From Flavobacterium sp. UBA6203 (GTDB lineage Bacteria; Bacteroidota; Bacteroidia; Flavobacteriales; Flavobacteriaceae), in NCBI GenBank assembly GCA_002421645.1, contig DIST01000064.1, positions 1 through 55,026 on the forward strand: 55,026 nucleotides of DNA. Direction: 5' to 3'. Of this stretch, positions 1 through 55,026 are shown one piece after another; position 1 is the first letter of the stretch, and each line of letters starts with the position of its first letter. The notes under the pieces were generated by a model. The model did no database searches and had not been told where the DNA came from. It saw only the letters and a list, made by a program, of their open reading frames with translations. The translations under genes and the position numbers were made by a program.

Positions 1-96
1 ATTTTCAAAATTACATCACTGTAATTTTGTGCTGTCAATTCAATATGTCTATGAACGTGTCATTCTTTTTTTAACTTCGCCTCTCATTCGATTAGC
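1..96 (-). other. Putative rRNA operon leader (16S gene lies left of the window)
   Basis: Read on the minus strand, this stretch follows three tandem promoters and contains TTCATAGACATATTGAATTG followed by GACAGC, then an inverted repeat AAAATTAC/GTAATTTT at the window edge. From memory this resembles the leader between promoter and 16S rRNA in Flavobacterium. No rRNA sequence is inside the window, so the assignment is an inference from leader-like sequence and stacked strong promoters without any coding frame. Confidence 0.6.
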
Positions 97-101
97 GGGT
101 G

Positions 102-131
102 CAAAAGTACAACTCTTTTTTAATCTGGCAA
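102..131 (-). promoter_or_regulatory. Promoter P1 (nearest), reading left out of the window
   Basis: The minus strand reads TACTTTTG (102-109), a perfect TAnnTTTG -7 box, preceded by a 19-nt spacer and TTG at 129-131, the canonical Bacteroidetes -33/-7 geometry. The flanking TACTTTTGCACCCGC is shared with P3. Confidence 0.75.
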
Positions 132-225
132 GCTTTTTTGAAAAAATTTTTTGATTATTTTTTCCTGACCACTTACCCAATATTTTTAAGAACTTATACT
201 TCCCGATTCTTTCGTTTCGGGTCGG

Positions 226-257
226 CAAAGATACTACCTTTACTTTTTATTATCCAA
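226..257 (-). promoter_or_regulatory. Promoter P2 (middle), reading left
   Basis: The minus strand reads TATCTTTG (226-233), a perfect -7 box, with TTTG 21 nt upstream. It lies between P1 and P3 in a run of A/T tracts and no ORF. Confidence 0.6.
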
Positions 258-339
258 ATCTTTTTTTAACTTTTTTTAAAGTTTTTTTAACTTGTTTAAT
301 CCTTCAGTTTGTGTGTGAACTTCTGCTCTAATGCGGGTG

Positions 340-369
340 CAAAAGTAGAAATCTTTTTTGTTCCCACAA
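340..369 (-). promoter_or_regulatory. Promoter P3 (distal), reading left
   Basis: The minus strand reads TACTTTTG (340-347) with TTG exactly 19 nt upstream (367-369). It has the same downstream bases (CACCCGC) as P1, suggesting the promoters arose by duplication. Three stacked promoters fit a heavily transcribed rRNA operon. Confidence 0.7.
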
Positions 370-419
370 GGCTTTTAGCTTCTTTTTTTTGTCTTTTTTT
401 TATTGTTTTTCTTAACACG

Positions 420-802
420 CTGATAACAAGGATTTAATATGGAAAAGTTTTTTTGAAGATTAACCACTAAGAGCACAAAGGAAGCACTAAGCGCACAAAA
501 GGAGATTCTTTAAATGTATTGCTTTATACTATATAGTAGGTGTGGTCTTGGGTTGTAAAAGTTTTACACAGAGCTGCACAGAGTTTTTTTTGATATGGAT
601 TGTGTTGAGTGAGCTTCACAGAGGCGTTGCACTTGTTGGAGTTTCAGGTTGTGACTTAACTGCGTTAAGCAGCTGCCTGCTTCGCAGGAGATTCCTACTT
701 CGGCGGAATGACAAGTTCAAGGATAAATTCAAATTCAAGGGTAAAGTGTTGCTCGCCTTGCGAGCCAGTGGGATGGTTATCTGGAATACCAAACGTCTTA
801 TC
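420..802. other. Intergenic debris without a credible gene
   Basis: This stretch holds fragments typical of Flavobacterium intergenic DNA: CACTAAGAGCACAAAGGAAG with a near copy CACTAAGCGCACAAAAGG, a GGAGATTCCTACTTCGGCGG piece and GCTCGCCTTGCGAGC. An 87-codon open frame at 542-805 has no recognisable protein features and runs into the repeat element, so I do not call it. Confidence 0.6.
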
Positions 803-900
803 TAGCCCCGATGGGAGTGGAAATCTTTTTTTAAAGTTTTACTTCGACAAGCTCAGCATGACAAAACTTTAAAAAAAATTGCAACGGACAGCGGGACTAA
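803..900. repeat. Flavobacterium-type intergenic hairpin repeat
   Basis: The element begins TAGCCCCGATGGGAGTGG and ends GCAACGGACAGCGGGACTAA. Inside it a 15-bp perfect inverted repeat (826-840 with 863-877) flanks a 22-nt loop containing CTTCGACAAGCTCAGCATGA. From memory very similar elements are dispersed in many Flavobacterium genomes. It could act as a terminator for the leftward permease gene at 940. Confidence 0.6.
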
Positions 901-939
901 AAGTCTTTATGGAATGTAGAATATCTGCTTCTAAAAAAA

Positions 940-2172
940 TTAATCGAAACGTATTGCTTTAACTGGTGAAATTTTGGTGATGATGTAAGATGGAATTAAT
1001 AAAACCAACAAACAAACGATTACGGTTCCGATATTTAATAATGCGATGTGGAGTAAATTGATACTTACTGGCGCTTCGTTGACGTAGTAGTTCTCAGGAT
1101 TAAGTTGGATTACACCAAAGAATTTTTGAATTACTAATAAAGAAATAGCAATCAGATTTCCCCAAAACAATCCGCGAGCGATTAAATAGAAAGCGTTATA
1201 CAAAAATATTTTTCGAATATTCCAGTTGTTGGCACCCATGGCCTTTAGGATTCCGATCATTTGGGTGCGTTCCAAAATTAAGACTAATAATGCGACTACC
1301 ATATTAATAGTAGCTACGACAATCATTACGATTAGAATAACTAGAATGTTAAAATCGAATAATTTTAGCCATTCGAAAATACTGTAATACTTTTCTTCGA
1401 TGGTGATACTATTATATGTAGGCGGAATTTCTTTGTAGACTTCCTCTCCTTTTTCTTTAATTTTTGGGAAATCGTCTACGAAAACTTCGAAAGCTCCGAC
1501 TTCTGTTGGTAGCCATTTATTAATCAATTGCACGTGGCGAATATCACCTATTATATAAGTAGCGTCGAATTCTTGAAAACCTGAATTGAAAATTCCGGTA
1601 ATTAGGAAGTTTCTTTTATTGGGAAGTTTTCCGTTTTCTTTCATGAAAAAGGTTAGAAACTTATCGCCTACTTTCAAATTAAGACGTTTGGCTAAGTATT
1701 CCGAAATTAAAACTTCTGTATTGAGTTCGGATTTTAGATTTGGAATTTTACCATCAACTAGATATTCTTCTAGATTGGTAAAATTATAATCTTTCCCTAC
1801 ACCTTTATATATGATGCCTTCGAAAGCTTTTTCTGTACGAATGATTCCGGCTTTACTTGCCACGGCTTGCACATGACTGATTCCTTCTACATTTTTGAAT
1901 TTGGGATAAAAACTTTGATTAATTGAAATAGGTTCGGTGGTAACTTGCGATTGATTATCATCGAAATTTGAAATAATAATGTGTCCGTTGAAAGCTGAAA
2001 CTTTCTCACGAATTTTATCTTGAAGTCCAACACCCGTAGCCACCGCCATAATCATCATAATAATTCCGATGGCAATTGCCGTAATCGCAATTTTTATAAT
2101 TGGCGAAGAAATACTACTTTTATAACTTTTAGCAGCAATTAGTCTTTTGGCTATGAAATATTCTAAATTCAA
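940..2172 (-). CDS. FtsX-like ABC transporter permease (LolC/LolE type)
   Basis: This inner-membrane permease has the MacB/FtsX layout: one N-terminal membrane helix (residues about 24-46, rich in I/A/M), a large periplasmic domain (about 50-265), then three C-terminal helices (about 273-400) including the LERTQMIGILKAMGA loop typical of lipoprotein-releasing permeases. LolCDE-type systems move lipoproteins toward the outer membrane; a separate ATPase partner is not in this window. I chose a TTG start at 2172 (LNLEYFIAKR). The frame stays open to an ATG at 2220, but a good -7 box TATATTTG (2195-2202) lies between, so the longer N-terminus would be upstream of the transcript start. The family also normally begins near NLEYFIA. 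The exact transporter role is inferred. Confidence 0.85.
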   Translation of the reverse strand: MNLEYFIAKRLIAAKSYKSSISSPIIKIAITAIAIGIIMMIMAVATGVGLQDKIREKVSAFNGHIIISNFDDNQSQVTTEPISINQSFYPKFKNVEGISHVQAVASKAGIIRTEKAFEGIIYKGVGKDYNFTNLEEYLVDGKIPNLKSELNTEVLISEYLAKRLNLKVGDKFLTFFMKENGKLPNKRNFLITGIFNSGFQEFDATYIIGDIRHVQLINKWLPTEVGAFEVFVDDFPKIKEKGEEVYKEIPPTYNSITIEEKYYSIFEWLKLFDFNILVILIVMIVVATINMVVALLVLILERTQMIGILKAMGANNWNIRKIFLYNAFYLIARGLFWGNLIAISLLVIQKFFGVIQLNPENYYVNEAPVSINLLHIALLNIGTVIVCLLVLLIPSYIITKISPVKAIRFD

Positions 2173-2194
2173 GGTTTTAAGATTATAATTAACG

Positions 2195-2202
2195 CAAATA
2201 TA
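2195..2202 (-). promoter_or_regulatory. -7 box for the FtsX-like permease
   Basis: The minus strand reads TATATTTG, matching TAnnTTTG, 22 nt before the TTG start. No clear TTG is seen at -33. Confidence 0.5.
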
Positions 2203-2255
2203 CATAAAGTTTTTTGCCACAGATTACACAGATTTACACAGATTAAAAAATAGTT

Positions 2256-3488
2256 ATGAAATACCCTATATATAGATTTACAATAGTATTTAGTTTACTA
2301 ATCCTTTCGGTTTCGTGTGGAAGTAGTAAAAAGTCTATTCCGCAAATAAAACCGAGCACTGATAATGTAACTTTGACTTCCACTTCAACAGATGTCACTT
2401 TTAAAACGGGTGCCGAAAACTTTGAAAGTTATTTACCATTATTAAAAGATAAACGAGTTGGAATTGTTACGAATCAAACGGGAATTCTTTCAAAAGAGAA
2501 GCATTTGGTTGATTTCTTAATCGAACAAAACATCAATCTTCAGAAAATTTATGCTCCTGAACACGGTTTTAGAGGAACAGCCGATGCTGGCGAATTAATC
2601 GTTGACGGAAAAGACACCAAAACTAATTTGCCGATTATTTCTCTTTATGGAAACAACAAAAAGCCAAAACCAGAGCAATTAGAAGGAATTGACATCTTGG
2701 TTTTTGATTTGCAAGATGTTGGTGCGCGATTTTACACTTATATATCGTCGTTGCATTATGTGATGGAAGCTTGTGCGGAAAACAATATTCCGCTTTTAGT
2801 TTTAGACCGACCAAATCCGAACGGAACTATTATTGATGGTCCGATTTTAGAAAAAGAACATAAGAGTTTTGTTGGGATGCATGAAATTCCGGTTTTGCAT
2901 GGCATGACAATTGGCGAATATGCGAAAATGATTAATGGAGAAAAATGGTTAAAAGATAGTATTCAATGTGACTTGAAAGTAGCGCCTTGTTTGAACTATT
3001 CGCACGACATGAAATACAGCTTACCTGTGAAGCCTTCGCCAAACTTACCAAACGATCAATCGATTAATTTGTATGCGAGTTTGTGCTTTTTCGAAGGCAC
3101 GAATGTAAGTTTAGGTCGCGGAACTGAGAAACAATTCCAAATTTACGGTTCGCCCTTTTTACCTGAAAGCGAATTTGATTTTAGCTTTACTCCGCAACCT
3201 AATTTTGGCGCAAAAGATCCCGTTCATAATGGAAAGTTATGCTTTGGCGAAGATTTAACCGAAATTAGAAAAGTACACCGACTGGAATTAAAATGGTTAT
3301 TGAAAGCCTACGAAAACACCGCAGATAAAACCATTTTCTTCAATGATTTCTTCACCAAATTAGCCGGAACCAAAAAACTCCGCGAACAAATTGAAGCCGG
3401 AATGACCGAAAAAGAAATTCGAAAAACATGGCAAGAAGGTTTGGAGCAATTTAAGGAAGTTAGAAAGACGTATTTGATTTATGAATAG
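2256..3488 (+). CDS. DUF1343/NamZ-like exo-N-acetylmuramidase lipoprotein
   Basis: This 410-aa protein starts with a lipoprotein signal ending in LSVSC (Cys about 21), so it is probably a lipid-anchored envelope protein. The body carries DUF1343 hallmarks: KRVGIVTNQTG, YAPEHGFRG, LPIISLYGN, ILVFDLQDVGARFYTYISSL and LDRPNPNG. Characterised relatives (NamZ, family GH171) remove non-reducing MurNAc from peptidoglycan fragments, so a role in muropeptide recycling is likely. The full length of the family is present. The gene is divergent from the permease and followed 17 nt later by a small lipoprotein gene. Family assignment is confident; substrate is inferred. Confidence 0.85.
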   Translation: MKYPIYRFTIVFSLLILSVSCGSSKKSIPQIKPSTDNVTLTSTSTDVTFKTGAENFESYLPLLKDKRVGIVTNQTGILSKEKHLVDFLIEQNINLQKIYAPEHGFRGTADAGELIVDGKDTKTNLPIISLYGNNKKPKPEQLEGIDILVFDLQDVGARFYTYISSLHYVMEACAENNIPLLVLDRPNPNGTIIDGPILEKEHKSFVGMHEIPVLHGMTIGEYAKMINGEKWLKDSIQCDLKVAPCLNYSHDMKYSLPVKPSPNLPNDQSINLYASLCFFEGTNVSLGRGTEKQFQIYGSPFLPESEFDFSFTPQPNFGAKDPVHNGKLCFGEDLTEIRKVHRLELKWLLKAYENTADKTIFFNDFFTKLAGTKKLREQIEAGMTEKEIRKTWQEGLEQFKEVRKTYLIYE

Positions 3489-3505
3489 AAGAAAATAGAG
3501 AAAAG

Positions 3506-4078
3506 ATGAAAGAGAAAAGACTATTACTTTTACTTCTATTAATATTTTCAAGTTGTTTCAAAGAAAATGAAACTATTCCGATTGATAATTGGAATAATCT
3601 AATACTTCGTCAATTGAATGAAACAGATTCCTCAATCTATAATCAAGAAGATTTGAAGAAAAATATTGATTTTATTTTAGAATTTAGAAAAGATATTGCT
3701 GAAGAAATAAACAAATTAAAATCTAAAGAAGAATTTTCAAATTTTGTTGTGTACGAAAATTATAATTGTGAATTTAATCCAAAAGACACTTTTCAAATTG
3801 ATATACCATTTACCAAAAACAAGTTTTATTACAACATATTAATTATTTCCGATAAAGAAAATTATTTATATGAATTGAAAGGATTTTCAGAAAACAAAAA
3901 TCGGAAATTTACCAAACTAAGAATCGAAAATAAAGAAGAATACTTAGAACATTTAAATCCAGAAAATATTGGAATTAGAAAGACAAATTATCTGTCGAAT
4001 GATTTTTCCGTTACTTCAAAAATTACTTGTAATGGAAATGATGTAAACATAGAAGTTATCTCAACAAGATTAAACTAA
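3506..4078 (+). CDS. Hypothetical lipoprotein
   Basis: This 190-aa protein opens with KEKRLLLLLLLIFSSCFKEN, a clear lipoprotein signal with a lipobox at FSSC. The rest is Asn/Lys/Glu-rich and matches no family I recognise. Low GC and weakly biased codons suggest an accessory gene. It follows the NamZ-like gene after 17 nt and may be co-transcribed with it. No function is proposed. Confidence 0.65.
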   Translation: MKEKRLLLLLLLIFSSCFKENETIPIDNWNNLILRQLNETDSSIYNQEDLKKNIDFILEFRKDIAEEINKLKSKEEFSNFVVYENYNCEFNPKDTFQIDIPFTKNKFYYNILIISDKENYLYELKGFSENKNRKFTKLRIENKEEYLEHLNPENIGIRKTNYLSNDFSVTSKITCNGNDVNIEVISTRLN

Positions 4079-4151
4079 ATTTTTGAGATTCCTAACGGAA
4101 TGACAAGGTTGTGATAAAAACTGAACACTTTCAACTGAACACTGACCACTT

Positions 4152-4649
4152 TTAAAGCGGCAACTTCTCCTTCATTTTCTCCACAATATTATAAGCTGCT
4201 GGACAAATCGCTACATTTTTCAAGGTTAAATCTGAAATTTGTTGGAATTTCTTTCTGTCAGTATGTGGAAATTCTCGGCAGGCTTTTGGGCGGACATCGT
4301 AGATGAAACATTTATTATCACTATCTAAAAACGTACACGGCACACTTTTCAACACATAATCGTTGTCTTCATCAATACGAAGATATTGATTGATAAATTG
4401 CTGTGGTTTTTGACGAAAACTCTTTGAAATTCGTTCAATATCAGCCGAAGTAAACAACGGTCCAGTTGTTTTGCAACAATTGGCACACTCCAAACAATCC
4501 GTTTTTTTGAATTCGGCATCATGTAAATCTTGCATTACATAATCCAAATTCTTGGGTGTTTTCTTTTTTAACTTGTCAAAATACTTTTTGGTTTCGTTAT
4601 GCGTATCTTTGGCAAGTTTTCCGAGTTCGTTTAAATTTGGCTTTAGCAT
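4152..4649 (-). CDS. YkgJ-family cysteine-cluster protein
   Basis: This 165-aa protein has the Fe/Zn-binding cysteine cluster of the YkgJ/CxxCxxCC family: DCLECANCCKTTGP around residues 52-65, then CTFLDSDNKCFIYDVRPKAC and REFP. The metal ligands are intact. The family is widespread, and its biochemical role is not settled. It stands alone, convergent with the lipoprotein gene and divergent from the methyltransferase at 4730. Confidence 0.85.
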   Translation of the reverse strand: MLKPNLNELGKLAKDTHNETKKYFDKLKKKTPKNLDYVMQDLHDAEFKKTDCLECANCCKTTGPLFTSADIERISKSFRQKPQQFINQYLRIDEDNDYVLKSVPCTFLDSDNKCFIYDVRPKACREFPHTDRKKFQQISDLTLKNVAICPAAYNIVEKMKEKLPL

Positions 4650-4729
4650 TTTATGAATTTTCTAATGCAAAGTTACGATTTTGAATTCCGAATTTAGAAT
4701 AACGAATGTTGAATTTTGAAATATAAACC

Positions 4730-5437
4730 ATGAAAGACCTTTTCGGAAAAGCCATTTTAGATTACCAAACCAATAATTCTCCTGAAGATTTAATCACCGA
4801 AACTTCTATTTCGGAAGCAGATGAAATGAGTGTTTCGTATTTGTTTCGTGATTTTAAAGACATGCCAAAATTGGAACAAAAAGCATTGCAATTAGCCAAA
4901 GGAAAAGTATTAGACGTGGGTTGCGGCGCTGGAAGTCACGCTTTGTATTTGCAAGAAAAAGGTTTTGATGTTACCGCAATTGATATTTCGGAAAATGCGA
5001 TTAAAGCTTGTGAATTGAGAGACTTGAAAAACTGTAAAGTTTCGGATGTATTGAATTTAGATGCTTCAGAAAAATTCGACACTATTTTACTTTTGATGAA
5101 TGGAACTGGAATTTTCGGAAAAATGAATCAGATTTCGAAGTTTTTGCAAAAACTAAAATCGCTTTTAAACGATGGCGGACAAATTCTAATTGATAGTTCG
5201 GACTTAATTTATATGTACGACCAAGATGAAGATGGTGCTTACGAAGTTCCAGCGAATGGTTATTATGGCGAATTAACGTTCACGATTCAATATAAAGGAG
5301 AAACCGAAGACACTTTTGATTGGTTGTATTTGGATTACAATACGCTTCAAAATGCTGCAATTGCAAATGGTTTGGAATGCGAATTGATTTTGAAAGGGAA
5401 GCATTTTGATTACTTAGCGAAGCTTACAAAGATATAA
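4730..5437 (+). CDS. Class I SAM-dependent methyltransferase
   Basis: This 235-aa protein has a Rossmann methyltransferase core: motif [17 protein letters not shown] (about residues 63-78), the acidic loop VTAIDIS, motif VSDVLNLD and the post-motif [11 protein letters not shown]. The N-terminal 60 residues form a helical cap. The substrate cannot be told from sequence. It is monocistronic, divergent from the YkgJ gene and convergent with queE. Confidence 0.85.
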
Positions 5438-5519
5438 TTTGAAGTTTTTGTTTCACAAAGTTTCGTACAAAGTTTCGCAAAGCTTTATGCTAAAATCTGC
5501 GAATCTGTGGTTTAAAAAC

Positions 5520-6152
5520 TTACGGAATATTCAAATATTTATGTGTTTGTAACGAAACTCTCCACTTTGGATTATTCATAACATAATCCACAATTAAAGG
5601 AGTCATTTCTTCTTTTTTGCTCCATTCAGGTTGTAGGAATAAAATCGCGTTTGGATTTACTTTAGCCGCTTGTTCTTCAGCAAAAATGAAATCATGTTTG
5701 TTGTAGATGATTACTTTTAATTCATTAGCAATATCATAGGCACTTTGAACTGGCAATTTATTTTTCTTTGGAGATAAACAAAACCAATCCCAAGTTCCTG
5801 TAACGTCATACGCTCCCGAAGTTTCAATATGTACTTTTAAATTTTGTGCTTTTAATTTTGAAGTCAATAAATTCATATCCCAAGTCAAAGGTTCTCCTCC
5901 TGTTACTACAACAGTATCGGCATACTTTTTTGCATTGGCAACAATTACATCGGTATTCGTTGGTGGATGCAATTCCGCATTCCAACTTTCTTTCACATCG
6001 CACCAATGGCAACCTACATCGCAACCGCCAATTCTAATGAAATAAGCTGCTGTTCCTGTATGATATCCTTCGCCTTGAATTGTGTAAAACTCCTCCATTA
6101 AAGGCAACATTTCGCCTTTTTCAACCGCTAATTGTACTTCTTTTTTTAACAT
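5520..6152 (-). CDS. queE: 7-carboxy-7-deazaguanine synthase
   Basis: QueE is a radical-SAM enzyme that makes 7-carboxy-7-deazaguanine for queuosine. The 210-aa protein shows EFYTIQGEGYHTGTAA at residues 21-36, then GGCDVGCHWCD, the CX3CX2C cluster motif. The VVTGGEP SAM-binding segment and FLQPEW follow. It lies far from queA in this window (16881) but serves the same pathway. A -7 box TATCTTTG lies at 6172-6179. Confidence 0.93.
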   Translation of the reverse strand: MLKKEVQLAVEKGEMLPLMEEFYTIQGEGYHTGTAAYFIRIGGCDVGCHWCDVKESWNAELHPPTNTDVIVANAKKYADTVVVTGGEPLTWDMNLLTSKLKAQNLKVHIETSGAYDVTGTWDWFCLSPKKNKLPVQSAYDIANELKVIIYNKHDFIFAEEQAAKVNPNAILFLQPEWSKKEEMTPLIVDYVMNNPKWRVSLQTHKYLNIP

Positions 6153-6171
6153 CTCAAATAAAAATAGTGGG

Positions 6172-6179
6172 CAAAGATA
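6172..6179 (-). promoter_or_regulatory. -7 box of queE
   Basis: TATCTTTG on the minus strand, 19 nt before the ATG; -33 not obvious. Confidence 0.5.
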
Positions 6180-6255
6180 CGACTTGAAAATTAGAATTTA
6201 GAAATAAGAAGTTAGAAATTAATTTTTGAACTTGAAATTGTACTCGTCTTTGTCC

Positions 6256-6286
6256 TTGAAATTTCCTCCGATTTTAACTACATTTG
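6256..6286 (+). promoter_or_regulatory. Promoter of the HerA-like operon
   Basis: TTG at 6256-6258, 20-nt spacer, TACATTTG at 6279-6286, ATG at 6306. Confidence 0.6.
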
Positions 6287-6305
6287 AAATTCAAAATACA
6301 TAAAA

Positions 6306-7823
6306 ATGAGCAAGACAGACGATTTTAGCAAACATATAAATGAAGGTTACGCTTGTAAAGGCGAATTCATCACATTAGGTGGTGGGATTTTAGATGGCGA
6401 AGCCGTTCCAAACACACATGTTAACATTCCATTAAAAACCTTAAACCGTCACGGATTAATCGCTGGAGCAACTGGAACTGGAAAAACCAAAACCATTCAA
6501 GTGCTTTCCGAACAATTATCACAAAATGGAATTCCAGTTTTAATGATGGATATTAAAGGAGATTTCTCTGGAATTGCTATGCCTGGCGAAGAAAAATCGT
6601 TTATTACCGAACGTCATGCTAAAATTTCGATTCCTTATGAAACGAAAGCTTTTCCTGTGGAATTAATGACGATTTCAGAACAAAACGGAGTCCGATTAAG
6701 AGCTACGGTTTCTGAATTTGGACCAGTATTATTCTCTCGAATTTTAGATTTGAACGACACACAATCTGGAGTAGTTTCGATTATTTTTAAATATTGTGAC
6801 GATAACAGTTTGCCATTATTGGATTTGAAAGATTTCAAAAAAGTACTGAATTACGCAACCGAAGAAGGAAAATCAGAATTTGAAGCCGAATACGGAAGAA
6901 TTTCAACTAGTTCAACCGGTTCGATTTTGAGAAAAGTTATCGAATTAGAACAACAAGGTGCGGAATTATTCTTTGGCGAAAAATCATTCGATATTCAAGA
7001 TTTAATGCGAATTGACGAAAACGGAAATGGTTACGTGAACATCATGCGATTAACCGATATTCAAGACAAACCGAAATTATTTTCAACTTTCATGTTGAGT
7101 TTATTAGCCGAAATTTACAATACCATGCCCGAACAAGGCGATGCTGGACGACCTGAATTAGTAATTTTTATAGACGAAGCCCATTTAATTTTTGACGAAG
7201 CCAGCAAAGCTTTATTAAATCAAATTGAAACGATTGTGAAATTAATTCGTTCAAAAGGAATTGGTGTTTATTTCATTACACAAAATCCAATGGATGTTCC
7301 AACAGGCGTTTTGGCGCAATTAGGTTTAAAAATTCAGCATGCATTAAGAGCTTTCACGGCAAACGACAGAAAAGCAATTAAAATGACAGCTGAAAATTAT
7401 CCCGACACTGATTTTTATGAAACAGATGAAGTATTAACTTCGTTAGGAATTGGAGAAGCTTTTGTAACAGCATTAAGTGAAAAAGGGACACCAACCCCTT
7501 TGGTAGCCACCATGATGCGAGCGCCTATGAGTAGAATGAATGTTTTAACAGAAAGTGAAATTGAAGCAAGCATCGCAAAATCAAAATTAGCAAAAAAATA
7601 TAATGAGGTTTTAGATCGTGAAAGTGCTTACGAACTACTAAACAAAAAAATTACCGAAGCACAAGAAGTAGCAGCTGAACAAGAAGCCGAAAAACCTACC
7701 CGAACTGCAAAAGAAGAACCAAGTACGGCTGAAGTAGTTGGGAAATCAATTACCAAAGTAGTTACGAGTGCGAGCTTTATCCGCGGCGCTTTTGGTTTAT
7801 TAATGAAAATGTTTAAACGTTAA
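6306..7823 (+). CDS. HerA-like ATPase (DUF853/YjgR family)
   Basis: This 505-aa protein has a Walker A GATGTGKTKT near residue 55, VLMMDIKGDFSG, and a Walker B/DEAH box LVIFIDEAHLIFDEASKALL near 285. A sensor segment YFITQNPMDVP and a conserved arginine finger region follow. The family belongs to the HerA/FtsK hexameric ATPases; E. coli YjgR has no firm role. The C-terminal 80 residues are Glu/Ala-rich and end in a basic helix (GLLMKMFKR). The stop codon overlaps the next start (TAATG), suggesting translational coupling. Confidence 0.88.
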   Translation: MSKTDDFSKHINEGYACKGEFITLGGGILDGEAVPNTHVNIPLKTLNRHGLIAGATGTGKTKTIQVLSEQLSQNGIPVLMMDIKGDFSGIAMPGEEKSFITERHAKISIPYETKAFPVELMTISEQNGVRLRATVSEFGPVLFSRILDLNDTQSGVVSIIFKYCDDNSLPLLDLKDFKKVLNYATEEGKSEFEAEYGRISTSSTGSILRKVIELEQQGAELFFGEKSFDIQDLMRIDENGNGYVNIMRLTDIQDKPKLFSTFMLSLLAEIYNTMPEQGDAGRPELVIFIDEAHLIFDEASKALLNQIETIVKLIRSKGIGVYFITQNPMDVPTGVLAQLGLKIQHALRAFTANDRKAIKMTAENYPDTDFYETDEVLTSLGIGEAFVTALSEKGTPTPLVATMMRAPMSRMNVLTESEIEASIAKSKLAKKYNEVLDRESAYELLNKKITEAQEVAAEQEAEKPTRTAKEEPSTAEVVGKSITKVVTSASFIRGAFGLLMKMFKR

Positions 7824-8191
7824 TGAAAGGATTTATCACTATAGGATTACTGATACTTTCTAATGTTTTCATGACATTGGCTTGGTATGGACACTTAAAA
7901 TTCAAAGAATTAAAATGGTTTGAAAACGCGGGGTTAATCACTATTGTTTTAATCAGTTGGGGATTAGCGTTGTTTGAATATTTCTTTCAAGTTCCTGCGA
8001 ATAAAATAGGTTATGAAGGCAATGGTGGTCCGTTTTCATTAATGCAATTGAAAGTGATACAAGAAGTAATTACTTTAGTGATTTTTGTGATTTTCTCATT
8101 GGTTTTCTTTAAGAACGAAACTTTTAGATGGAATCACGCAGTAGGGTTTTGTTTTTTAGTATTGGCGGTTTATTTTATATTTAAGAAGTAA
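7823..8191 (+). CDS. DMT-family membrane protein (DUF486)
   Basis: This 122-aa protein is four membrane helices: an N-terminal MKGFITIGLLILSNVFMTLAW, then segments around residues 38-55, 80-97 and 105-120. FEYFFQVPANKIGY and the GPFSLMQLKVIQE motif are typical of DUF486. The family resembles half-size drug/metabolite transporters, but no substrate is known. Its ATG overlaps the stop of the HerA-like gene by one base. Confidence 0.82.
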   Translation: MKGFITIGLLILSNVFMTLAWYGHLKFKELKWFENAGLITIVLISWGLALFEYFFQVPANKIGYEGNGGPFSLMQLKVIQEVITLVIFVIFSLVFFKNETFRWNHAVGFCFLVLAVYFIFKK

Positions 8192-8194
8192 GAA

Positions 8195-8557
8195 ATGAAA
8201 AAATATTTTATACAAAAAGCACCATTCGTAGTTCCAACTACAGATGGCAAATTGATTGAAGAACATCACGGATTAGCAACCACAAACAATTCAGCGATTT
8301 CGATTGCACATATGATTGCGCCACCTGGTTGGAGCGAACCTTTTCAAACTCCAGAATTTGATGAATACACGTATATCATAAAAGGGAAAAAGCAATTTAT
8401 CATCGAAGATGAAACTATAGTTTTAGAAGCAGGTCAATCGATAAAAATTGAGAAAAACACACGTATTCAATATTCTAATCCATTTGATGAAGCTTGTGAA
8501 TATTTAGCGATTTGCACGCCTGCATTCAGTATGGATGCTGTAAATAGAGAAGAATAA
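8195..8557 (+). CDS. Cupin-domain protein
   Basis: This 120-aa protein is a single cupin barrel. Motif 1 is partly visible as PFQTPEFDEYTYIIKGK, where the usual His residues are replaced by Gln/Thr and Glu/Asp. Motif 2 lies around AGQSIKIEKNTRIQYSNP. With the weak metal-ligand set it may bind no metal. The gene follows the DUF486 gene by 3 nt and ends at a bidirectional terminator. Function unknown. Confidence 0.8.
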   Translation: MKKYFIQKAPFVVPTTDGKLIEEHHGLATTNNSAISIAHMIAPPGWSEPFQTPEFDEYTYIIKGKKQFIIEDETIVLEAGQSIKIEKNTRIQYSNPFDEACEYLAICTPAFSMDAVNREE

Positions 8558-8582
8558 AAAAGAGGCGATTGCCTCTTTTTTA
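8555..8582. terminator. Bidirectional terminator between cupin gene and kmo
   Basis: AAAAAAGAGGC / GCCTCTTTTTT, an 11-bp stem with loop GATT. It has a U-run on either strand and sits between convergent genes. Confidence 0.85.
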
Positions 8583-8583
8583 T

Positions 8584-9924
8584 TTATTTTAATAACTCTA
8601 AAATCTTATTTTCTACTTCTTCTGAATTCCATTTTTCTTGAATATTATCGATTTTTAAAACTTCTTGCATGATTTCATTTTGGAAATCGCCAATCGCCAT
8701 GGCTTCTGAATAAGGCTGTAAACTAAAAGTTACTCTACTATACAATGGCATCCATTTTTCTGGATGTTTGTCAGAAAACCATTTTTCGATTTTCTTTTGC
8801 AAAAGAAACTTTTCATCAGCTGTTTTATTGCTCATTTCTTCAAAATTTCTTCTCGAAAGTTCAGCAATTGCATCTGCATTTGGTTTTCTTGAAATTTCGT
8901 AAGCTTTAAAAATTCGATCCCAATCGTTGCCATATTGTTGCATTAACTCATTCAGAATCGTTATATCTTCAAAACCTGCATTCATTCCGTGACCGTAGAA
9001 AGGTACAATCGCGTGCGCAGAATCACCAATTAAAGCAATTTTATCGTTAAATGTCCAAGGAAAACACTTCATAATCGCCAAATAACTGTTTGGATTTCTG
9101 AAAAAATCACGTACTAAATCTGGAATTACATCTTTTGTGTCTGGAAAATAAGTCGCGAAAAACGAAACTAATTTTTCTTCATTAGTTAATGATTCAAACG
9201 AATTTTCGCCTTCAATCGGCATGAACAAAGTACAAGTAAACGAGTTATCTAAATTAGCCAATCCCATCAACATGAAATTTCCTCTTGGCCAAATATGTAA
9301 CGAATGAATATCAATTTTTGGAGAACCATCAGCATTGGCTGGAATATGCAATTCTTTGTAACCAATTTTCATGAATTCTTGCGAATAATCAAACATCGAT
9401 TGACGTTGCATTCTGTGTCTAATTCTAGAAAAAGCACCATCGGCTCCGAAAACTTTATCGTATTTTAACTCGGTCCACTCGCCTCGTTCGGTTTCGCCTT
9501 CCCACAAAGTTGCGGTGGCTAAAGTTACATCCCAAATTTTTCTTTCAAAAAAGAATTCTACACCTTCAGCTTCCGCTAAATCGACCATTTTTCTGTTCAA
9601 AACGCCTCTTGACAATGAAAAAATAGCTTCACCTTCTTTTCCGTAAAATTGATAATTTAGTTTTCCATCTTGCAAATGAATCGCTCTTTTATCTACTGGA
9701 ATTCCGATTTTTCTAATTTCTTCATCTAAACCTACATCTTCCAATGCTTTCCAACCGCGATTTGACATCACCAAATTAATGGAACGACCTGAAAACTCAA
9801 CCGTTCTAATATCGGGACTTCTGTCGAAAACATGTACTGTATGACCAGCTCTTTTTAAATAGATTGCCAATAAAGTTCCTACTAATCCAGAACCTACAAC
9901 AGCAATTTTTTGTGGCGTTTGCAT
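8584..9924 (-). CDS. kmo: Kynurenine 3-monooxygenase
   Basis: Kmo hydroxylates kynurenine to 3-hydroxykynurenine using FAD and NADPH. The protein shows the FAD-binding IAVVGSGLVGTLLAIYLKRA at residues 7-26, DRSP at the end of the second strand, and IALIGDSAHAIVPFYGHGMN in the second FAD motif. I start at 9924 (MQTPQKIAVVG, 446 aa). The frame extends to 9963, but a -7 box TATTTTTG (9951-9958) overlaps that longer start. It belongs with kynU at 15469; tryptophan dioxygenase and a classical formamidase are absent from the window. Confidence 0.92.
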   Translation of the reverse strand: MQTPQKIAVVGSGLVGTLLAIYLKRAGHTVHVFDRSPDIRTVEFSGRSINLVMSNRGWKALEDVGLDEEIRKIGIPVDKRAIHLQDGKLNYQFYGKEGEAIFSLSRGVLNRKMVDLAEAEGVEFFFERKIWDVTLATATLWEGETERGEWTELKYDKVFGADGAFSRIRHRMQRQSMFDYSQEFMKIGYKELHIPANADGSPKIDIHSLHIWPRGNFMLMGLANLDNSFTCTLFMPIEGENSFESLTNEEKLVSFFATYFPDTKDVIPDLVRDFFRNPNSYLAIMKCFPWTFNDKIALIGDSAHAIVPFYGHGMNAGFEDITILNELMQQYGNDWDRIFKAYEISRKPNADAIAELSRRNFEEMSNKTADEKFLLQKKIEKWFSDKHPEKWMPLYSRVTFSLQPYSEAMAIGDFQNEIMQEVLKIDNIQEKWNSEEVENKILELLK

Positions 9925-9950
9925 GAAGATTTTTGTAAAAATTTGGACTG

Positions 9951-9958
9951 CAAAAATA
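9951..9958 (-). promoter_or_regulatory. -7 box of kmo
   Basis: TATTTTTG on the minus strand, 26 nt before the chosen ATG. It decides the start because the longer frame would begin upstream of the transcript. Confidence 0.5.
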
Positions 9959-10053
9959 CGCAATTATAAAATTTAATCTCTGACTTTTATCAGTTTTTTA
10001 CATTTTAGAATTATTTTTTGTTTAATTATTTTTAATATTGTTTAAACAAAATG

Positions 10054-10061
10054 TATCTTTG
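10054..10061 (+). promoter_or_regulatory. -7 box of the light operon
   Basis: TATCTTTG at 10054-10061, 13 nt before the ATG at 10075. The bases ahead of it (GTTTAAAC palindrome at 10040-10047) could be an operator, but nothing further supports that. Confidence 0.55.
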
Positions 10062-10074
10062 AATAAAAATTACT

Positions 10075-10710
10075 ATGGAAAAAATTACTAAAGAAGATTT
10101 ATTTGAAATGTCAAAAGTTCCCAGATTGAACTTAGTCAATTGCGTTACGGGTTATAAATCTGCTAATTTAATTGGAACCATTTCAACTGATGGCACATTA
10201 AACGTTGCTATTTTCAGCAGCGTTACGCATTTGGGAAGCGAACCACCATTATTAGGATTTATTTTAAGACCCACAACGGTGCCAAGAGACACTTATAAAA
10301 ACATAAAAGAAACCGGATTCTTTACTGTAAATCATATTACCGAAGAGATGATTGCTGATGCGCATCATACGTCTTCAAGTTATGAAGAACACATTTCAGA
10401 ATTCGACAAAACAAATTTAGAACCAGAATTTATAGACGATTTGAAAGTACCTTTTGTGAAAGAAAGCCCCGTTCAGTTATTATGCAAATATGTGAACGAA
10501 TATAAAATTGAAGAAAACGATTGTATTCACATCATCGCTTCTATTGAAACTATTTATGCAGATAAAAAACTCTTTCACGATGACAATTGGATGCAATTAG
10601 ACAAAGGAAATGTGGTAGCGATTAACGGTTTAGATGGTTATGCTCTTCCGAAACTATCCGACAGATTTCATTATGCGCGACCAGATAAACCTTCAACTTC
10701 GATGTTATAA
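10075..10710 (+). CDS. Flavin reductase family protein (FMN-binding split barrel)
   Basis: This 211-aa protein has the flavin-reductase-like split barrel: [20 protein letters not shown] (FMN site, about residues 32-51), [28 protein letters not shown], then a conserved [15 protein letters not shown] loop. It would bind FMN and pass reducing power or act as an oxidoreductase. It is first in a four-gene operon with DUF2256, DASH cryptochrome and FeS photolyase, each overlapping or abutting the next. A role in supplying reduced flavin to those photoenzymes is an attractive inference, not shown. Confidence 0.85.
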
Positions 10711-10850
10711 TGGCACATAAAAAAATAAATCTTCCTGAAAAAATCTGTAGAACCTGTCAACGCCCTTTTTCATGGCGCAAAAAATGGGAGAAAAATTGGG
10801 AAGAAGTTATGTATTGTAGTGATAAATGTAGAATGAATAAAAACAAATAG
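10710..10850 (+). CDS. DUF2256 small zinc-ribbon-like protein
   Basis: This 46-aa gene is very short. It reads [20 protein letters not shown], then a [20 protein letters not shown] segment. Two CxxC-type pairs (CRTC and CSDKC) would form a small zinc site, and the whole protein matches DUF2256. Its ATG overlaps the flavin reductase stop (TAATG), and it ends 1 nt before the cryptochrome. DUF2256 proteins are often encoded beside cryptochrome/photolyase genes; no function is established. Confidence 0.88.
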
Positions 10851-10851
10851 C

Positions 10852-12144
10852 ATGAACGGGTTAGTATGGTTTAGAAACGATTTGCGCACGATTGACAATC
10901 ATTCGTTGTACAATGCTTGTAGAGAAAATGAAAAAGTAATTGGAATATATTGTCTAGATCCAAGACATTTCGAAACAACTCAATACGGTTTCAAGAAAAC
11001 AGAAAAATTTAGAACTCAATTTCTTTTAGAAACTTTAGCCGAATTACAACAAAACTTAGCGGAGAAGAATATCTCCTTATTAATTTATTACGGTTATCCC
11101 GAACAATTGATTCCGGAAATAGCGGCTAAATATCAAATTGACACGATTTATAGTCAAAACGAATGGACGCAAGAAGAAGTGGATGTAGAAAATGAAGTAC
11201 GAAATCTAATTCCAGCGGTGAATTGGAAAACATATTACGACCAATTCTTATTTCATCCTGATGATGTTTCTTATGAAGATTGGGAGAAAATTCCAGAAGT
11301 TTTTACAGAGTTCAGAAAACAATTGGAAAAGAAAATTCGAGTGCGACCAACCGTTGCCATTTCAGCAAAACCGATTTCTAATCTAATTCAAGAAAAAAGT
11401 ACAATTCCTTCATTAGAAGATTTAGGATTTGAAGATTTCAAACAACCGAATAAAACCGCTTTTCCTTTTAAAGGTGGGGAAAACCAAGCTAAAAAAAGAA
11501 TCAAAGACTACTTTTGGGACACCAAAAAACTAGCGGTTTACAAGAAAACCCGTAATGGTTTGGTTGGAAAAGATTATAGTTCGAAACTTTCGGCTTGGTT
11601 AGCGAATGGTAGTATTTCGGCATGTATGATTTACTGGGAAGTGCAACAATTTGAGAAAAAGGTTGTCAAAAACGAAGACACGTATTGGTTGATTTTCGAA
11701 TTGATTTGGCGCGATTATTTCAAATACATTTCGCTAAAACACGGCAACAAAATATTCCAATTGAACGGTATTTTGCAAAAAGAATACCATTGGAATCAAA
11801 ATACAAAAGCTTTCAACCAATGGACAAATGGTACTACACCAGAAAATTTCGTGAATGCCAACATGATTGAGTTGCAAAAAACAGGTTGGATGAGCAATCG
11901 CGGCCGTCAAAATGTAGCGAGTTATTGGGCAAAAGAATGGGAACAAGATTGGCGCATTGGGGCGGCTTATTTTGAAAGCATGTTAATTGATTACGATGTG
12001 CATAGTAATTATGGCAATTGGATGTACAATGCTGGTGTTGGAAATGATCCAAGAGATAGAAAATTCAACATCAAACGTCAAGCTGAAATATATGATGGTG
12101 ATGGAAAATTTCAGAAAATGTGGTTAATTCCTGAATTATTTTAA
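10852..12144 (+). CDS. DASH-family cryptochrome
   Basis: This 430-aa protein has the photolyase alpha/beta domain (GLVWFRNDLRTIDNHSLYNA, residues 3-22) and the FAD-binding helical domain. The latter shows ELIWRDYFKYISLKHG, TGWMSNRGRQNVASYWAKEW, DWRIGAAYFESMLIDYD and NYGNWMYNAGVGNDPRDRKF, the last typical of Cry-DASH. Cry-DASH proteins repair CPDs in single-stranded DNA and may also sense light. It sits third in the operon; its stop abuts the next ATG. Confidence 0.93.
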   Translation: MNGLVWFRNDLRTIDNHSLYNACRENEKVIGIYCLDPRHFETTQYGFKKTEKFRTQFLLETLAELQQNLAEKNISLLIYYGYPEQLIPEIAAKYQIDTIYSQNEWTQEEVDVENEVRNLIPAVNWKTYYDQFLFHPDDVSYEDWEKIPEVFTEFRKQLEKKIRVRPTVAISAKPISNLIQEKSTIPSLEDLGFEDFKQPNKTAFPFKGGENQAKKRIKDYFWDTKKLAVYKKTRNGLVGKDYSSKLSAWLANGSISACMIYWEVQQFEKKVVKNEDTYWLIFELIWRDYFKYISLKHGNKIFQLNGILQKEYHWNQNTKAFNQWTNGTTPENFVNANMIELQKTGWMSNRGRQNVASYWAKEWEQDWRIGAAYFESMLIDYDVHSNYGNWMYNAGVGNDPRDRKFNIKRQAEIYDGDGKFQKMWLIPELF

Positions 12145-13677
12145 ATGAAAACACTTCGATTACTTTTGGGTGACCAACTCAATTCACAACATTCTTGGTT
12201 TGATGAAGTCAATCCGAATGTGATTTATATGATGGCAGAAATGCGTCAAGAAACGGATTATGTAAAACATCATATTCAAAAAGTGGTGGCGTTTTTTCTT
12301 GCTATGCGCAATTTTTCGGAGGAATTGACAAAACGAGGTCATCAAGTTGTTTATTATAAAATTTCGGATGCCAATAATCCTCATAATTTGGAACAATTGA
12401 TTCTGGATTTGGTTGAAAGGAATAAAATCGAGCAATTTGAATACCAACTTCCTGATGAATATCGATTGGACGAACAATTGAAATCTATCTGTGAAAAACT
12501 TTCTATTCTCAAAAAAGCAGTTGATTCCGAACATTTTTATACTTCTAGAACTGAATTAGCTGATTTTTTCAAAGGTAAGAAGCAACTTTTAATGGAAAGT
12601 TTCTATCGCATGATGCGAAAAAAGCATGATATTTTAATGGTCGGAGATCAACCGCTAGACGGGAAATGGAACTTTGACCATAACAACCGCAATCAATATA
12701 AAAACGAAGTACCGATTCCATTTCCTTTGGAATTTCATAAAAATGTAAGTGAACTCGTTGCCGAAATTGAAGCGCAAAATATTACTATATTTGGAAGTAT
12801 TGATGCAGAAAATTTCAATTGGCCGACTTCAAGAAACGAAAGTTTGCAATTGATTGACTATTTCTGTGAACAATTGTTGGCACATTTTGGAACGTATCAA
12901 GATTCCTTATTTTCTGGACATAAATTTTTATTCCATTCGCGTTTGTCTTTTGCCATGAATTCTAAAATGATTAGTCCGAAAGAAGTTGTGGATGCTGTGA
13001 TTTCGTATTTTTATCAAAATCAAGAAACCATTGAATTGGCGCAAGTAGAAGGTTTTGTGCGACAAATTATTGGTTGGCGCGAATATGTTAGAGGAATTTA
13101 CTGGAAAGAAATGCCGAATTATGCCCAAATGAACGCACTAGAAAACCACCATCCGCTACCTGAATTCTTTTGGACGGGAAAAACTAAGATGAAATGTATG
13201 CAACATTCGATTTCCCAAAGTTTATCGGAAGCATATGCGCATCACATTCAGCGATTGATGGTCATTGGTAATTTCTCTTTATTAGCACAATTGCATCCGG
13301 ATGAAGTTGACGCTTGGTATTTAGGCGTTTATATCGATGCGATTGAATGGGTAGAAATGCCAAACACACGCGGTATGAGTCAATATGCGGATGGAGGGAT
13401 TATGGCAACTAAACCTTATGTTTCTTCGGGAAGTTACATTAATAAAATGAGTAATTATTGTGGTGGTTGTCATTACAACGTAAAAGAGAAATTGGGTAAA
13501 AAAGCGTGTCCGTTTAACAGTTTGTATTGGCATTTTTTAGATGAGAAAAAACACCATTTTGCCAATAATCAAAGAATGAGCATGATGTTAGCCTTACTCA
13601 GAAAAATGAAACCAGAAGAATTAGCAGCAACAAAAGAAAAAGCGATTTCGATTTTGGAGGATATTAATAATTTATAA
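12145..13677 (+). CDS. FeS-type (6-4) photolyase / FeS-BCP cryptochrome (PhrB-like)
   Basis: This 510-aa protein starts MKTLRLLLGDQLNSQHSWF, the signature of the deoxyribodipyrimidine photolyase-related family. Four cysteines expected for the [4Fe-4S] cluster are visible: one in MKCMQHSISQS and three in NYCGGCHYNVKEKLGKKACP. The FAD-binding core includes FVRQIIGWREYVRGIYW and HIQRLMVIGNFSLL. Characterised relatives such as Agrobacterium PhrB repair (6-4) photoproducts. The start codon directly follows the cryptochrome stop. Confidence 0.92.
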   Translation: MKTLRLLLGDQLNSQHSWFDEVNPNVIYMMAEMRQETDYVKHHIQKVVAFFLAMRNFSEELTKRGHQVVYYKISDANNPHNLEQLILDLVERNKIEQFEYQLPDEYRLDEQLKSICEKLSILKKAVDSEHFYTSRTELADFFKGKKQLLMESFYRMMRKKHDILMVGDQPLDGKWNFDHNNRNQYKNEVPIPFPLEFHKNVSELVAEIEAQNITIFGSIDAENFNWPTSRNESLQLIDYFCEQLLAHFGTYQDSLFSGHKFLFHSRLSFAMNSKMISPKEVVDAVISYFYQNQETIELAQVEGFVRQIIGWREYVRGIYWKEMPNYAQMNALENHHPLPEFFWTGKTKMKCMQHSISQSLSEAYAHHIQRLMVIGNFSLLAQLHPDEVDAWYLGVYIDAIEWVEMPNTRGMSQYADGGIMATKPYVSSGSYINKMSNYCGGCHYNVKEKLGKKACPFNSLYWHFLDEKKHHFANNQRMSMMLALLRKMKPEELAATKEKAISILEDINNL

Positions 13678-13704
13678 AAAAACCGAAGCAATGCTTCGGT
13701 TTAT
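13678..13704. terminator. Terminator after the photolyase operon
   Basis: AAACCGAAGC / GCTTCGGTTT, 10-bp stem with AAT loop. A-rich on one side and T-rich on the other, it can serve both the photolyase gene and the convergent NUMOD4 gene, whose last codons it overlaps. Confidence 0.8.
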
Positions 13705-14276
13705 ACTTGTATATGTCCCCAATTTTGGCCCCATTTAATTCGGTAAATTTGCATTTCGGAAACATTAAATTCTTTTGCGGTTTTTCTAACGCTGAACTTT
13801 TCACCTTGTCGCTTCATTTTTAACTTTATTCGCATTACTTGAGTAGAGGTTAATTTTCTACCATCGCGTTTAATGTTATCTTCTTGAAATTTTTTAAAAG
13901 CCGCTTTTACAGCCGGACTTTTGTGTCCGTGAGCTCGCATTTCTGTGTAAGTAGCCCACTTTAAATTATACAATTGATTGTTCATTTTGTCATAATCTAA
14001 ATGCAAAACATATTCTTGATCTTCACTTACTTTTGGAATAAAAAGCTCAGCCACCATTTTATGAATGGCATGAGAATAATAACTTTTTTTTCCGTTAACA
14101 GATCTAACATAACGTAAAAATAGAAAACCTTCAGTTGGAGCACCTTTTAGAATTTTACCGTTTTCAATTTTATCGGTAAAACTCTTAATTCTTCCATAGT
14201 TTGAAACGGCATATCTAACCTTACCTGGAACTTCAATTGGATATTCTCTCCATTGTTCAATTACAAAATGACTCAT
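13701..14276 (-). CDS. NUMOD4/HNH-motif protein with C-terminal HTH
   Basis: This 191-aa protein starts at MSHFVIEQW; the open frame to 14408 reaches back into the hydrolase gene and is not used. Residues 6-40 are a NUMOD4 module (EQWREYPIEVPGKVRYAVSN, then YGRIKS). An HNH_3-like core follows (AIHKMVAELFIP, then VLHLDYDKMNNQLYNLKWAT, with H, N, N and NLxW retained). The C-terminus is a helix-turn-helix like segment (VRKTAKEFNVSEMQIYRIKW). Homing endonucleases share this layout, but no intron or intein is nearby, so it may be a domesticated DNA-binding protein. That role is inferred. Confidence 0.8.
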   Translation of the reverse strand: MSHFVIEQWREYPIEVPGKVRYAVSNYGRIKSFTDKIENGKILKGAPTEGFLFLRYVRSVNGKKSYYSHAIHKMVAELFIPKVSEDQEYVLHLDYDKMNNQLYNLKWATYTEMRAHGHKSPAVKAAFKKFQEDNIKRDGRKLTSTQVMRIKLKMKRQGEKFSVRKTAKEFNVSEMQIYRIKWGQNWGHIQV

Positions 14277-14346
14277 ATTTTTGTCTTTAAATAAATTAAG
14301 GGGCGTATTATTTAAGACTTTCGTCTGATTTAATGCGAGATATAAA

Positions 14347-15423
14347 TTATTTGTTAAACTTGATTTTGTTCCCAACATGCATTTTCTGAGATTTTGCAAA
14401 AGCACCACACATGTGAAATAACATTCTTGCTCCTACGTTTCCGTCCCAGTCGTCTTCACCAGGTGCTACTTCTACTAAATCAAATCCGATTATTTCTTTA
14501 TTAGTTTCTGCTAAACGACTGAACAAATAAGCAGCTTGTTCAAATGAAAATCCGCCCGGAACTGGAGTTCCAGTGTTAGGACAATACCAAGGATACATTC
14601 CGTCAATATCGAAAGAAATACAAACTTTTTCTGGTAACGAAGCGATAATGTGATCGCATTGTTGTTGCCATGTTTTGCCTTCGAAAGCTTCTTGTTTTAA
14701 ATCCATATCGGTATGCACTAAAACTCTATCTTTTAAAGCCACTTCCACTTCTTGCTCACAAAAATCGCGAATTCCTACTTGAACAATTTTAGAAACTTGA
14801 GGAATTTGTAACGTATTGTACATAATAGAAGCGTGTGAATATGTGAATCCTTCATAAGCGATTCGTAAATCCATGTGGGCATCTAAATGTAAGATTCCGA
14901 AGTTGTCGTATTTAGTAGCTAAAGCTTGATAATACCCTAGTGGCGTAGAATGGTCTCCACCTAAAAGCACCACTTTTTTCCCTTGGTTCATCCAATGCAA
15001 AATGCGGTCTTTTACTTCTTGATGCAATTCCTTACACACTTTATTGATTTTATCTAAATCCGATTGTAAGGCAGGAAAAGTCGCCACATCTTCTCCACTT
15101 TCTAAAGCTTCGATTATAGGTTGGGCTAAACTTTTATATTTTTCTGAATTCTTTGCCCAATGTTCTGGAGCTTCATCCATGTAAATTCCTAATTTCCATA
15201 ATTCAGGAAACTCTTGATGATTCAAATCTACTTGAAAAGAGGCATCTAAAATTGCATCTGGCCCTTCCGAAGCACCGGCTCCATAACTAACCGTTACTTC
15301 CCATGGGACTGGAACTACAATAATTTCACTTTGTTCTGCTGAGAAAGGCAATCCAAAAACAGTTGCATCAGCTAACCCAGGTTGAGATGGGTCAAAATTT
15401 TCTATGATTTGTTGTTTGGTCAT
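14347..15423 (-). CDS. Arginase/agmatinase-fold hydrolase (ureohydrolase family)
   Basis: This 358-aa enzyme has all dinuclear Mn ligands of the ureohydrolases: GGDHSTP, LDAHMDLR, and SFDIDGMYP with TGTPVPGGFS. The usual DP of the third motif is YP and the usual PGTGTP is PNTGTP, so it is not a textbook arginase. I use the ATG at 15423; a TTG four codons upstream (15435) gives the longer alternative. It directly follows kynU on the same strand (45-nt gap), so its substrate might be a kynurenine-pathway amide rather than agmatine. Substrate uncertain. Confidence 0.82.
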   Translation of the reverse strand: MTKQQIIENFDPSQPGLADATVFGLPFSAEQSEIIVVPVPWEVTVSYGAGASEGPDAILDASFQVDLNHQEFPELWKLGIYMDEAPEHWAKNSEKYKSLAQPIIEALESGEDVATFPALQSDLDKINKVCKELHQEVKDRILHWMNQGKKVVLLGGDHSTPLGYYQALATKYDNFGILHLDAHMDLRIAYEGFTYSHASIMYNTLQIPQVSKIVQVGIRDFCEQEVEVALKDRVLVHTDMDLKQEAFEGKTWQQQCDHIIASLPEKVCISFDIDGMYPWYCPNTGTPVPGGFSFEQAAYLFSRLAETNKEIIGFDLVEVAPGEDDWDGNVGARMLFHMCGAFAKSQKMHVGNKIKFNK

Positions 15424-15468
15424 TTTTTGTTTCAAGTTTCAAGTTTCAGGTTTTTTACCCCGAAGTTA

Positions 15469-16749
15469 TTATTTATTCAAAATCAATTGTTTCAATATTT
15501 GTCCAAATTCATACATATCTTCGAATGAACAATAAAATGGTGCAGGTGCCAAGCGAATTACATTTGGTTCTCTCCAATCGGTAATTACACCGTTTTTCAT
15601 TAATCTATCGAATAGCTCTCTTCCTTGTCCGTGAAGATAAACGGATAATTGACATCCGCGTTCTTCTGGATTGGATGGTGTAATAATTTCAAAATCTGAG
15701 CCTTCTAATTCTTTGTCGATTTCATGAAGAATAAATTCTAGATAAGAAGTTATTAAATTTCGTTTTGTGATTAGTTTATCCATCCCAACCTCAGCAAACA
15801 TTTCTACCGAAGCTAAATATGGTGCTAAAGATAAAATTGGAAGATTACTAATTTGCCATCCATCTGCTCCGTGAACTGGGTCAAAATCAGGCTCCATTTT
15901 AAATCTTCTTTCTTTGTTGTGTCCGTACCAACCCGCAAAACGTTTTAATTCTTTATCGTTATGATGTTTTTCGTGAACAAAAAATCCCGAAGCATTTCCT
16001 GGTCCAGAATTCATATATTTATAACTACACCACGCTGCAAAATCCACATCCCAATCGTGTAATGCTAATTTGATATTTCCAGCTGCATGTGCTAAATCCC
16101 AACCAACATAAGCTCCGTGTTTATGACCAGCTTCTGTGATGGTTTTCATATCAAAAACTTGTCCCGTATAATAATTCACGCCACCAATCAAAACCAAAGC
16201 TAATTCATTCCCAACCTCATCAATTTTAGCTAATACATCTTCTAATCGAATATTGGCTTCTCCTTCTCTTCGTTTAATTTCTACGATAGCATCTTTTGGA
16301 TCATATCCATGAAATTTCACTTGACTTTGGAACATGTATTGGTCGCTTGGAAACGCTTTTTCTTCGCAAATGATTTTATATTTTTTTGGTGTTGGATTAT
16401 AGAAAGACACCATTAACAAATGAAGATTCACAGTTAAGGTATTCATAACTCCAACCTCAGAAGGTTTTGCTCCAACGATATCACTTAGAGGAGCAGCAAA
16501 TCGCTCTTGATAATCCCACCAAGGTTTATCGGCATAAAAATGACCTTCTACCGCCATATTTGCCCAGTCGTTCATAACTTCATCAACGTAAGCTTTCGTT
16601 CTTTTAGGCTGTAAACCCAATGAATTTCCTGTAAAATAAATTACTTGTTTCCCATTTACTTTTGGGAAATAAAATTCGTCTCTATATGTTCTTAATTCGT
16701 CTTGAGCGTCTAAACTTTGTGCAAAATCGCGTGTGTTTTCAAAAATCAT
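15469..16749 (-). CDS. kynU: Kynureninase
   Basis: This 426-aa PLP enzyme cleaves kynurenine or 3-hydroxykynurenine to (3-hydroxy)anthranilate and alanine. The features are YFTGNSLGLQPKRTK near residue 40, GEANIRLEDVL, the Asp of VGWDLAHAAGN and the Schiff-base Lys in AAWCSYKYMNSGPGN. Typical family length. It leads a probable unit with the arginase-fold gene and the NUMOD4 gene. A promoter with TATTTTTG (16770-16777) lies 20 nt upstream of the ATG. Confidence 0.93.
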   Translation of the reverse strand: MIFENTRDFAQSLDAQDELRTYRDEFYFPKVNGKQVIYFTGNSLGLQPKRTKAYVDEVMNDWANMAVEGHFYADKPWWDYQERFAAPLSDIVGAKPSEVGVMNTLTVNLHLLMVSFYNPTPKKYKIICEEKAFPSDQYMFQSQVKFHGYDPKDAIVEIKRREGEANIRLEDVLAKIDEVGNELALVLIGGVNYYTGQVFDMKTITEAGHKHGAYVGWDLAHAAGNIKLALHDWDVDFAAWCSYKYMNSGPGNASGFFVHEKHHNDKELKRFAGWYGHNKERRFKMEPDFDPVHGADGWQISNLPILSLAPYLASVEMFAEVGMDKLITKRNLITSYLEFILHEIDKELEGSDFEIITPSNPEERGCQLSVYLHGQGRELFDRLMKNGVITDWREPNVIRLAPAPFYCSFEDMYEFGQILKQLILNK

Positions 16750-16769
16750 TTTTTTGGTTGTTTGGTTAG

Positions 16770-16800
16770 CAAAAATAGGGAAAAGTTAGTAGGTGTCCAA
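16770..16800 (-). promoter_or_regulatory. Promoter of kynU
   Basis: On the minus strand TTG is followed after 20 nt by TATTTTTG (16770-16777). Confidence 0.6.
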
Positions 16801-16845
16801 CTTTTAAAAAAGACAAAAGGAATTTGAATCTAATGGATTAGAACA

Positions 16846-16875
16846 TAAAAAATCCCAACCTTTCGATTGGGATTT
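16846..16875 (-). terminator. Terminator of queA
   Basis: Minus strand AAATCCCAA / TTGGGATTT, a 9-bp stem followed by a T-run, just past the queA stop and before the kynU promoter. Confidence 0.85.
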
Positions 16876-16880
16876 GGAAA

Positions 16881-17930
16881 TTATATAATTAACATTGCGT
16901 CTCCGTATGAATAAAAACGATATTTTTCTTGAATAGCCTCTTTATAAGCTTTCATCATTAAATCATGACCACAGAAAGCTGAAATCATCATTAATAAAGT
17001 TGATTTTGGTGTATGGAAATTGGTAATCATACAATCTGCAATACTAAAATCGTAAGGTGGATAAATAAATTTATTTGTCCAACCCGTGTAAGGATTTAAG
17101 GTTCTTTGAGAAGAAACTGAACTTTCCATTGCTCTCATAGAAGTAGTTCCAACACAACAGATTTTTTTCTTATTTGCTTTTGCATTGTTTACAATATCAC
17201 ACGCTTCTTGAGAAATAATCATTTCTTCAGAATCCATTTTGTGTTTAGACAAATCTTCTACTTCCACTGGATTAAATGTTCCTAAACCAACATGTAATGT
17301 TACTTCTGCAAAATCAACACCTTTAATTTCCAAACGTTTTAATAAATGTTTTGAAAAGTGTAAACCAGCAGTTGGAGCTGCAACTGCACCTTCTTCTTTT
17401 GCATAAATAGTTTGGTAACGCTCCGCATCTTCAGGAGTTACTTCACGATTGATGTATTTAGGGATTGGCGTTTCACCTAACTCAACAAGTTTCTCTCTAA
17501 ACTCTTCGTACGAACCATCATATAAAAAACGTAAAGTTCTTCCACGAGAGGTGGTATTATCAATTACTTCGGCTACTAACGAATCATCATCGCCAAAATA
17601 TAATTTGTTTCCGATACGAATTTTACGAGCAGGATCTACTAAAACATCCCACAAACGTTGCTCTGCATTTAATTCTCTTAATAAGAAAACTTCGATACGA
17701 GCACCCGTTTTCTCTTTATTTCCGTATAAACGTGCTGGAAAAACTTTTGTATTATTTAACACCATTACATCTCCATCATCGAAATAATCGATAACATCTT
17801 TAAATAATTTGTGTTCAATAGTTCCTGTTTTTCTATTTACTACCATTAAACGAGATTCGTCTCTGTTTTCAGTAGGAAATTCAGCTAATAATTCTTCTGG
17901 TAAATTGAAATTGAAATGAGATAATTTCAT
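16881..17930 (-). CDS. queA: S-adenosylmethionine:tRNA ribosyltransferase-isomerase
   Basis: QueA transfers the ribosyl moiety of SAM to preQ1-modified tRNA to form epoxyqueuosine. The 349-aa protein matches the family throughout: [75 protein letters not shown] and [13 protein letters not shown]. It is a single gene with its own promoter (-7 TATATTTG at 17996-18003) and terminator. The 5' leader contains repeated AGTTTAAAAG units. Confidence 0.95.
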
Positions 17931-17995
17931 TCTTTTAAGTTTAAAAGTTTATAGTTTAAAAGTTTAAAGAGATATTAAACTCCTAAACAAGTTTG

Positions 17996-18027
17996 CAAAT
18001 ATACAATCTGAAAATAGGGGTTGTCAA
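17996..18027 (-). promoter_or_regulatory. Promoter of queA
   Basis: Minus strand TTGAC, a 21-nt gap after TTG, then TATATTTG (17996-18003). Confidence 0.6.
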
Positions 18028-18210
18028 GTAAATTGAGATTTATTTTTTAGAAACCTCATTCTACCTAACAACCCCAAAGGATTCATTTCAAAATTATTTG
18101 ATATTACTCCTAATAATTTTAATTTAAAATTATAAAACCCATAAAGAATAAGAAAGAATACAATACAAAAAGTGTTATTTCTAACTTATATTTATTAATT
18201 GCAGATTTCA

Positions 18211-19740
18211 TTACTTTTTGATTAATTTTTGTGTAGCAATTCCTCCATTAATATCTTCAATTCTCACCATGTAAATTCCTGAATTTAAAGAAGACGTTTC
18301 AATTTGTTTGCTGTTTGATTGTATAACTCTTTGTCCTTGAATATTGTATATCTCAACAGATTTGATTTCGTTCTCAATATCAATGTTTAAAATATCATTT
18401 ACTGGATTTGGATACATCGCCACTTTTAAATTGTTTTGAGAAAAGTCTGAAGATGATAGGGTGTTGTTTGTGTATAAATTTGAAATTTGAGTATCAGTTA
18501 GAACATAATTGAAAATTTTTAAATCATCAATTGCTCCGTTAAAGATATACTCGCCACCAACACCAATACCTAATTTAAATAAATCATTATTATTCAAAGT
18601 ATTTAAAGTTAAAGACCAGTTTTGTAAGAATACTCCATCTTTATAAATTTTTGCTTCATTACCATCATATGTATATGTAAAATAATACCACACACCAGCA
18701 GTATTTGTACTTACAGCAGCAAAATTATTATAATACCCAAAAAACTCAACTCTATTATTTTTAAATGAACCTCCAAAAGCATTACTATCGGAAGGTTGTC
18801 CGTAAGAAAAAGTCATATTATAAGGATTATTCATTACATTTAATTTTGCCCAAAAAGAAATAGTACGTGCTGAATTACCATAAGGAAGATTCACTATAGT
18901 TGCAGATGTCCCAGTGCTATTAATATTTAATGCTCCACTTGAGTTTCCATGTCTATCTGTCACAAAAGAAGTCCCTCCATTACTTAAAAAAGGGCTATTA
19001 CCATTAATATTCGTGTAGGTATTATCAAATGAATATTCTGCAACTGTAACATTGCCAGCAGGAGTTCCATTAATATAAATCTGAGAAACTTCAGAAACAG
19101 TTAGCTCTCTGTTGTAAATCAATAAATCATCCATCCAACCTGTAAAGAAAGAAGGTGTAGTATTAAATAAAGTACCTAAATAAAACTGTAATCCAGTAGT
19201 ATTTAAACTTAATGTTCCTTGATTAACTAAATTTCCATTAACATAAACTCTTGAAACAGAACCATTATAAGTTAAAACAACATGCTTCCATAACCCAGCT
19301 AAAACTGAATTTGTTGCAGCTATATTACTTGAATAAGTAAAATTATAAATAGTTGACGGATTAAAAGAAGCACCATAAACTAAATTTGCACTTCCAGTTC
19401 CACAAGCAAAAATAATATTATCAGTATTTACAGCATCTGGTTTTATCCAAATACTAATTGAGCGTGGAGAACTACCTTGGGGTAAATTATCTAAACTTGT
19501 ATTATACAAATAAAAAGCTCCATTTTTAAAAACGGCAGCATTTGCATTTCCAAATCGATCTAAACCATATATTAGTCCTCCGGCATTACCTGTTGCTGAA
19601 TTTATAAAAGACTTTGTTGCACTTTCATTCATTGTTGAATTATTAAATTTAAATTCATGTAACAAACCACTTGTTGGAATTTGTGCAGATGCAACACAGA
19701 AAATTAGTACAAATAAAAAAGAAAATAATTTTGTTTTCAT
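18211..19740 (-). CDS. Secreted LamG-repeat protein with T9SS type A sorting domain
   Basis: This 509-aa protein begins with a Sec signal (KTKLFSFLFVLIFCVASAQ). Two LamG/concanavalin-like domains follow (about residues 25-230 and 235-425), each with an RSISIWIKPD or RTISFWAKLN strand, a W-rich GxWxxxxxTY segment and a DDLxIxNxxLT loop. The C-terminal 70 residues (VAMYPNPVNDILNID to the final KLIKK) are a type A sorting domain, so the protein should be exported by T9SS and surface-attached or released. LamG domains often bind carbohydrate or protein ligands; the ligand is unknown. It is divergent from a kinase/LytTR pair with shared regulatory sites. Confidence 0.9.
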   Translation of the reverse strand: MKTKLFSFLFVLIFCVASAQIPTSGLLHEFKFNNSTMNESATKSFINSATGNAGGLIYGLDRFGNANAAVFKNGAFYLYNTSLDNLPQGSSPRSISIWIKPDAVNTDNIIFACGTGSANLVYGASFNPSTIYNFTYSSNIAATNSVLAGLWKHVVLTYNGSVSRVYVNGNLVNQGTLSLNTTGLQFYLGTLFNTTPSFFTGWMDDLLIYNRELTVSEVSQIYINGTPAGNVTVAEYSFDNTYTNINGNSPFLSNGGTSFVTDRHGNSSGALNINSTGTSATIVNLPYGNSARTISFWAKLNVMNNPYNMTFSYGQPSDSNAFGGSFKNNRVEFFGYYNNFAAVSTNTAGVWYYFTYTYDGNEAKIYKDGVFLQNWSLTLNTLNNNDLFKLGIGVGGEYIFNGAIDDLKIFNYVLTDTQISNLYTNNTLSSSDFSQNNLKVAMYPNPVNDILNIDIENEIKSVEIYNIQGQRVIQSNSKQIETSSLNSGIYMVRIEDINGGIATQKLIKK

Positions 19741-19765
19741 AAGTATAGATTTTAAAATTTCGATG

Positions 19766-19773
19766 TAAAATTA
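19766..19773 (-). promoter_or_regulatory. -7 box of the LamG gene
   Basis: Minus strand TAATTTTA, 7/8 match to TAnnTTTG, with no TTG at -33. The nearest LytTR-type site pair ends exactly 26 nt upstream, the same gap as on the other side. Confidence 0.5.
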
Positions 19774-19799
19774 CAGGGTGAAATCCATACTAATTAGGT

Positions 19800-19829
19800 A
19801 GAGTTAACCAAACCGCATTTTGAGTTTAC
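19800..19829 (+). promoter_or_regulatory. LytTR-type tandem site serving the LamG promoter
   Basis: Direct repeats AGAGTTAAC (19800-19808) and TGAGTTTAC (19821-19829) start 21 bp apart, the 9 + 12 spacing of LytTR sites. Each matches 7/9 of the consensus [TA][AC][CA]GTTN[AG][TG], with the same two deviations. Confidence 0.5.
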
Positions 19830-19861
19830 GAAAGCTAAAACAGAATAAAACTTACTTCTTC

Positions 19862-19891
19862 CTTAACTGAAATCAATCTTTCATTAACTGA
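19862..19891 (-). promoter_or_regulatory. LytTR-type tandem site serving the histidine kinase promoter
   Basis: On the minus strand, TCAGTTAAT (19883-19891) and TCAGTTAAG (19862-19870) are direct repeats 21 bp apart. Both match 9/9 of the LytTR consensus [TA][AC][CA]GTTN[AG][TG]. The cognate LytTR regulator is encoded at 22795. Confidence 0.65.
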
Positions 19892-19917
19892 ATAACCAGA
19901 ATAATTTATAATATATT

Positions 19918-19925
19918 TACATTTG
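19918..19925 (+). promoter_or_regulatory. -7 box of the histidine kinase operon
   Basis: TACATTTG, perfect TAnnTTTG, 11 nt before the ATG; no TTG at -33, as expected for an activator-dependent promoter. Confidence 0.55.
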
Positions 19926-19936
19926 AACAAATTCTA

Positions 19937-22798
19937 ATGTTGAGATATTTTTACGGCATATTACTACTATTTGCTGCTCAAATTCTTTTTGGGCAAAATC
20001 CGTATTACAATGTCATTGACAAATCTCAAGGTTTGTTAACGAATAGTGTTTACGATATTTTTCAAGATAAAGACAATTATATGTGGTTTGCAACCGATAA
20101 AGGTTTGTGCCGCTTTAATGGGTATACATTTGAATATTTTAGTGAAGAAGGCATGACATCAAAATCGGGTTCTTGCATACAACAAGACACATTTGGAAGA
20201 ATTTGGTACGAGAATTTTGATGGTTATTTATACTTTGTAGAAAACAACAAACTTAAAAAGTTAAATCAAAAAAAAGCAATTGGTTACTTTAAATATGGCA
20301 TCATAAAAAATCAACTCTACATAATTAGTGAAAACAAAGTAGATGTTTATGATTTAAAAACACTTCGCCTTAAGAAAAATATCACACTAAATAGTAGTGT
20401 CATAAAATCAATCTTTTTTACTAACGAAATGTTTTATGTTTTTACAAATCGATTGATAATAATAAAAGACGATCAAATTCAACAACAAATTGAATACCCA
20501 AATGATTTCTTGACCAATTTTACTTCTGTATTGGTTGAAAAAACAAAAGATGGTTTGCTAATTTGCTCTAAGTTTACCAATTATTGCTATTTATTTTCAG
20601 ATAATGAATTTATCAGAAAGGATTTAAACCTTACAAATACAATTGTTCAAAACTTAAGTTGGAGTAACCAAAAAAACTGGCTTTGCACCACAACTGGAAT
20701 CATTGAAATGGATTGTGAATCTGGAACAAGAAGATCATTTTTCAACGGCACCAATATTTCCTATATCTACAGAACCAAAGCAAACAATTATTGGATTTCA
20801 ACTTTAACAGATGGCTTATATTATATTGAAGATTTTGACACACAATTAATAAGTTCAAATGAAAGTTTAACTTCTATGTGTTTTAAAAATGACCAATTGA
20901 TTATTGGCACAAAAAACGATAAAATTCTCACTTTAGATAAATATCAGTTCAGTACTATTTATTCTGGAAAAGAAAATCATCAAATGGATCATTTGTTTTA
21001 CGACCATCTTTCTAACCAATTATTTTTCACTTCTTCTAAGTTTGGCATATTGGATTCTAATTTAAAATTGGTTAATGAGATTGCTATGGCTGTAAAAAGT
21101 GTTAGTCCTATTGATGAAAAGTACTTGGCTTTTGCATCCAGTGGTTCTTCTGGACTTTTCAAAACAAACAATACAACAACAAGTTCTTGGGACAAAGTTT
21201 TTAACTCTTTTTCAAAAGTTGAAACTAATGAATATAATAACTTTATATCTAACGTAAAAGGTAAATCCACAACTTACGACCCTATAAATAAAACTATTTA
21301 TTTTGCTACAAATAACGGCTTGTTTAATATTCGTCAAAATGGCTTACTATCTGAATTAAAGTATAAAAATGAATCGCTTAACATTTCAAAGTTATCATTT
21401 CATAACGGAAAAGTATATGCGTATAATGGTGATTTAAAAATATTTCAAATAAAAAATAATTTAATTTCAGAAATCAATTTTCCTACAGAAATTCAAAAAA
21501 ACAATATCGAAAAAACGATTCTTAAAAATGGTTTATTTTTTATTATTACAACCAAATATATCTTTGAATATGATTTAAATACCAAAAATCTAAAACAAAT
21601 TATCCATATCAATAATAATATTGAAGTCAATGATATTATTCTAAAAAACAACAACTATTTCATTTCAACTAATAGAGGTTTGATTATAAAAAAACAAGAA
21701 ATTTACAACCGTTCAAATCCTATTTTTACTATTGAAAACTTAAAAGTAAACAATACGGTAGTTTCAAAAATAAAATTAAACGATTTAGCTTATAACGAAA
21801 ATAACCTTCAAATTAATTATCGTTTTTTATCGCCTACACCTTTTGAAGAACATGAATTATTATATCGAATTAATGAATCGGAATGGCAAAAAGCGGATAT
21901 AATAAATTCGGAACTCGTTTTGAACTCTTTAAATCACGGAAACTATACGGTTGAATTTGCACTAAATTCTGATTTTAAAAAGACAACAAAAATTCATTTT
22001 ACTATAAATCGTCCATTTTGGTTGCAATTTCCTTTCATTTTTGGTGCTTCAATAACGATTTTAGCTTTGGTTTATTGGTTATATCGTATTAATATCAAAA
22101 AAATCCAAAAGCGAAATCAAATGGTTCTAGATAAAATCAACTTGGAAAAAAATGTAAATCAATCGAAGTTGAAAGCCATAAAATCGCAAATGAATCCACA
22201 TTTCTTTTACAATGCATTAAACACTTTACAATCCTTTATATTGTCGAATGAAAAGCGTTTAGCAATCGATTATTTATCGAAATTTTCGAATTTAACGCGA
22301 ACTATTTTAGAAATGACAGAGAAAGACTTTATTTCGATTGCCGAAGAAATTAAAACACTTCAGCTCTATTTGGATATAGAAAAAGGGCGTTTTGATGAAG
22401 ATTTCAGTTACGAAATTCAAACTAGCAAAAATGTTGATCAAGAAACGATTAAAATTCCAACTATGTTATTACAACCGTATGTAGAAAATGCGGTTAAACA
22501 CGGATTGCTTCACAAACAAGGTAATAAAAAGTTGACTATTTCATTCGAGATAAAAAATAACGAATTGCATATTGGAATTGAAGACAATGGCATTGGTCGT
22601 CAAAAAAGTTCAGAATTGAATCAAATTAAGAATAAAAATCATCAGTCATTTGCCACTAAAGCTTTACAAAATAGAATTGCTTTATTAAATGAATACAATC
22701 ATAAAAACATCTCTTTAAAAATAATAGATAAACACAATTTACAAAATCAACCTACTGGAACATTAGTAGAAATAATAATACCAATAAACACCTTATGA
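19937..22798 (+). CDS. Two-component-propeller sensor histidine kinase (LytS/YehU-type kinase domain)
   Basis: This 953-aa membrane sensor has a signal peptide (MLRYFYGILLLFAAQILFGQ). A seven-bladed regulator propeller region follows (about 25-590; repeats such as DIFQDKDNYMWFATDKGLCR). Next are a Y_Y_Y domain (about 610-690), one membrane helix (about 693-715) and a coiled linker. The His_kinase domain has the phospho-acceptor in SQMNPHFFYNALNTLQSFIL, and the ATPase domain has VENAVKHG and IEDNGIGRQ. The protein probably senses an extracytoplasmic ligand and phosphorylates the LytTR regulator encoded next, whose ATG overlaps its stop (ATGA). The intergenic LytTR sites suggest control of the divergent LamG gene plus autoregulation. 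Confidence 0.92.
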   Translation: MLRYFYGILLLFAAQILFGQNPYYNVIDKSQGLLTNSVYDIFQDKDNYMWFATDKGLCRFNGYTFEYFSEEGMTSKSGSCIQQDTFGRIWYENFDGYLYFVENNKLKKLNQKKAIGYFKYGIIKNQLYIISENKVDVYDLKTLRLKKNITLNSSVIKSIFFTNEMFYVFTNRLIIIKDDQIQQQIEYPNDFLTNFTSVLVEKTKDGLLICSKFTNYCYLFSDNEFIRKDLNLTNTIVQNLSWSNQKNWLCTTTGIIEMDCESGTRRSFFNGTNISYIYRTKANNYWISTLTDGLYYIEDFDTQLISSNESLTSMCFKNDQLIIGTKNDKILTLDKYQFSTIYSGKENHQMDHLFYDHLSNQLFFTSSKFGILDSNLKLVNEIAMAVKSVSPIDEKYLAFASSGSSGLFKTNNTTTSSWDKVFNSFSKVETNEYNNFISNVKGKSTTYDPINKTIYFATNNGLFNIRQNGLLSELKYKNESLNISKLSFHNGKVYAYNGDLKIFQIKNNLISEINFPTEIQKNNIEKTILKNGLFFIITTKYIFEYDLNTKNLKQIIHINNNIEVNDIILKNNNYFISTNRGLIIKKQEIYNRSNPIFTIENLKVNNTVVSKIKLNDLAYNENNLQINYRFLSPTPFEEHELLYRINESEWQKADIINSELVLNSLNHGNYTVEFALNSDFKKTTKIHFTINRPFWLQFPFIFGASITILALVYWLYRINIKKIQKRNQMVLDKINLEKNVNQSKLKAIKSQMNPHFFYNALNTLQSFILSNEKRLAIDYLSKFSNLTRTILEMTEKDFISIAEEIKTLQLYLDIEKGRFDEDFSYEIQTSKNVDQETIKIPTMLLQPYVENAVKHGLLHKQGNKKLTISFEIKNNELHIGIEDNGIGRQKSSELNQIKNKNHQSFATKALQNRIALLNEYNHKNISLKIIDKHNLQNQPTGTLVEIIIPINTL

Positions 22799-23541
22799 AA
22801 GCTATAATTATAGATGACGAAAAAAGAGCACGCTTAAACCTATCGCTACTTGTTGACGAATATTGCAAAAATGTGGAAGTGGTTGCTGAATGCGAAAATC
22901 TTCCAGAAGGTGTAAAAGCGATTCGCAAACATCAACCTGATTTAGTTCTATTAGATATCGAAATGCCTGGACATAGCGGTTTAGAATTATTAGATTTTTT
23001 TGATGAAAACGAAGTAAAATTCAAAATCATTTTTACAACGGCTTATCATGAATATGCTATACAAGCTTTTAAATTTTCGGCGGTAGATTATTTATTAAAA
23101 CCAATAAATCCAGAAGAATTAGCTAATGCTATTTCACGTGTAGAAAAACAAAAGAGTAATGACCAAAATTATTCTTTATTGAAAGAAACGATGAAACAAG
23201 ATATTCATCATAAAATTGCTGTACCTAGTGGGAATAGCATTCTGTTTTTAGAATCTGAAAATATTATTTTCATCAAAGGTGATGGCGCTTACTCTGAAAT
23301 CAAATGTACGAATGATATTAAACATGTAGTAAGTAGAAATTTGAAAAACTTCGAAGACATATTATGCAGTAATCCTAATTTTGTTCGCATCCACAAATCG
23401 TATATCGTTAATGTAAATTTTGTAACAGCGCTTAACAAATCAGATGGCGGAAATTTAGTCTTAAAAAATGGTTTACAATTACCCATTTCATCAGACAAAG
23501 TACAAACGATTTTAGACCAAATTCAAATTGTAAAAAGATAA
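22795..23541 (+). CDS. LytTR-family response regulator
   Basis: This 248-aa regulator has a receiver domain with the acidic pair DD at residues 7-8, the phospho-acceptor Asp54 in LVLLDIEMPG, Thr/Tyr in IFTTAYHEYA and Lys in DYLLKPINPEE. A C-terminal LytTR DNA-binding domain (about 145-245) carries IIFIKGDGAYSEIK and FVRIHKSYIVNV. LytTR proteins bind 9-bp direct repeats 12 bp apart; two such pairs lie in the 196-bp region upstream of the operon. It overlaps the kinase gene by 4 nt. Confidence 0.95.
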   Translation: MKAIIIDDEKRARLNLSLLVDEYCKNVEVVAECENLPEGVKAIRKHQPDLVLLDIEMPGHSGLELLDFFDENEVKFKIIFTTAYHEYAIQAFKFSAVDYLLKPINPEELANAISRVEKQKSNDQNYSLLKETMKQDIHHKIAVPSGNSILFLESENIIFIKGDGAYSEIKCTNDIKHVVSRNLKNFEDILCSNPNFVRIHKSYIVNVNFVTALNKSDGGNLVLKNGLQLPISSDKVQTILDQIQIVKR

Positions 23542-23565
23542 AAAAATATATAAATTTGTTCCTTT

Positions 23566-23639
23566 CGGGATGTAGCGCAGCCTGGTAGCGTACTAGCATG
23601 GGGTGCTAGGGGTCGCTGGTTCGAATCCAGTCATCCCGA
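23566..23639 (+). tRNA. tRNA-Pro (anticodon GGG)
   Basis: The 74-nt cloverleaf has acceptor CGGGATG / CATCCCG with discriminator A. The anticodon stem CTAGC / GCTAG encloses loop ATGGGGT (anticodon GGG), and the T arm is CTGGTTCGAATCCAG. CCA is not encoded. Confidence 0.95.
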
Positions 23640-23647
23640 CTTTCTTT

Positions 23648-24904
23648 TTAAATTTCTTTAATTAAAAATCCTACTTTTTTCAAATCATTCCAAAAATCAG
23701 GATAGGATTTAGAAACAACTTCTGTATTATTAATTTGTATTGAAACTTTCAAAGCTAAAGGCGCAAATGCCATTGCCATTCTATGATCTTGATAGGTGGA
23801 AATTGCAATATTTTCGTTTATGCTATTTGAATTTTCTAAAGTCAAACTATCATTTGTAACTGAAACTTTCGCTCCTAATTTTGTTAGTTCTATTTTTAAT
23901 GCTTCTAAACGGTCGGTTTCTTTTATCTTTAAAGTGTGTAAACCTGTTAAATGACACCCAATTCCTAATCCAAAACAAGTTACAGCAATAGTTTGGGCAA
24001 TATCTGGAGAGTTGTTGAGTTGCGAGTTGTGAGTTGCGAGTTGTGAGTTGTGAATTCGTTCTTTTGAAATCGTAATTGAATTATCTGAATTGAAAGTAGT
24101 TTCCACTCCAAAATCCTTATAAATTTCATTCAAAATGCTATCGCCTTGTAAACTATTTTCTTTATAGCTTGAAAGTTTAATTTGTGTACCAATTTCAGAC
24201 AAGGCTACAATTGAATACCAATACGATGCTGATGACCAATCAGATTCAACTATTATTGGGTGATGGGTGATGGGTGATGGGTGATGGGTGACTTTGATTA
24301 TGTTATCTTCAAATGTTGTCATCACACCTATTTGATTCAATAAATCTAACGTCATTTTAATATAAGGAACAGAAGTAATTTCTCCTTCTAATGACAATTC
24401 CAAACCATTTTCTAATTTGGGTGCAATAAGCAATAATGCCGAAATATACTGACTACTTACATTAGCTGGAAGCGATACTCTGTTTTGAGTTATTTTTCTC
24501 CCCTTGATTTTTATTGGTGGAAAACCTTCATTTTCTTGATATGTAATCTCCGCACCTAATTGATTTAAAGCGTCAACCAAAATTTTTATTGGTCGCTCCT
24601 TCATTCTAGAAGAGCCTGTTAAAACCACCTCATTACCTTCTTGAATGGCAAAAAAAGCAGTAAGAAAACGCATAGCAGTTCCTGCGTGATGAACATCTAC
24701 GAGTTGGAAGTTGGAAGTTGGAAGTTGGAAGTTTTGTAATGCTTTTTGCATTACTTCAGAATCATCAGAATTAGAGGTGTTTTCTAAAATTAGATTTGGA
24801 TACAAGGCTTGTAACAATAACAATCTATTGGTTTCAGATTTGCTGCCAGTAATTTTGATGGGTGCTGGATGCTGGATGCTAGATGACTGAAGTGATAAAT
24901 TCAT
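23648..24904 (-). CDS. aroA: 3-phosphoshikimate 1-carboxyvinyltransferase (EPSP synthase)
   Basis: This shikimate-pathway enzyme joins PEP to shikimate-3-phosphate. Motifs: ITGSKSETNRLLLLQAL (substrate Lys/Ser, about residue 18), HHAGTAMRFLTAFFA, MKERPIK, ANVSSQYISALLL, WSSASYW, KETDRLEALKIEL and YQDHRMAMAFAPLAL. The ATG at 24904 overlaps the stop of the SMR gene; the frame continues upstream but over that gene. The coding sequence contains four different 7-bp tandem repeats (24017-24051, 24258-24292, 24703-24730, 24864-24884), making low-complexity segments such as THHPSPITHHP and THNSQL. The gene is in frame here at 418 aa. Confidence 0.93.
   Translation of the reverse strand: MNLSLQSSSIQHPAPIKITGSKSETNRLLLLQALYPNLILENTSNSDDSEVMQKALQNFQLPTSNFQLVDVHHAGTAMRFLTAFFAIQEGNEVVLTGSSRMKERPIKILVDALNQLGAEITYQENEGFPPIKIKGRKITQNRVSLPANVSSQYISALLLIAPKLENGLELSLEGEITSVPYIKMTLDLLNQIGVMTTFEDNIIKVTHHPSPITHHPIIVESDWSSASYWYSIVALSEIGTQIKLSSYKENSLQGDSILNEIYKDFGVETTFNSDNSITISKERIHNSQLATHNSQLNNSPDIAQTIAVTCFGLGIGCHLTGLHTLKIKETDRLEALKIELTKLGAKVSVTNDSLTLENSNSINENIAISTYQDHRMAMAFAPLALKVSIQINNTEVVSKSYPDFWNDLKKVGFLIKEI
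24017..24051. repeat. Heptamer repeat GAGTTGY x5 inside aroA
   Basis: GAGTTGC/GAGTTGT alternate over five 7-bp units, followed by a degenerate sixth (GAATTCG). Confidence 0.95.
24258..24292. repeat. Heptamer repeat GGGTGAT x5 inside aroA
   Basis: Four perfect GGGTGAT units and one GGGTGAC, encoding the THHPSPITHHP segment on the minus strand. Confidence 0.95.
24703..24730. repeat. Heptamer repeat GTTGGAA x4 inside aroA
   Basis: Four perfect 7-bp units, encoding NFQLPTSNFQL on the minus strand, just before the conserved HHAGTAMRF motif. Confidence 0.95.
24864..24884. repeat. Heptamer repeat GCTGGAT x3 near the aroA start
   Basis: Two perfect GCTGGAT units and one GCTAGAT; they encode the SSSIQHPAP N-terminus. 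Confidence 0.9.
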
Positions 24905-25230
24905 TATTTCGCAACTATTTTTAATCCAACAATGGATAAAATTAATGTAGTGATAAAAAACACACGCCAAAAAGTTGCGGGTTCTTTAAAAAGAATTATT
25001 CCAACTAAAACACTTCCAACCGCACCAATTCCTGTCCAAACGGCATAAGCAGTACCAATTGGCAATTCTTTTGTGACTTTTACTAATAATATCATGCTGA
25101 TAGAAAGACACGCCAAAAAACCAGCGTACCAAAGTAAGGAAGTATTTCCTGATGTTTCTTTAGCTTTTCCGAGGCAAGTTGCAAAACCTACTTCAAATAA
25201 ACCAGCTATGATGAGTAAAATCCAGTTCAA
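24904..25230 (-). CDS. Small multidrug resistance (SMR) transporter, SugE/Gdx-like
   Basis: This 108-aa protein is four membrane helices. The conserved TM1 glutamate lies in LLIIAGLFEVGFATCLGKA (Glu13/14), and the signature PIGTAYAVWTGIGAVG is present at about residues 57-72. The Gdx/SugE branch exports guanidinium-like cations and the EmrE branch broader cations; the sequence leans to Gdx/SugE but I would not insist. Its stop overlaps the aroA ATG by one base, and the MazG-like gene ends 1 nt before it. Confidence 0.88.
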   Translation of the reverse strand: MNWILLIIAGLFEVGFATCLGKAKETSGNTSLLWYAGFLACLSISMILLVKVTKELPIGTAYAVWTGIGAVGSVLVGIILFKEPATFWRVFFITTLILSIVGLKIVAK

Positions 25231-25231
25231 T

Positions 25232-25558
25232 TTATTTCAGTTTATCGTTATTGTGATGACGATCGTGATCGCGTTTTGTTTTTAAATCCATTTTTTTATC
25301 GAAAGCAGCTTGTAAATCTACTCCCGTTTGGTTCGCTAAGCATAAAACCACAAAAACTACATCGGCAAGTTCTTCTCCTAAATCTTTGTTCTTATCACTT
25401 TCTTTTTCGGATTGTTCTCCGTATCTACGAGCGATAATTCGGGCTACCTCACCTACTTCTTCAGTAAGTTGGGCCATATTAGTTAATTCATTGAAGTAAC
25501 GAACTCCGTGTTCTTTAATCCAATTATCAACTTCTTGTTGGGAATTTTTTAAGTTCAT
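25232..25558 (-). CDS. MazG-like nucleotide pyrophosphohydrolase
   Basis: This 108-aa protein has the all-alpha NTP pyrophosphohydrolase motif: QLTEEVGEVARIIARRYG (EExxE) followed by LGEELADVVFVVLCLANQTG (ExxD). It would hydrolyse (d)NTPs to monophosphates, possibly house-cleaning non-canonical nucleotides. It is 1 nt from the SMR gene and 6 nt from the preceding transglutaminase-like gene, so the units are co-transcribed. Confidence 0.9.
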   Translation of the reverse strand: MNLKNSQQEVDNWIKEHGVRYFNELTNMAQLTEEVGEVARIIARRYGEQSEKESDKNKDLGEELADVVFVVLCLANQTGVDLQAAFDKKMDLKTKRDHDRHHNNDKLK

Positions 25559-25564
25559 AGCTAA

Positions 25565-27580
25565 CTATTTTTTTGCTAAAACAATTTTTTCATTTTGCTT
25601 TAGTACTATTTGACTAAAAAGTTCTTTTAAGTGAAGATAATAATCACTTTCAATAATTGGTGAATTAACTTCAACAATACATGATATTTGAATTGTACCT
25701 AGATTTTCAGAAACAGAATATCTAAATGAAACCATGTTTTGATTCATATTTAAATTTAAAGCCTCAGGTTTTGATTCTACAACATAACCCTCAGGAATTT
25801 TAATACTAAAATTATAGGAGTCTTTAAATGGGAAGCTAAAGTCAATAGGATATGATCGTTGTTCCGATTTAAAAGGGTTTACATCCATTTGATGAAAAAG
25901 CAATGGTGGCAAATAAATTTTAGAATCAATAATGTCTGTCATAGAGTTACCAGAAAAACTATACGTTTCGATTACTGGCTTTGACAAATCGTTTATGTTA
26001 GCAACCTCATAATTCTCTACAGCCGAAAAATTATGTTCTTTTTCTAACTGTTGTACATAATCATCATGGTTTCTATTAGCATGTCTGCTTCTATATCTAA
26101 ATGCATTATAATCCGTCAATTGTTTTCTTTGCTTTCCTGAAATGGAACCATCTGCTTTTAATTCAGCTAAAATTGAAACTGCTTCTAATGATCCTTTTTT
26201 AGGATATAAATCTATCATTTCTGAAGTTCCATTTTTTCTAACAATTCTACCAAACCAGTTTAAAGCATTTTCTGGAATTATATTAGGAACTGCATATTTA
26301 TTAGTAGCATCTAAAAGGATAAGCGAACCATTACTTAATTCTACTCCTGCAATTACATAATTAAATCCATTTCTACTTGGAAAAACAGGTATTCCATTAG
26401 AACGAGTACTCAATAAAATAGGATTAGCATTCAATTTTGCATAATTTAACATTGAAATTAGCAACAAATTAATATCGGCTGTATTACCTGTTTTCTCTTG
26501 ATAAGCTTTTTTTACACCTTTATCCGAATAATACCCTACATATCCATTCCAATTTAATCTATTTTTAACGTAACTAAAAATAGTTGCTATTTTATCTTCA
26601 GTAGTTGTTATATCTTTTAACAAAGCATTTAAATCCTCTTCATAAAAATTTGCTTTATTTAATTGCCCTCCAAAATCCTCATTATCGTAAATTGTTTTTA
26701 CGACAGACTCCCAATCTGATGAATATGATTTAGTTGGTGAATTTGGATATTTTGTCATAGATAATTCATGTAAGATACTAGATGAATAATTTTTTACATT
26801 ATTAACAAAAGCTTCATCTTTTAGTGCAGGAACATCTTCAGCTATGTAATTAGTGCTATTTTCAACAAATTGAAGTTCGGTAGTAACTCTTTCCGATTTA
26901 GCCGTACCCGCTCTACTTGCATCTACATATGAGTAAGAATATGGCATTTTTCTATTATCTGAATTTCTTGTGACTTTGATATTACTAAAACCTTTAGTAA
27001 AGGTATTGTATACAAAATATTCAGGGACTAATGTAGTGTACTCTGAGTGATTTACTGGAATATTTTTTTGAAAAGACCATTCAGGAAAATTTGAAATAAA
27101 AGGTGATTTTATAATGTAAGCATATTCAATTATTGAACCTTCTTTTACATTAGGCATAACAATTTTTGTTTCAGACCAAAAATTGTTAATTTTTTCTGTA
27201 AATTCACCACTAGACTTAAGCTTTGTCTTTTCAATTTCCCCATTCACAAGATTATACGTTACACCTTTAGAAAAACTTACCGTTTCTTTCTTTCCATCAA
27301 TATAGTGTCTAATTTTTCTATTTGCCCACTCAAAACCTTCTTTTTTATAAATTTTAATTTTAACTAGGACTTCTGTTGTTGTTGAAAAACCATTCATTTC
27401 TTCATAATTAAAAGAAGTTTTGCCTTTTTCAAATAAAATTGCCGCAACTGCAGAAGTGTCTTTAGGGTGATATTTTTCCTCAAGTTGAGCTATAGTAACT
27501 TTGCCTAATTCATATTCTTGAGAATATATAAATGTTGTAAAAAGTAAAAAAATCAATAGTTTAGTTTTCATAAATTTCAT
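25565..27580 (-). CDS. DUF3857 / transglutaminase-like protein with degenerate active site
   Basis: This 671-aa exported protein has a signal peptide (FMKTKLLIFLLFTTFIYSQE), an N-terminal DUF3857 domain (about 50-260) and a transglutaminase-like fold (about 290-420). The catalytic Cys is missing: the segment reads KTGNTADINLLLISMLNYA where active relatives have GDCKD, and the His position reads FNYVIAGVEL instead of xHxxL. It is therefore probably a pseudoenzyme. I start at 27580; an ATG at 27571 is also possible. It lies 4 nt after a paralogue that keeps the catalytic residues. Confidence 0.85.
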   Translation of the reverse strand: MKFMKTKLLIFLLFTTFIYSQEYELGKVTIAQLEEKYHPKDTSAVAAILFEKGKTSFNYEEMNGFSTTTEVLVKIKIYKKEGFEWANRKIRHYIDGKKETVSFSKGVTYNLVNGEIEKTKLKSSGEFTEKINNFWSETKIVMPNVKEGSIIEYAYIIKSPFISNFPEWSFQKNIPVNHSEYTTLVPEYFVYNTFTKGFSNIKVTRNSDNRKMPYSYSYVDASRAGTAKSERVTTELQFVENSTNYIAEDVPALKDEAFVNNVKNYSSSILHELSMTKYPNSPTKSYSSDWESVVKTIYDNEDFGGQLNKANFYEEDLNALLKDITTTEDKIATIFSYVKNRLNWNGYVGYYSDKGVKKAYQEKTGNTADINLLLISMLNYAKLNANPILLSTRSNGIPVFPSRNGFNYVIAGVELSNGSLILLDATNKYAVPNIIPENALNWFGRIVRKNGTSEMIDLYPKKGSLEAVSILAELKADGSISGKQRKQLTDYNAFRYRSRHANRNHDDYVQQLEKEHNFSAVENYEVANINDLSKPVIETYSFSGNSMTDIIDSKIYLPPLLFHQMDVNPFKSEQRSYPIDFSFPFKDSYNFSIKIPEGYVVESKPEALNLNMNQNMVSFRYSVSENLGTIQISCIVEVNSPIIESDYYLHLKELFSQIVLKQNEKIVLAKK

Positions 27581-27584
27581 TTTA

Positions 27585-29480
27585 TTATTCTTTAATTGTA
27601 AGTTTTGCGTTGTCATTTTTCACGATTTGTTCAATAAATTGTCTATAATTTTCGTATTCTGATTTTTCGTAAACTCCTTGTTTAATTGTTACTACTCTTT
27701 TGTAAATAAACACGTTATTCTTTACCCTACACTCCATCTGATATTTCCCAAATTTATTCTCAATTATTACATCATCAGGGATTGATTCTATTTTAAATGT
27801 AGATGGAATCTCAATCTCTACAATGTCTTCATCAGAATATCCTCTCTTAATTTCTAGAGGATACTTTCGGTTTTTGTATCGTTGAGGTATTGATGTTAAT
27901 TTATTAAATATATTAAATGAGAACAAATTAACATTATTGGTTTTGACTAAACTTTTTTCAATTTTTACTTTTAAATTCTCTGTAAATTCAATTTTATCCT
28001 TATCATTATTAAAAGTAAACGACTCAATTTTCATATTATTAATCCATGGAAATTTTGATTGGTAATAATAATTTTCAATATCTTGTTTTGAACTATTCTG
28101 AATATTATACACATCATCATATTGAATTCCTTTAGAAACAATCTTAATATTCCCTTCTAAATTTCCATTCGTATCAAATGACATTTTTGCATGTATTTGT
28201 TGTAAATTATCTAATTCGGAATAAGAACTAGTTTTTATTATTTGCCCGCCTTGAGGCTTTATTAACAACGCAAATCTATCGTCTGTAAATGTACCTCCGT
28301 AACCAAACGGAACGTTTTGATTTGTACATTCTAAAAAAATATTTTTGTCTTGATATGGGATTGTTAATATAACATGATTTCCTTGTTTAGAAACAAAATC
28401 TTGATCAAAATCTTTCTTTTTACTATCACCATATATTACAGTATAGTAAGAGTCTATTCCAACATTTTTTAATAAAACACGTGTGTAATTAGACAAGGCT
28501 TTACAATCACCATATCCTAATTTATCCACATCTATTGGCTTCATTGGCTTCCATCCACCTATACCTAATTGAACACTTACATAACGAGTTCTATTTTGAA
28601 CAAACTCATAAATTATTCTTGCTTTTTTTAAAACATCCGTTTCATTATTTACAAGTTCATTAATTTTTGCTTTTGTTTCCAAACTAATCTCTTCCGAATC
28701 GGAGACTAAATTTTTATACCATAATTTTCCGAACTCTTCCCAAGAAACAGCGCTACCTTCAAAACCTTCTAAATTAAATTTATCTAATCCAAAAACTACA
28801 ATAGGAAATTTTTTTTCAATTATTGGAGAGTATTCTTCAGGCTTTTCTGCAAAAATATTTTCGGCAGTATATGTAATCGAGTTTTCTTTTTCTTCTTTTT
28901 TTATTTTATCGCCAACAAAATTATTTTCTTTGAACTTAAACCCTAATGCTTTTATGTATTCAATTTTAATTGATGATTTTTCAATACTTTCATAATAATC
29001 ATCCAGCGGATACCAAGAAGGAATAAATGCTGTATTGTTACTTTCAACAATACTTTCATAAACAATTGTAAAAGGATAGGCTATAGGTGTGTAATCTAAA
29101 TACAATATCCTACCATCTGTTAAAACCGAAAAGCCATCTACAACACTTCGGTCTTGAAAATCTTTTCTTTTTATTTTTTTTATTTCTTCTCCGTAAGAGT
29201 TGTAAATAGTAGCTTCAATTGATTTGACTTTTGTTGATTTGTCATAATATTCCACAGCATCTACATTATTTAAACCTTTACTGTTTAGAACTGATATTAT
29301 TTTTTTCTTCTTAATTTGCATTTGATTTAAAGAAGAAATGGCAATTTCAAGTTTTTGATCTCTAACTACACTATTCGCATTTTCAGTTAATTCTTTTGAA
29401 ATAGACAACGCTGATAATCTAAAATCTTGTGAATAGCAAAATGAAGTTAAAAGAAGAAAAAACAATATTTTTTTTAACAT
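27585..29480 (-). CDS. DUF3857 and transglutaminase-domain protein (catalytic residues present)
   Basis: This 631-aa exported protein has a signal peptide (LKKILFFLLLTSFCYSQ), a DUF3857 domain (about 50-250) and a transglutaminase-like core. The core has catalytic Cys in KLGYGDCKALSNYTRVLL and His in KQGNHVILTIPY, with Asp/Glu in IFLECTNQ. The family is common in Bacteroidetes, usually periplasmic, and may be a protease or peptide-modifying enzyme. Function is not established. It sits immediately upstream of an inactive paralogue and 17 nt after dtd. Confidence 0.87.
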   Translation of the reverse strand: MLKKILFFLLLTSFCYSQDFRLSALSISKELTENANSVVRDQKLEIAISSLNQMQIKKKKIISVLNSKGLNNVDAVEYYDKSTKVKSIEATIYNSYGEEIKKIKRKDFQDRSVVDGFSVLTDGRILYLDYTPIAYPFTIVYESIVESNNTAFIPSWYPLDDYYESIEKSSIKIEYIKALGFKFKENNFVGDKIKKEEKENSITYTAENIFAEKPEEYSPIIEKKFPIVVFGLDKFNLEGFEGSAVSWEEFGKLWYKNLVSDSEEISLETKAKINELVNNETDVLKKARIIYEFVQNRTRYVSVQLGIGGWKPMKPIDVDKLGYGDCKALSNYTRVLLKNVGIDSYYTVIYGDSKKKDFDQDFVSKQGNHVILTIPYQDKNIFLECTNQNVPFGYGGTFTDDRFALLIKPQGGQIIKTSSYSELDNLQQIHAKMSFDTNGNLEGNIKIVSKGIQYDDVYNIQNSSKQDIENYYYQSKFPWINNMKIESFTFNNDKDKIEFTENLKVKIEKSLVKTNNVNLFSFNIFNKLTSIPQRYKNRKYPLEIKRGYSDEDIVEIEIPSTFKIESIPDDVIIENKFGKYQMECRVKNNVFIYKRVVTIKQGVYEKSEYENYRQFIEQIVKNDNAKLTIKE

Positions 29481-29497
29481 TAGAATTTACTTTATTA

Positions 29498-29950
29498 TTA
29501 CTCTTTATTTTTAGTGTCAATTATAATCGTTACTGGACCATCGTTAACCAAACTTACTTTCATATCCGCACCAAATTGTCCAGTTTGCACTTTTTTACCT
29601 AATTCCACTTCCATTTCTTTTATAAAAGATTCGTAAAGTGGAATAGCAATTTCTGGCTTTGAAGCTTTAATATAACTAGGGCGATTCCCTTTTTTAGTTA
29701 ATGCATGTAGGGTGAATTGAGAAACTATAATCATTTCTCCATCAATATCTTTTAATGATAAATTCATTACTTCATTTTCATCTGGAAATATACGAAGATT
29801 CACGATTTTTGAAGTTAACCAATGAACATCATCTTTGTTATCGGCATCTTCAACACCAATTAAAACTAACAAACCACTTTGAATTTGAGCTACAATTTGA
29901 TTATTAATGCTTACCGATGAATGAGAAACTCTTTGAATAACTGCTTTCAT
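29498..29950 (-). CDS. dtd: D-aminoacyl-tRNA deacylase
   Basis: Dtd hydrolyses D-aminoacyl-tRNAs (and Gly-tRNA-Ala) in the cytoplasm. The 150-aa protein carries MKAVIQRVSHSSVSI, the IVSQFTLHA motif and NDGPVTIIID near the end, all active-site signatures. It starts a seven-gene unit that runs to aroA. The T-run of the rsgA terminator (29961-29971) and a TATTTTTG box (29955-29962) lie directly before its start, so transcription may begin almost at the ATG. Confidence 0.94.
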   Translation of the reverse strand: MKAVIQRVSHSSVSINNQIVAQIQSGLLVLIGVEDADNKDDVHWLTSKIVNLRIFPDENEVMNLSLKDIDGEMIIVSQFTLHALTKKGNRPSYIKASKPEIAIPLYESFIKEMEVELGKKVQTGQFGADMKVSLVNDGPVTIIIDTKNKE

Positions 29951-29960
29951 TCACCAAAAA

Positions 29961-30004
29961 TAAAAAAAATAACAGAATTTATTTACGGAAATCCGTATTT
30001 CTGT
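29961..30004 (-). terminator. Terminator of rsgA
   Basis: Minus strand ACAGAA-TACGG / CCGTA-TTCTGT, two stem blocks with an internal loop and an ATTT apical loop, followed by TATTTTTTTTA. Confidence 0.65.
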
Positions 30005-30054
30005 ATTTTTTTGCAAATTATTGCTTGTTTAAAATATCTATGAGACTTCGAAAT

Positions 30055-31035
30055 CTAGGAATTTCTTATTTCATCACTATTTTTTCGCTCGGCATCATAA
30101 ATATCTGCACGATATTGTTCCTCGTCGCCTTCTAAAATTTGGGTATAACTTTTATAGCGCGACCATGAAATTTCGTCACTCTCTAACGCTTTTTTAATAG
30201 CACAATGTGGCTCGTCTTTATGTAAACAGTTATTGAATTTACATTGATCTTTCAAAGCAAAAAATTCAGGAAAATAGTCACCAATTTCTTGTTTTTCCAT
30301 ATCTACGATTCCAAAACCACGAATTCCTGGTGTATCTATAATTTTGGCTCCAAAAGACAAATCAAACATTTCTGCAAACGTTGTGGTGTGTTTTCCTTGC
30401 GAATGAGATTCCGAAATTTGTTTGGTTTTTAAATTTAATCCTGGTTCTAAAGTGTTTACCAAAGTTGATTTTCCAACGCCCGAATGTCCTGAAAACATAG
30501 AAACTTTATCTTTCATCAACGCTTTTAGTTCGTCAATTCCTTTTCCATCTTTAGCAGAAACACGTAAACATTTATAGCCTATTGAAGAATACACATGTTG
30601 TAAATATAATTGTTCGTCTAATGTAGGGTCATCAAACGTATCTATTTTATTGAAGACAATTATAGCTTCAATTCCATAAGCTTCAGCGGTAACTAAAAAA
30701 CGGTCGATAAAACTGGTAGTTGTTGGCGGATTATTAATCGTTACCAATAAAAAAACCACATCAATATTAGCTGCAATAATATGCATTTGATGTGATAAAT
30801 TAACCGATTTTCTAACAATATAATTCTTTCTATCGTGAATCGCTGTAATTACTCCAGTAGTTTCATCGGTAGTATTTTCAATATCGTAATCCACAACATC
30901 GCCCACAGCAATGGGATTGGTACTTTTAATACCTTTCATTCTAAATTTACCTTTTATACGGCACTCCAAAAAGGCACCATTTTCAGTTTTAATGGTGTAC
31001 CAGCTTCCGGTAGATTTATAAACGATTCCTGTCAT
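30055..31035 (-). CDS. rsgA: Ribosome small-subunit-dependent GTPase A
   Basis: RsgA is a circularly permuted GTPase that checks 30S maturation. The 326-aa protein has an OB-fold N-terminus (about 1-70), G4 VFNKID near residue 115, then G1 GHSGVGKSTLVN near 183 and G3 DTPGIRGFG. The C-terminal zinc knuckle is CKFNNCLHKDEPHC. The start MTGIVYKS is the family's usual one. A -7 box TATCTTTG lies at 31077-31084. Confidence 0.95.
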   Translation of the reverse strand: MTGIVYKSTGSWYTIKTENGAFLECRIKGKFRMKGIKSTNPIAVGDVVDYDIENTTDETTGVITAIHDRKNYIVRKSVNLSHQMHIIAANIDVVFLLVTINNPPTTTSFIDRFLVTAEAYGIEAIIVFNKIDTFDDPTLDEQLYLQHVYSSIGYKCLRVSAKDGKGIDELKALMKDKVSMFSGHSGVGKSTLVNTLEPGLNLKTKQISESHSQGKHTTTFAEMFDLSFGAKIIDTPGIRGFGIVDMEKQEIGDYFPEFFALKDQCKFNNCLHKDEPHCAIKKALESDEISWSRYKSYTQILEGDEEQYRADIYDAERKNSDEIRNS

Positions 31036-31076
31036 GCAAAGTTAAAAGTTTTGTAATTTTATTACTATAATTATAG

Positions 31077-31084
31077 CAAAGATA
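31077..31084 (-). promoter_or_regulatory. -7 box of rsgA
   Basis: TATCTTTG on the minus strand, about 41 nt upstream of the ATG. Confidence 0.55.
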
Positions 31085-31106
31085 GTGTTTCTATTGAAAA
31101 TTAAGG

Positions 31107-31142
31107 TAATAAAAAAGGCTACTCTTGGCAGCCTTTTCTTTT
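31107..31142 (-). terminator. Terminator of the unknown secreted protein gene
   Basis: Minus strand AAAAGGCT / AGCCTTTT, an 8-bp stem with a 9-nt loop, followed by a T-run. Confidence 0.7.
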
Positions 31143-31143
31143 T

Positions 31144-32799
31144 TTAATCTTCTAAAATCATTCTTCCTAACTTATCTTTACTTTTTCTAGAAGAATATAC
31201 TATGAACTCTTTATTTGTTTTTCTGTAATATACTCCAGGTCGCAACACTAATTCATTTTTAATTACTTCCTCTGGATCTTTTCTTGTCATATTCCCATTA
31301 GAATCAAAGATAAATAATGCTGGAACCGCATTGTTATAATTACCTAACGATCTAATATCATCAATATTGGTTATTCCTTTATTTTTAACATTATCATTAA
31401 ATAGTAGATTAAGTACTCCGTCTTTGTAAATTGGAATTGCTCCTAAATATTCAGGGCCTTTCCCTAATTGTGTTAATGGAATTTGAATGGCACCACCTAC
31501 TGCAAAACTTCCGTTACCTCCGGCAAATCCAAATCCAATTGACAATGTAGTTACAGTTGCAGATTGCTCTTTTGGTAAAACATTACCCCATTCAAATGTG
31601 CCATCAGCTTTTAAACTTGTGATAATAATTTCGTTTTTTGTATATGTTACAGGTGTTGCAGCTAATGGGCCGATACCAGAACTTTGACCTACATAAACAT
31701 ACTGAAATTCAGATAATACGATTAAACCACCGTCATTTTTTTCAATAATAGTAGTAATATTGTAGTAAGGTTTAACGTCTTTTCCTTTTTTAGCTCTTCT
31801 CTCTCCTAATAGTTTAACTTTTGTTGCATAATCAAACTCATTAAACTTTACTGCATTAGTTGCATTCGTATTTAAATCAATAGTTGCGTTATAAACTCCT
31901 TTAAGTTCTTTATTTGCTTTTCCGTTTTCTCTTACGCTTGAATAAAAACCAACTATTTTTAAAGTATTTTTATTTGTAGAAATCATTTTACAATTGATAA
32001 TTTCTTTCCCTTTAATATCAATATTTACGATTTCCTTTTTGTATCCGTTATTTCTTTTGAAAGTATGGATTTCAAATTTTTCAATTTGTTCTTTCTTTTT
32101 TGAATCTCTGTAACTTTCATTAACTACTAAGAAAACATCATCTTGAAAATTAACTTCAAAATCAGAAATTGTAAATTCATAATCTTTCTTACTGTCATCA
32201 AACTTAACTTTTTCAGTATTTGAGAACAAAGTCCCCATTTTGTCATCAAACAATTTTACTTCATATTTTACCGCATCTTCTTTTGAAAACAATGAAGTAT
32301 GCATAACCAATAAGGCTCCTTCATCTGGAGATAATTTAAAATAAAAATCCCCTCTACTAGATTTTTTTGCAACTTCAGCATCAAATAAAACAACTGGAGA
32401 CTTACTTAAAACCCCTTTGTCAGAAACTTGTGTTGCAACTAAATTAAAAATCTTATCTTTTTTGTTATATACACTACCAATGACATACAAGTTGTCATTT
32501 AAAAGAAAAATTTCTTCAAAATCAACCTCTTTATCGCTAATTTGTGGGATTACAATTGGATTAGATGAAATAAGTTTCATTGAACCCGATTCAAATATTT
32601 TTATAAAATAATCATCTTTACCTTTTATAGCTAAAGCAAAGATTTTGTTGTTAGATTCTCCAACGATTTTAACGATTTTTTGTTTATCGTCTGCTAACTC
32701 TTCTCCATAAGTTAAAGACACTTTGTCAATTTTGTTTTGAGCAACTAAGAATTGAATCCCAAGCACAAAAGCAAACAAAAACAGATTAATTTTTTTCAT
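31144..32799 (-). CDS. Secreted protein of unknown function
   Basis: This 551-aa protein has a Sec signal peptide (KKINLFLFAFVLGIQFLVAQN) and then a mostly beta-strand, Lys/Asp-rich body with recurring 40-60-residue units such as FVKIFESGSMKLIS-like strands, suggesting a beta-propeller. It lacks a T9SS sorting domain and lipobox, so it may stay in the periplasm or be held on the outer membrane by a partner. A glycine-rich stretch (GFGFAGGNGSFAVGGAIQI) lies near residue 430. I recognise no family. It is monocistronic with its own terminator. Confidence 0.8.
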   Translation of the reverse strand: MKKINLFLFAFVLGIQFLVAQNKIDKVSLTYGEELADDKQKIVKIVGESNNKIFALAIKGKDDYFIKIFESGSMKLISSNPIVIPQISDKEVDFEEIFLLNDNLYVIGSVYNKKDKIFNLVATQVSDKGVLSKSPVVLFDAEVAKKSSRGDFYFKLSPDEGALLVMHTSLFSKEDAVKYEVKLFDDKMGTLFSNTEKVKFDDSKKDYEFTISDFEVNFQDDVFLVVNESYRDSKKKEQIEKFEIHTFKRNNGYKKEIVNIDIKGKEIINCKMISTNKNTLKIVGFYSSVRENGKANKELKGVYNATIDLNTNATNAVKFNEFDYATKVKLLGERRAKKGKDVKPYYNITTIIEKNDGGLIVLSEFQYVYVGQSSGIGPLAATPVTYTKNEIIITSLKADGTFEWGNVLPKEQSATVTTLSIGFGFAGGNGSFAVGGAIQIPLTQLGKGPEYLGAIPIYKDGVLNLLFNDNVKNKGITNIDDIRSLGNYNNAVPALFIFDSNGNMTRKDPEEVIKNELVLRPGVYYRKTNKEFIVYSSRKSKDKLGRMILED

Positions 32800-32864
32800 T
32801 ATTTATTATTAAAAGATTTGTGATGCGATATTACAAAAAATGTAAGAATATATTCTGTAAAAAA

Positions 32865-33947
32865 TCACTTATTTATAACTTTCTCTTGATGTGTAATACT
32901 TTCTTGGTGAATAGCCTTAAATAATAACATTACAAATTCATTACTTAATCCCTTTTCTTCTCCTTCTAAAATCATTTTTCCTAAGATTTCGTTCCAACGT
33001 TGGTTTTGTAAAATAGCTACGTTTTTCTCTTTCTTCAACAATCCGATTTTATCCGCTACTTTCATTCGGTTACCCAAGATTTCTAACAACTTCCCATCAA
33101 ACTCATCAATTTGCATGCGCAATTTTGTCATTTTTTGATTGTACTCGCTTTCATCATCTGACACTTTTCTAACGCGTAAATCGATGAACATTTGTTTTAA
33201 AGTGGCTGGCGTTACTTGTTGGGCAGCATCACTCCAAGCATTATCTGGGTCAATGTGGGTTTCGATAATTAATCCGTCGTAATTCAAATCTAAAGCTTGT
33301 TGCGACACTTCTTGAATCATATCGCGCTTTCCTGTAATGTGAGAAGGATCACAAATCAGAGGTAAATCGGGAAAACGATTTTGCATATCGATTGCAATTT
33401 GCCATTCTGGATTGTTACGATATTTTGTTTTTTCGTAAGTAGAAAATCCTCTGTGAATTACACCTAATTTCTTGATATTGGCATTATACAAACGTTCTAA
33501 ACCGCCAATCCATAAAGATAAATCAGGATTGACTGGGTTTTTTAATAACACTATTTTATCTGTTCCTTGCAAAGCATCGGCAATTTCTTGAACTGCGAAA
33601 GGATTTACGGTGGTTCTAGCGCCAATCCACAACACATCGATATCGTGTTCCAATGCTAATTTTACATGAGCTGCCGTAGCGACTTCCGTTGCCATTAACA
33701 AACCCGTTTCAGCTTTGGCTTTTTGTAACCATTTCAATCCGATTTCGCCCACACCTTCAAATCCACCTGGACGTGTACGAGGTTTCCAAATTCCCGCACG
33801 GAAAATAGAAACATCAGAATTCTTTAATTCGTGTGCTATTTTTAAAACTTGATCTTCGGTTTCAGCACTACAAGGTCCTGCAATTACCAATGGATGATTC
33901 AATTGAAACTCATCTAACCAAGTGCGCAATTCTTTTTTATTTTCCAT
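32865..33947 (-). CDS. Bifunctional 3-deoxy-7-phosphoheptulonate synthase / chorismate mutase
   Basis: This 360-aa fusion has a class I-beta (KDO8P-synthase-like) DAHP synthase at residues 1-265 (PLVIAGPCSAET, IFRAGIWKPRTRPGGFEGVG, PLICDPSHITGKRD, DGLIIETH). An AroQ-type chorismate mutase follows at about 275-355 (KLRMQIDEFDGKLLEILGNRMKVADKIGLLKK). It therefore catalyses both the first shikimate step and the branch to prephenate. Start at 33947 (MENKKELR); an ATG two codons upstream (33953) is an alternative. It lies downstream of pheA on the same strand, with a repeat element between. Confidence 0.93.
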   Translation of the reverse strand: MENKKELRTWLDEFQLNHPLVIAGPCSAETEDQVLKIAHELKNSDVSIFRAGIWKPRTRPGGFEGVGEIGLKWLQKAKAETGLLMATEVATAAHVKLALEHDIDVLWIGARTTVNPFAVQEIADALQGTDKIVLLKNPVNPDLSLWIGGLERLYNANIKKLGVIHRGFSTYEKTKYRNNPEWQIAIDMQNRFPDLPLICDPSHITGKRDMIQEVSQQALDLNYDGLIIETHIDPDNAWSDAAQQVTPATLKQMFIDLRVRKVSDDESEYNQKMTKLRMQIDEFDGKLLEILGNRMKVADKIGLLKKEKNVAILQNQRWNEILGKMILEGEEKGLSNEFVMLLFKAIHQESITHQEKVINK

Positions 33948-34020
33948 AACCATATTTTCACTGTAAAATTACTACTTATTCTTAAATTAACTTGTTGACT
34001 ATAACTAGTTTTTGATGATA

Positions 34021-34098
34021 TGATTTCTCAAAAACTATTCTCGATACATTTTTTGCTTCGCCTAACTCCACAAAAAAACTCGAATTGACGTTTTTTCT
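34021..34098. repeat. Flavobacterium-type intergenic repeat between pheA and the DAHP synthase gene
   Basis: The segment holds TTCTCGATACATTTTTTGC and CACAAAAAAACTCGAATTGA followed by CG, arms of a dispersed intergenic element I recognise from other Flavobacterium sequences. The inner TTTTTTG / CAAAAAA stem could act as a weak terminator. Confidence 0.55.
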
Positions 34099-34104
34099 AT
34101 CATA

Positions 34105-34932
34105 TTATTGTTTACTCTTTTCATATTCGCCCAAAACCTTGAAATGGGTTGTCATGATTTCCATTATTTTCTTCGCTTTTTCAAAATGTTTGTATTTTTC
34201 AAAAACTAAATCCACAAAAAAAGCATAGGTAAAAGGCTTTTCGATAATAGGAAGCGACTGGATTTTAGTTAAATTTAATTTGCAATTATTCAGCACATTT
34301 AAAACCGTTGCCAAGGAACCTGGCGTATCATCTAATTCAAATTTTATCGAAGCTTTATTGATAAGTTCTTTTGAAATTTCTTTATTCGATGCTTTTAAAA
34401 CTACAAAACGTGTTTTATTGCTTTTTACAGTGTGAATTCCTTCAGCAATAATTTCCAGATTGTAAATTTCGGAAGCTACTGGTCCAGCTAAAGCACCGAT
34501 TCCTTTTAATTGATTTTCCTGAATTCGTTTAGCCGTAATTGCAGTATCGGAACTTTCTACCAACTTAATATGCGGATATTGACTAAAGAAATTCGCACAT
34601 TGCAACAAAGCAATTGGATGTGAATGCACTTCTTTAATATCTTCAATTTTTTGACCCGGAAATACCATCAAATTCATATGAATATCCAAAAAATATTCAC
34701 CAATAATGTGTAAGTCATTTGAATCGATAAGAGCATAATTCGGCAAAATGGCACCTGCAATTGAATTTTCAATCGCCATAACCGCTTTATCGGATTGATT
34801 GGTTTTCAAACTATTTACAACGTCTCGAAATGAGCTACATTCATCCAAACCAATCGCATCACCAAAATAACGATGTGCTACTTGATGATGAAACGACCCT
34901 TGAATTCCCTGAATTGCGATTTTAATTCCCAT
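34105..34932 (-). CDS. pheA: Prephenate dehydratase
   Basis: This 275-aa enzyme converts prephenate to phenylpyruvate. The prephenate dehydratase domain (1-185) has IAIQGIQGSFHHQVA, the AIENSIAG catalytic loop and NKTRFVVLK with the conserved TRF. A C-terminal ACT domain (about 195-275) follows. Its Phe-binding motifs are atypical: GSLA for GALV and QSLP for ESRP, so allosteric control may differ. Start is the ATG at 34932; the upstream frame begins only with TTG. The gene sits behind a transcription attenuator (leader peptide 35000-35083, terminator 34942-34971). Confidence 0.93.
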   Translation of the reverse strand: MGIKIAIQGIQGSFHHQVAHRYFGDAIGLDECSSFRDVVNSLKTNQSDKAVMAIENSIAGAILPNYALIDSNDLHIIGEYFLDIHMNLMVFPGQKIEDIKEVHSHPIALLQCANFFSQYPHIKLVESSDTAITAKRIQENQLKGIGALAGPVASEIYNLEIIAEGIHTVKSNKTRFVVLKASNKEISKELINKASIKFELDDTPGSLATVLNVLNNCKLNLTKIQSLPIIEKPFTYAFFVDLVFEKYKHFEKAKKIMEIMTTHFKVLGEYEKSKQ

Positions 34933-34941
34933 AATTTGGAG

Positions 34942-34973
34942 CAAAAAAAAATCCCGATTTGCATCGGGATTGT
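34942..34973 (-). terminator. Attenuator terminator of pheA (with competing antiterminator)
   Basis: On the minus strand AATCCCGAT / ATCGGGATT forms a 9-bp stem closed by a GCAA tetraloop and followed by nine T, ending 9 nt before the pheA ATG. No gene lies upstream on this strand, so it must act on the pheA leader. The 5' arm (ACAATCCC, 34966-34973) can instead pair 8/8 with GGGATTGT at 35015-35022 inside the leader ORF, which would block the terminator. Confidence 0.85.
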
Positions 34974-34999
34974 ATGTTTATAAAATAAATTTCTTTCAT

Positions 35000-35083
35000 T
35001 TATATAATAGCACAACAATCCCTCATCTGTCTCCAGAAGAAATAAAAAGAATTGTTATAAAAAAATGTGCTATTGTTTAGCAT
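35000..35083 (-). CDS. Phe/Tyr leader peptide of the pheA attenuator
   Basis: This 27-codon ORF (ATG 35083, TAA 35002-35000) begins MLNNSTFFYNNSFYFFW. Seven of its residues 7-16 are Phe or Tyr (five Phe, two Tyr) followed by Trp. This is the classical control run of an amino-acid attenuator. The Phe/Tyr codons (35065-35036) precede the antiterminator arm (35022-35015), and the stop codon lies just after that arm. A ribosome stalled on Phe codons would leave the arm free; one reaching the stop would cover it. Analogous to enterobacterial pheL in logic, not in sequence. Confidence 0.85.
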   Translation of the reverse strand: MLNNSTFFYNNSFYFFWRQMRDCCAII

Positions 35084-35092
35084 TGTGCTATT
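35066..35092 (-). repeat. Two copies of AATAGCACA in the pheA leader
   Basis: AATAGCACAA (35083-35092) and AATAGCACA (35066-35074) can each pair with TTGTGCTATT (35006-35015), next to the antiterminator arm, giving a leader-proximal stem in absence of translation. Confidence 0.6.
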
Positions 35093-35107
35093 TGTTATTT
35101 GATTTGG

Positions 35108-35115
35108 CTAAAGTA
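35108..35115 (-). promoter_or_regulatory. Likely -7 box of the pheA leader
   Basis: Minus strand TACTTTAG, 7/8 match to TAnnTTTG, about 25 nt before the leader ATG. No TTG at -33 is obvious. Confidence 0.4.
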
Positions 35116-35152
35116 ATAAAAAAATGAAAACGAAATACTTTTTTAAATAAAT

Positions 35153-35181
35153 TTGAGTTCTTTCAAAAAAGGTTATTTTTG
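35153..35181 (+). promoter_or_regulatory. Promoter of gldA
   Basis: TTTG with TTG at 35153-35155, 18-nt spacer, TATTTTTG at 35174-35181, ATG at 35198. Confidence 0.65.
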
Positions 35182-35197
35182 CTAAAATTTACAAGGT

Positions 35198-36100
35198 ATG
35201 TCGATAGAAGTTCAAAAAATTTCAAAAAATTACGGAGATCAAAAAGCGTTGGATAATGTTAGTTTTTCTGTAAAAAAAGGAGAAATCGTAGGTTTTTTAG
35301 GTCCAAATGGTGCCGGAAAATCCACTTTAATGAAAATTTTGACCACTTATTTAACGGCAGATAGCGGAACTGCTGTTGTGAACGAACACGATGTAACTTC
35401 GGCACAAAAAGAAGTACAAAAATCGGTTGGATATTTACCGGAACACAATCCGTTGTATTTAGATTTATATGTGAGAGAATATTTGGCTTTTAATGCCGAT
35501 TTACATAAAGTTGCAAAATCTAGAATTGACGAAGTAATTACTTTAACAGGATTAACGCCAGAAAGTCATAAGAAAATTGGAGAATTATCAAAAGGTTACC
35601 GCCAACGTGTAGGATTAGCTACGGCTTTATTGCACAATCCAGATGTGATGATTTTAGATGAACCTACAACTGGTTTGGACCCAAATCAATTAGTTGAGAT
35701 TCGTGACTTAATTAAAAACATTGGAAAAAACAAAACAGTTTTTCTTTCAACGCACATTATGCAAGAAGTAGAAGCTATTTGCGATAGAATTATCATTATT
35801 GATAAAGGTAAAATTGTAACCGATAAAAAATTAAACAATTTAGTCGCTGAAGAAGCAGAACAAATTATTGAAGTAGAATTTGATAAAACAGTAAATGAAA
35901 CAATTTTTACACCTCTTCCTAATTTGAAAGCTGCAAAAAACACTCACGATTTAGTTTGGGAGTTAACTTTTAATTCAACTTGCGATATGCGTCCAACATT
36001 GTTTGATTTTGCACAAGAACATCAATTAAGAACTTTACAAATTGTATTGAAAAGTAAAAACTTGGAGCAGATATTCAGAGAGAAAACTGGGAAGAAATAA
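35198..36100 (+). CDS. gldA: Gliding-motility ABC transporter ATPase GldA
   Basis: This 300-aa ATP-binding subunit has Walker A GPNGAGKST (about residue 35), Q-loop region YLPEHNPLY, signature LSKGYRQRVGLA, Walker B VMILDEPTTGLDP and the H-loop STHIMQEVE. The C-terminal 80 residues match GldA, whose partners GldF and GldG form the permease in gliding Flavobacterium; those genes are not in this window. It is a single gene with its own promoter and a strong terminator. Assignment to GldA rather than another ABC ATPase rests on overall similarity. Confidence 0.88.
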   Translation: MSIEVQKISKNYGDQKALDNVSFSVKKGEIVGFLGPNGAGKSTLMKILTTYLTADSGTAVVNEHDVTSAQKEVQKSVGYLPEHNPLYLDLYVREYLAFNADLHKVAKSRIDEVITLTGLTPESHKKIGELSKGYRQRVGLATALLHNPDVMILDEPTTGLDPNQLVEIRDLIKNIGKNKTVFLSTHIMQEVEAICDRIIIIDKGKIVTDKKLNNLVAEEAEQIIEVEFDKTVNETIFTPLPNLKAAKNTHDLVWELTFNSTCDMRPTLFDFAQEHQLRTLQIVLKSKNLEQIFREKTGKK

Positions 36101-36139
36101 AAAAATCTCCTTACAAAATTTGTAAGGAGATTTTTTTTA
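36101..36139. terminator. Bidirectional terminator after gldA
   Basis: AAAAATCTCCTTACAAA / TTTGTAAGGAGATTTTT, a long perfect inverted repeat between convergent genes. Confidence 0.9.
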
Positions 36140-36152
36140 TCATTTGACTAAA

Positions 36153-36542
36153 CTAATTTAAAGTTGCCAAATACTTATTTCTAAGCTTATAATAATCATC
36201 ATATAAAACGGAAAGAGCATAAGATGACAATTTTTCATTTAAAACAGAATTATAAATAAAGTCTTCTTCTGTAAAACCATGTTTCACAATTGCAGTTTTT
36301 ATATTATTGACTGCTTCTTGTTTTTTTCCTAAATAGAAGTAACAATTTGCTAATTCTATATATACCTCTTTTAAGTTTTCACCTTTAGATACTTTAATAT
36401 AATTTTCATATACTAATATAGCTTCGGTGTAATCTTTATTGTTAGTTAAAGCTCTAGCTTTACTTAAAATAGAGTCTAACTCACCCGCAAATCCCATTTG
36501 AGATACGAGTACTATTACGAAAGTGAATACTAAATTTTTCAT
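36153..36542 (-). CDS. Small exported tetratricopeptide-repeat protein
   Basis: This 129-aa protein has a signal peptide (KNLVFTFVIVLVSQMGFAG). It has two or three TPR-like helical hairpins around residues 22-95 (ARALTNNKDYTEAILVYENY; VYIELANCYFYLGKKQEAVN). It probably works in protein-protein contacts in the periplasm. No specific family or partner can be assigned; it is a single gene convergent with gldA. Confidence 0.75.
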   Translation of the reverse strand: MKNLVFTFVIVLVSQMGFAGELDSILSKARALTNNKDYTEAILVYENYIKVSKGENLKEVYIELANCYFYLGKKQEAVNNIKTAIVKHGFTEEDFIYNSVLNEKLSSYALSVLYDDYYKLRNKYLATLN

Positions 36543-36654
36543 AATAACTTAATTTTCTTGCAATGAAGTTACGAAAAATATATTGTATCCACAAGCTTTT
36601 ACTAGAAAAACATACTAGTAATTTAATAACTGGGCTAATAACAAGATACTTGGA

Positions 36655-37611
36655 TTAAAAAATTTCTTTAGCAATCGCTTTTACATTTTCGGCTTTTCCC
36701 ATAGAATAATAATGCAAAACTGGGATTCCAGCAGCAATTAGCTCTTTACTTTGTTGCGTACACCACTCAATACCAATTTGTTTCACAGCTTCGTTATCTT
36801 TTGCTTTTACCACTTCCATAATTAAATCATCTGGTAAATCTACTTTAAATCGATGTGGAATTAAATTCAGTTGTTTTTTCGTAGCAATTGGTTTTAATCC
36901 CGGAATAATTGGAACCGTAATCCCTGCTGCTCTGCATTTGGTTACAAAATCGAAGAATTTTTTATTATCAAAAAACATTTGAGTTATGATATAATCTGCT
37001 CCATTTTTAATTTTTTGCTTCAAGAAATGAATATCGCTATCCATACTTGGTGCTTCCATATGTTTTTCAGGATAACCTGCCACTCCAATGCAAAAATCGG
37101 TTTTGGTGGAATTTTGCAAATCTTCGTCCAAATAAATTCCCTTATTCAAATTGCTAATTTGCGTTACTAATTCAGAAGCATAGGCATGACCTTCTTTTTC
37201 AGGTTTAAAGTAAATTTCGCTTTTTACCGCATCGCCACGAAGTGCTACGACATTGTCAATTCCTAAGAAATCCAAATCAATTAATAAATTTTCTGTATCT
37301 TCTTTGGTAAAACCGCCACACAAAATATGAGGAATAGCATCTACTTGATATTTATTCTGAATTCCAGCACAAATCCCAACCGTTCCTGGACGTTTTTTTA
37401 CTACTTTTTTCTGAAGTAAACCATTTTCTAATTCCTTAAATTCATATTCCTCACGATGATAGGTTACATCAATAAACGGCGGATTGAATTCCATCAATGG
37501 ATCAATACTATCAAAAATCGATTGAATGTTTTGACCTTTTAAAGGCGGTAAAATTTCGAAGGAGAACAAAGGTTTTCCGTTGGCATTTTGTATATGTTCC
37601 GTTACTTTCAT
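36655..37611 (-). CDS. metF: Methylenetetrahydrofolate reductase
   Basis: MetF reduces 5,10-methylene-THF to 5-methyl-THF, the methyl donor for MetH. The 318-aa FAD enzyme has FSFEILPPLKG (residues 16-26), FIDVTYH, NVVALRGD near 125, ADYIITQMFFD and IIPGLKPI. The ATG lies one base after the stop of the large metH piece, so the two are co-transcribed behind the SAM-I riboswitch at 41526. Confidence 0.95.
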   Translation of the reverse strand: MKVTEHIQNANGKPLFSFEILPPLKGQNIQSIFDSIDPLMEFNPPFIDVTYHREEYEFKELENGLLQKKVVKKRPGTVGICAGIQNKYQVDAIPHILCGGFTKEDTENLLIDLDFLGIDNVVALRGDAVKSEIYFKPEKEGHAYASELVTQISNLNKGIYLDEDLQNSTKTDFCIGVAGYPEKHMEAPSMDSDIHFLKQKIKNGADYIITQMFFDNKKFFDFVTKCRAAGITVPIIPGLKPIATKKQLNLIPHRFKVDLPDDLIMEVVKAKDNEAVKQIGIEWCTQQSKELIAAGIPVLHYYSMGKAENVKAIAKEIF

Positions 37612-37612
37612 T

Positions 37613-40285
37613 TTAATCTGCTAAATTAGGTGACAGCCATTTTTCGGCTAATTCTACACTTATATTTCTTCTTTTGGCGTAATCTTCTAATTGGTCTTTT
37701 TTAATTTTTCCTAAACCAAAATATTTACTTTCTGGATTCGCAAAATAATAGCCAGAAACTGACGCTGCTGGCCACATTGCCATACTTTCAGTTAGCTTTA
37801 CTCCTATTTCTTGTTCTACCTTTAATAATTTCCAAATCGTTGGTTTTTCTAAATGATCAGGACAAGCGGGATAACCTGGTGCGGGACGAATTCCTTTATA
37901 TTTTTCTTTGATTAGTTCCTCATTTGACAAGACCTCATCCGAAGCGTAACCCCAAATTTCTTTTCGGACTTTTAAATGCAGATATTCTGCGAAAGCTTCC
38001 GCTAATCTATCTCCCAAAGCTTTTACCAAAATAGAATTGTAATCGTCTAATTGTTTTTCAAATTCCGAAGCTTTTTCGTCAACTCCAAAACCTGTGGTAA
38101 CACAGAAACATCCTACGTAATCTTGTTTACCAATTTCTTTCGGAACAATAAAATCTGCTAAAGCGATGTTTGGCGCTCCAACTGTTTTTTGAGATTGTTG
38201 TCTTAAACTCAAAAACTTCTCAACTCCGTTAGAAGTGACAAGCTCAATATCATCATAATTTATCGTATTCGCAGGAAAAATTCCTAAAATCCCTTTTGCT
38301 GTGAACCATTTTTCTGAAACAATTTGAGATAATATTTTTTGCGCATCTTCAAAAAGATTTGTTGCTTGTTCGCCTACAATTTCATCCGTTAAAATCGCTG
38401 GAAATTTCCCATACAATTCCCACGATTGAAAAAATGGTGTCCAATCGATGAAATTTACTAATTCCGAAAGTTCAACTTCAATGGTTTTTGTCCCAATGAA
38501 ATTGGGTTTTATTGGCTCGTAATTATCCCAATTGATTTTGAATTTATTTTTACGTGCTTCTTCAATCGACAAGAAGTTTTTCTCACGACTTCTATTCAAA
38601 TATCCTTCTCGAAGTGAGTTATATTCTTCACGAAGTGATTTTGCATAGGTTGTTTTCGTATCGGGTTGTAGTAAATTCGTTGCAACGGTTACGGCACGAG
38701 AAGCATCGTTCACATGAACTACAGTTTCCTTATATTCTGGAGCAATTTTCACAGCGGTGTGTGCACGAGAAGTGGTTGCACCTCCAATCATTACTGGAAT
38801 TTTAATATTTAATTTATCCATTTCTTTGGCCAAATAAACCATTTCGTCTAACGAAGGAGTAATCAAACCGCTCAAACCGATAATGTCTACATTTTCTTTA
38901 ACCGCAGTTTCAATGATTTTTTCGGGTGGAACCATCACACCTAAATCAATGATTTCAAAATTATTACACGCTAAAACTACAGAAACAATGTTTTTACCAA
39001 TATCATGTACATCACCTTTTACAGTTGCCATCAACACTTTTCCAGCCGAAGACGATTTTCCGTCTTTTGAAGCTTCTATATACGGAAGTAAATAAGCCAC
39101 TGCTTTTTTCATTACACGAGCCGATTTAACTACTTGAGGCAAGAACATTTTTCCGCTTCCGAATAAATCACCAACTACATTCATTCCAGCCATCAAATTG
39201 ACTTCGATAACTTCGATAGGTTTTTCAACTAACTGGCGTGCTTCTTCCACATCAATTTCGATAAACTCATCAATTCCTTTAACTAACGAATGCGTTAATC
39301 GCTCTTGAACCGAACCATTTCGCCATTCAGCCACGGCTTTTTCATTCGATTTTACATCACCTTTAAAACTTTCAGCTAAATCCAATAAACGTTCGGTAGC
39401 ATCTTCTCTCCTGTTTAGCAAAACATCTTCCACATGTTCCAATAAAACAGGATCAATTTCATCATAAATCTCTAACATTTCAGGATTTACAATTCCCATC
39501 GTCATTCCGTTTTGAATCGCATGGTACAAGAATGCCGAATGCATCGCTTCACGCACTTTATCGTTTCCACGGAAAGAAAAAGAAACATTACTAACTCCGC
39601 CCGAAATATTCGCATACGGAAGATTTTCTCGAATCCATTTAGTCGCTCGGAAGAAATCTAAAGCATTTAGTTTGTGTTCTTCCATTCCAGTTGCGACTGG
39701 AAAAATATTGGGATCAAAAATGATATCTTCCGCTGGAAAACCCACTTGGTTCACCAGAATATCGTAACTTCTTTTACAAATTTCGACACGTCTTTCATAA
39801 GTATCCGCCTGACCATTTTCATCAAAAGCCATGACAATTACAGCAGCTCCGTATCGTTTAATTAATTTAGCATGATGAATAAACGTAGCTTCTCCTTCTT
39901 TTAACGAAATCGAATTCACCACACCTTTTCCTTGAATGACTTTCAATCCAGCTTCAATGATTTCCCATTTTGAGGAATCAATCATTACAGGTACTCTGGC
40001 AATATCGGGTTCAGCTGCGATTAGATTTAGGAATTTGGTCATGGCGTAAACACCATCTAACATTCCTTCATCCATATTGACATCGATAATTTGAGCACCA
40101 CCCTCTACTTGAGTACGCGCGATATCTAATGCTTCATCGTATTTTTCTTCTTTAATTAAACGAAGAAATTTCCTAGAACCGGTTACGTTTGTTCGTTCTC
40201 CAATATTTACAAAATTGGTTTCTGGAGTTACAATCAAAGGTTCTAAACCTGATAATTTTAAATATTTATCGGAATTATAACTCAT
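37613..40285 (-). CDS. metH: Methionine synthase, C-terminal part (pterin, B12 and SAM-reactivation domains)
   Basis: This 890-aa protein lacks the homocysteine-binding module, which is encoded separately at 40460. It has the methyl-THF/pterin domain ([16 protein letters not shown], about residues 24-39; [11 protein letters not shown]). The cobalamin cap and B12-binding domain follow ([19 protein letters not shown], with the DxHxxG ligand). The C-terminal activation domain has [12 protein letters not shown]. The split arrangement is common in Bacteroidetes. Its start overlaps a 46-aa ORF. Confidence 0.94.
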
Positions 40286-40415
40286 TACTTATTCTTTTAT
40301 AATGTTTCGCAACATCCTTCCAAAAGGATTTACTTTCGCTCACGTATTGGCAAACCCAACATCGTTGCGACTGTAAAAATGTTTCGAATTGTATTTTTAG
40401 GGTATTGTTTTTCAT
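40275..40415 (-). CDS. Small ORF overlapping the start of the large metH piece
   Basis: This 46-aa frame begins [20 protein letters not shown], then [20 protein letters not shown]. It overlaps the metH start by 11 nt, so it is placed for translational coupling. It has a CWVC motif and a protein-like composition, but I recognise no family and it could be a chance frame. It lies within the transcript that carries the two metH pieces. Confidence 0.45.
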
Positions 40416-40459
40416 TGTTCTATTTTTGCCACGGATCTCACCGATTAAACGGATTTCAA

Positions 40460-41437
40460 TTATTGTGTCCTAGGTTGAAATTCTTTTGCTACCTTAGCGA
40501 TTAATTTGATGTGTTCAGGAGTCGTTCCGCAACATCCGCCAATGATATTCACTAGATTTTCTTGTAAATATTCGCGAATTAATTGTTGCATTTCCTCAGG
40601 AGTTTGGTCGTATTGTCCGAAGGCATTGGGTAAACCTGCATTTGGATGTGCTGAAATATTTAACGAGGTATTATTTCCTAATCGTTTCAAATAGGGTTTT
40701 AATTGGTCAGCTCCTAAAGCGCAATTAAAACCAACACTCAACAAAGGAATATGTGAAATCGAAATCAAAAAAGCTTCCACCGTTTGTCCCGATAATGTTC
40801 TTCCAGAAGCATCGGTAATTGTGCCAGAAACCATTACTGGAATATCAATATTGCGTTCTTCTTTTACTTCTTCGATGGCAAACAAAGCAGCTTTCGCATT
40901 TAACGTATCGAAAATTGTTTCTACCAAAAGCAAATCGCAACCCCCATCAATTAACGCCTCAACTTGTTGCTTGTAAGCAATTTTTAAATCGTCGAAATTC
41001 ACCGCGCGAAATCCTGGATCATTAACATCAGGCGACATTGAAGCTGTTCTGTTGGTTGGCCCAATGGAACCAGCTACAAATCTTGGCTTATCTGTAAATT
41101 CATCCGCAACTTCACGAGCAATTTTTGCTGATTGAAAATTCAACTCATAGACTAAATCTTCCATGTGATAATCCGCCATTCCGATAGTAGTTCCCGAAAA
41201 AGTATTGGTCTCTACAATATCGGCACCAGCTTCAAAATAAGCACGATGCACTGATTTTACAGCTTCGGGTTGGGTAATGGAAAGTAAATCGTTGTTTCCT
41301 TTTAAAGGATGTGAAAAATCTTTGAAACGTTCGCCTCTAAAATCTTCCTCTTCAAATTTATAACGTTGCAACATCGTTCCCATAGCTCCATCGAGCACGA
41401 GAATTCGTTTTTTGATTTCTTCTTGAATTTTTGACAT
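40460..41437 (-). CDS. metH: Methionine synthase, homocysteine-binding subunit
   Basis: This 325-aa protein is the Zn-dependent homocysteine S-methyltransferase module of MetH: ILVLDGAMGTMLQRY near the N-terminus, FVAGSIGPTNR, VGFNCALGAD (first Zn Cys) and IIGGCCGTTPEH (the Cys pair). Methylation needs the methyl-cobalamin domain made by the downstream gene. The ATG at 41437 is used; the longer frame starts with TTG. The gene is first behind the SAM-I riboswitch. Confidence 0.94.
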   Translation of the reverse strand: MSKIQEEIKKRILVLDGAMGTMLQRYKFEEEDFRGERFKDFSHPLKGNNDLLSITQPEAVKSVHRAYFEAGADIVETNTFSGTTIGMADYHMEDLVYELNFQSAKIAREVADEFTDKPRFVAGSIGPTNRTASMSPDVNDPGFRAVNFDDLKIAYKQQVEALIDGGCDLLLVETIFDTLNAKAALFAIEEVKEERNIDIPVMVSGTITDASGRTLSGQTVEAFLISISHIPLLSVGFNCALGADQLKPYLKRLGNNTSLNISAHPNAGLPNAFGQYDQTPEEMQQLIREYLQENLVNIIGGCCGTTPEHIKLIAKVAKEFQPRTQ

Positions 41438-41525
41438 TATATTCTCTCGCAAAGGCGCTAAGACGCCAATTATTTTCTTGATTAACTTAATTTGTTACCG
41501 TAGAAAGTTGGAGAGCAATTCTAAC

Positions 41526-41629
41526 GTTATCTGCTTCCGATAATTCGGAATAGAATGTAGCACCTTTCCACTGGCGCGGGAGGTTGCTAAGCTTTCACAG
41601 GGTCTATTCCCTCCAGCTTTCGTGATAAC
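41526..41629 (-). ncRNA. SAM-I (S-box) riboswitch upstream of metH/metF
   Basis: On the minus strand the element opens with GTTATC and closes with GATAAC (P1). Between them lie GAGGGA, CCCTGTGAAAG, TTAGCAACC and AAAGGTGCTACATTC, the conserved blocks of S-box RNA in the right order. A -7 box TACATTTG (41653-41660) is 24 nt upstream. No intrinsic terminator follows, so the expression platform is probably not a simple Rho-independent one. Confidence 0.93.
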
Positions 41630-41652
41630 AAACACTATAATTATGAACACTG

Positions 41653-41660
41653 CAAATGTA
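41653..41660 (-). promoter_or_regulatory. -7 box of the metH operon
   Basis: Minus strand TACATTTG, perfect TAnnTTTG; TTTC at -33 with a 19-nt spacer. Confidence 0.6.
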
Positions 41661-41714
41661 GTGACAAAATTGAAATTATGAAATATTTTCTAAAATTTTA
41701 TTAAAAAAATAATA

Positions 41715-41768
41715 TTTATAGATTTATAATCTAAATTAATAATTTTAAAAAGAATATAAATCTATAAA
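41715..41768. promoter_or_regulatory. Palindromic operator region upstream of the metH operon
   Basis: TAGATTTATAATCTA (41719-41733) is a perfect 6-3-6 palindrome. A second copy of its half (TATAAATCTA, 41755-41764) follows, and TTTATAGATTTATA (41715-41728) is a 14-bp perfect inverted repeat of 41755-41768. The same palindrome lies upstream of the met leader at 48142. Confidence 0.5.
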
Positions 41769-41783
41769 ATAATTAAAAAACTT

Positions 41784-42956
41784 TTATTCTAACGCTTGTT
41801 TTAAGTCGTTAATTACATCTTGAACCGTTTCTAAACCAACAGAAACGCGCACTAAACCATCTGTAATACTTACGGCTAAACGTTCTTCTTCTGTTAATTT
41901 ACTATGGGTTGTGGAAGCTGGATGCGTTACAATCGAACGTGTGTCACCCAAATTAGCAGACAAAGAACATAATTTGATTTTATCCAAAAACTTTCTTCCC
42001 GATTCAATTCCGCCTTTGATTTCGAAAGCTACGATGTTTCCTCCTAATTTCATTTGCTTTTTGGCAACTTCATGTTGCGGATGCGATTTCAAAAAAGGAT
42101 ATTTCACTGAAGCAACATTCGGATGATTTTCTAAAAATTCAGCCACTTTTAAAGCGTTTTCACAATGCTTTTCGATACGAACCGGTAACGTTTCCAAACT
42201 TTTTGACAACACCCAAGCATTAAAAGGCGATAAAGCAGGTCCTGTATTTCTGGAAAATAAATAAATCTCACGAATTAAATCAGAACGCCCAACGGTTACT
42301 CCACCTAAAACACGACCTTGACCATCGATTAATTTGGTAGCTGAATGAATCACTAAATCGGCACCAAATTGAATTGGATTTTGAATATATGGCGTTGCAA
42401 AACAGTTATCAATGATTAAAATTAAGTTGTGTTTTTTGGCTATTTTTCCCAATAATTCTAAATCTAAAATATCAACTGCTGGATTCGTTGGAGATTCTGC
42501 GTAAAGAATTTTCGTATTCGGTTGAATGAAATTTTCAATCGTTTCTGGTTGGTTCACATCGAAATACGAAGTGACGATGTTCCATTTCGGAAAATATTTG
42601 GTAAACAACGTATGCGTCGAACCAAAAACACTGCTTGCTGAAACGATATGATCGCCGGAATTCAATAAAGCCGCAAAAGTAGAATACACCGCCGCCATCC
42701 CAGTTGCAAATGCGTAGCCGTCTTCTGCTCCTTCCATTTGACAAATTTTTTCAACAAATTCAGATGTGTTGGGATTGGAAAATCGGCTGTAAATATTGCG
42801 TTCTTTCTCCTCAGCAAAGGAAGCGCGCATATCTTCGGCATCTTCAAAAATAAAACTCGAAGTTAAATATAGCGGAACTGAATGTTCTAAATATTGCGTG
42901 CGTTCTAATTGCGTTCTGATGGCTTGGGTTTCTAATCCTAAATTTTGGTTGCTCAT
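41784..42956 (-). CDS. Trans-sulfuration-type PLP enzyme (MetZ-like)
   Basis: This 390-aa Cys/Met-metabolism PLP enzyme has the N-terminal LETQAIRTQL, SVPLYLTSSF, then the PLP lysine in VIHSATKLIDGQGRVLGG and SLGDTRSIVTHPAST near the C-terminus. The family includes O-succinyl/O-acetylhomoserine sulfhydrylases and cystathionine gamma-synthases; the sequence does not settle which. It is 89 nt after thrA in the same direction. The frame extends to 43010 but I start at MSNQNLG. Between the two genes lies an inverted repeat at 43000. Confidence 0.88.
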   Translation of the reverse strand: MSNQNLGLETQAIRTQLERTQYLEHSVPLYLTSSFIFEDAEDMRASFAEEKERNIYSRFSNPNTSEFVEKICQMEGAEDGYAFATGMAAVYSTFAALLNSGDHIVSASSVFGSTHTLFTKYFPKWNIVTSYFDVNQPETIENFIQPNTKILYAESPTNPAVDILDLELLGKIAKKHNLILIIDNCFATPYIQNPIQFGADLVIHSATKLIDGQGRVLGGVTVGRSDLIREIYLFSRNTGPALSPFNAWVLSKSLETLPVRIEKHCENALKVAEFLENHPNVASVKYPFLKSHPQHEVAKKQMKLGGNIVAFEIKGGIESGRKFLDKIKLCSLSANLGDTRSIVTHPASTTHSKLTEEERLAVSITDGLVRVSVGLETVQDVINDLKQALE

Positions 42957-42999
42957 GGTTTGTTTGTTGAATTGTTTAATCGTTGAACTGATAAAATGT

Positions 43000-43033
43000 A
43001 AAACCCACAAGACTTTTACATCTTGCAGGTTTT
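43000..43033. repeat. Inverted repeat between thrA and the MetZ-like gene
   Basis: AAAACCCACAAGA / TCTTGCAGGTTTT, an imperfect 13-bp stem with loop CTTTTACA. It may attenuate readthrough from thrA. Confidence 0.6.
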
Positions 43034-43045
43034 GAGTTTGGGTGG

Positions 43046-45460
43046 TTATAATTTTTTTTCGGATAAACGTAAAATATCGCCAAAAACACCTCTTGCGGTT
43101 ACGGATGCTCCTGCTCCTGCTCCTTGAATTACGATAGGTTGCTCTCCGTAAGATTCTGTGTAAATTTCAAAAATAGAATCCGAACCTTTTAACGAACCTA
43201 AAGCTGAATTGGCTGGAACTGAAATTAATTTCACTTCTAACTTTCCTTTGTCTTGTTGTAAATCGCCAGATAATTCGCCAATGTATCGTAACACTTCATT
43301 TGGTCCTTGAGCGTCTTTGATGTTTTGATAAATTCCGTCTAATTCGGATAAACGTTTTAGAAAATCTGAAGCGCTTCCTTCGCGTAAAGCTTCTGGAATT
43401 AAGTTTTGGATTTGGATTTCTTCGAATTCGTTTTGTAAATCTAATTCACGTGCTAAGATTAATAATTTTCGCCCGACGTCGTTTCCGTTTAAATCTTCTC
43501 TTGGATCGGGTTCGGTGAAACCTTTTTCGATAGCTTCTTGCAATACTTCGCTGAATTTCTTGTTTTCAACTGAAAAATTATTGAACAAATAACTTAACGT
43601 CCCAGAGAAAACACCTTTGATTTTGGTGATATTTTCACCTGATAAATGCAATAATTTTATCGTATCAATTAACGGTAAACCTGCACCAACATTGGTTTCA
43701 TACAAATATTCTTTTTGGTTTTCTTTTAATACTTTTCGTAGTTTTTTATAGAAATCAAAACTTACGGTATTCGCCACTTTATTAGAAGAAATCAAATCGA
43801 AACTATTTTCGGCTAAAGAAATATAATTTTCAATAAAAGTCGCACTTGCGGTGTTGTCAATTGCGATTAAATTTTCCAGATGGTGTTCTTTGGCGTAGGC
43901 GATAATATCTTCCACTTTGTAATCTTGACCTTTGTCTTCTAAAGTTGCTTTCCAATTTTCACTGATTCCGAATTTATTCAACAAGACTTTCTTTGAATTC
44001 GCAATAGCAAAGACATTTAACTTGATTCCTTTTCGTTTTTCGATGTTTTTTGCCGATTCTAAAATTTGAGAAATCAAAGTTCCGCCAACTGTTCCGTGAC
44101 CGAAAATAGCGATATTGATTTTTTTCGCTACTCCAAAAATTTCACCGTGAATCACATTTAAAGCACGCTTGAATTCATCTTGACTAATCACCAAACTGAT
44201 GTTTCTTCCCGTAACAGTGTTATTCAATAAAATTGGCGTGATTTTATTTCGGATTAAAGCCGTGTAAGGTTTGTGGAAATTCGTTAAATCTTGCCCAATA
44301 ATCGAAATCACAGCAATGTTATCATTTACCGAAATTTTATTGACATCTTTCGTGTAAAAATCAGTTTCAAATTCTTTTTCCAAACCAACCAAAGCTTTCG
44401 AAGCTTTGTCAGAACTCACGACTAAACCAATTCCTCTTTCCGAAGAACCTTGTGAAATAATGCTCACGCTAATATCGTTTTCAGCCATCACACGGAAAAT
44501 TCGTGCATCGACACCTGTTTTTCCTAACAAACCTCTTCCTTCTAAATTAATCAGCGACACATTGGTTAAAACTGAGAGCGATTTTATGCCTTCATTAGTT
44601 TGTTCAGAAGTGATTAATGTTCCATCATTTTCAGGATTAAACGTATTTAAAATGCGTAATGGAATATTTTTTTCTACCAAAGGAATAATCGTTTTGGCAT
44701 GTAAAATTTGCGCTCCGAAATTTGCTAACTCATTCGCTTCGTTAAATGACAAACGCTCGATTTTTTTCGCATCAGCCACTAAATCAGGGTTAGCAGTAAA
44801 AATTCCGTCAACGTGTGTGTAATTTTGAAATTCTTCAGCGTTTAGATAATTCGCTAATAAAGAAGCCGTGTAATTACTTCCATTTCTTCCTAAAGTAGTG
44901 GTTTCGTTATGTAACGTTGAACCAATAAAACCTGTTACGATGTTGACTTTATCGGTGTTTTTTTCGAAATAATCTAAAACATTTCTTTTAGAAACAGCAT
45001 CGATTGGTTGCGCATTTCCAAAGTTAATATCGGTTTTTATCAATTGACGAGAATCGGTGAATTGTGCTTTGATACTGTTTTCGTTTAAAACATAAGCCAC
45101 GTATTTTGCGGATAAAATTTCGCCATACGCAATAACTTGATCTTTTATTTTTTCGCTGTAATCTCCTAAAAGCGAAACGCCTTCTAATAATTTCTGTAAA
45201 ACCAAGAATTCTTCTTCGAAGATATTTTCTTTCAAGCCTTCTAATTGGTATTTTCTGAATTGCTCAAAATCCGCTTGAAAATTAATGTTGGCTTGTGCTT
45301 TTTTTAGTAAAATTACCAATTCATCAGTAGCGTTTCCTCTTGCCGAAACTACAACTGCGATGGGTTCGTTATTGAAATATTTTTGAGCAATTGTTTGAAT
45401 TACTTTTTGCAATCCTTCTCCGTTTGCTAATGATTTTCCTCCAAATTTTAATATTTTCAT
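43046..45460 (-). CDS. thrA: Bifunctional aspartate kinase / homoserine dehydrogenase
   Basis: This 804-aa fusion supplies homoserine for Met and Thr. The N-terminal kinase (about 1-290) has MKILKFGGKSLANG and TLGRNGSNYTASLLANYL. Two ACT-like domains (about 300-455) follow, with VSIISQGSSERGIG. The dehydrogenase (about 465-804) shows IAIFGHGTVGGTL and GAGLPLIDTIKLL. The start lies 1 nt from the metX-like stop, so they are translationally linked. It is in the metY-metX-thrA-metZ series behind the Met leader attenuator. Confidence 0.95.
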   Translation of the reverse strand: MKILKFGGKSLANGEGLQKVIQTIAQKYFNNEPIAVVVSARGNATDELVILLKKAQANINFQADFEQFRKYQLEGLKENIFEEEFLVLQKLLEGVSLLGDYSEKIKDQVIAYGEILSAKYVAYVLNENSIKAQFTDSRQLIKTDINFGNAQPIDAVSKRNVLDYFEKNTDKVNIVTGFIGSTLHNETTTLGRNGSNYTASLLANYLNAEEFQNYTHVDGIFTANPDLVADAKKIERLSFNEANELANFGAQILHAKTIIPLVEKNIPLRILNTFNPENDGTLITSEQTNEGIKSLSVLTNVSLINLEGRGLLGKTGVDARIFRVMAENDISVSIISQGSSERGIGLVVSSDKASKALVGLEKEFETDFYTKDVNKISVNDNIAVISIIGQDLTNFHKPYTALIRNKITPILLNNTVTGRNISLVISQDEFKRALNVIHGEIFGVAKKINIAIFGHGTVGGTLISQILESAKNIEKRKGIKLNVFAIANSKKVLLNKFGISENWKATLEDKGQDYKVEDIIAYAKEHHLENLIAIDNTASATFIENYISLAENSFDLISSNKVANTVSFDFYKKLRKVLKENQKEYLYETNVGAGLPLIDTIKLLHLSGENITKIKGVFSGTLSYLFNNFSVENKKFSEVLQEAIEKGFTEPDPREDLNGNDVGRKLLILARELDLQNEFEEIQIQNLIPEALREGSASDFLKRLSELDGIYQNIKDAQGPNEVLRYIGELSGDLQQDKGKLEVKLISVPANSALGSLKGSDSIFEIYTESYGEQPIVIQGAGAGASVTARGVFGDILRLSEKKL

Positions 45461-45461
45461 C

Positions 45462-46427
45462 TTAATTAAATATAGGCTTTAGTATGTTGTTTAGTTGTTC
45501 AAATTCTATCAAGAAAGCATCGTGTCCGTGAATGGATTTGATTTCGTGATAAAATGCATTGTTTTTATAGTTTTTGACTTCTTGAAAAGCCGTTTTAATT
45601 TCGTTTGCTGTAAAAAAACAATCGGTATCCACGCTAATTAGATGAATGTTTGATGAGATGCTTTTGATGACTTCCGATTGATTTTTGTTTTTAAAAATAT
45701 CTGTCGTTTTCAATAAATGATTCATGAGTTTGTAAGCCAAAAGTTGAAATCGATTTTGCAATTTTTCACCATGATGCAACAACCAACTTTCCACTTGAAA
45801 CAATCCTTCCGAATTTTGTAATTGGTTATGGAATTTTTCTTGCAATGATTCGGGTGTTCGATACAATAACATGGCATGAATTCGGGCATCGTGAATTGGA
45901 TTTTTGGAATTATTCAGAATTAAATCTTGGATTAACACATTTCCAATCAACCAATCAGAAGCTTTCCAATTTGTAGCAACTGGAATTAAATTCGCAATCG
46001 CTTTTGGTCGAATTGTTGCCATTTCCCAAGCAATTGCTCCGCCTAAACTTCCGCCAATAACAGCAAAAACTTGATTCACTTTGAACGAATCGATTCCTTT
46101 CCAAAATAAATTAGCAATATCATACGTAGTGAAATCTTGATAATTTTCAATCAAATTTTCTACATCTTGATAGCCATTTCCAGGAATATTGAAAGCTAAA
46201 ACCGCATATTTTTTGGTATCGATAATTTTATCATCGCCAATTAATGATTTCCACCAACCGTTTTCACCAAGAACTTGCGAATTTCCTGTCAATGCATGAT
46301 TCACAACCACCAAAGGCGCCGAACCAACTGGTTGTCCAAACAATTGATAGGACAAAATCACTTTGGATTGGACTACTCCATTTTGCAATGAAACATTTTG
46401 GAACACTATTTTTTGAATTGTACTCAT
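45462..46427 (-). CDS. Homoserine O-acetyltransferase-like alpha/beta hydrolase (MetX-like)
   Basis: This 321-aa alpha/beta-hydrolase has the MetX nucleophile elbow GGSLGGAIAWEMA with catalytic Ser, the oxyanion region NHALTGNSQVLG and a C-terminal GHDAFLIEF with the His. It is shorter than many MetX proteins (about 350-380). It follows metY after 64 nt containing an intrinsic-terminator-like hairpin and precedes thrA by 1 nt. MetX activity is inferred from motifs and neighbours. Confidence 0.87.
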   Translation of the reverse strand: MSTIQKIVFQNVSLQNGVVQSKVILSYQLFGQPVGSAPLVVVNHALTGNSQVLGENGWWKSLIGDDKIIDTKKYAVLAFNIPGNGYQDVENLIENYQDFTTYDIANLFWKGIDSFKVNQVFAVIGGSLGGAIAWEMATIRPKAIANLIPVATNWKASDWLIGNVLIQDLILNNSKNPIHDARIHAMLLYRTPESLQEKFHNQLQNSEGLFQVESWLLHHGEKLQNRFQLLAYKLMNHLLKTTDIFKNKNQSEVIKSISSNIHLISVDTDCFFTANEIKTAFQEVKNYKNNAFYHEIKSIHGHDAFLIEFEQLNNILKPIFN

Positions 46428-46436
46428 CTTTCTTTT

Positions 46437-46474
46437 TAAAAAAAGACTGCCTTTAGGTAGGTCTATCGGCAGCC
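46437..46474 (-). terminator. Terminator-like hairpin between metY and metX
   Basis: Minus strand GGCTGCC / GGCAGTC, a 7-bp stem with a G-U pair and a 16-nt loop, followed by seven T. It could partly terminate after metY, lowering metX-thrA expression. Confidence 0.65.
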
Positions 46475-46491
46475 TTCAAACAAACAAAAAC

Positions 46492-47784
46492 CTAAACTAA
46501 ATTTTGAACTGGCAATTTTTCGAAAACACTTTGTAAATCGGCTTTCAAATCTTCGATATCTTCTAACCCAACAGATAAACGAATTAAATCTTTCGTTACT
46601 CCAGTTGTGATTTGTTGCTCTTCTGATAATTGTTGGTGCGTTGTACTTGCAGGATGAATAATTAATGATTTTGTATCACCAATATTTGCCAACAATGAGA
46701 AAAATTGGGTTTCATCGGCTACTTTTTTAGCAGCTTCATAACCACCTTTTAATCCAAAAGTAACGATACCACTTTGTCCTTCTGGCAAATATTCTTGGGC
46801 TAAATTGTAATATTTTGATGAAATCAATCCTGGATAATTTACCCAAGCCACTTCGGGACGTTTTTGTAACCATTTCGCTAATTCCAATGCATTTTCACTG
46901 TGTTTTTTGATTCGAATAGCCAATGTTTCTAATCCTTGAATAATTTGAAATGCGTTGAATGGACTTAAAGAAGCTCCTAAATCGCGTAATCCTTCTATTC
47001 TAACTTTTGCAATGAACGATGCAGCACCTAAAACTTCATAATATTTTAATCCGTGATAACCAGCAGAAGGTTCTGTAAATTCCGGGAATTTTCCGTTGCT
47101 CCAATCGAAATTTCCTGCATCAATGATAACACCTCCAAGCGAAGTTCCATTTCCACCGATGTATTTTGTTAATGAATGAATGACGATGTTGGCTCCGTGT
47201 TCGATTGGGTTTAGCAAAAAGGGTGTTGCCACAGTGTTATCCACAATAAAAGGCACTTTGTAGGTTTGTGCGGCTTTTGAAATGGCTTTTAAATCGAGTA
47301 CATCTAATTTTGGATTTCCTAAACTTTCTGCAAAGAACACTCGAGTATTTTCTTGTGCTGCGTTTAAGAAATTTTCAGGATTTGATGGATCTACAAATGT
47401 TGTAGTGATGCCTAATCTTGGCAAAGTCACGTTTAACAAATTGTAAGTTCCTCCATATAAACTATTGGAAGCCACGATATGGTCGCCAGCTTTTAATAAT
47501 GTTAATAAAGCGGTTGATATTGCTGCAGTTCCTGAAGCGGTTACAACAGCTCCGATTCCACCTTCTAATTTGGCTAAACGTTGTTCTAAGATATCGTTTG
47601 TTGGATTATTTAATCTTGTGTAAATAAAACCAGCTTCGGCTAAACCAAAAAGATTGGCTGCGTGGTCTGAATTATTGAAAACGTAGGATGTGGTTTGGTA
47701 AATTGGAACTGCTCTTGTTCCAGCGTTTTTGGTTGTGTCGTGTCCTGCGTGTAAAGCGTTTGTTGCAAATTTATTTGTGCTCAT
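46492..47784 (-). CDS. O-acetylhomoserine sulfhydrylase (MetY-like)
   Basis: This 430-aa PLP enzyme should make homocysteine from O-acetylhomoserine and sulfide. Features are LHAGHDTTKNAGTRAVPIYQ and TTSYVFNN, the cofactor lysine in IVIHSLTKYIGGNGTSLGG, LSPFNAFQIIQGLETLAIRI and NIGDTKSLIIHPASTTH. The longer family length (about 425-430) favours MetY over MetZ. It is the first gene after the Met leader attenuator and the Cys-rich uORF. Confidence 0.92.
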   Translation of the reverse strand: MSTNKFATNALHAGHDTTKNAGTRAVPIYQTTSYVFNNSDHAANLFGLAEAGFIYTRLNNPTNDILEQRLAKLEGGIGAVVTASGTAAISTALLTLLKAGDHIVASNSLYGGTYNLLNVTLPRLGITTTFVDPSNPENFLNAAQENTRVFFAESLGNPKLDVLDLKAISKAAQTYKVPFIVDNTVATPFLLNPIEHGANIVIHSLTKYIGGNGTSLGGVIIDAGNFDWSNGKFPEFTEPSAGYHGLKYYEVLGAASFIAKVRIEGLRDLGASLSPFNAFQIIQGLETLAIRIKKHSENALELAKWLQKRPEVAWVNYPGLISSKYYNLAQEYLPEGQSGIVTFGLKGGYEAAKKVADETQFFSLLANIGDTKSLIIHPASTTHQQLSEEQQITTGVTKDLIRLSVGLEDIEDLKADLQSVFEKLPVQNLV

Positions 47785-47844
47785 GATATTTTATTTTTTG
47801 ATGTTATTGTATTTTTAAATGTCTAAAATTTTACTGAGTTTGAT

Positions 47845-47895
47845 TCAGCTACACATTCGACAACATCGTCTTGGATTGTAAATGGCTATTTTCAT
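47845..47895 (-). CDS. Cys-rich upstream ORF (uORF2) of the met operon
   Basis: This 16-aa frame reads MKIAIYNPRRCCRMCS and stops at TGA, 60 nt before metY. Three Cys sit in five residues. Cys-rich short ORFs act as cysteine-responsive attenuators upstream of sulfur genes in mycobacteria; whether this one does is untested. It lies between the attenuator terminator and metY, so it would be translated only on readthrough transcripts or after initiation nearby. Confidence 0.6.
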   Translation of the reverse strand: MKIAIYNPRRCCRMCS

Positions 47896-47916
47896 ATTTG
47901 TTGTGTTTTTAGAAAT

Positions 47917-47944
47917 AAAAAAACCTCTGCTTTCGACAGAGGTT
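47917..47944 (-). terminator. Attenuator terminator of the met operon
   Basis: Minus strand AACCTCTG / CAGAGGTT, an 8-bp stem with a 7-nt loop (TCGAAAG) and a T7 run. It lies between the Met leader ORF and metY. Its 5' arm CCTCTG (47937-47942) can pair with CAGAGG (47985-47990) inside the leader ORF, helped by TATTG (47975-47979) with CAATA (47946-47950). Confidence 0.85.
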
Positions 47945-47969
47945 ATATTGAATTAATTTACTTTTAAAA

Positions 47970-48038
47970 TTATGCAATAGGTTTCCTCTGCGGATTGTTC
48001 CACATCATCATACACATATTGCACATTGTAAAGTTCAT
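47970..48038 (-). CDS. Met leader peptide of the met operon attenuator
   Basis: This 22-codon ORF (ATG 48038, TAA 47972-47970) starts MNFTMCNMCMMMW and continues NNPQRKPIA. Six of 22 residues are Met, three of them consecutive (48011-48003), with two Cys between. The ATG is about 27 nt after a perfect -7 box. The Met codons precede the antiterminator arm and the stop codon follows it, so the geometry mirrors the pheA leader. Confidence 0.8.
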   Translation of the reverse strand: MNFTMCNMCMMMWNNPQRKPIA

Positions 48039-48064
48039 CTTCTATTTCTTTTAGTTTGACAGGG

Positions 48065-48072
48065 CAAAATTA
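48065..48072 (-). promoter_or_regulatory. -7 box of the met operon leader
   Basis: Minus strand TAATTTTG, perfect TAnnTTTG; the leader ATG is about 27 nt downstream. A TAGATT-type palindrome (48071-48085) overlaps its upstream edge. Confidence 0.6.
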
Positions 48073-48156
48073 GATTTATTTTCTACAATAAAAAAATAAA
48101 TAGATTATTTTTCTAAATTTTGTTATTTATTATATTATAAATAGATTTTTAATCTA
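48071..48156. promoter_or_regulatory. Operator cluster upstream of the met leader (three TAGATT-type palindromes)
   Basis: TAGATTTATTTTCTA (48071-48085), TAGATTATTTTTCTA (48101-48115) and TAGATTTTTAATCTA (48142-48156) share TAGATT, three free bases, then wwTCTA (w = A or T). The last is a perfect palindrome identical in design to the one at 41719 upstream of metH. The first overlaps the -7 box; the second lies just upstream of -33. Confidence 0.5.
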
Positions 48157-48194
48157 AAAAAATGTTTAGAAGTAAAAATAAAAACTATAAAAAC

Positions 48195-48218
48195 AAAAAG
48201 AGGCAAAAGCCTCTTTTT
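48195..48218 (-). terminator. Terminator of the anchor-J T9SS gene
   Basis: AAAAAGAGGC / GCCTCTTTTT, 10-bp stem with AAAA loop, T-rich on the minus strand. Confidence 0.85.
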
Positions 48219-48242
48219 AAAATCTATTATCATGTAATAAGA

Positions 48243-49127
48243 TTAATTTTTCACAAACTTAGAAGTTCCTTTACCTTCATTTGTTTCTACAGAAATGAAA
48301 TAAACCCCAGAAGATAAGCCTGAAACATCTATTGAAGTATTTGAATCACTTGAAGAGACCACTCTACCATTTAAATCTGTAATAGACAAATTATTGATAG
48401 TCATTTCATTTTTCATAGAAATATTTAGCACATTACTAACGGGATTAGGATATAGTGAAAAATTATTTTTGAAAAACGAATCAGAGCTTAATGGTCTATC
48501 AACTGAAAAGGAATCTACCCCAATATAATCAGAATTAGCTCCAGAAGGACCTCCATTTGTAACAAAATATCTAAATGCAATTTTACAATTAGTAGCTGTT
48601 GGCAAACCAGAAACAGTATAACTATACAAAGTCCATGCATTAGGATAACTTGTAGCCACCAATGAAGGATTAACATCCAATACTAAAGTAGTATAATCCC
48701 CAACCCCTGTTGCACCAACCGGATTAGAAGAAGCAGCACCATTAGTACTGATTCTTAATTGTAATCTATCAGCAAATGCAGGCGAAGATACTGTTCTTGT
48801 ATAAAACGTAATAACATCCCCATTAACAAGACTAACTACAGGCGACATTAACCAATTACTAATCGTATTGGCTCCTGCAGTACTATTGTAATTACATGCA
48901 ACATAAGAATTAGTAGCTCCAGCATAGGAGTCAAAAGGCCCACCACTAGCTGCGGGATTTCCTTGAAACCAATCAGGATTAGTTCCAACAACAGTACTTT
49001 GATTTGTTGATGTCCAACCTGCCGTAGCTAAATTAGCATAAGTATCAAATCCTTCGCTAATTAAATTTTGCGCTTGAAATGTAAACGAAACCAACAAAAA
49101 GCTAAAAGAAAGTAATTTTTTAACCAT
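48243..49127 (-). CDS. Secreted choice-of-anchor J domain protein with T9SS type A sorting domain
   Basis: This 294-aa protein starts at MVKKLLSFSFLLVSFTFQAQ, a Sec signal; the open frame continues 15 codons upstream but those add no signal features. The middle (about 22-210) is a cleaved-adhesin/anchor-J beta-sandwich with FDTYANLATAGWTSTNQS and SNWLMSPVVSLVNGDVITF. The final 70 residues (FSLYPNPVSNVLNIS to SKFVKN) are a type A T9SS domain. Surface location is therefore expected; its binding partner is unknown. It has a strong terminator and no neighbour in its unit. Confidence 0.9.
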   Translation of the reverse strand: MVKKLLSFSFLLVSFTFQAQNLISEGFDTYANLATAGWTSTNQSTVVGTNPDWFQGNPAASGGPFDSYAGATNSYVACNYNSTAGANTISNWLMSPVVSLVNGDVITFYTRTVSSPAFADRLQLRISTNGAASSNPVGATGVGDYTTLVLDVNPSLVATSYPNAWTLYSYTVSGLPTATNCKIAFRYFVTNGGPSGANSDYIGVDSFSVDRPLSSDSFFKNNFSLYPNPVSNVLNISMKNEMTINNLSITDLNGRVVSSSDSNTSIDVSGLSSGVYFISVETNEGKGTSKFVKN

Positions 49128-49252
49128 ATCTATATATTTTAAAAATTTGAATTTTAAATATATGAATAACAAGTAATCACATAATACATTTCCGACGAAG
49201 CATTAAAAAATTCCGATAAACTACATTTTTAAAAAAATAAGTTAACAACTAT

Positions 49253-49281
49253 TTGGAATTCAATTTCATTTCATACATTTG
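49253..49281 (+). promoter_or_regulatory. Promoter of metK
   Basis: TTTG with TTG at 49253-49255, 18-nt spacer, TACATTTG at 49274-49281. Confidence 0.65.
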
Positions 49282-49293
49282 CATCCGAAAACT

Positions 49294-49345
49294 AAGAGGA
49301 AAAATTTGAACTGATTGCAACCTCATTAAAAAATGCTAAAGCAGT
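49294..49345 (+). ncRNA. SAM-II-class riboswitch upstream of metK
   Basis: After P1 arm GAGG (49296-49299) come AATTTGAACTGATTGCAA, P1 arm CCTC (49321-49324), then AAAAAATGCTAAAG. These match the SAM-II (SAM-alpha) pattern AUUU-AAC-GAUUGCA, AAAUGxxGCUAAA. The element starts just after the transcript start. Two alternative pairings would undo it: GAGGAAAAAT (49296-49305) with ATTTTTCCTC (49378-49387), 10/10; and CTAAAG (49336-49341) with CTTTAG (49357-49362). SAM-II class is my best match; SAM-V is a close relative. Confidence 0.8.
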
Positions 49346-49412
49346 AATTACTACTCCTTTAGGCAGCACCTGCAATTATTTTTCCTCGCTTAAAATTTAA
49401 AAATAATTTATT

Positions 49413-50663
49413 ATGGCTTATTTATTTACGTCAGAATCAGTGAGTGAAGGACATCCTGACAAAGTTGCGGATCAAATTTCAGACGCATTAATTGATAACT
49501 TTTTAGCATTTGACCCTGAGTCAAAAGTAGCCTGTGAAACGTTAGTTACAACTGGACAGGTAATTTTAGCTGGAGAAGTTAAATCAAATACTTATTTAGA
49601 TGTACAAACTATCGCAAGAGATGTAATCAAGAAAATTGGTTACACAAAAAGCGAATATATGTTTGAAGCGAATTCTTGTGGTGTTTTATCTGCTATTCAC
49701 GAACAATCTGCTGATATTAACCAAGGTGTTGATAGAGCTAGTAAAGAAGAGCAAGGTGCGGGTGACCAAGGAATGATGTTTGGTTATGCTACGAATGAAA
49801 CGGCTGAATTCATGCCATTAGCATTGAAATTATCACATCAGATTCTTCAAGAATTAGCGGATTTAAGAAGAGAAAACAAAGAAATCACTTACTTACGTCC
49901 GGATGCTAAATCTCAGGTAACTTTAGAATATTCTGATGATAACAAACCGGTTCGTATTGATGCTATAGTAGTTTCAACGCAACACGATGATTTTGCTGAT
50001 GAACCAACGATGTTAGCAAAAATCAAAAAAGATATCATTGAGATTTTAATTCCTAGAGTGATTGCTAAAAATCCTCAATATGCTCATTTATTTAATGATG
50101 CAATTAAATACCACATTAACCCAACAGGAAAATTCGTAATTGGAGGACCTCACGGAGATACTGGTTTAACAGGAAGAAAAATTATCGTAGATACGTATGG
50201 TGGAAAAGGAGCTCACGGTGGTGGTGCATTCTCTGGAAAAGATCCATCTAAAGTAGACCGTTCTGCTGCTTATGCTACACGTCATATTGCTAAAAATTTA
50301 GTTGCTGCAGGTGTTGCTGACGAAATTTTAGTTCAAGTTTCTTATGCAATTGGAGTTGCTGAGCCAACATCAATCAACGTAAATACATATGGAACTGCTA
50401 AAGTAAATTTAACAGACGGAGAAATCAGTAAAGTAGTGGAAAGCATTTTTGATATGCGTCCTTACTTTATTGAACAACGTTTAAAATTAAGAAATCCTAT
50501 TTATAGCGAAACTGCTGCTTACGGACACATGGGAAGAACTCCTGAAACCGTAACTAAAACTTTTAATGCTCCAGGTGGTGAATCTAAAACTGTAACAGTT
50601 GAATTATTTACTTGGGAAAAATTAGATTTCGTAGATAAAGTAAAAGCTGCTTTTAAATTATAG
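49413..50663 (+). CDS. metK: S-adenosylmethionine synthase
   Basis: MetK makes SAM from Met and ATP. The 416-aa protein has [16 protein letters not shown] (about residues 13-28), [33 protein letters not shown] and [20 protein letters not shown], with all catalytic motifs intact. It is the single gene behind the SAM-II-like riboswitch and has a strong terminator. Confidence 0.97.
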
Positions 50664-50677
50664 CAATTATTATTCAC

Positions 50678-50707
50678 AAAAAAGCCTGACATCTGTCAGG
50701 CTTTTTT
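50678..50707. terminator. Bidirectional terminator after metK
   Basis: AAAAAAGCCTGAC / GTCAGGCTTTTTT, 13-bp stem with ATCT loop, between convergent genes. Confidence 0.9.
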
Positions 50708-53448
50708 TATAGAGTATATTTTAAACTTAAAATTACAAATCTAGGTTGCACTCTATAGCTCGAAAAACTACTGGTTCCTCCTAACTGACTAAAACTATTC
50801 GTGTCAAGCGATTTTGTATCTAATAAGTTAGTTCCTGAAAGTTTCCACTCCCATTTACTACCTTTTTTCTGATACATTAAACTAGCTGTTAAAAAGTCAT
50901 ATTCGCTATCGATTGTTTTGGCTTTATTTCTATTATGAAAATAGGAATATTCCGAAACGAATGAAAATGCATCTAAGAAATAATATTCCAAAGTAACCGT
51001 TGGACTATCAATATAAATCACATCCGAAAAGTTGTCATTAATTGAAAAATTATAACCCAAAGTTAAATTTGGCAACGTTTTATAATTAGTAGAAAAACTC
51101 AAATTATAATTTTGAGAATAGGATTCGATTGTTTGAATCTCTGTTGGATTATTATTTGGATCTGTATCAGAATCAGGATAAACACGGATGTTGTTATTTT
51201 TAGACCAATTAAATCCTGCTCTAAAATTTGCTTTGTAATATCTTGCAAACGAACGACCATAATTTCCACTTGCAGAAAAAGTTTCATCAGGAAAATTAGA
51301 GTTCATGTTTTCCGAAGAAGATATTTGATTTACCCCTAACAGCAAAGCTCTATTTTTAATGGCATCAATTTGTCTTGAATACGTAATATTAGCAAAAATA
51401 TTCTCAAAATTAAACATGTTATATTTAAAATAACGTAATGAGTGTACTTGAGAAGTTGAATTTTCTAAATAACGATTTCCGCTAAACAAACTGTTATAAT
51501 TTGAAAACACATACCCTTGAGCTAATTTATTAATATCAGTAAAATTATTAGTTAAGGAATAGTTATAGGTTAATGTTTCCGATTTTTTAATTTGCCAAAG
51601 CGCATAAACATCAGGTAAAATTCTATTGAAAGATTGCTTATTAGAAGTCCCTAATTGTTCATCATTCATATTAAATTGATGTACACTAAATCCTGGATTG
51701 AACGTAAACTTACCTAACAAAAATTTGTAGTGTACTCCTAAAAACACATCATTAAAAGCATAATTTACATCATTATAAGTTGTTGCATCAGTTAAATTAT
51801 TTTGAGTTCCATTATTCAGCATTTGAAAAATCGAGGAATCAAAATTTTGATATGAATACGTATTTCCAAGAGTTAAATTAATGTTGCTTTTTGGAGTAAC
51901 CATATAATAATAATCAAACTTCGCATCTACTTTATTTGTTTGAACATAACGTTTTTGAGTAATATCATCTCTAACACCTACCCCTTCATTCACATAACCT
52001 GTTAATAATGGAGCGAAAGGTAAAGTTTCTAGATTAGCATTATAAAACGGATCTTCATTTTGATATAAATGTTGCATTTCAAATGCAAAAACATGTTTAT
52101 CATTTAAAGTATAATAATAATTCAAATTCTGATTGATTGAAAATGGATTTTGCTTTTTAGCTGTATAAATATCAGAAAGCAAACTTGAAAAAACGCTTGT
52201 ATTCTCTTTTTGATCAGAAATTTTAATCAACGCATCATAATCAAAATGTAATTTCTCGGAAGGAACATAACTCGAACTCAACTTCAACAAAACTTGATTG
52301 CTCTTTTGTTTTGTAAAATCTTCTCTAGTTTCAGTAATAGTTTGAGAAGAACCATCTGGCAAATTATCAATACGATTAGAAATTGTTTTATTTTCTATCT
52401 CTGTTTTATTTCCTAACAAAATTCCAAATCCACTTAATGTCCATGCTTTTGAAGGATTAAAACTGAAATTCGCAGCACCAAAAGTCGACTCAATATTGGC
52501 TGCTTGATTGTTACGAAGACCTAAAATTCCTAAATCGTTTGAAGAAACATTAAAAGAAGAACCTCCTTTACGCATCATGTTTTTAAAACCTCCTGTAAAT
52601 TTAAAATAATCTTGAGCCGTTAATGGCAATTCTCCGATATTATTCACATTGGCTATAACATTTAAGCTGTATTTTGGATTATAATAAAATAATTTTGGAT
52701 TTACGATGTAGCGTGTGTCTTCCATTCCAACTCCAATTCCTGCACTCATGTCTCCAAACCAAAAATTCTTTTTCCCTTCTTTCAGTTTGATGTTTAATGC
52801 AATACTTTCTTCATTGTTTTCTAATCCTTTTAAATTAGAAACTTCATTATAATTACGAAGAACTTGAATCTTATCTAAAGCATCCGCTGGAATATTTTTT
52901 GTGGCTAATTTGGTATCTCCATCAAAAAAATCTTTTCCTTCCACCATTACTTTTTGCACCTTCTTACCTTCCACTTCAATTTCACCATCTTTATTTACCT
53001 CAACTCCAGGAAGTTTTTTAAGTACGTCTTCCAGTTTTCTTTCCGTTCCATTTGTAAATGAATCGGAATTGTAAATAATTGTATCACCTGAAACACTCAC
53101 AGGCATTTCATGCACAATTTCAACTTCTTTTAATTGAGTACCTTCTTTTAAGACTACGGGGAAATTAATATTTGAAGTTCCTGTCGTTACAGATTTTTCA
53201 AATGTTTGAAAACCAATATAACTAACCTTTATCGTGTAAGTTGTACTTGGCTTTAAATTAAGCGTAAATTTTCCCGTTTCATTAGTAATGGCATAGGCAT
53301 CCATAGCTTTAGTTTGCTGATTTATAGCCATAATATTTGCCATTTCCAAACCTACTCCTGAAGTATCTTTAACGGTTCCCTCGAAACGTATATTTTGAGA
53401 AAAAGCACTAGATGTAAGTGCTAAAAAAAATAAAATTAGTTTTTTCAT
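50707..53448 (-). CDS. Outer-membrane beta-barrel protein with CarboxypepD-like and plug domains
   Basis: This 913-aa protein has a Sec signal (KKLILFFLALTSSAFSQN). A carboxypeptidase-regulatory-like domain follows (about 22-105; GTVKDTSGVGLEMANIMAIN, YTIKVSYIGFQTFEKS), then a plug-like segment (EDVLKKLPGVEVNKDGEIEV, about 145-225). The C-terminal barrel ends in the aromatic-terminated VILSLKYTL. The layout matches the Bacteroidetes OMP_b-brl_3/TonB-receptor-like family. Substrate is unknown. It follows a GLPGLI gene by 9 nt, a recurrent pairing in Flavobacteria. Confidence 0.88.
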   Translation of the reverse strand: MKKLILFFLALTSSAFSQNIRFEGTVKDTSGVGLEMANIMAINQQTKAMDAYAITNETGKFTLNLKPSTTYTIKVSYIGFQTFEKSVTTGTSNINFPVVLKEGTQLKEVEIVHEMPVSVSGDTIIYNSDSFTNGTERKLEDVLKKLPGVEVNKDGEIEVEGKKVQKVMVEGKDFFDGDTKLATKNIPADALDKIQVLRNYNEVSNLKGLENNEESIALNIKLKEGKKNFWFGDMSAGIGVGMEDTRYIVNPKLFYYNPKYSLNVIANVNNIGELPLTAQDYFKFTGGFKNMMRKGGSSFNVSSNDLGILGLRNNQAANIESTFGAANFSFNPSKAWTLSGFGILLGNKTEIENKTISNRIDNLPDGSSQTITETREDFTKQKSNQVLLKLSSSYVPSEKLHFDYDALIKISDQKENTSVFSSLLSDIYTAKKQNPFSINQNLNYYYTLNDKHVFAFEMQHLYQNEDPFYNANLETLPFAPLLTGYVNEGVGVRDDITQKRYVQTNKVDAKFDYYYMVTPKSNINLTLGNTYSYQNFDSSIFQMLNNGTQNNLTDATTYNDVNYAFNDVFLGVHYKFLLGKFTFNPGFSVHQFNMNDEQLGTSNKQSFNRILPDVYALWQIKKSETLTYNYSLTNNFTDINKLAQGYVFSNYNSLFSGNRYLENSTSQVHSLRYFKYNMFNFENIFANITYSRQIDAIKNRALLLGVNQISSSENMNSNFPDETFSASGNYGRSFARYYKANFRAGFNWSKNNNIRVYPDSDTDPNNNPTEIQTIESYSQNYNLSFSTNYKTLPNLTLGYNFSINDNFSDVIYIDSPTVTLEYYFLDAFSFVSEYSYFHNRNKAKTIDSEYDFLTASLMYQKKGSKWEWKLSGTNLLDTKSLDTNSFSQLGGTSSFSSYRVQPRFVILSLKYTL

Positions 53449-53457
53449 AAAAATGGC

Positions 53458-54366
53458 TTATCTACTCATTCTAAACTGCATACGATTACCCCCTCCAGGC
53501 CCAGAATTCATCTCGCGCATCTCTTCTATTTTATTTTTTACAGTTTCATCAAACTCTTTTTGAGTAACAACCTTACCTTTTGAAGCCGGTTTAATTTCAA
53601 CTCTTTCTTTAGAATTTAAAACTATTTTTGAACATAAAATAACGGTTTTACCATCATTAACCTCTAAGATTAAACCTGGTAATCCCCAATAATTTTCCGG
53701 ACCTTGATTCACTGGAATTTCAGGACAATACCATGCTGTAATTACATTTTCTTTTGGCATTTCCCAGTCGTCTGTAAAATTAGTTTTCTTTGACTTTGCA
53801 GTATCTTTTACTGTTGTTGGCTTTTTTACATCGTCTTTACCTTCATTGTTTTTATTTCTAAATCTGAAATTTCTAAAATCAGATTCACTCACTTTTACAA
53901 CTGCAGTAGCTTTAAAACAAGTATAATTTCCAATTTGTTTGGACTCACCTTCTAATTTCCATTCGTATTTAGGTAATGAATCTTTAATCAAAAACTCCTT
54001 ACCAAAAAATTCTTTATCAACAATATATTGTTTATCCTTAGCATTTTTATAATGGGTTCCCCCACCCCCCATCATCGACATCATCATTCTCCCTCCACTT
54101 TGTTGGCCTGGAGCATCTAATTTCTCTTCTTCTTTGTAAATAGAAGCCGATTTATCAAAGTTTAAAATAAAGGTTTTCTCAAACATTTTTTTCATTCTGT
54201 CTTCAATTTGTTTTTGCATTTCAGGAGTAATATCACGATTCCCACTCATGCCTTTCATAAAATCAGCTGTACTGGTTTTAGATTCATAAACCGCCATACC
54301 TTGGAAATTCTGAGCATTTAGATACCCAGAAATCATTAAAATCGAAGCAATAATAATTTTTCTCAT
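53458..54366 (-). CDS. GLPGLI family protein
   Basis: This 302-aa exported protein starts with RKIIIASILMISGYLNAQN (signal peptide) and contains the family signature NYWGLPGLILEVNDGKTVIL near residue 235. Met/Gly-rich stretches (MMMSMMGGGGTHYK; MNSGPGGGNRMQFRMSR) are notable. GLPGLI proteins have no established function and lie beside outer-membrane barrel genes, as here. The ATG at 54366 is used; three upstream codons would need TTG. Confidence 0.88.
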   Translation of the reverse strand: MRKIIIASILMISGYLNAQNFQGMAVYESKTSTADFMKGMSGNRDITPEMQKQIEDRMKKMFEKTFILNFDKSASIYKEEEKLDAPGQQSGGRMMMSMMGGGGTHYKNAKDKQYIVDKEFFGKEFLIKDSLPKYEWKLEGESKQIGNYTCFKATAVVKVSESDFRNFRFRNKNNEGKDDVKKPTTVKDTAKSKKTNFTDDWEMPKENVITAWYCPEIPVNQGPENYWGLPGLILEVNDGKTVILCSKIVLNSKERVEIKPASKGKVVTQKEFDETVKNKIEEMREMNSGPGGGNRMQFRMSR

Positions 54367-54488
54367 TCTTTTCAAATGTTATAGATGTATATTATAGACT
54401 ACACATAGTGTATTTTGTTACACAATTTAACTCCTTTTTTATGTTAAAGTAGTATATTAGACGCTGATTTCCAGAAATCGTTTATCGA

Positions 54489-55026
54489 ATGTTGCTAAAA
54501 AAAACTTTATTTGTATTTATTTTAAATCTAATCTGTCTTTCCGTAAAGAGTCAGGGAATATTATCTGTAAAAAAAATAGAAACTATAGAACATGAATGTG
54601 ATGTATTTTTAGGATATGACAATCAATTCAATCTTTACAGTATTAAAAACAATACCCTTTCAAAAAAAAATAGTTCCAAGACGTATCAATACAATAATAT
54701 CAATCTAGGTAAAATCACAAAAGTTGACTTTCAAAATCCATTACAAATTGTAGTATTTTATAAAAACTTTAATACAATTATACTTTTGGACAATCAGTTA
54801 AATGAGATCAAAAAAATCGATTTCAATTTAAAACCAATACCAATAACTTTAGATGCTGTATCATTATCATCTCAAAATCAAGTTTGGATTTACGATAGCA
54901 TTTCATCAAAAATAGGTTTATATAACGTAAATACTGATGCTTTAAAGTGGATTTCAACGATGCTTGAAAATCCAATAATAAACTACGAATCTGATTACAC
55001 TCATTTTTATTGGACCGATAAAAATT
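54489..55026 (+). CDS. Exported protein, C-terminus beyond the window
   Basis: This incomplete gene starts at 54489 with MLLKKTLFVFILNLICLSVK, a signal peptide, and runs in frame to the end of the window (179 codons). Visible strands such as DVFLGYDNQFNLYSIKNNT and LQIVVFYKNFNTIILLDNQL suggest a beta-propeller. I recall similar proteins in other Flavobacteria without a known role. Divergent from the GLPGLI gene. Confidence 0.75.
   Translation, partial: MLLKKTLFVFILNLICLSVKSQGILSVKKIETIEHECDVFLGYDNQFNLYSIKNNTLSKKNSSKTYQYNNINLGKITKVDFQNPLQIVVFYKNFNTIILLDNQLNEIKKIDFNLKPIPITLDAVSLSSQNQVWIYDSISSKIGLYNVNTDALKWISTMLENPIINYESDYTHFYWTDKN

Follow-up and report, generated by a model that had tools for sequence, protein, structure and literature searches.

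The window analysed here, a 55,026-nucleotide stretch of contig DIST01000064.1 from Flavobacterium sp. UBA6203, carries on its minus strand the genes metY, metX and thrA, followed in the same orientation by a gene encoding a Cys/Met-metabolism PLP enzyme, and then by a SAM-I riboswitch and metH (Table 1). Along its length, the encoded MetY shares 98-99% identity with its counterparts in several Flavobacterium species. Control of bacterial methionine genes is usually described as acting through SAM (by riboswitches or MetJ) or by T-boxes. An Rfam scan of the window detected SAM-I and SAM-II riboswitches at metH and metK only, with none upstream of metY, and no T-box. The region upstream of metY holds a promoter box, a short Met-rich open reading frame (ORF1), an intrinsic terminator and a second, Cys-rich ORF (ORF2).

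Table 1. Coordinates of genes, RNA elements and leader components in the window (kcal/mol values are predicted).
Feature	Position	Strand	Basis and remarks
Flavo-1 RNA	800..902	+	Rfam
pheA leader MLNNSTFFYNNSFYFFWRQMRDCCAII	35000..35083	-	terminator 34971-34950; arm GGGATTGT/ACAATCCC
SAM-I riboswitch at metH	41524..41631	-	Rfam
Cys/Met-metabolism PLP enzyme	41784..42956	-	nearest O-succinylhomoserine sulfhydrylase, below cut-off
thrA, bifunctional aspartate kinase/homoserine dehydrogenase	43046..45460	-	NF006959, above cut-off
metX, homoserine O-acetyltransferase family	45462..46427	-	TIGR01392 is the best model, but below the curated NCBIfam cut-off
metY, O-acetylhomoserine sulfhydrylase	46492..47784	-	TIGR01326, above cut-off
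ORF2, second leader peptide MKIAIYNPRRCCRMCS, Cys-rich	47845..47895	-	sequence, conservation
Intrinsic terminator 1	47917..47944	-	folding, covariation; hairpin 47944-47922, T-run 47923-47917
Region 3	47936..47950	-	pairing, covariation, folding; CAATA 47950-47946 and CCTCTGT 47942-47936
Protector hairpin (predicted), hides the arm in the untranslated leader	47972..48025	-	folding; -15.6 kcal/mol
Extension TATTG of the antiterminator arm	47975..47979	-	pairing
Antiterminator arm GCAGAGG (region 2), within the ORF1 tail	47985..47991	-	pairing, folding
ORF1, leader peptide MNFTMCNMCMMMWNNPQRKPIA, 22 codons	47970..48038	-	sequence; kept in relatives
ORF1 control codons 5-12, M C N M C M M M	48003..48026	-	sequence
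-7 promoter box TAATTTTG	48065..48072	-	sequence; matches the Bacteroidota consensus TAnnTTTG
Terminator-like hairpin of the secreted-protein gene	48194..48219	-	folding
Secreted-protein gene upstream of the leader, sorting domain PF18962	48243..49172	-	Pfam
SAM-II riboswitch at divergent metK	49290..49349	+	Rfam

The original prediction for this region had proposed a methionine leader-peptide attenuator composed of a perfect -7 box, a 22-residue ORF with a run of Met codons, a terminator, and an arm inside the ORF able to pair with the 5' arm of that terminator, and each of these parts is present in the sequence. The box, TAATTTTG, fits the consensus TAnnTTTG (quoted for Bacteroidota in PMC7366714), and a perfect TAnnTTTG lies within 60 nt 5' of the first leader ORF at 23 of 81 loci, as against 36 of 773 control windows. 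ORF1 contains six ATG codons including its start codon, three of them consecutive (codons 10-12), and two Cys codons besides; its start is preceded by an A at -3. Bacteroidetes are described in PMC6847099, a ribosome-profiling study of F. johnsoniae, as lacking Shine-Dalgarno sequences, preferring A at -3, and avoiding additional AUGs near starts. The terminator, a predicted 9-bp hairpin (-11.6 kcal/mol) with a T-run, stands between ORF1 and metY. Its 5' arm, the CCTCTGT of region 3, is shared with a predicted antiterminator, in which GCAGAGG pairs with CCTCTGT and TATTG with CAATA (6 + 5 bp across an internal loop, which together with an inner A/T stem give -10.1 kcal/mol). The window leader folds better than its shuffled counterparts (z -3.5; 0 of 200 shuffles equally good). 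A likeness to the pheA leader of the same window, also pointed out at the outset, is borne out: the pheA leader has an arm and a terminator of its own, its element ends 18 nt 5' of the prephenate dehydratase gene, and the two leaders are laid out alike.

Loci for comparison were collected by MetY match, 23 from 60 relatives and the best 80 of 564 from named genomes, which with the window gave 104 regions; one with a short upstream sequence (L020) and 19 near-duplicates were removed, leaving 84. A strict detector looked within 700 nt for a terminator and, stopping short of it, a small ORF that had three or more Met/Cys codons and also contained an antiterminator arm, the arm thereby being a rule of selection. 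Among these 84 non-redundant regions (drawn in part from the best 80 of 564), it was positive in 77 and missed seven; it was positive in 0/84 regions in each of five dinucleotide shuffles and in 0/84 on the opposite strand, which argues against a chance origin of the leader. At least five Met/Cys codons were present in 74/84 regions, and two modules of that strength in 35/84. When the arm rule was dropped, two kinds of module were found within 700 nt: module 1 in 58 regions and module 2 (recognised by CTTT in the 5' arm of its terminator) in 68, with both in tandem in 44 of the 84 and neither in two. A few of the 129 module calls made in this way are spurious, module 1 lies beyond 700 nt in some loci (e.g. 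L061, L082), and five peptides judged to be non-leaders were left out of the alignment and folding counts. Because most sequences belong to one genus, none of these counts are independent. F. denitrificans (L074) is one of the species that carry the leader. In a typical tandem (L051), MNLTMCNMCRMMWKLPQSTSIA is followed by MNVIAKNMMMSCMMMRTMCCIDISYYHKRKT. The GCAGAGG within the module-1 ORF is a copy of the 3' arm of terminator 1. Module 2 has CCAAAAG instead, extended as TTACCAAAAG; this could base-pair with both the loop and the 5' arm of terminator 2. Several loci, for example L013, L014, L027 and L028, also contain, 5' of metY, a recurrent small ORF (MKRLQSVQIFPLVFGCKCMKPF or MRLQSVQIFPLSFRMQMYEMKLNSK) that resembles a dispersed repeat.

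These data bear on the simplest alternative, in which the hairpin is the 3'-end terminator of the upstream secreted-protein gene and ORF1 is a chance reading frame. That gene is indeed codirectional with metY, but it has a terminator-like hairpin of its own, the detector returned nothing in any shuffle, and the pairing is conserved; we consider this explanation barely credible.

The pairing was assessed in alignments of the two modules (alignment A3 without L100, L127 and L141; alignment A2 without L044). Across 46 module-1 sequences, 89.7% of antiterminator cells are paired and two-sided changes occur at 4/7 pairs, a number reached in 2/500 shuffles; the covariation score is 0.237, compared with 0.145 for shuffles (0/500 as high) and at most 0.141 when the arms are slid. 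Sliding by +2 gives five pairs with two-sided changes rather than four, yet has 11 cells rather than 15 and scores lower. For terminator 1, in 46 sequences, 97.5% of cells are paired, two-sided changes occur at 5/7 pairs (reached in 4/500 shuffles), and the score exceeds all shuffles and slides. Arms have been exchanged in concert: CAGAGG/CCTCTG is replaced by GCAGCG/CGCTGC in L104 and L125, by GCGAAGGC/GCCTTTGC in L124, by GGGCTT/AAGCCC in L018, and by TGTGGG/CCCACA in L013 and L099, while the extension TATTG/CAAT becomes ATGG/CCAT in L039, L041, L046 and L067 (judged by eye from the alignment). Module 2 (53 sequences) has 89.4% of cells paired and a score above all shuffles and slides; two-sided changes are limited to 2/10 pairs, a number reached in 227/500 shuffles and exceeded by some slides, so that module 2 rests more on conservation than on covariation. 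A mutually exclusive antiterminator is therefore conserved in module 1, and more weakly in module 2. Conservation of the ORF and of the terminator/antiterminator pairing had been singled out beforehand as the comparative check on the attenuator; both are kept in relatives, and the pairing covaries.

Two reading frames run through the arm in the 54 module-1 leaders whose GCAG-type arm is recognisable (a set that includes close relatives): the peptide tail is of PQR type in 34 and of SAE type in 20. Paired +1/-1 changes flanking the arm preserve the frame of both the Met run and the last codons, from which it follows that what is kept is RNA sequence in the arm and codons in the run. Pairwise comparison of the 20 distinct PQ-type ORFs of 22 codons gave 612, 627 and 1114 differences at the first, second and third codon positions, respectively. 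Cys is encoded by TGT 292 times and by TGC 196 times in all modules with an arm.

The effect of translation on the competing structures was modelled by folding the nascent leader as far as the loop of the terminator, all RNA 5' of the ribosome edge being masked and the edge lying 13 nt beyond the first base of the A-site codon (an assumed footprint). In the window, the antiterminator has 11.3-13.6 expected pairs at edges from +18 to +48 relative to the ATG, and none from +66 on. RNA folding had been proposed as a check, and the model predicts a clean switch: 13.0 bp of antiterminator when the ribosome occupies the last arm-freeing Met/Cys codon, versus 0 bp at the stop codon. A ribosome on any of the seven Met/Cys control codons of ORF1 would leave the arm free; the arm begins 14 nt past the first base of the last Met codon. 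The model was also run on the modules of the other metY loci, which had been selected for an arm and include a few doubtful members (e.g. L127), so the following counts partly follow from selection. At the last arm-freeing Met/Cys codon, at least 5 bp of antiterminator form in 67/67 module-1 and 73/74 module-2 leaders; at the stop codon, less than 1 bp forms in 66/67 and 67/74, respectively, with seven of the 74 module-2 leaders retaining at least 1 bp. Occupancy of a Met/Cys codon located before the arm would free it for 379/382 such codons in module 1 and 614/675 in module 2.

Taken together, these features make it very probable, and in our view well supported, that ORF1 and its terminator constitute a ribosome-mediated transcription attenuator, predicted to raise expression of metY-metX-thrA when charged Met-tRNA (and charged Cys-tRNA) runs short. 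We infer translation, stalling, termination and the identity of the signal. Transcription would start from the TAnnTTTG promoter, and ORF1 would be translated at once. With Met and Cys in ample supply, the ribosome would reach the stop codon and cover the GCAGAGG arm, and region 3 would pair with the terminator 3' arm. A stall within M-C-N-M-C-M-M-M would leave the arm free to pair with region 3, blocking the terminator. If the leader is not translated, the protector hairpin would hide the arm, and the terminator would form.

The behaviour of untranslated leaders bears on a different proposal, in which the signal acts at initiation: Met shortage would reduce initiator fMet-tRNA, ORF1 would be started less often, and the untranslated leader would alter the terminator. 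Met begins every protein, and with no ribosome at least 5 bp of antiterminator form in 67/74 module-2 and 35/67 module-1 leaders, where lost initiation would accordingly raise read-through; these proportions also imply that the strong protector hairpin of the window is not general. In the window, however, this hairpin limits the ribosome-free antiterminator to 0.5 bp, and lost initiation would lower expression. Nor would such a signal account for leaders that encode Phe, Asn or Ile/Val, for the Cys codons, or for the runs of internal Met codons, and we regard it as unlikely. Attenuation by stalling within ORF1, the reading we prefer, raises a question of its own, namely how a shortage of Met could be signalled by ribosomes held at internal AUG codons when all starts, including that of the leader itself, need Met.

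The window and its close relatives carry module 1 together with ORF2, and a search of both for a terminator after ORF2 found no clear one. ORF2 is nearly invariant: across 12 loci, ungapped identity is 0.979, versus 0.667 and 0.643 in the flanks (values depressed by indels), and differences at codon positions 1, 2 and 3 number 0, 11 and 59. The core PRRCCRMC is kept in F. haoranii (L067), and the pattern MGNMGNTGYTGYMGNATGTGY is found in 9/199 genomes of the genus, eight times at metY and once elsewhere (G436). We interpret ORF2 as what is left of the second module, or a variant of it, and putatively as a retained Cys-codon leader. Cys-codon leader peptides have been described at cys operons of Actinobacteria, with Cys runs near the stop codon and no conserved terminator (PMC1262725). 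ORF2 resembles these in both respects; they belong to another phylum and other genes, and the relevant part of that paper describes no Met codons in them.

Turning to the order as a whole, 53 of 246 genomes had a MetY match, which added 40 metY-family regions for a total of 124; the Rfam scan covered 121 of these (L012, L023 and L136 were left out). The 40 added regions were deduplicated neither against the 84 nor among one another (L136 and L055, for example, carry identical leaders), and both totals contain repeats. By the strict rule, the 121 regions, kin and repeats included, divide into 84 with a leader only, 23 with SAM-I only, one with both, and 13 with neither. SAM-I thus lies 5' of metY in 24 regions, 23 of them without a leader, and is absent from that position in 84 of 85 leader regions. 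In L133, the one region with both, the supposed leader is located past the riboswitch and is apparently a false call. Seven of the 13 regions with neither (L062, L096, L099, L101, L016, L017 and L141) contain leader ORFs with at least three Met/Cys codons by looser rules, and another, L127, has a Met-rich ORF before a hairpin. At loci without a leader from other genera of the same family (L105-L123), SAM-I is present in 19/19. Leaders outside the main genus were found in L104 and L124 (same family) and L125 (another family), and by a looser rule in L021. Many species of one genus appear to sense charged Met-tRNA and Cys-tRNA, through leader peptides, at a position used in sister genera for sensing SAM. 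Motif-based SAM-I matches 5' of metY, two in 84 regions, were judged to be due to chance.

The same distribution might suggest that the leader is itself a metabolite riboswitch, for SAM or another ligand, with an expression platform and an incidental ORF, since SAM-I occupies the equivalent place in other genera and is found at metH in the window. However, among the scanned loci that bear a leader, L133 excepted, Rfam detected neither a riboswitch nor a T-box 5' of metY on its strand; the arm is conserved in two different frames while the Met run stays in frame; third codon positions vary most; and the codons vary with the pathway. We consider a riboswitch very unlikely here.

Leaders of the same design occur at other genes. 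Covariance models of modules 1 and 2 matched 107 and 109 of 121 genomes of the genus, respectively, at E <=0.01, often in several places, and twenty stretches at further matches were examined. These leaders precede cysH-cysD-cysN, a metB/metC-like PLP gene, metX-thrA, further metY genes and, in one genome, metH (L154). Gene identity was verified on a single example for CysH, CysD, the PLP gene, AsnA, IlvD, MetH, MetX and OsmC, the others being assigned by eye; the MetX and metB/metC-like examples fall below curated cut-offs. In 14 hand-picked peptides, Met and Cys codons stand at 28:32 in ten cysH-type leaders and at 25:2 in four of metB/metC and metH type. Before asnA (L161, 150-227, plus strand), the leader MILRSNNFSANNNLNNSIRSGRLLH has seven Asn codons and a terminator, and is likely to be an asparagine attenuator; before ilvD (L163, minus strand, bases 76-150 of the reverse complement), the leader MQNSIIISLIINVVVVNTSAGEMV is also followed by a terminator, and is likely to be an Ile/Val attenuator. 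In the cases examined, the putative control codons match the downstream pathway, with Met/Cys at metY, Asn at asnA and Ile/Val at ilvD.

This recoding, in turn, bears on the idea that the Met/Cys-rich peptides act as products, for example as metal- or thiol-binding micropeptides serving as copper or redox sensors. Clusters of Cys and Met do look like metal ligands, but in two species (L018 and L019) the metY leaders have Met runs and lack Cys, save for a single residue near the end of each second leader; a comparable architecture has Asn codons before asnA and Ile/Val codons before ilvD; and the peptide tails switch between PQR and SAE while the RNA arms stay. Such a function has very little to commend it when set beside attenuation.

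The leader is not distributed evenly among sulfur genes. SAM-I was found at metH in 19/19 loci scanned, and the Met leaders at metH in L154 coincide with no Rfam match; four weak leader calls among 30 loci in the metH survey were judged to be chance. Leaders were found in 5/27 loci of the cysH survey and are consequently not general at that gene. At the level of the order, module 1 is matched in 42/246 genomes at E <=0.001, 17 of them outside the genus, where only G196, G279 and G174 have matches stronger than 1e-8. Module-1-like leaders MKIIANNMCKMMPDYSVGMLL and MKIIANNRCKMMLDYSAGMLL were observed in L156 and L157 before TonB-receptor-like and oxidoreductase-like genes (types by eye), and tandem leader-like elements in L151, L152, L155 and L160 before a small OsmC-like gene (by Pfam in L151, by eye in the rest), with an ABC-transporter-like gene also downstream in L155 and L160 (by eye).

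The methionine attenuator first proposed for metY thus stands in its essentials, with a conserved ORF, conserved and covarying pairing, and codons matched to the pathway; it needs to be extended to Cys codons, to tandem modules, and to the SAM-I alternative. We give about even chances to a broader model, in which the leaders form a sulfur-amino-acid regulon spanning the genus, built from one scaffold recoded for each gene, with tandem modules acting as two-ribosome gates and the SAM riboswitch replaced at metY. Leaders at metY would combine Met with Cys, those at metH and a metB/metC-like gene would be almost purely Met, and those at sulfate-assimilation genes would be richer in Cys; control would have shifted from the sensing of SAM to the sensing of charged Met-tRNA and Cys-tRNA. 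In the clade of the window, the second gate would have become a Cys-codon ORF that lacks a terminator (PRRCCRMC) and works by a separate mechanism.

The metY leader shares with the trp, his and phe leader attenuators a short ORF of control codons, an arm masked by the ribosome at the stop codon, and an antiterminator that excludes the terminator. Unlike them, it mixes Met and Cys codons, carries the arm inside the ORF, is frequently found in tandem, and has SAM-I in its place in sister genera. A functional counterpart is MetL of C. jejuni, a peptide of 20 amino acids with three Met codons encoded before metBA on a short RNA, for which attenuation was proposed in 2013 (PMC3847290); the passages on MetL in that paper place orthologues only in C. 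jejuni, C. coli and C. doylei. A translation start signal at MetL has since been seen, and a Met-rich leader (MMYQMR) suggested before a D-methionine transporter gene, according to the pertinent section of PMC11955535. The two are alike as Met-codon leaders of methionine operons, a likeness of function only; the portions of these papers concerned with MetL describe neither tandem modules nor Cys codons, in contrast to the metY leader. Tandem attenuators with two ORFs in one leader are known from Salmonella mgtCBR, where the signals are ATP and proline (PMC3641672, in its account of this leader), whereas both metY modules carry Met and Cys codons.

Within the phylum, strong clues for leader-peptide attenuation at amino-acid operons have been presented for F. 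psychrophilum, with conserved 5' elements named at pheA and hisG, among others (PMC9723704); the word 'methionine' is absent from the main text of that paper, and its supplement might list metY. A word search of PMC6847099 found 'leader peptide', 'attenuation' and 'methionine' absent. We found no report of a Met leader peptide in Bacteroidota among open PMC papers, in agreement with the earlier statement that such control is not established in this phylum; MetL was proposed outside it (PMC3847290). New here are the combined Met and Cys control codons, the tandem modules, the recoding of one scaffold for several genes, and the exchange with SAM-I at metY. Swaps between riboswitches or T-boxes and leader peptides have been described (PMC2965389, in the part dealing with such exchanges). 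Since metH and metK in the window have retained SAM riboswitches, the two kinds of sensor for one pathway can be studied side by side in a single genome.
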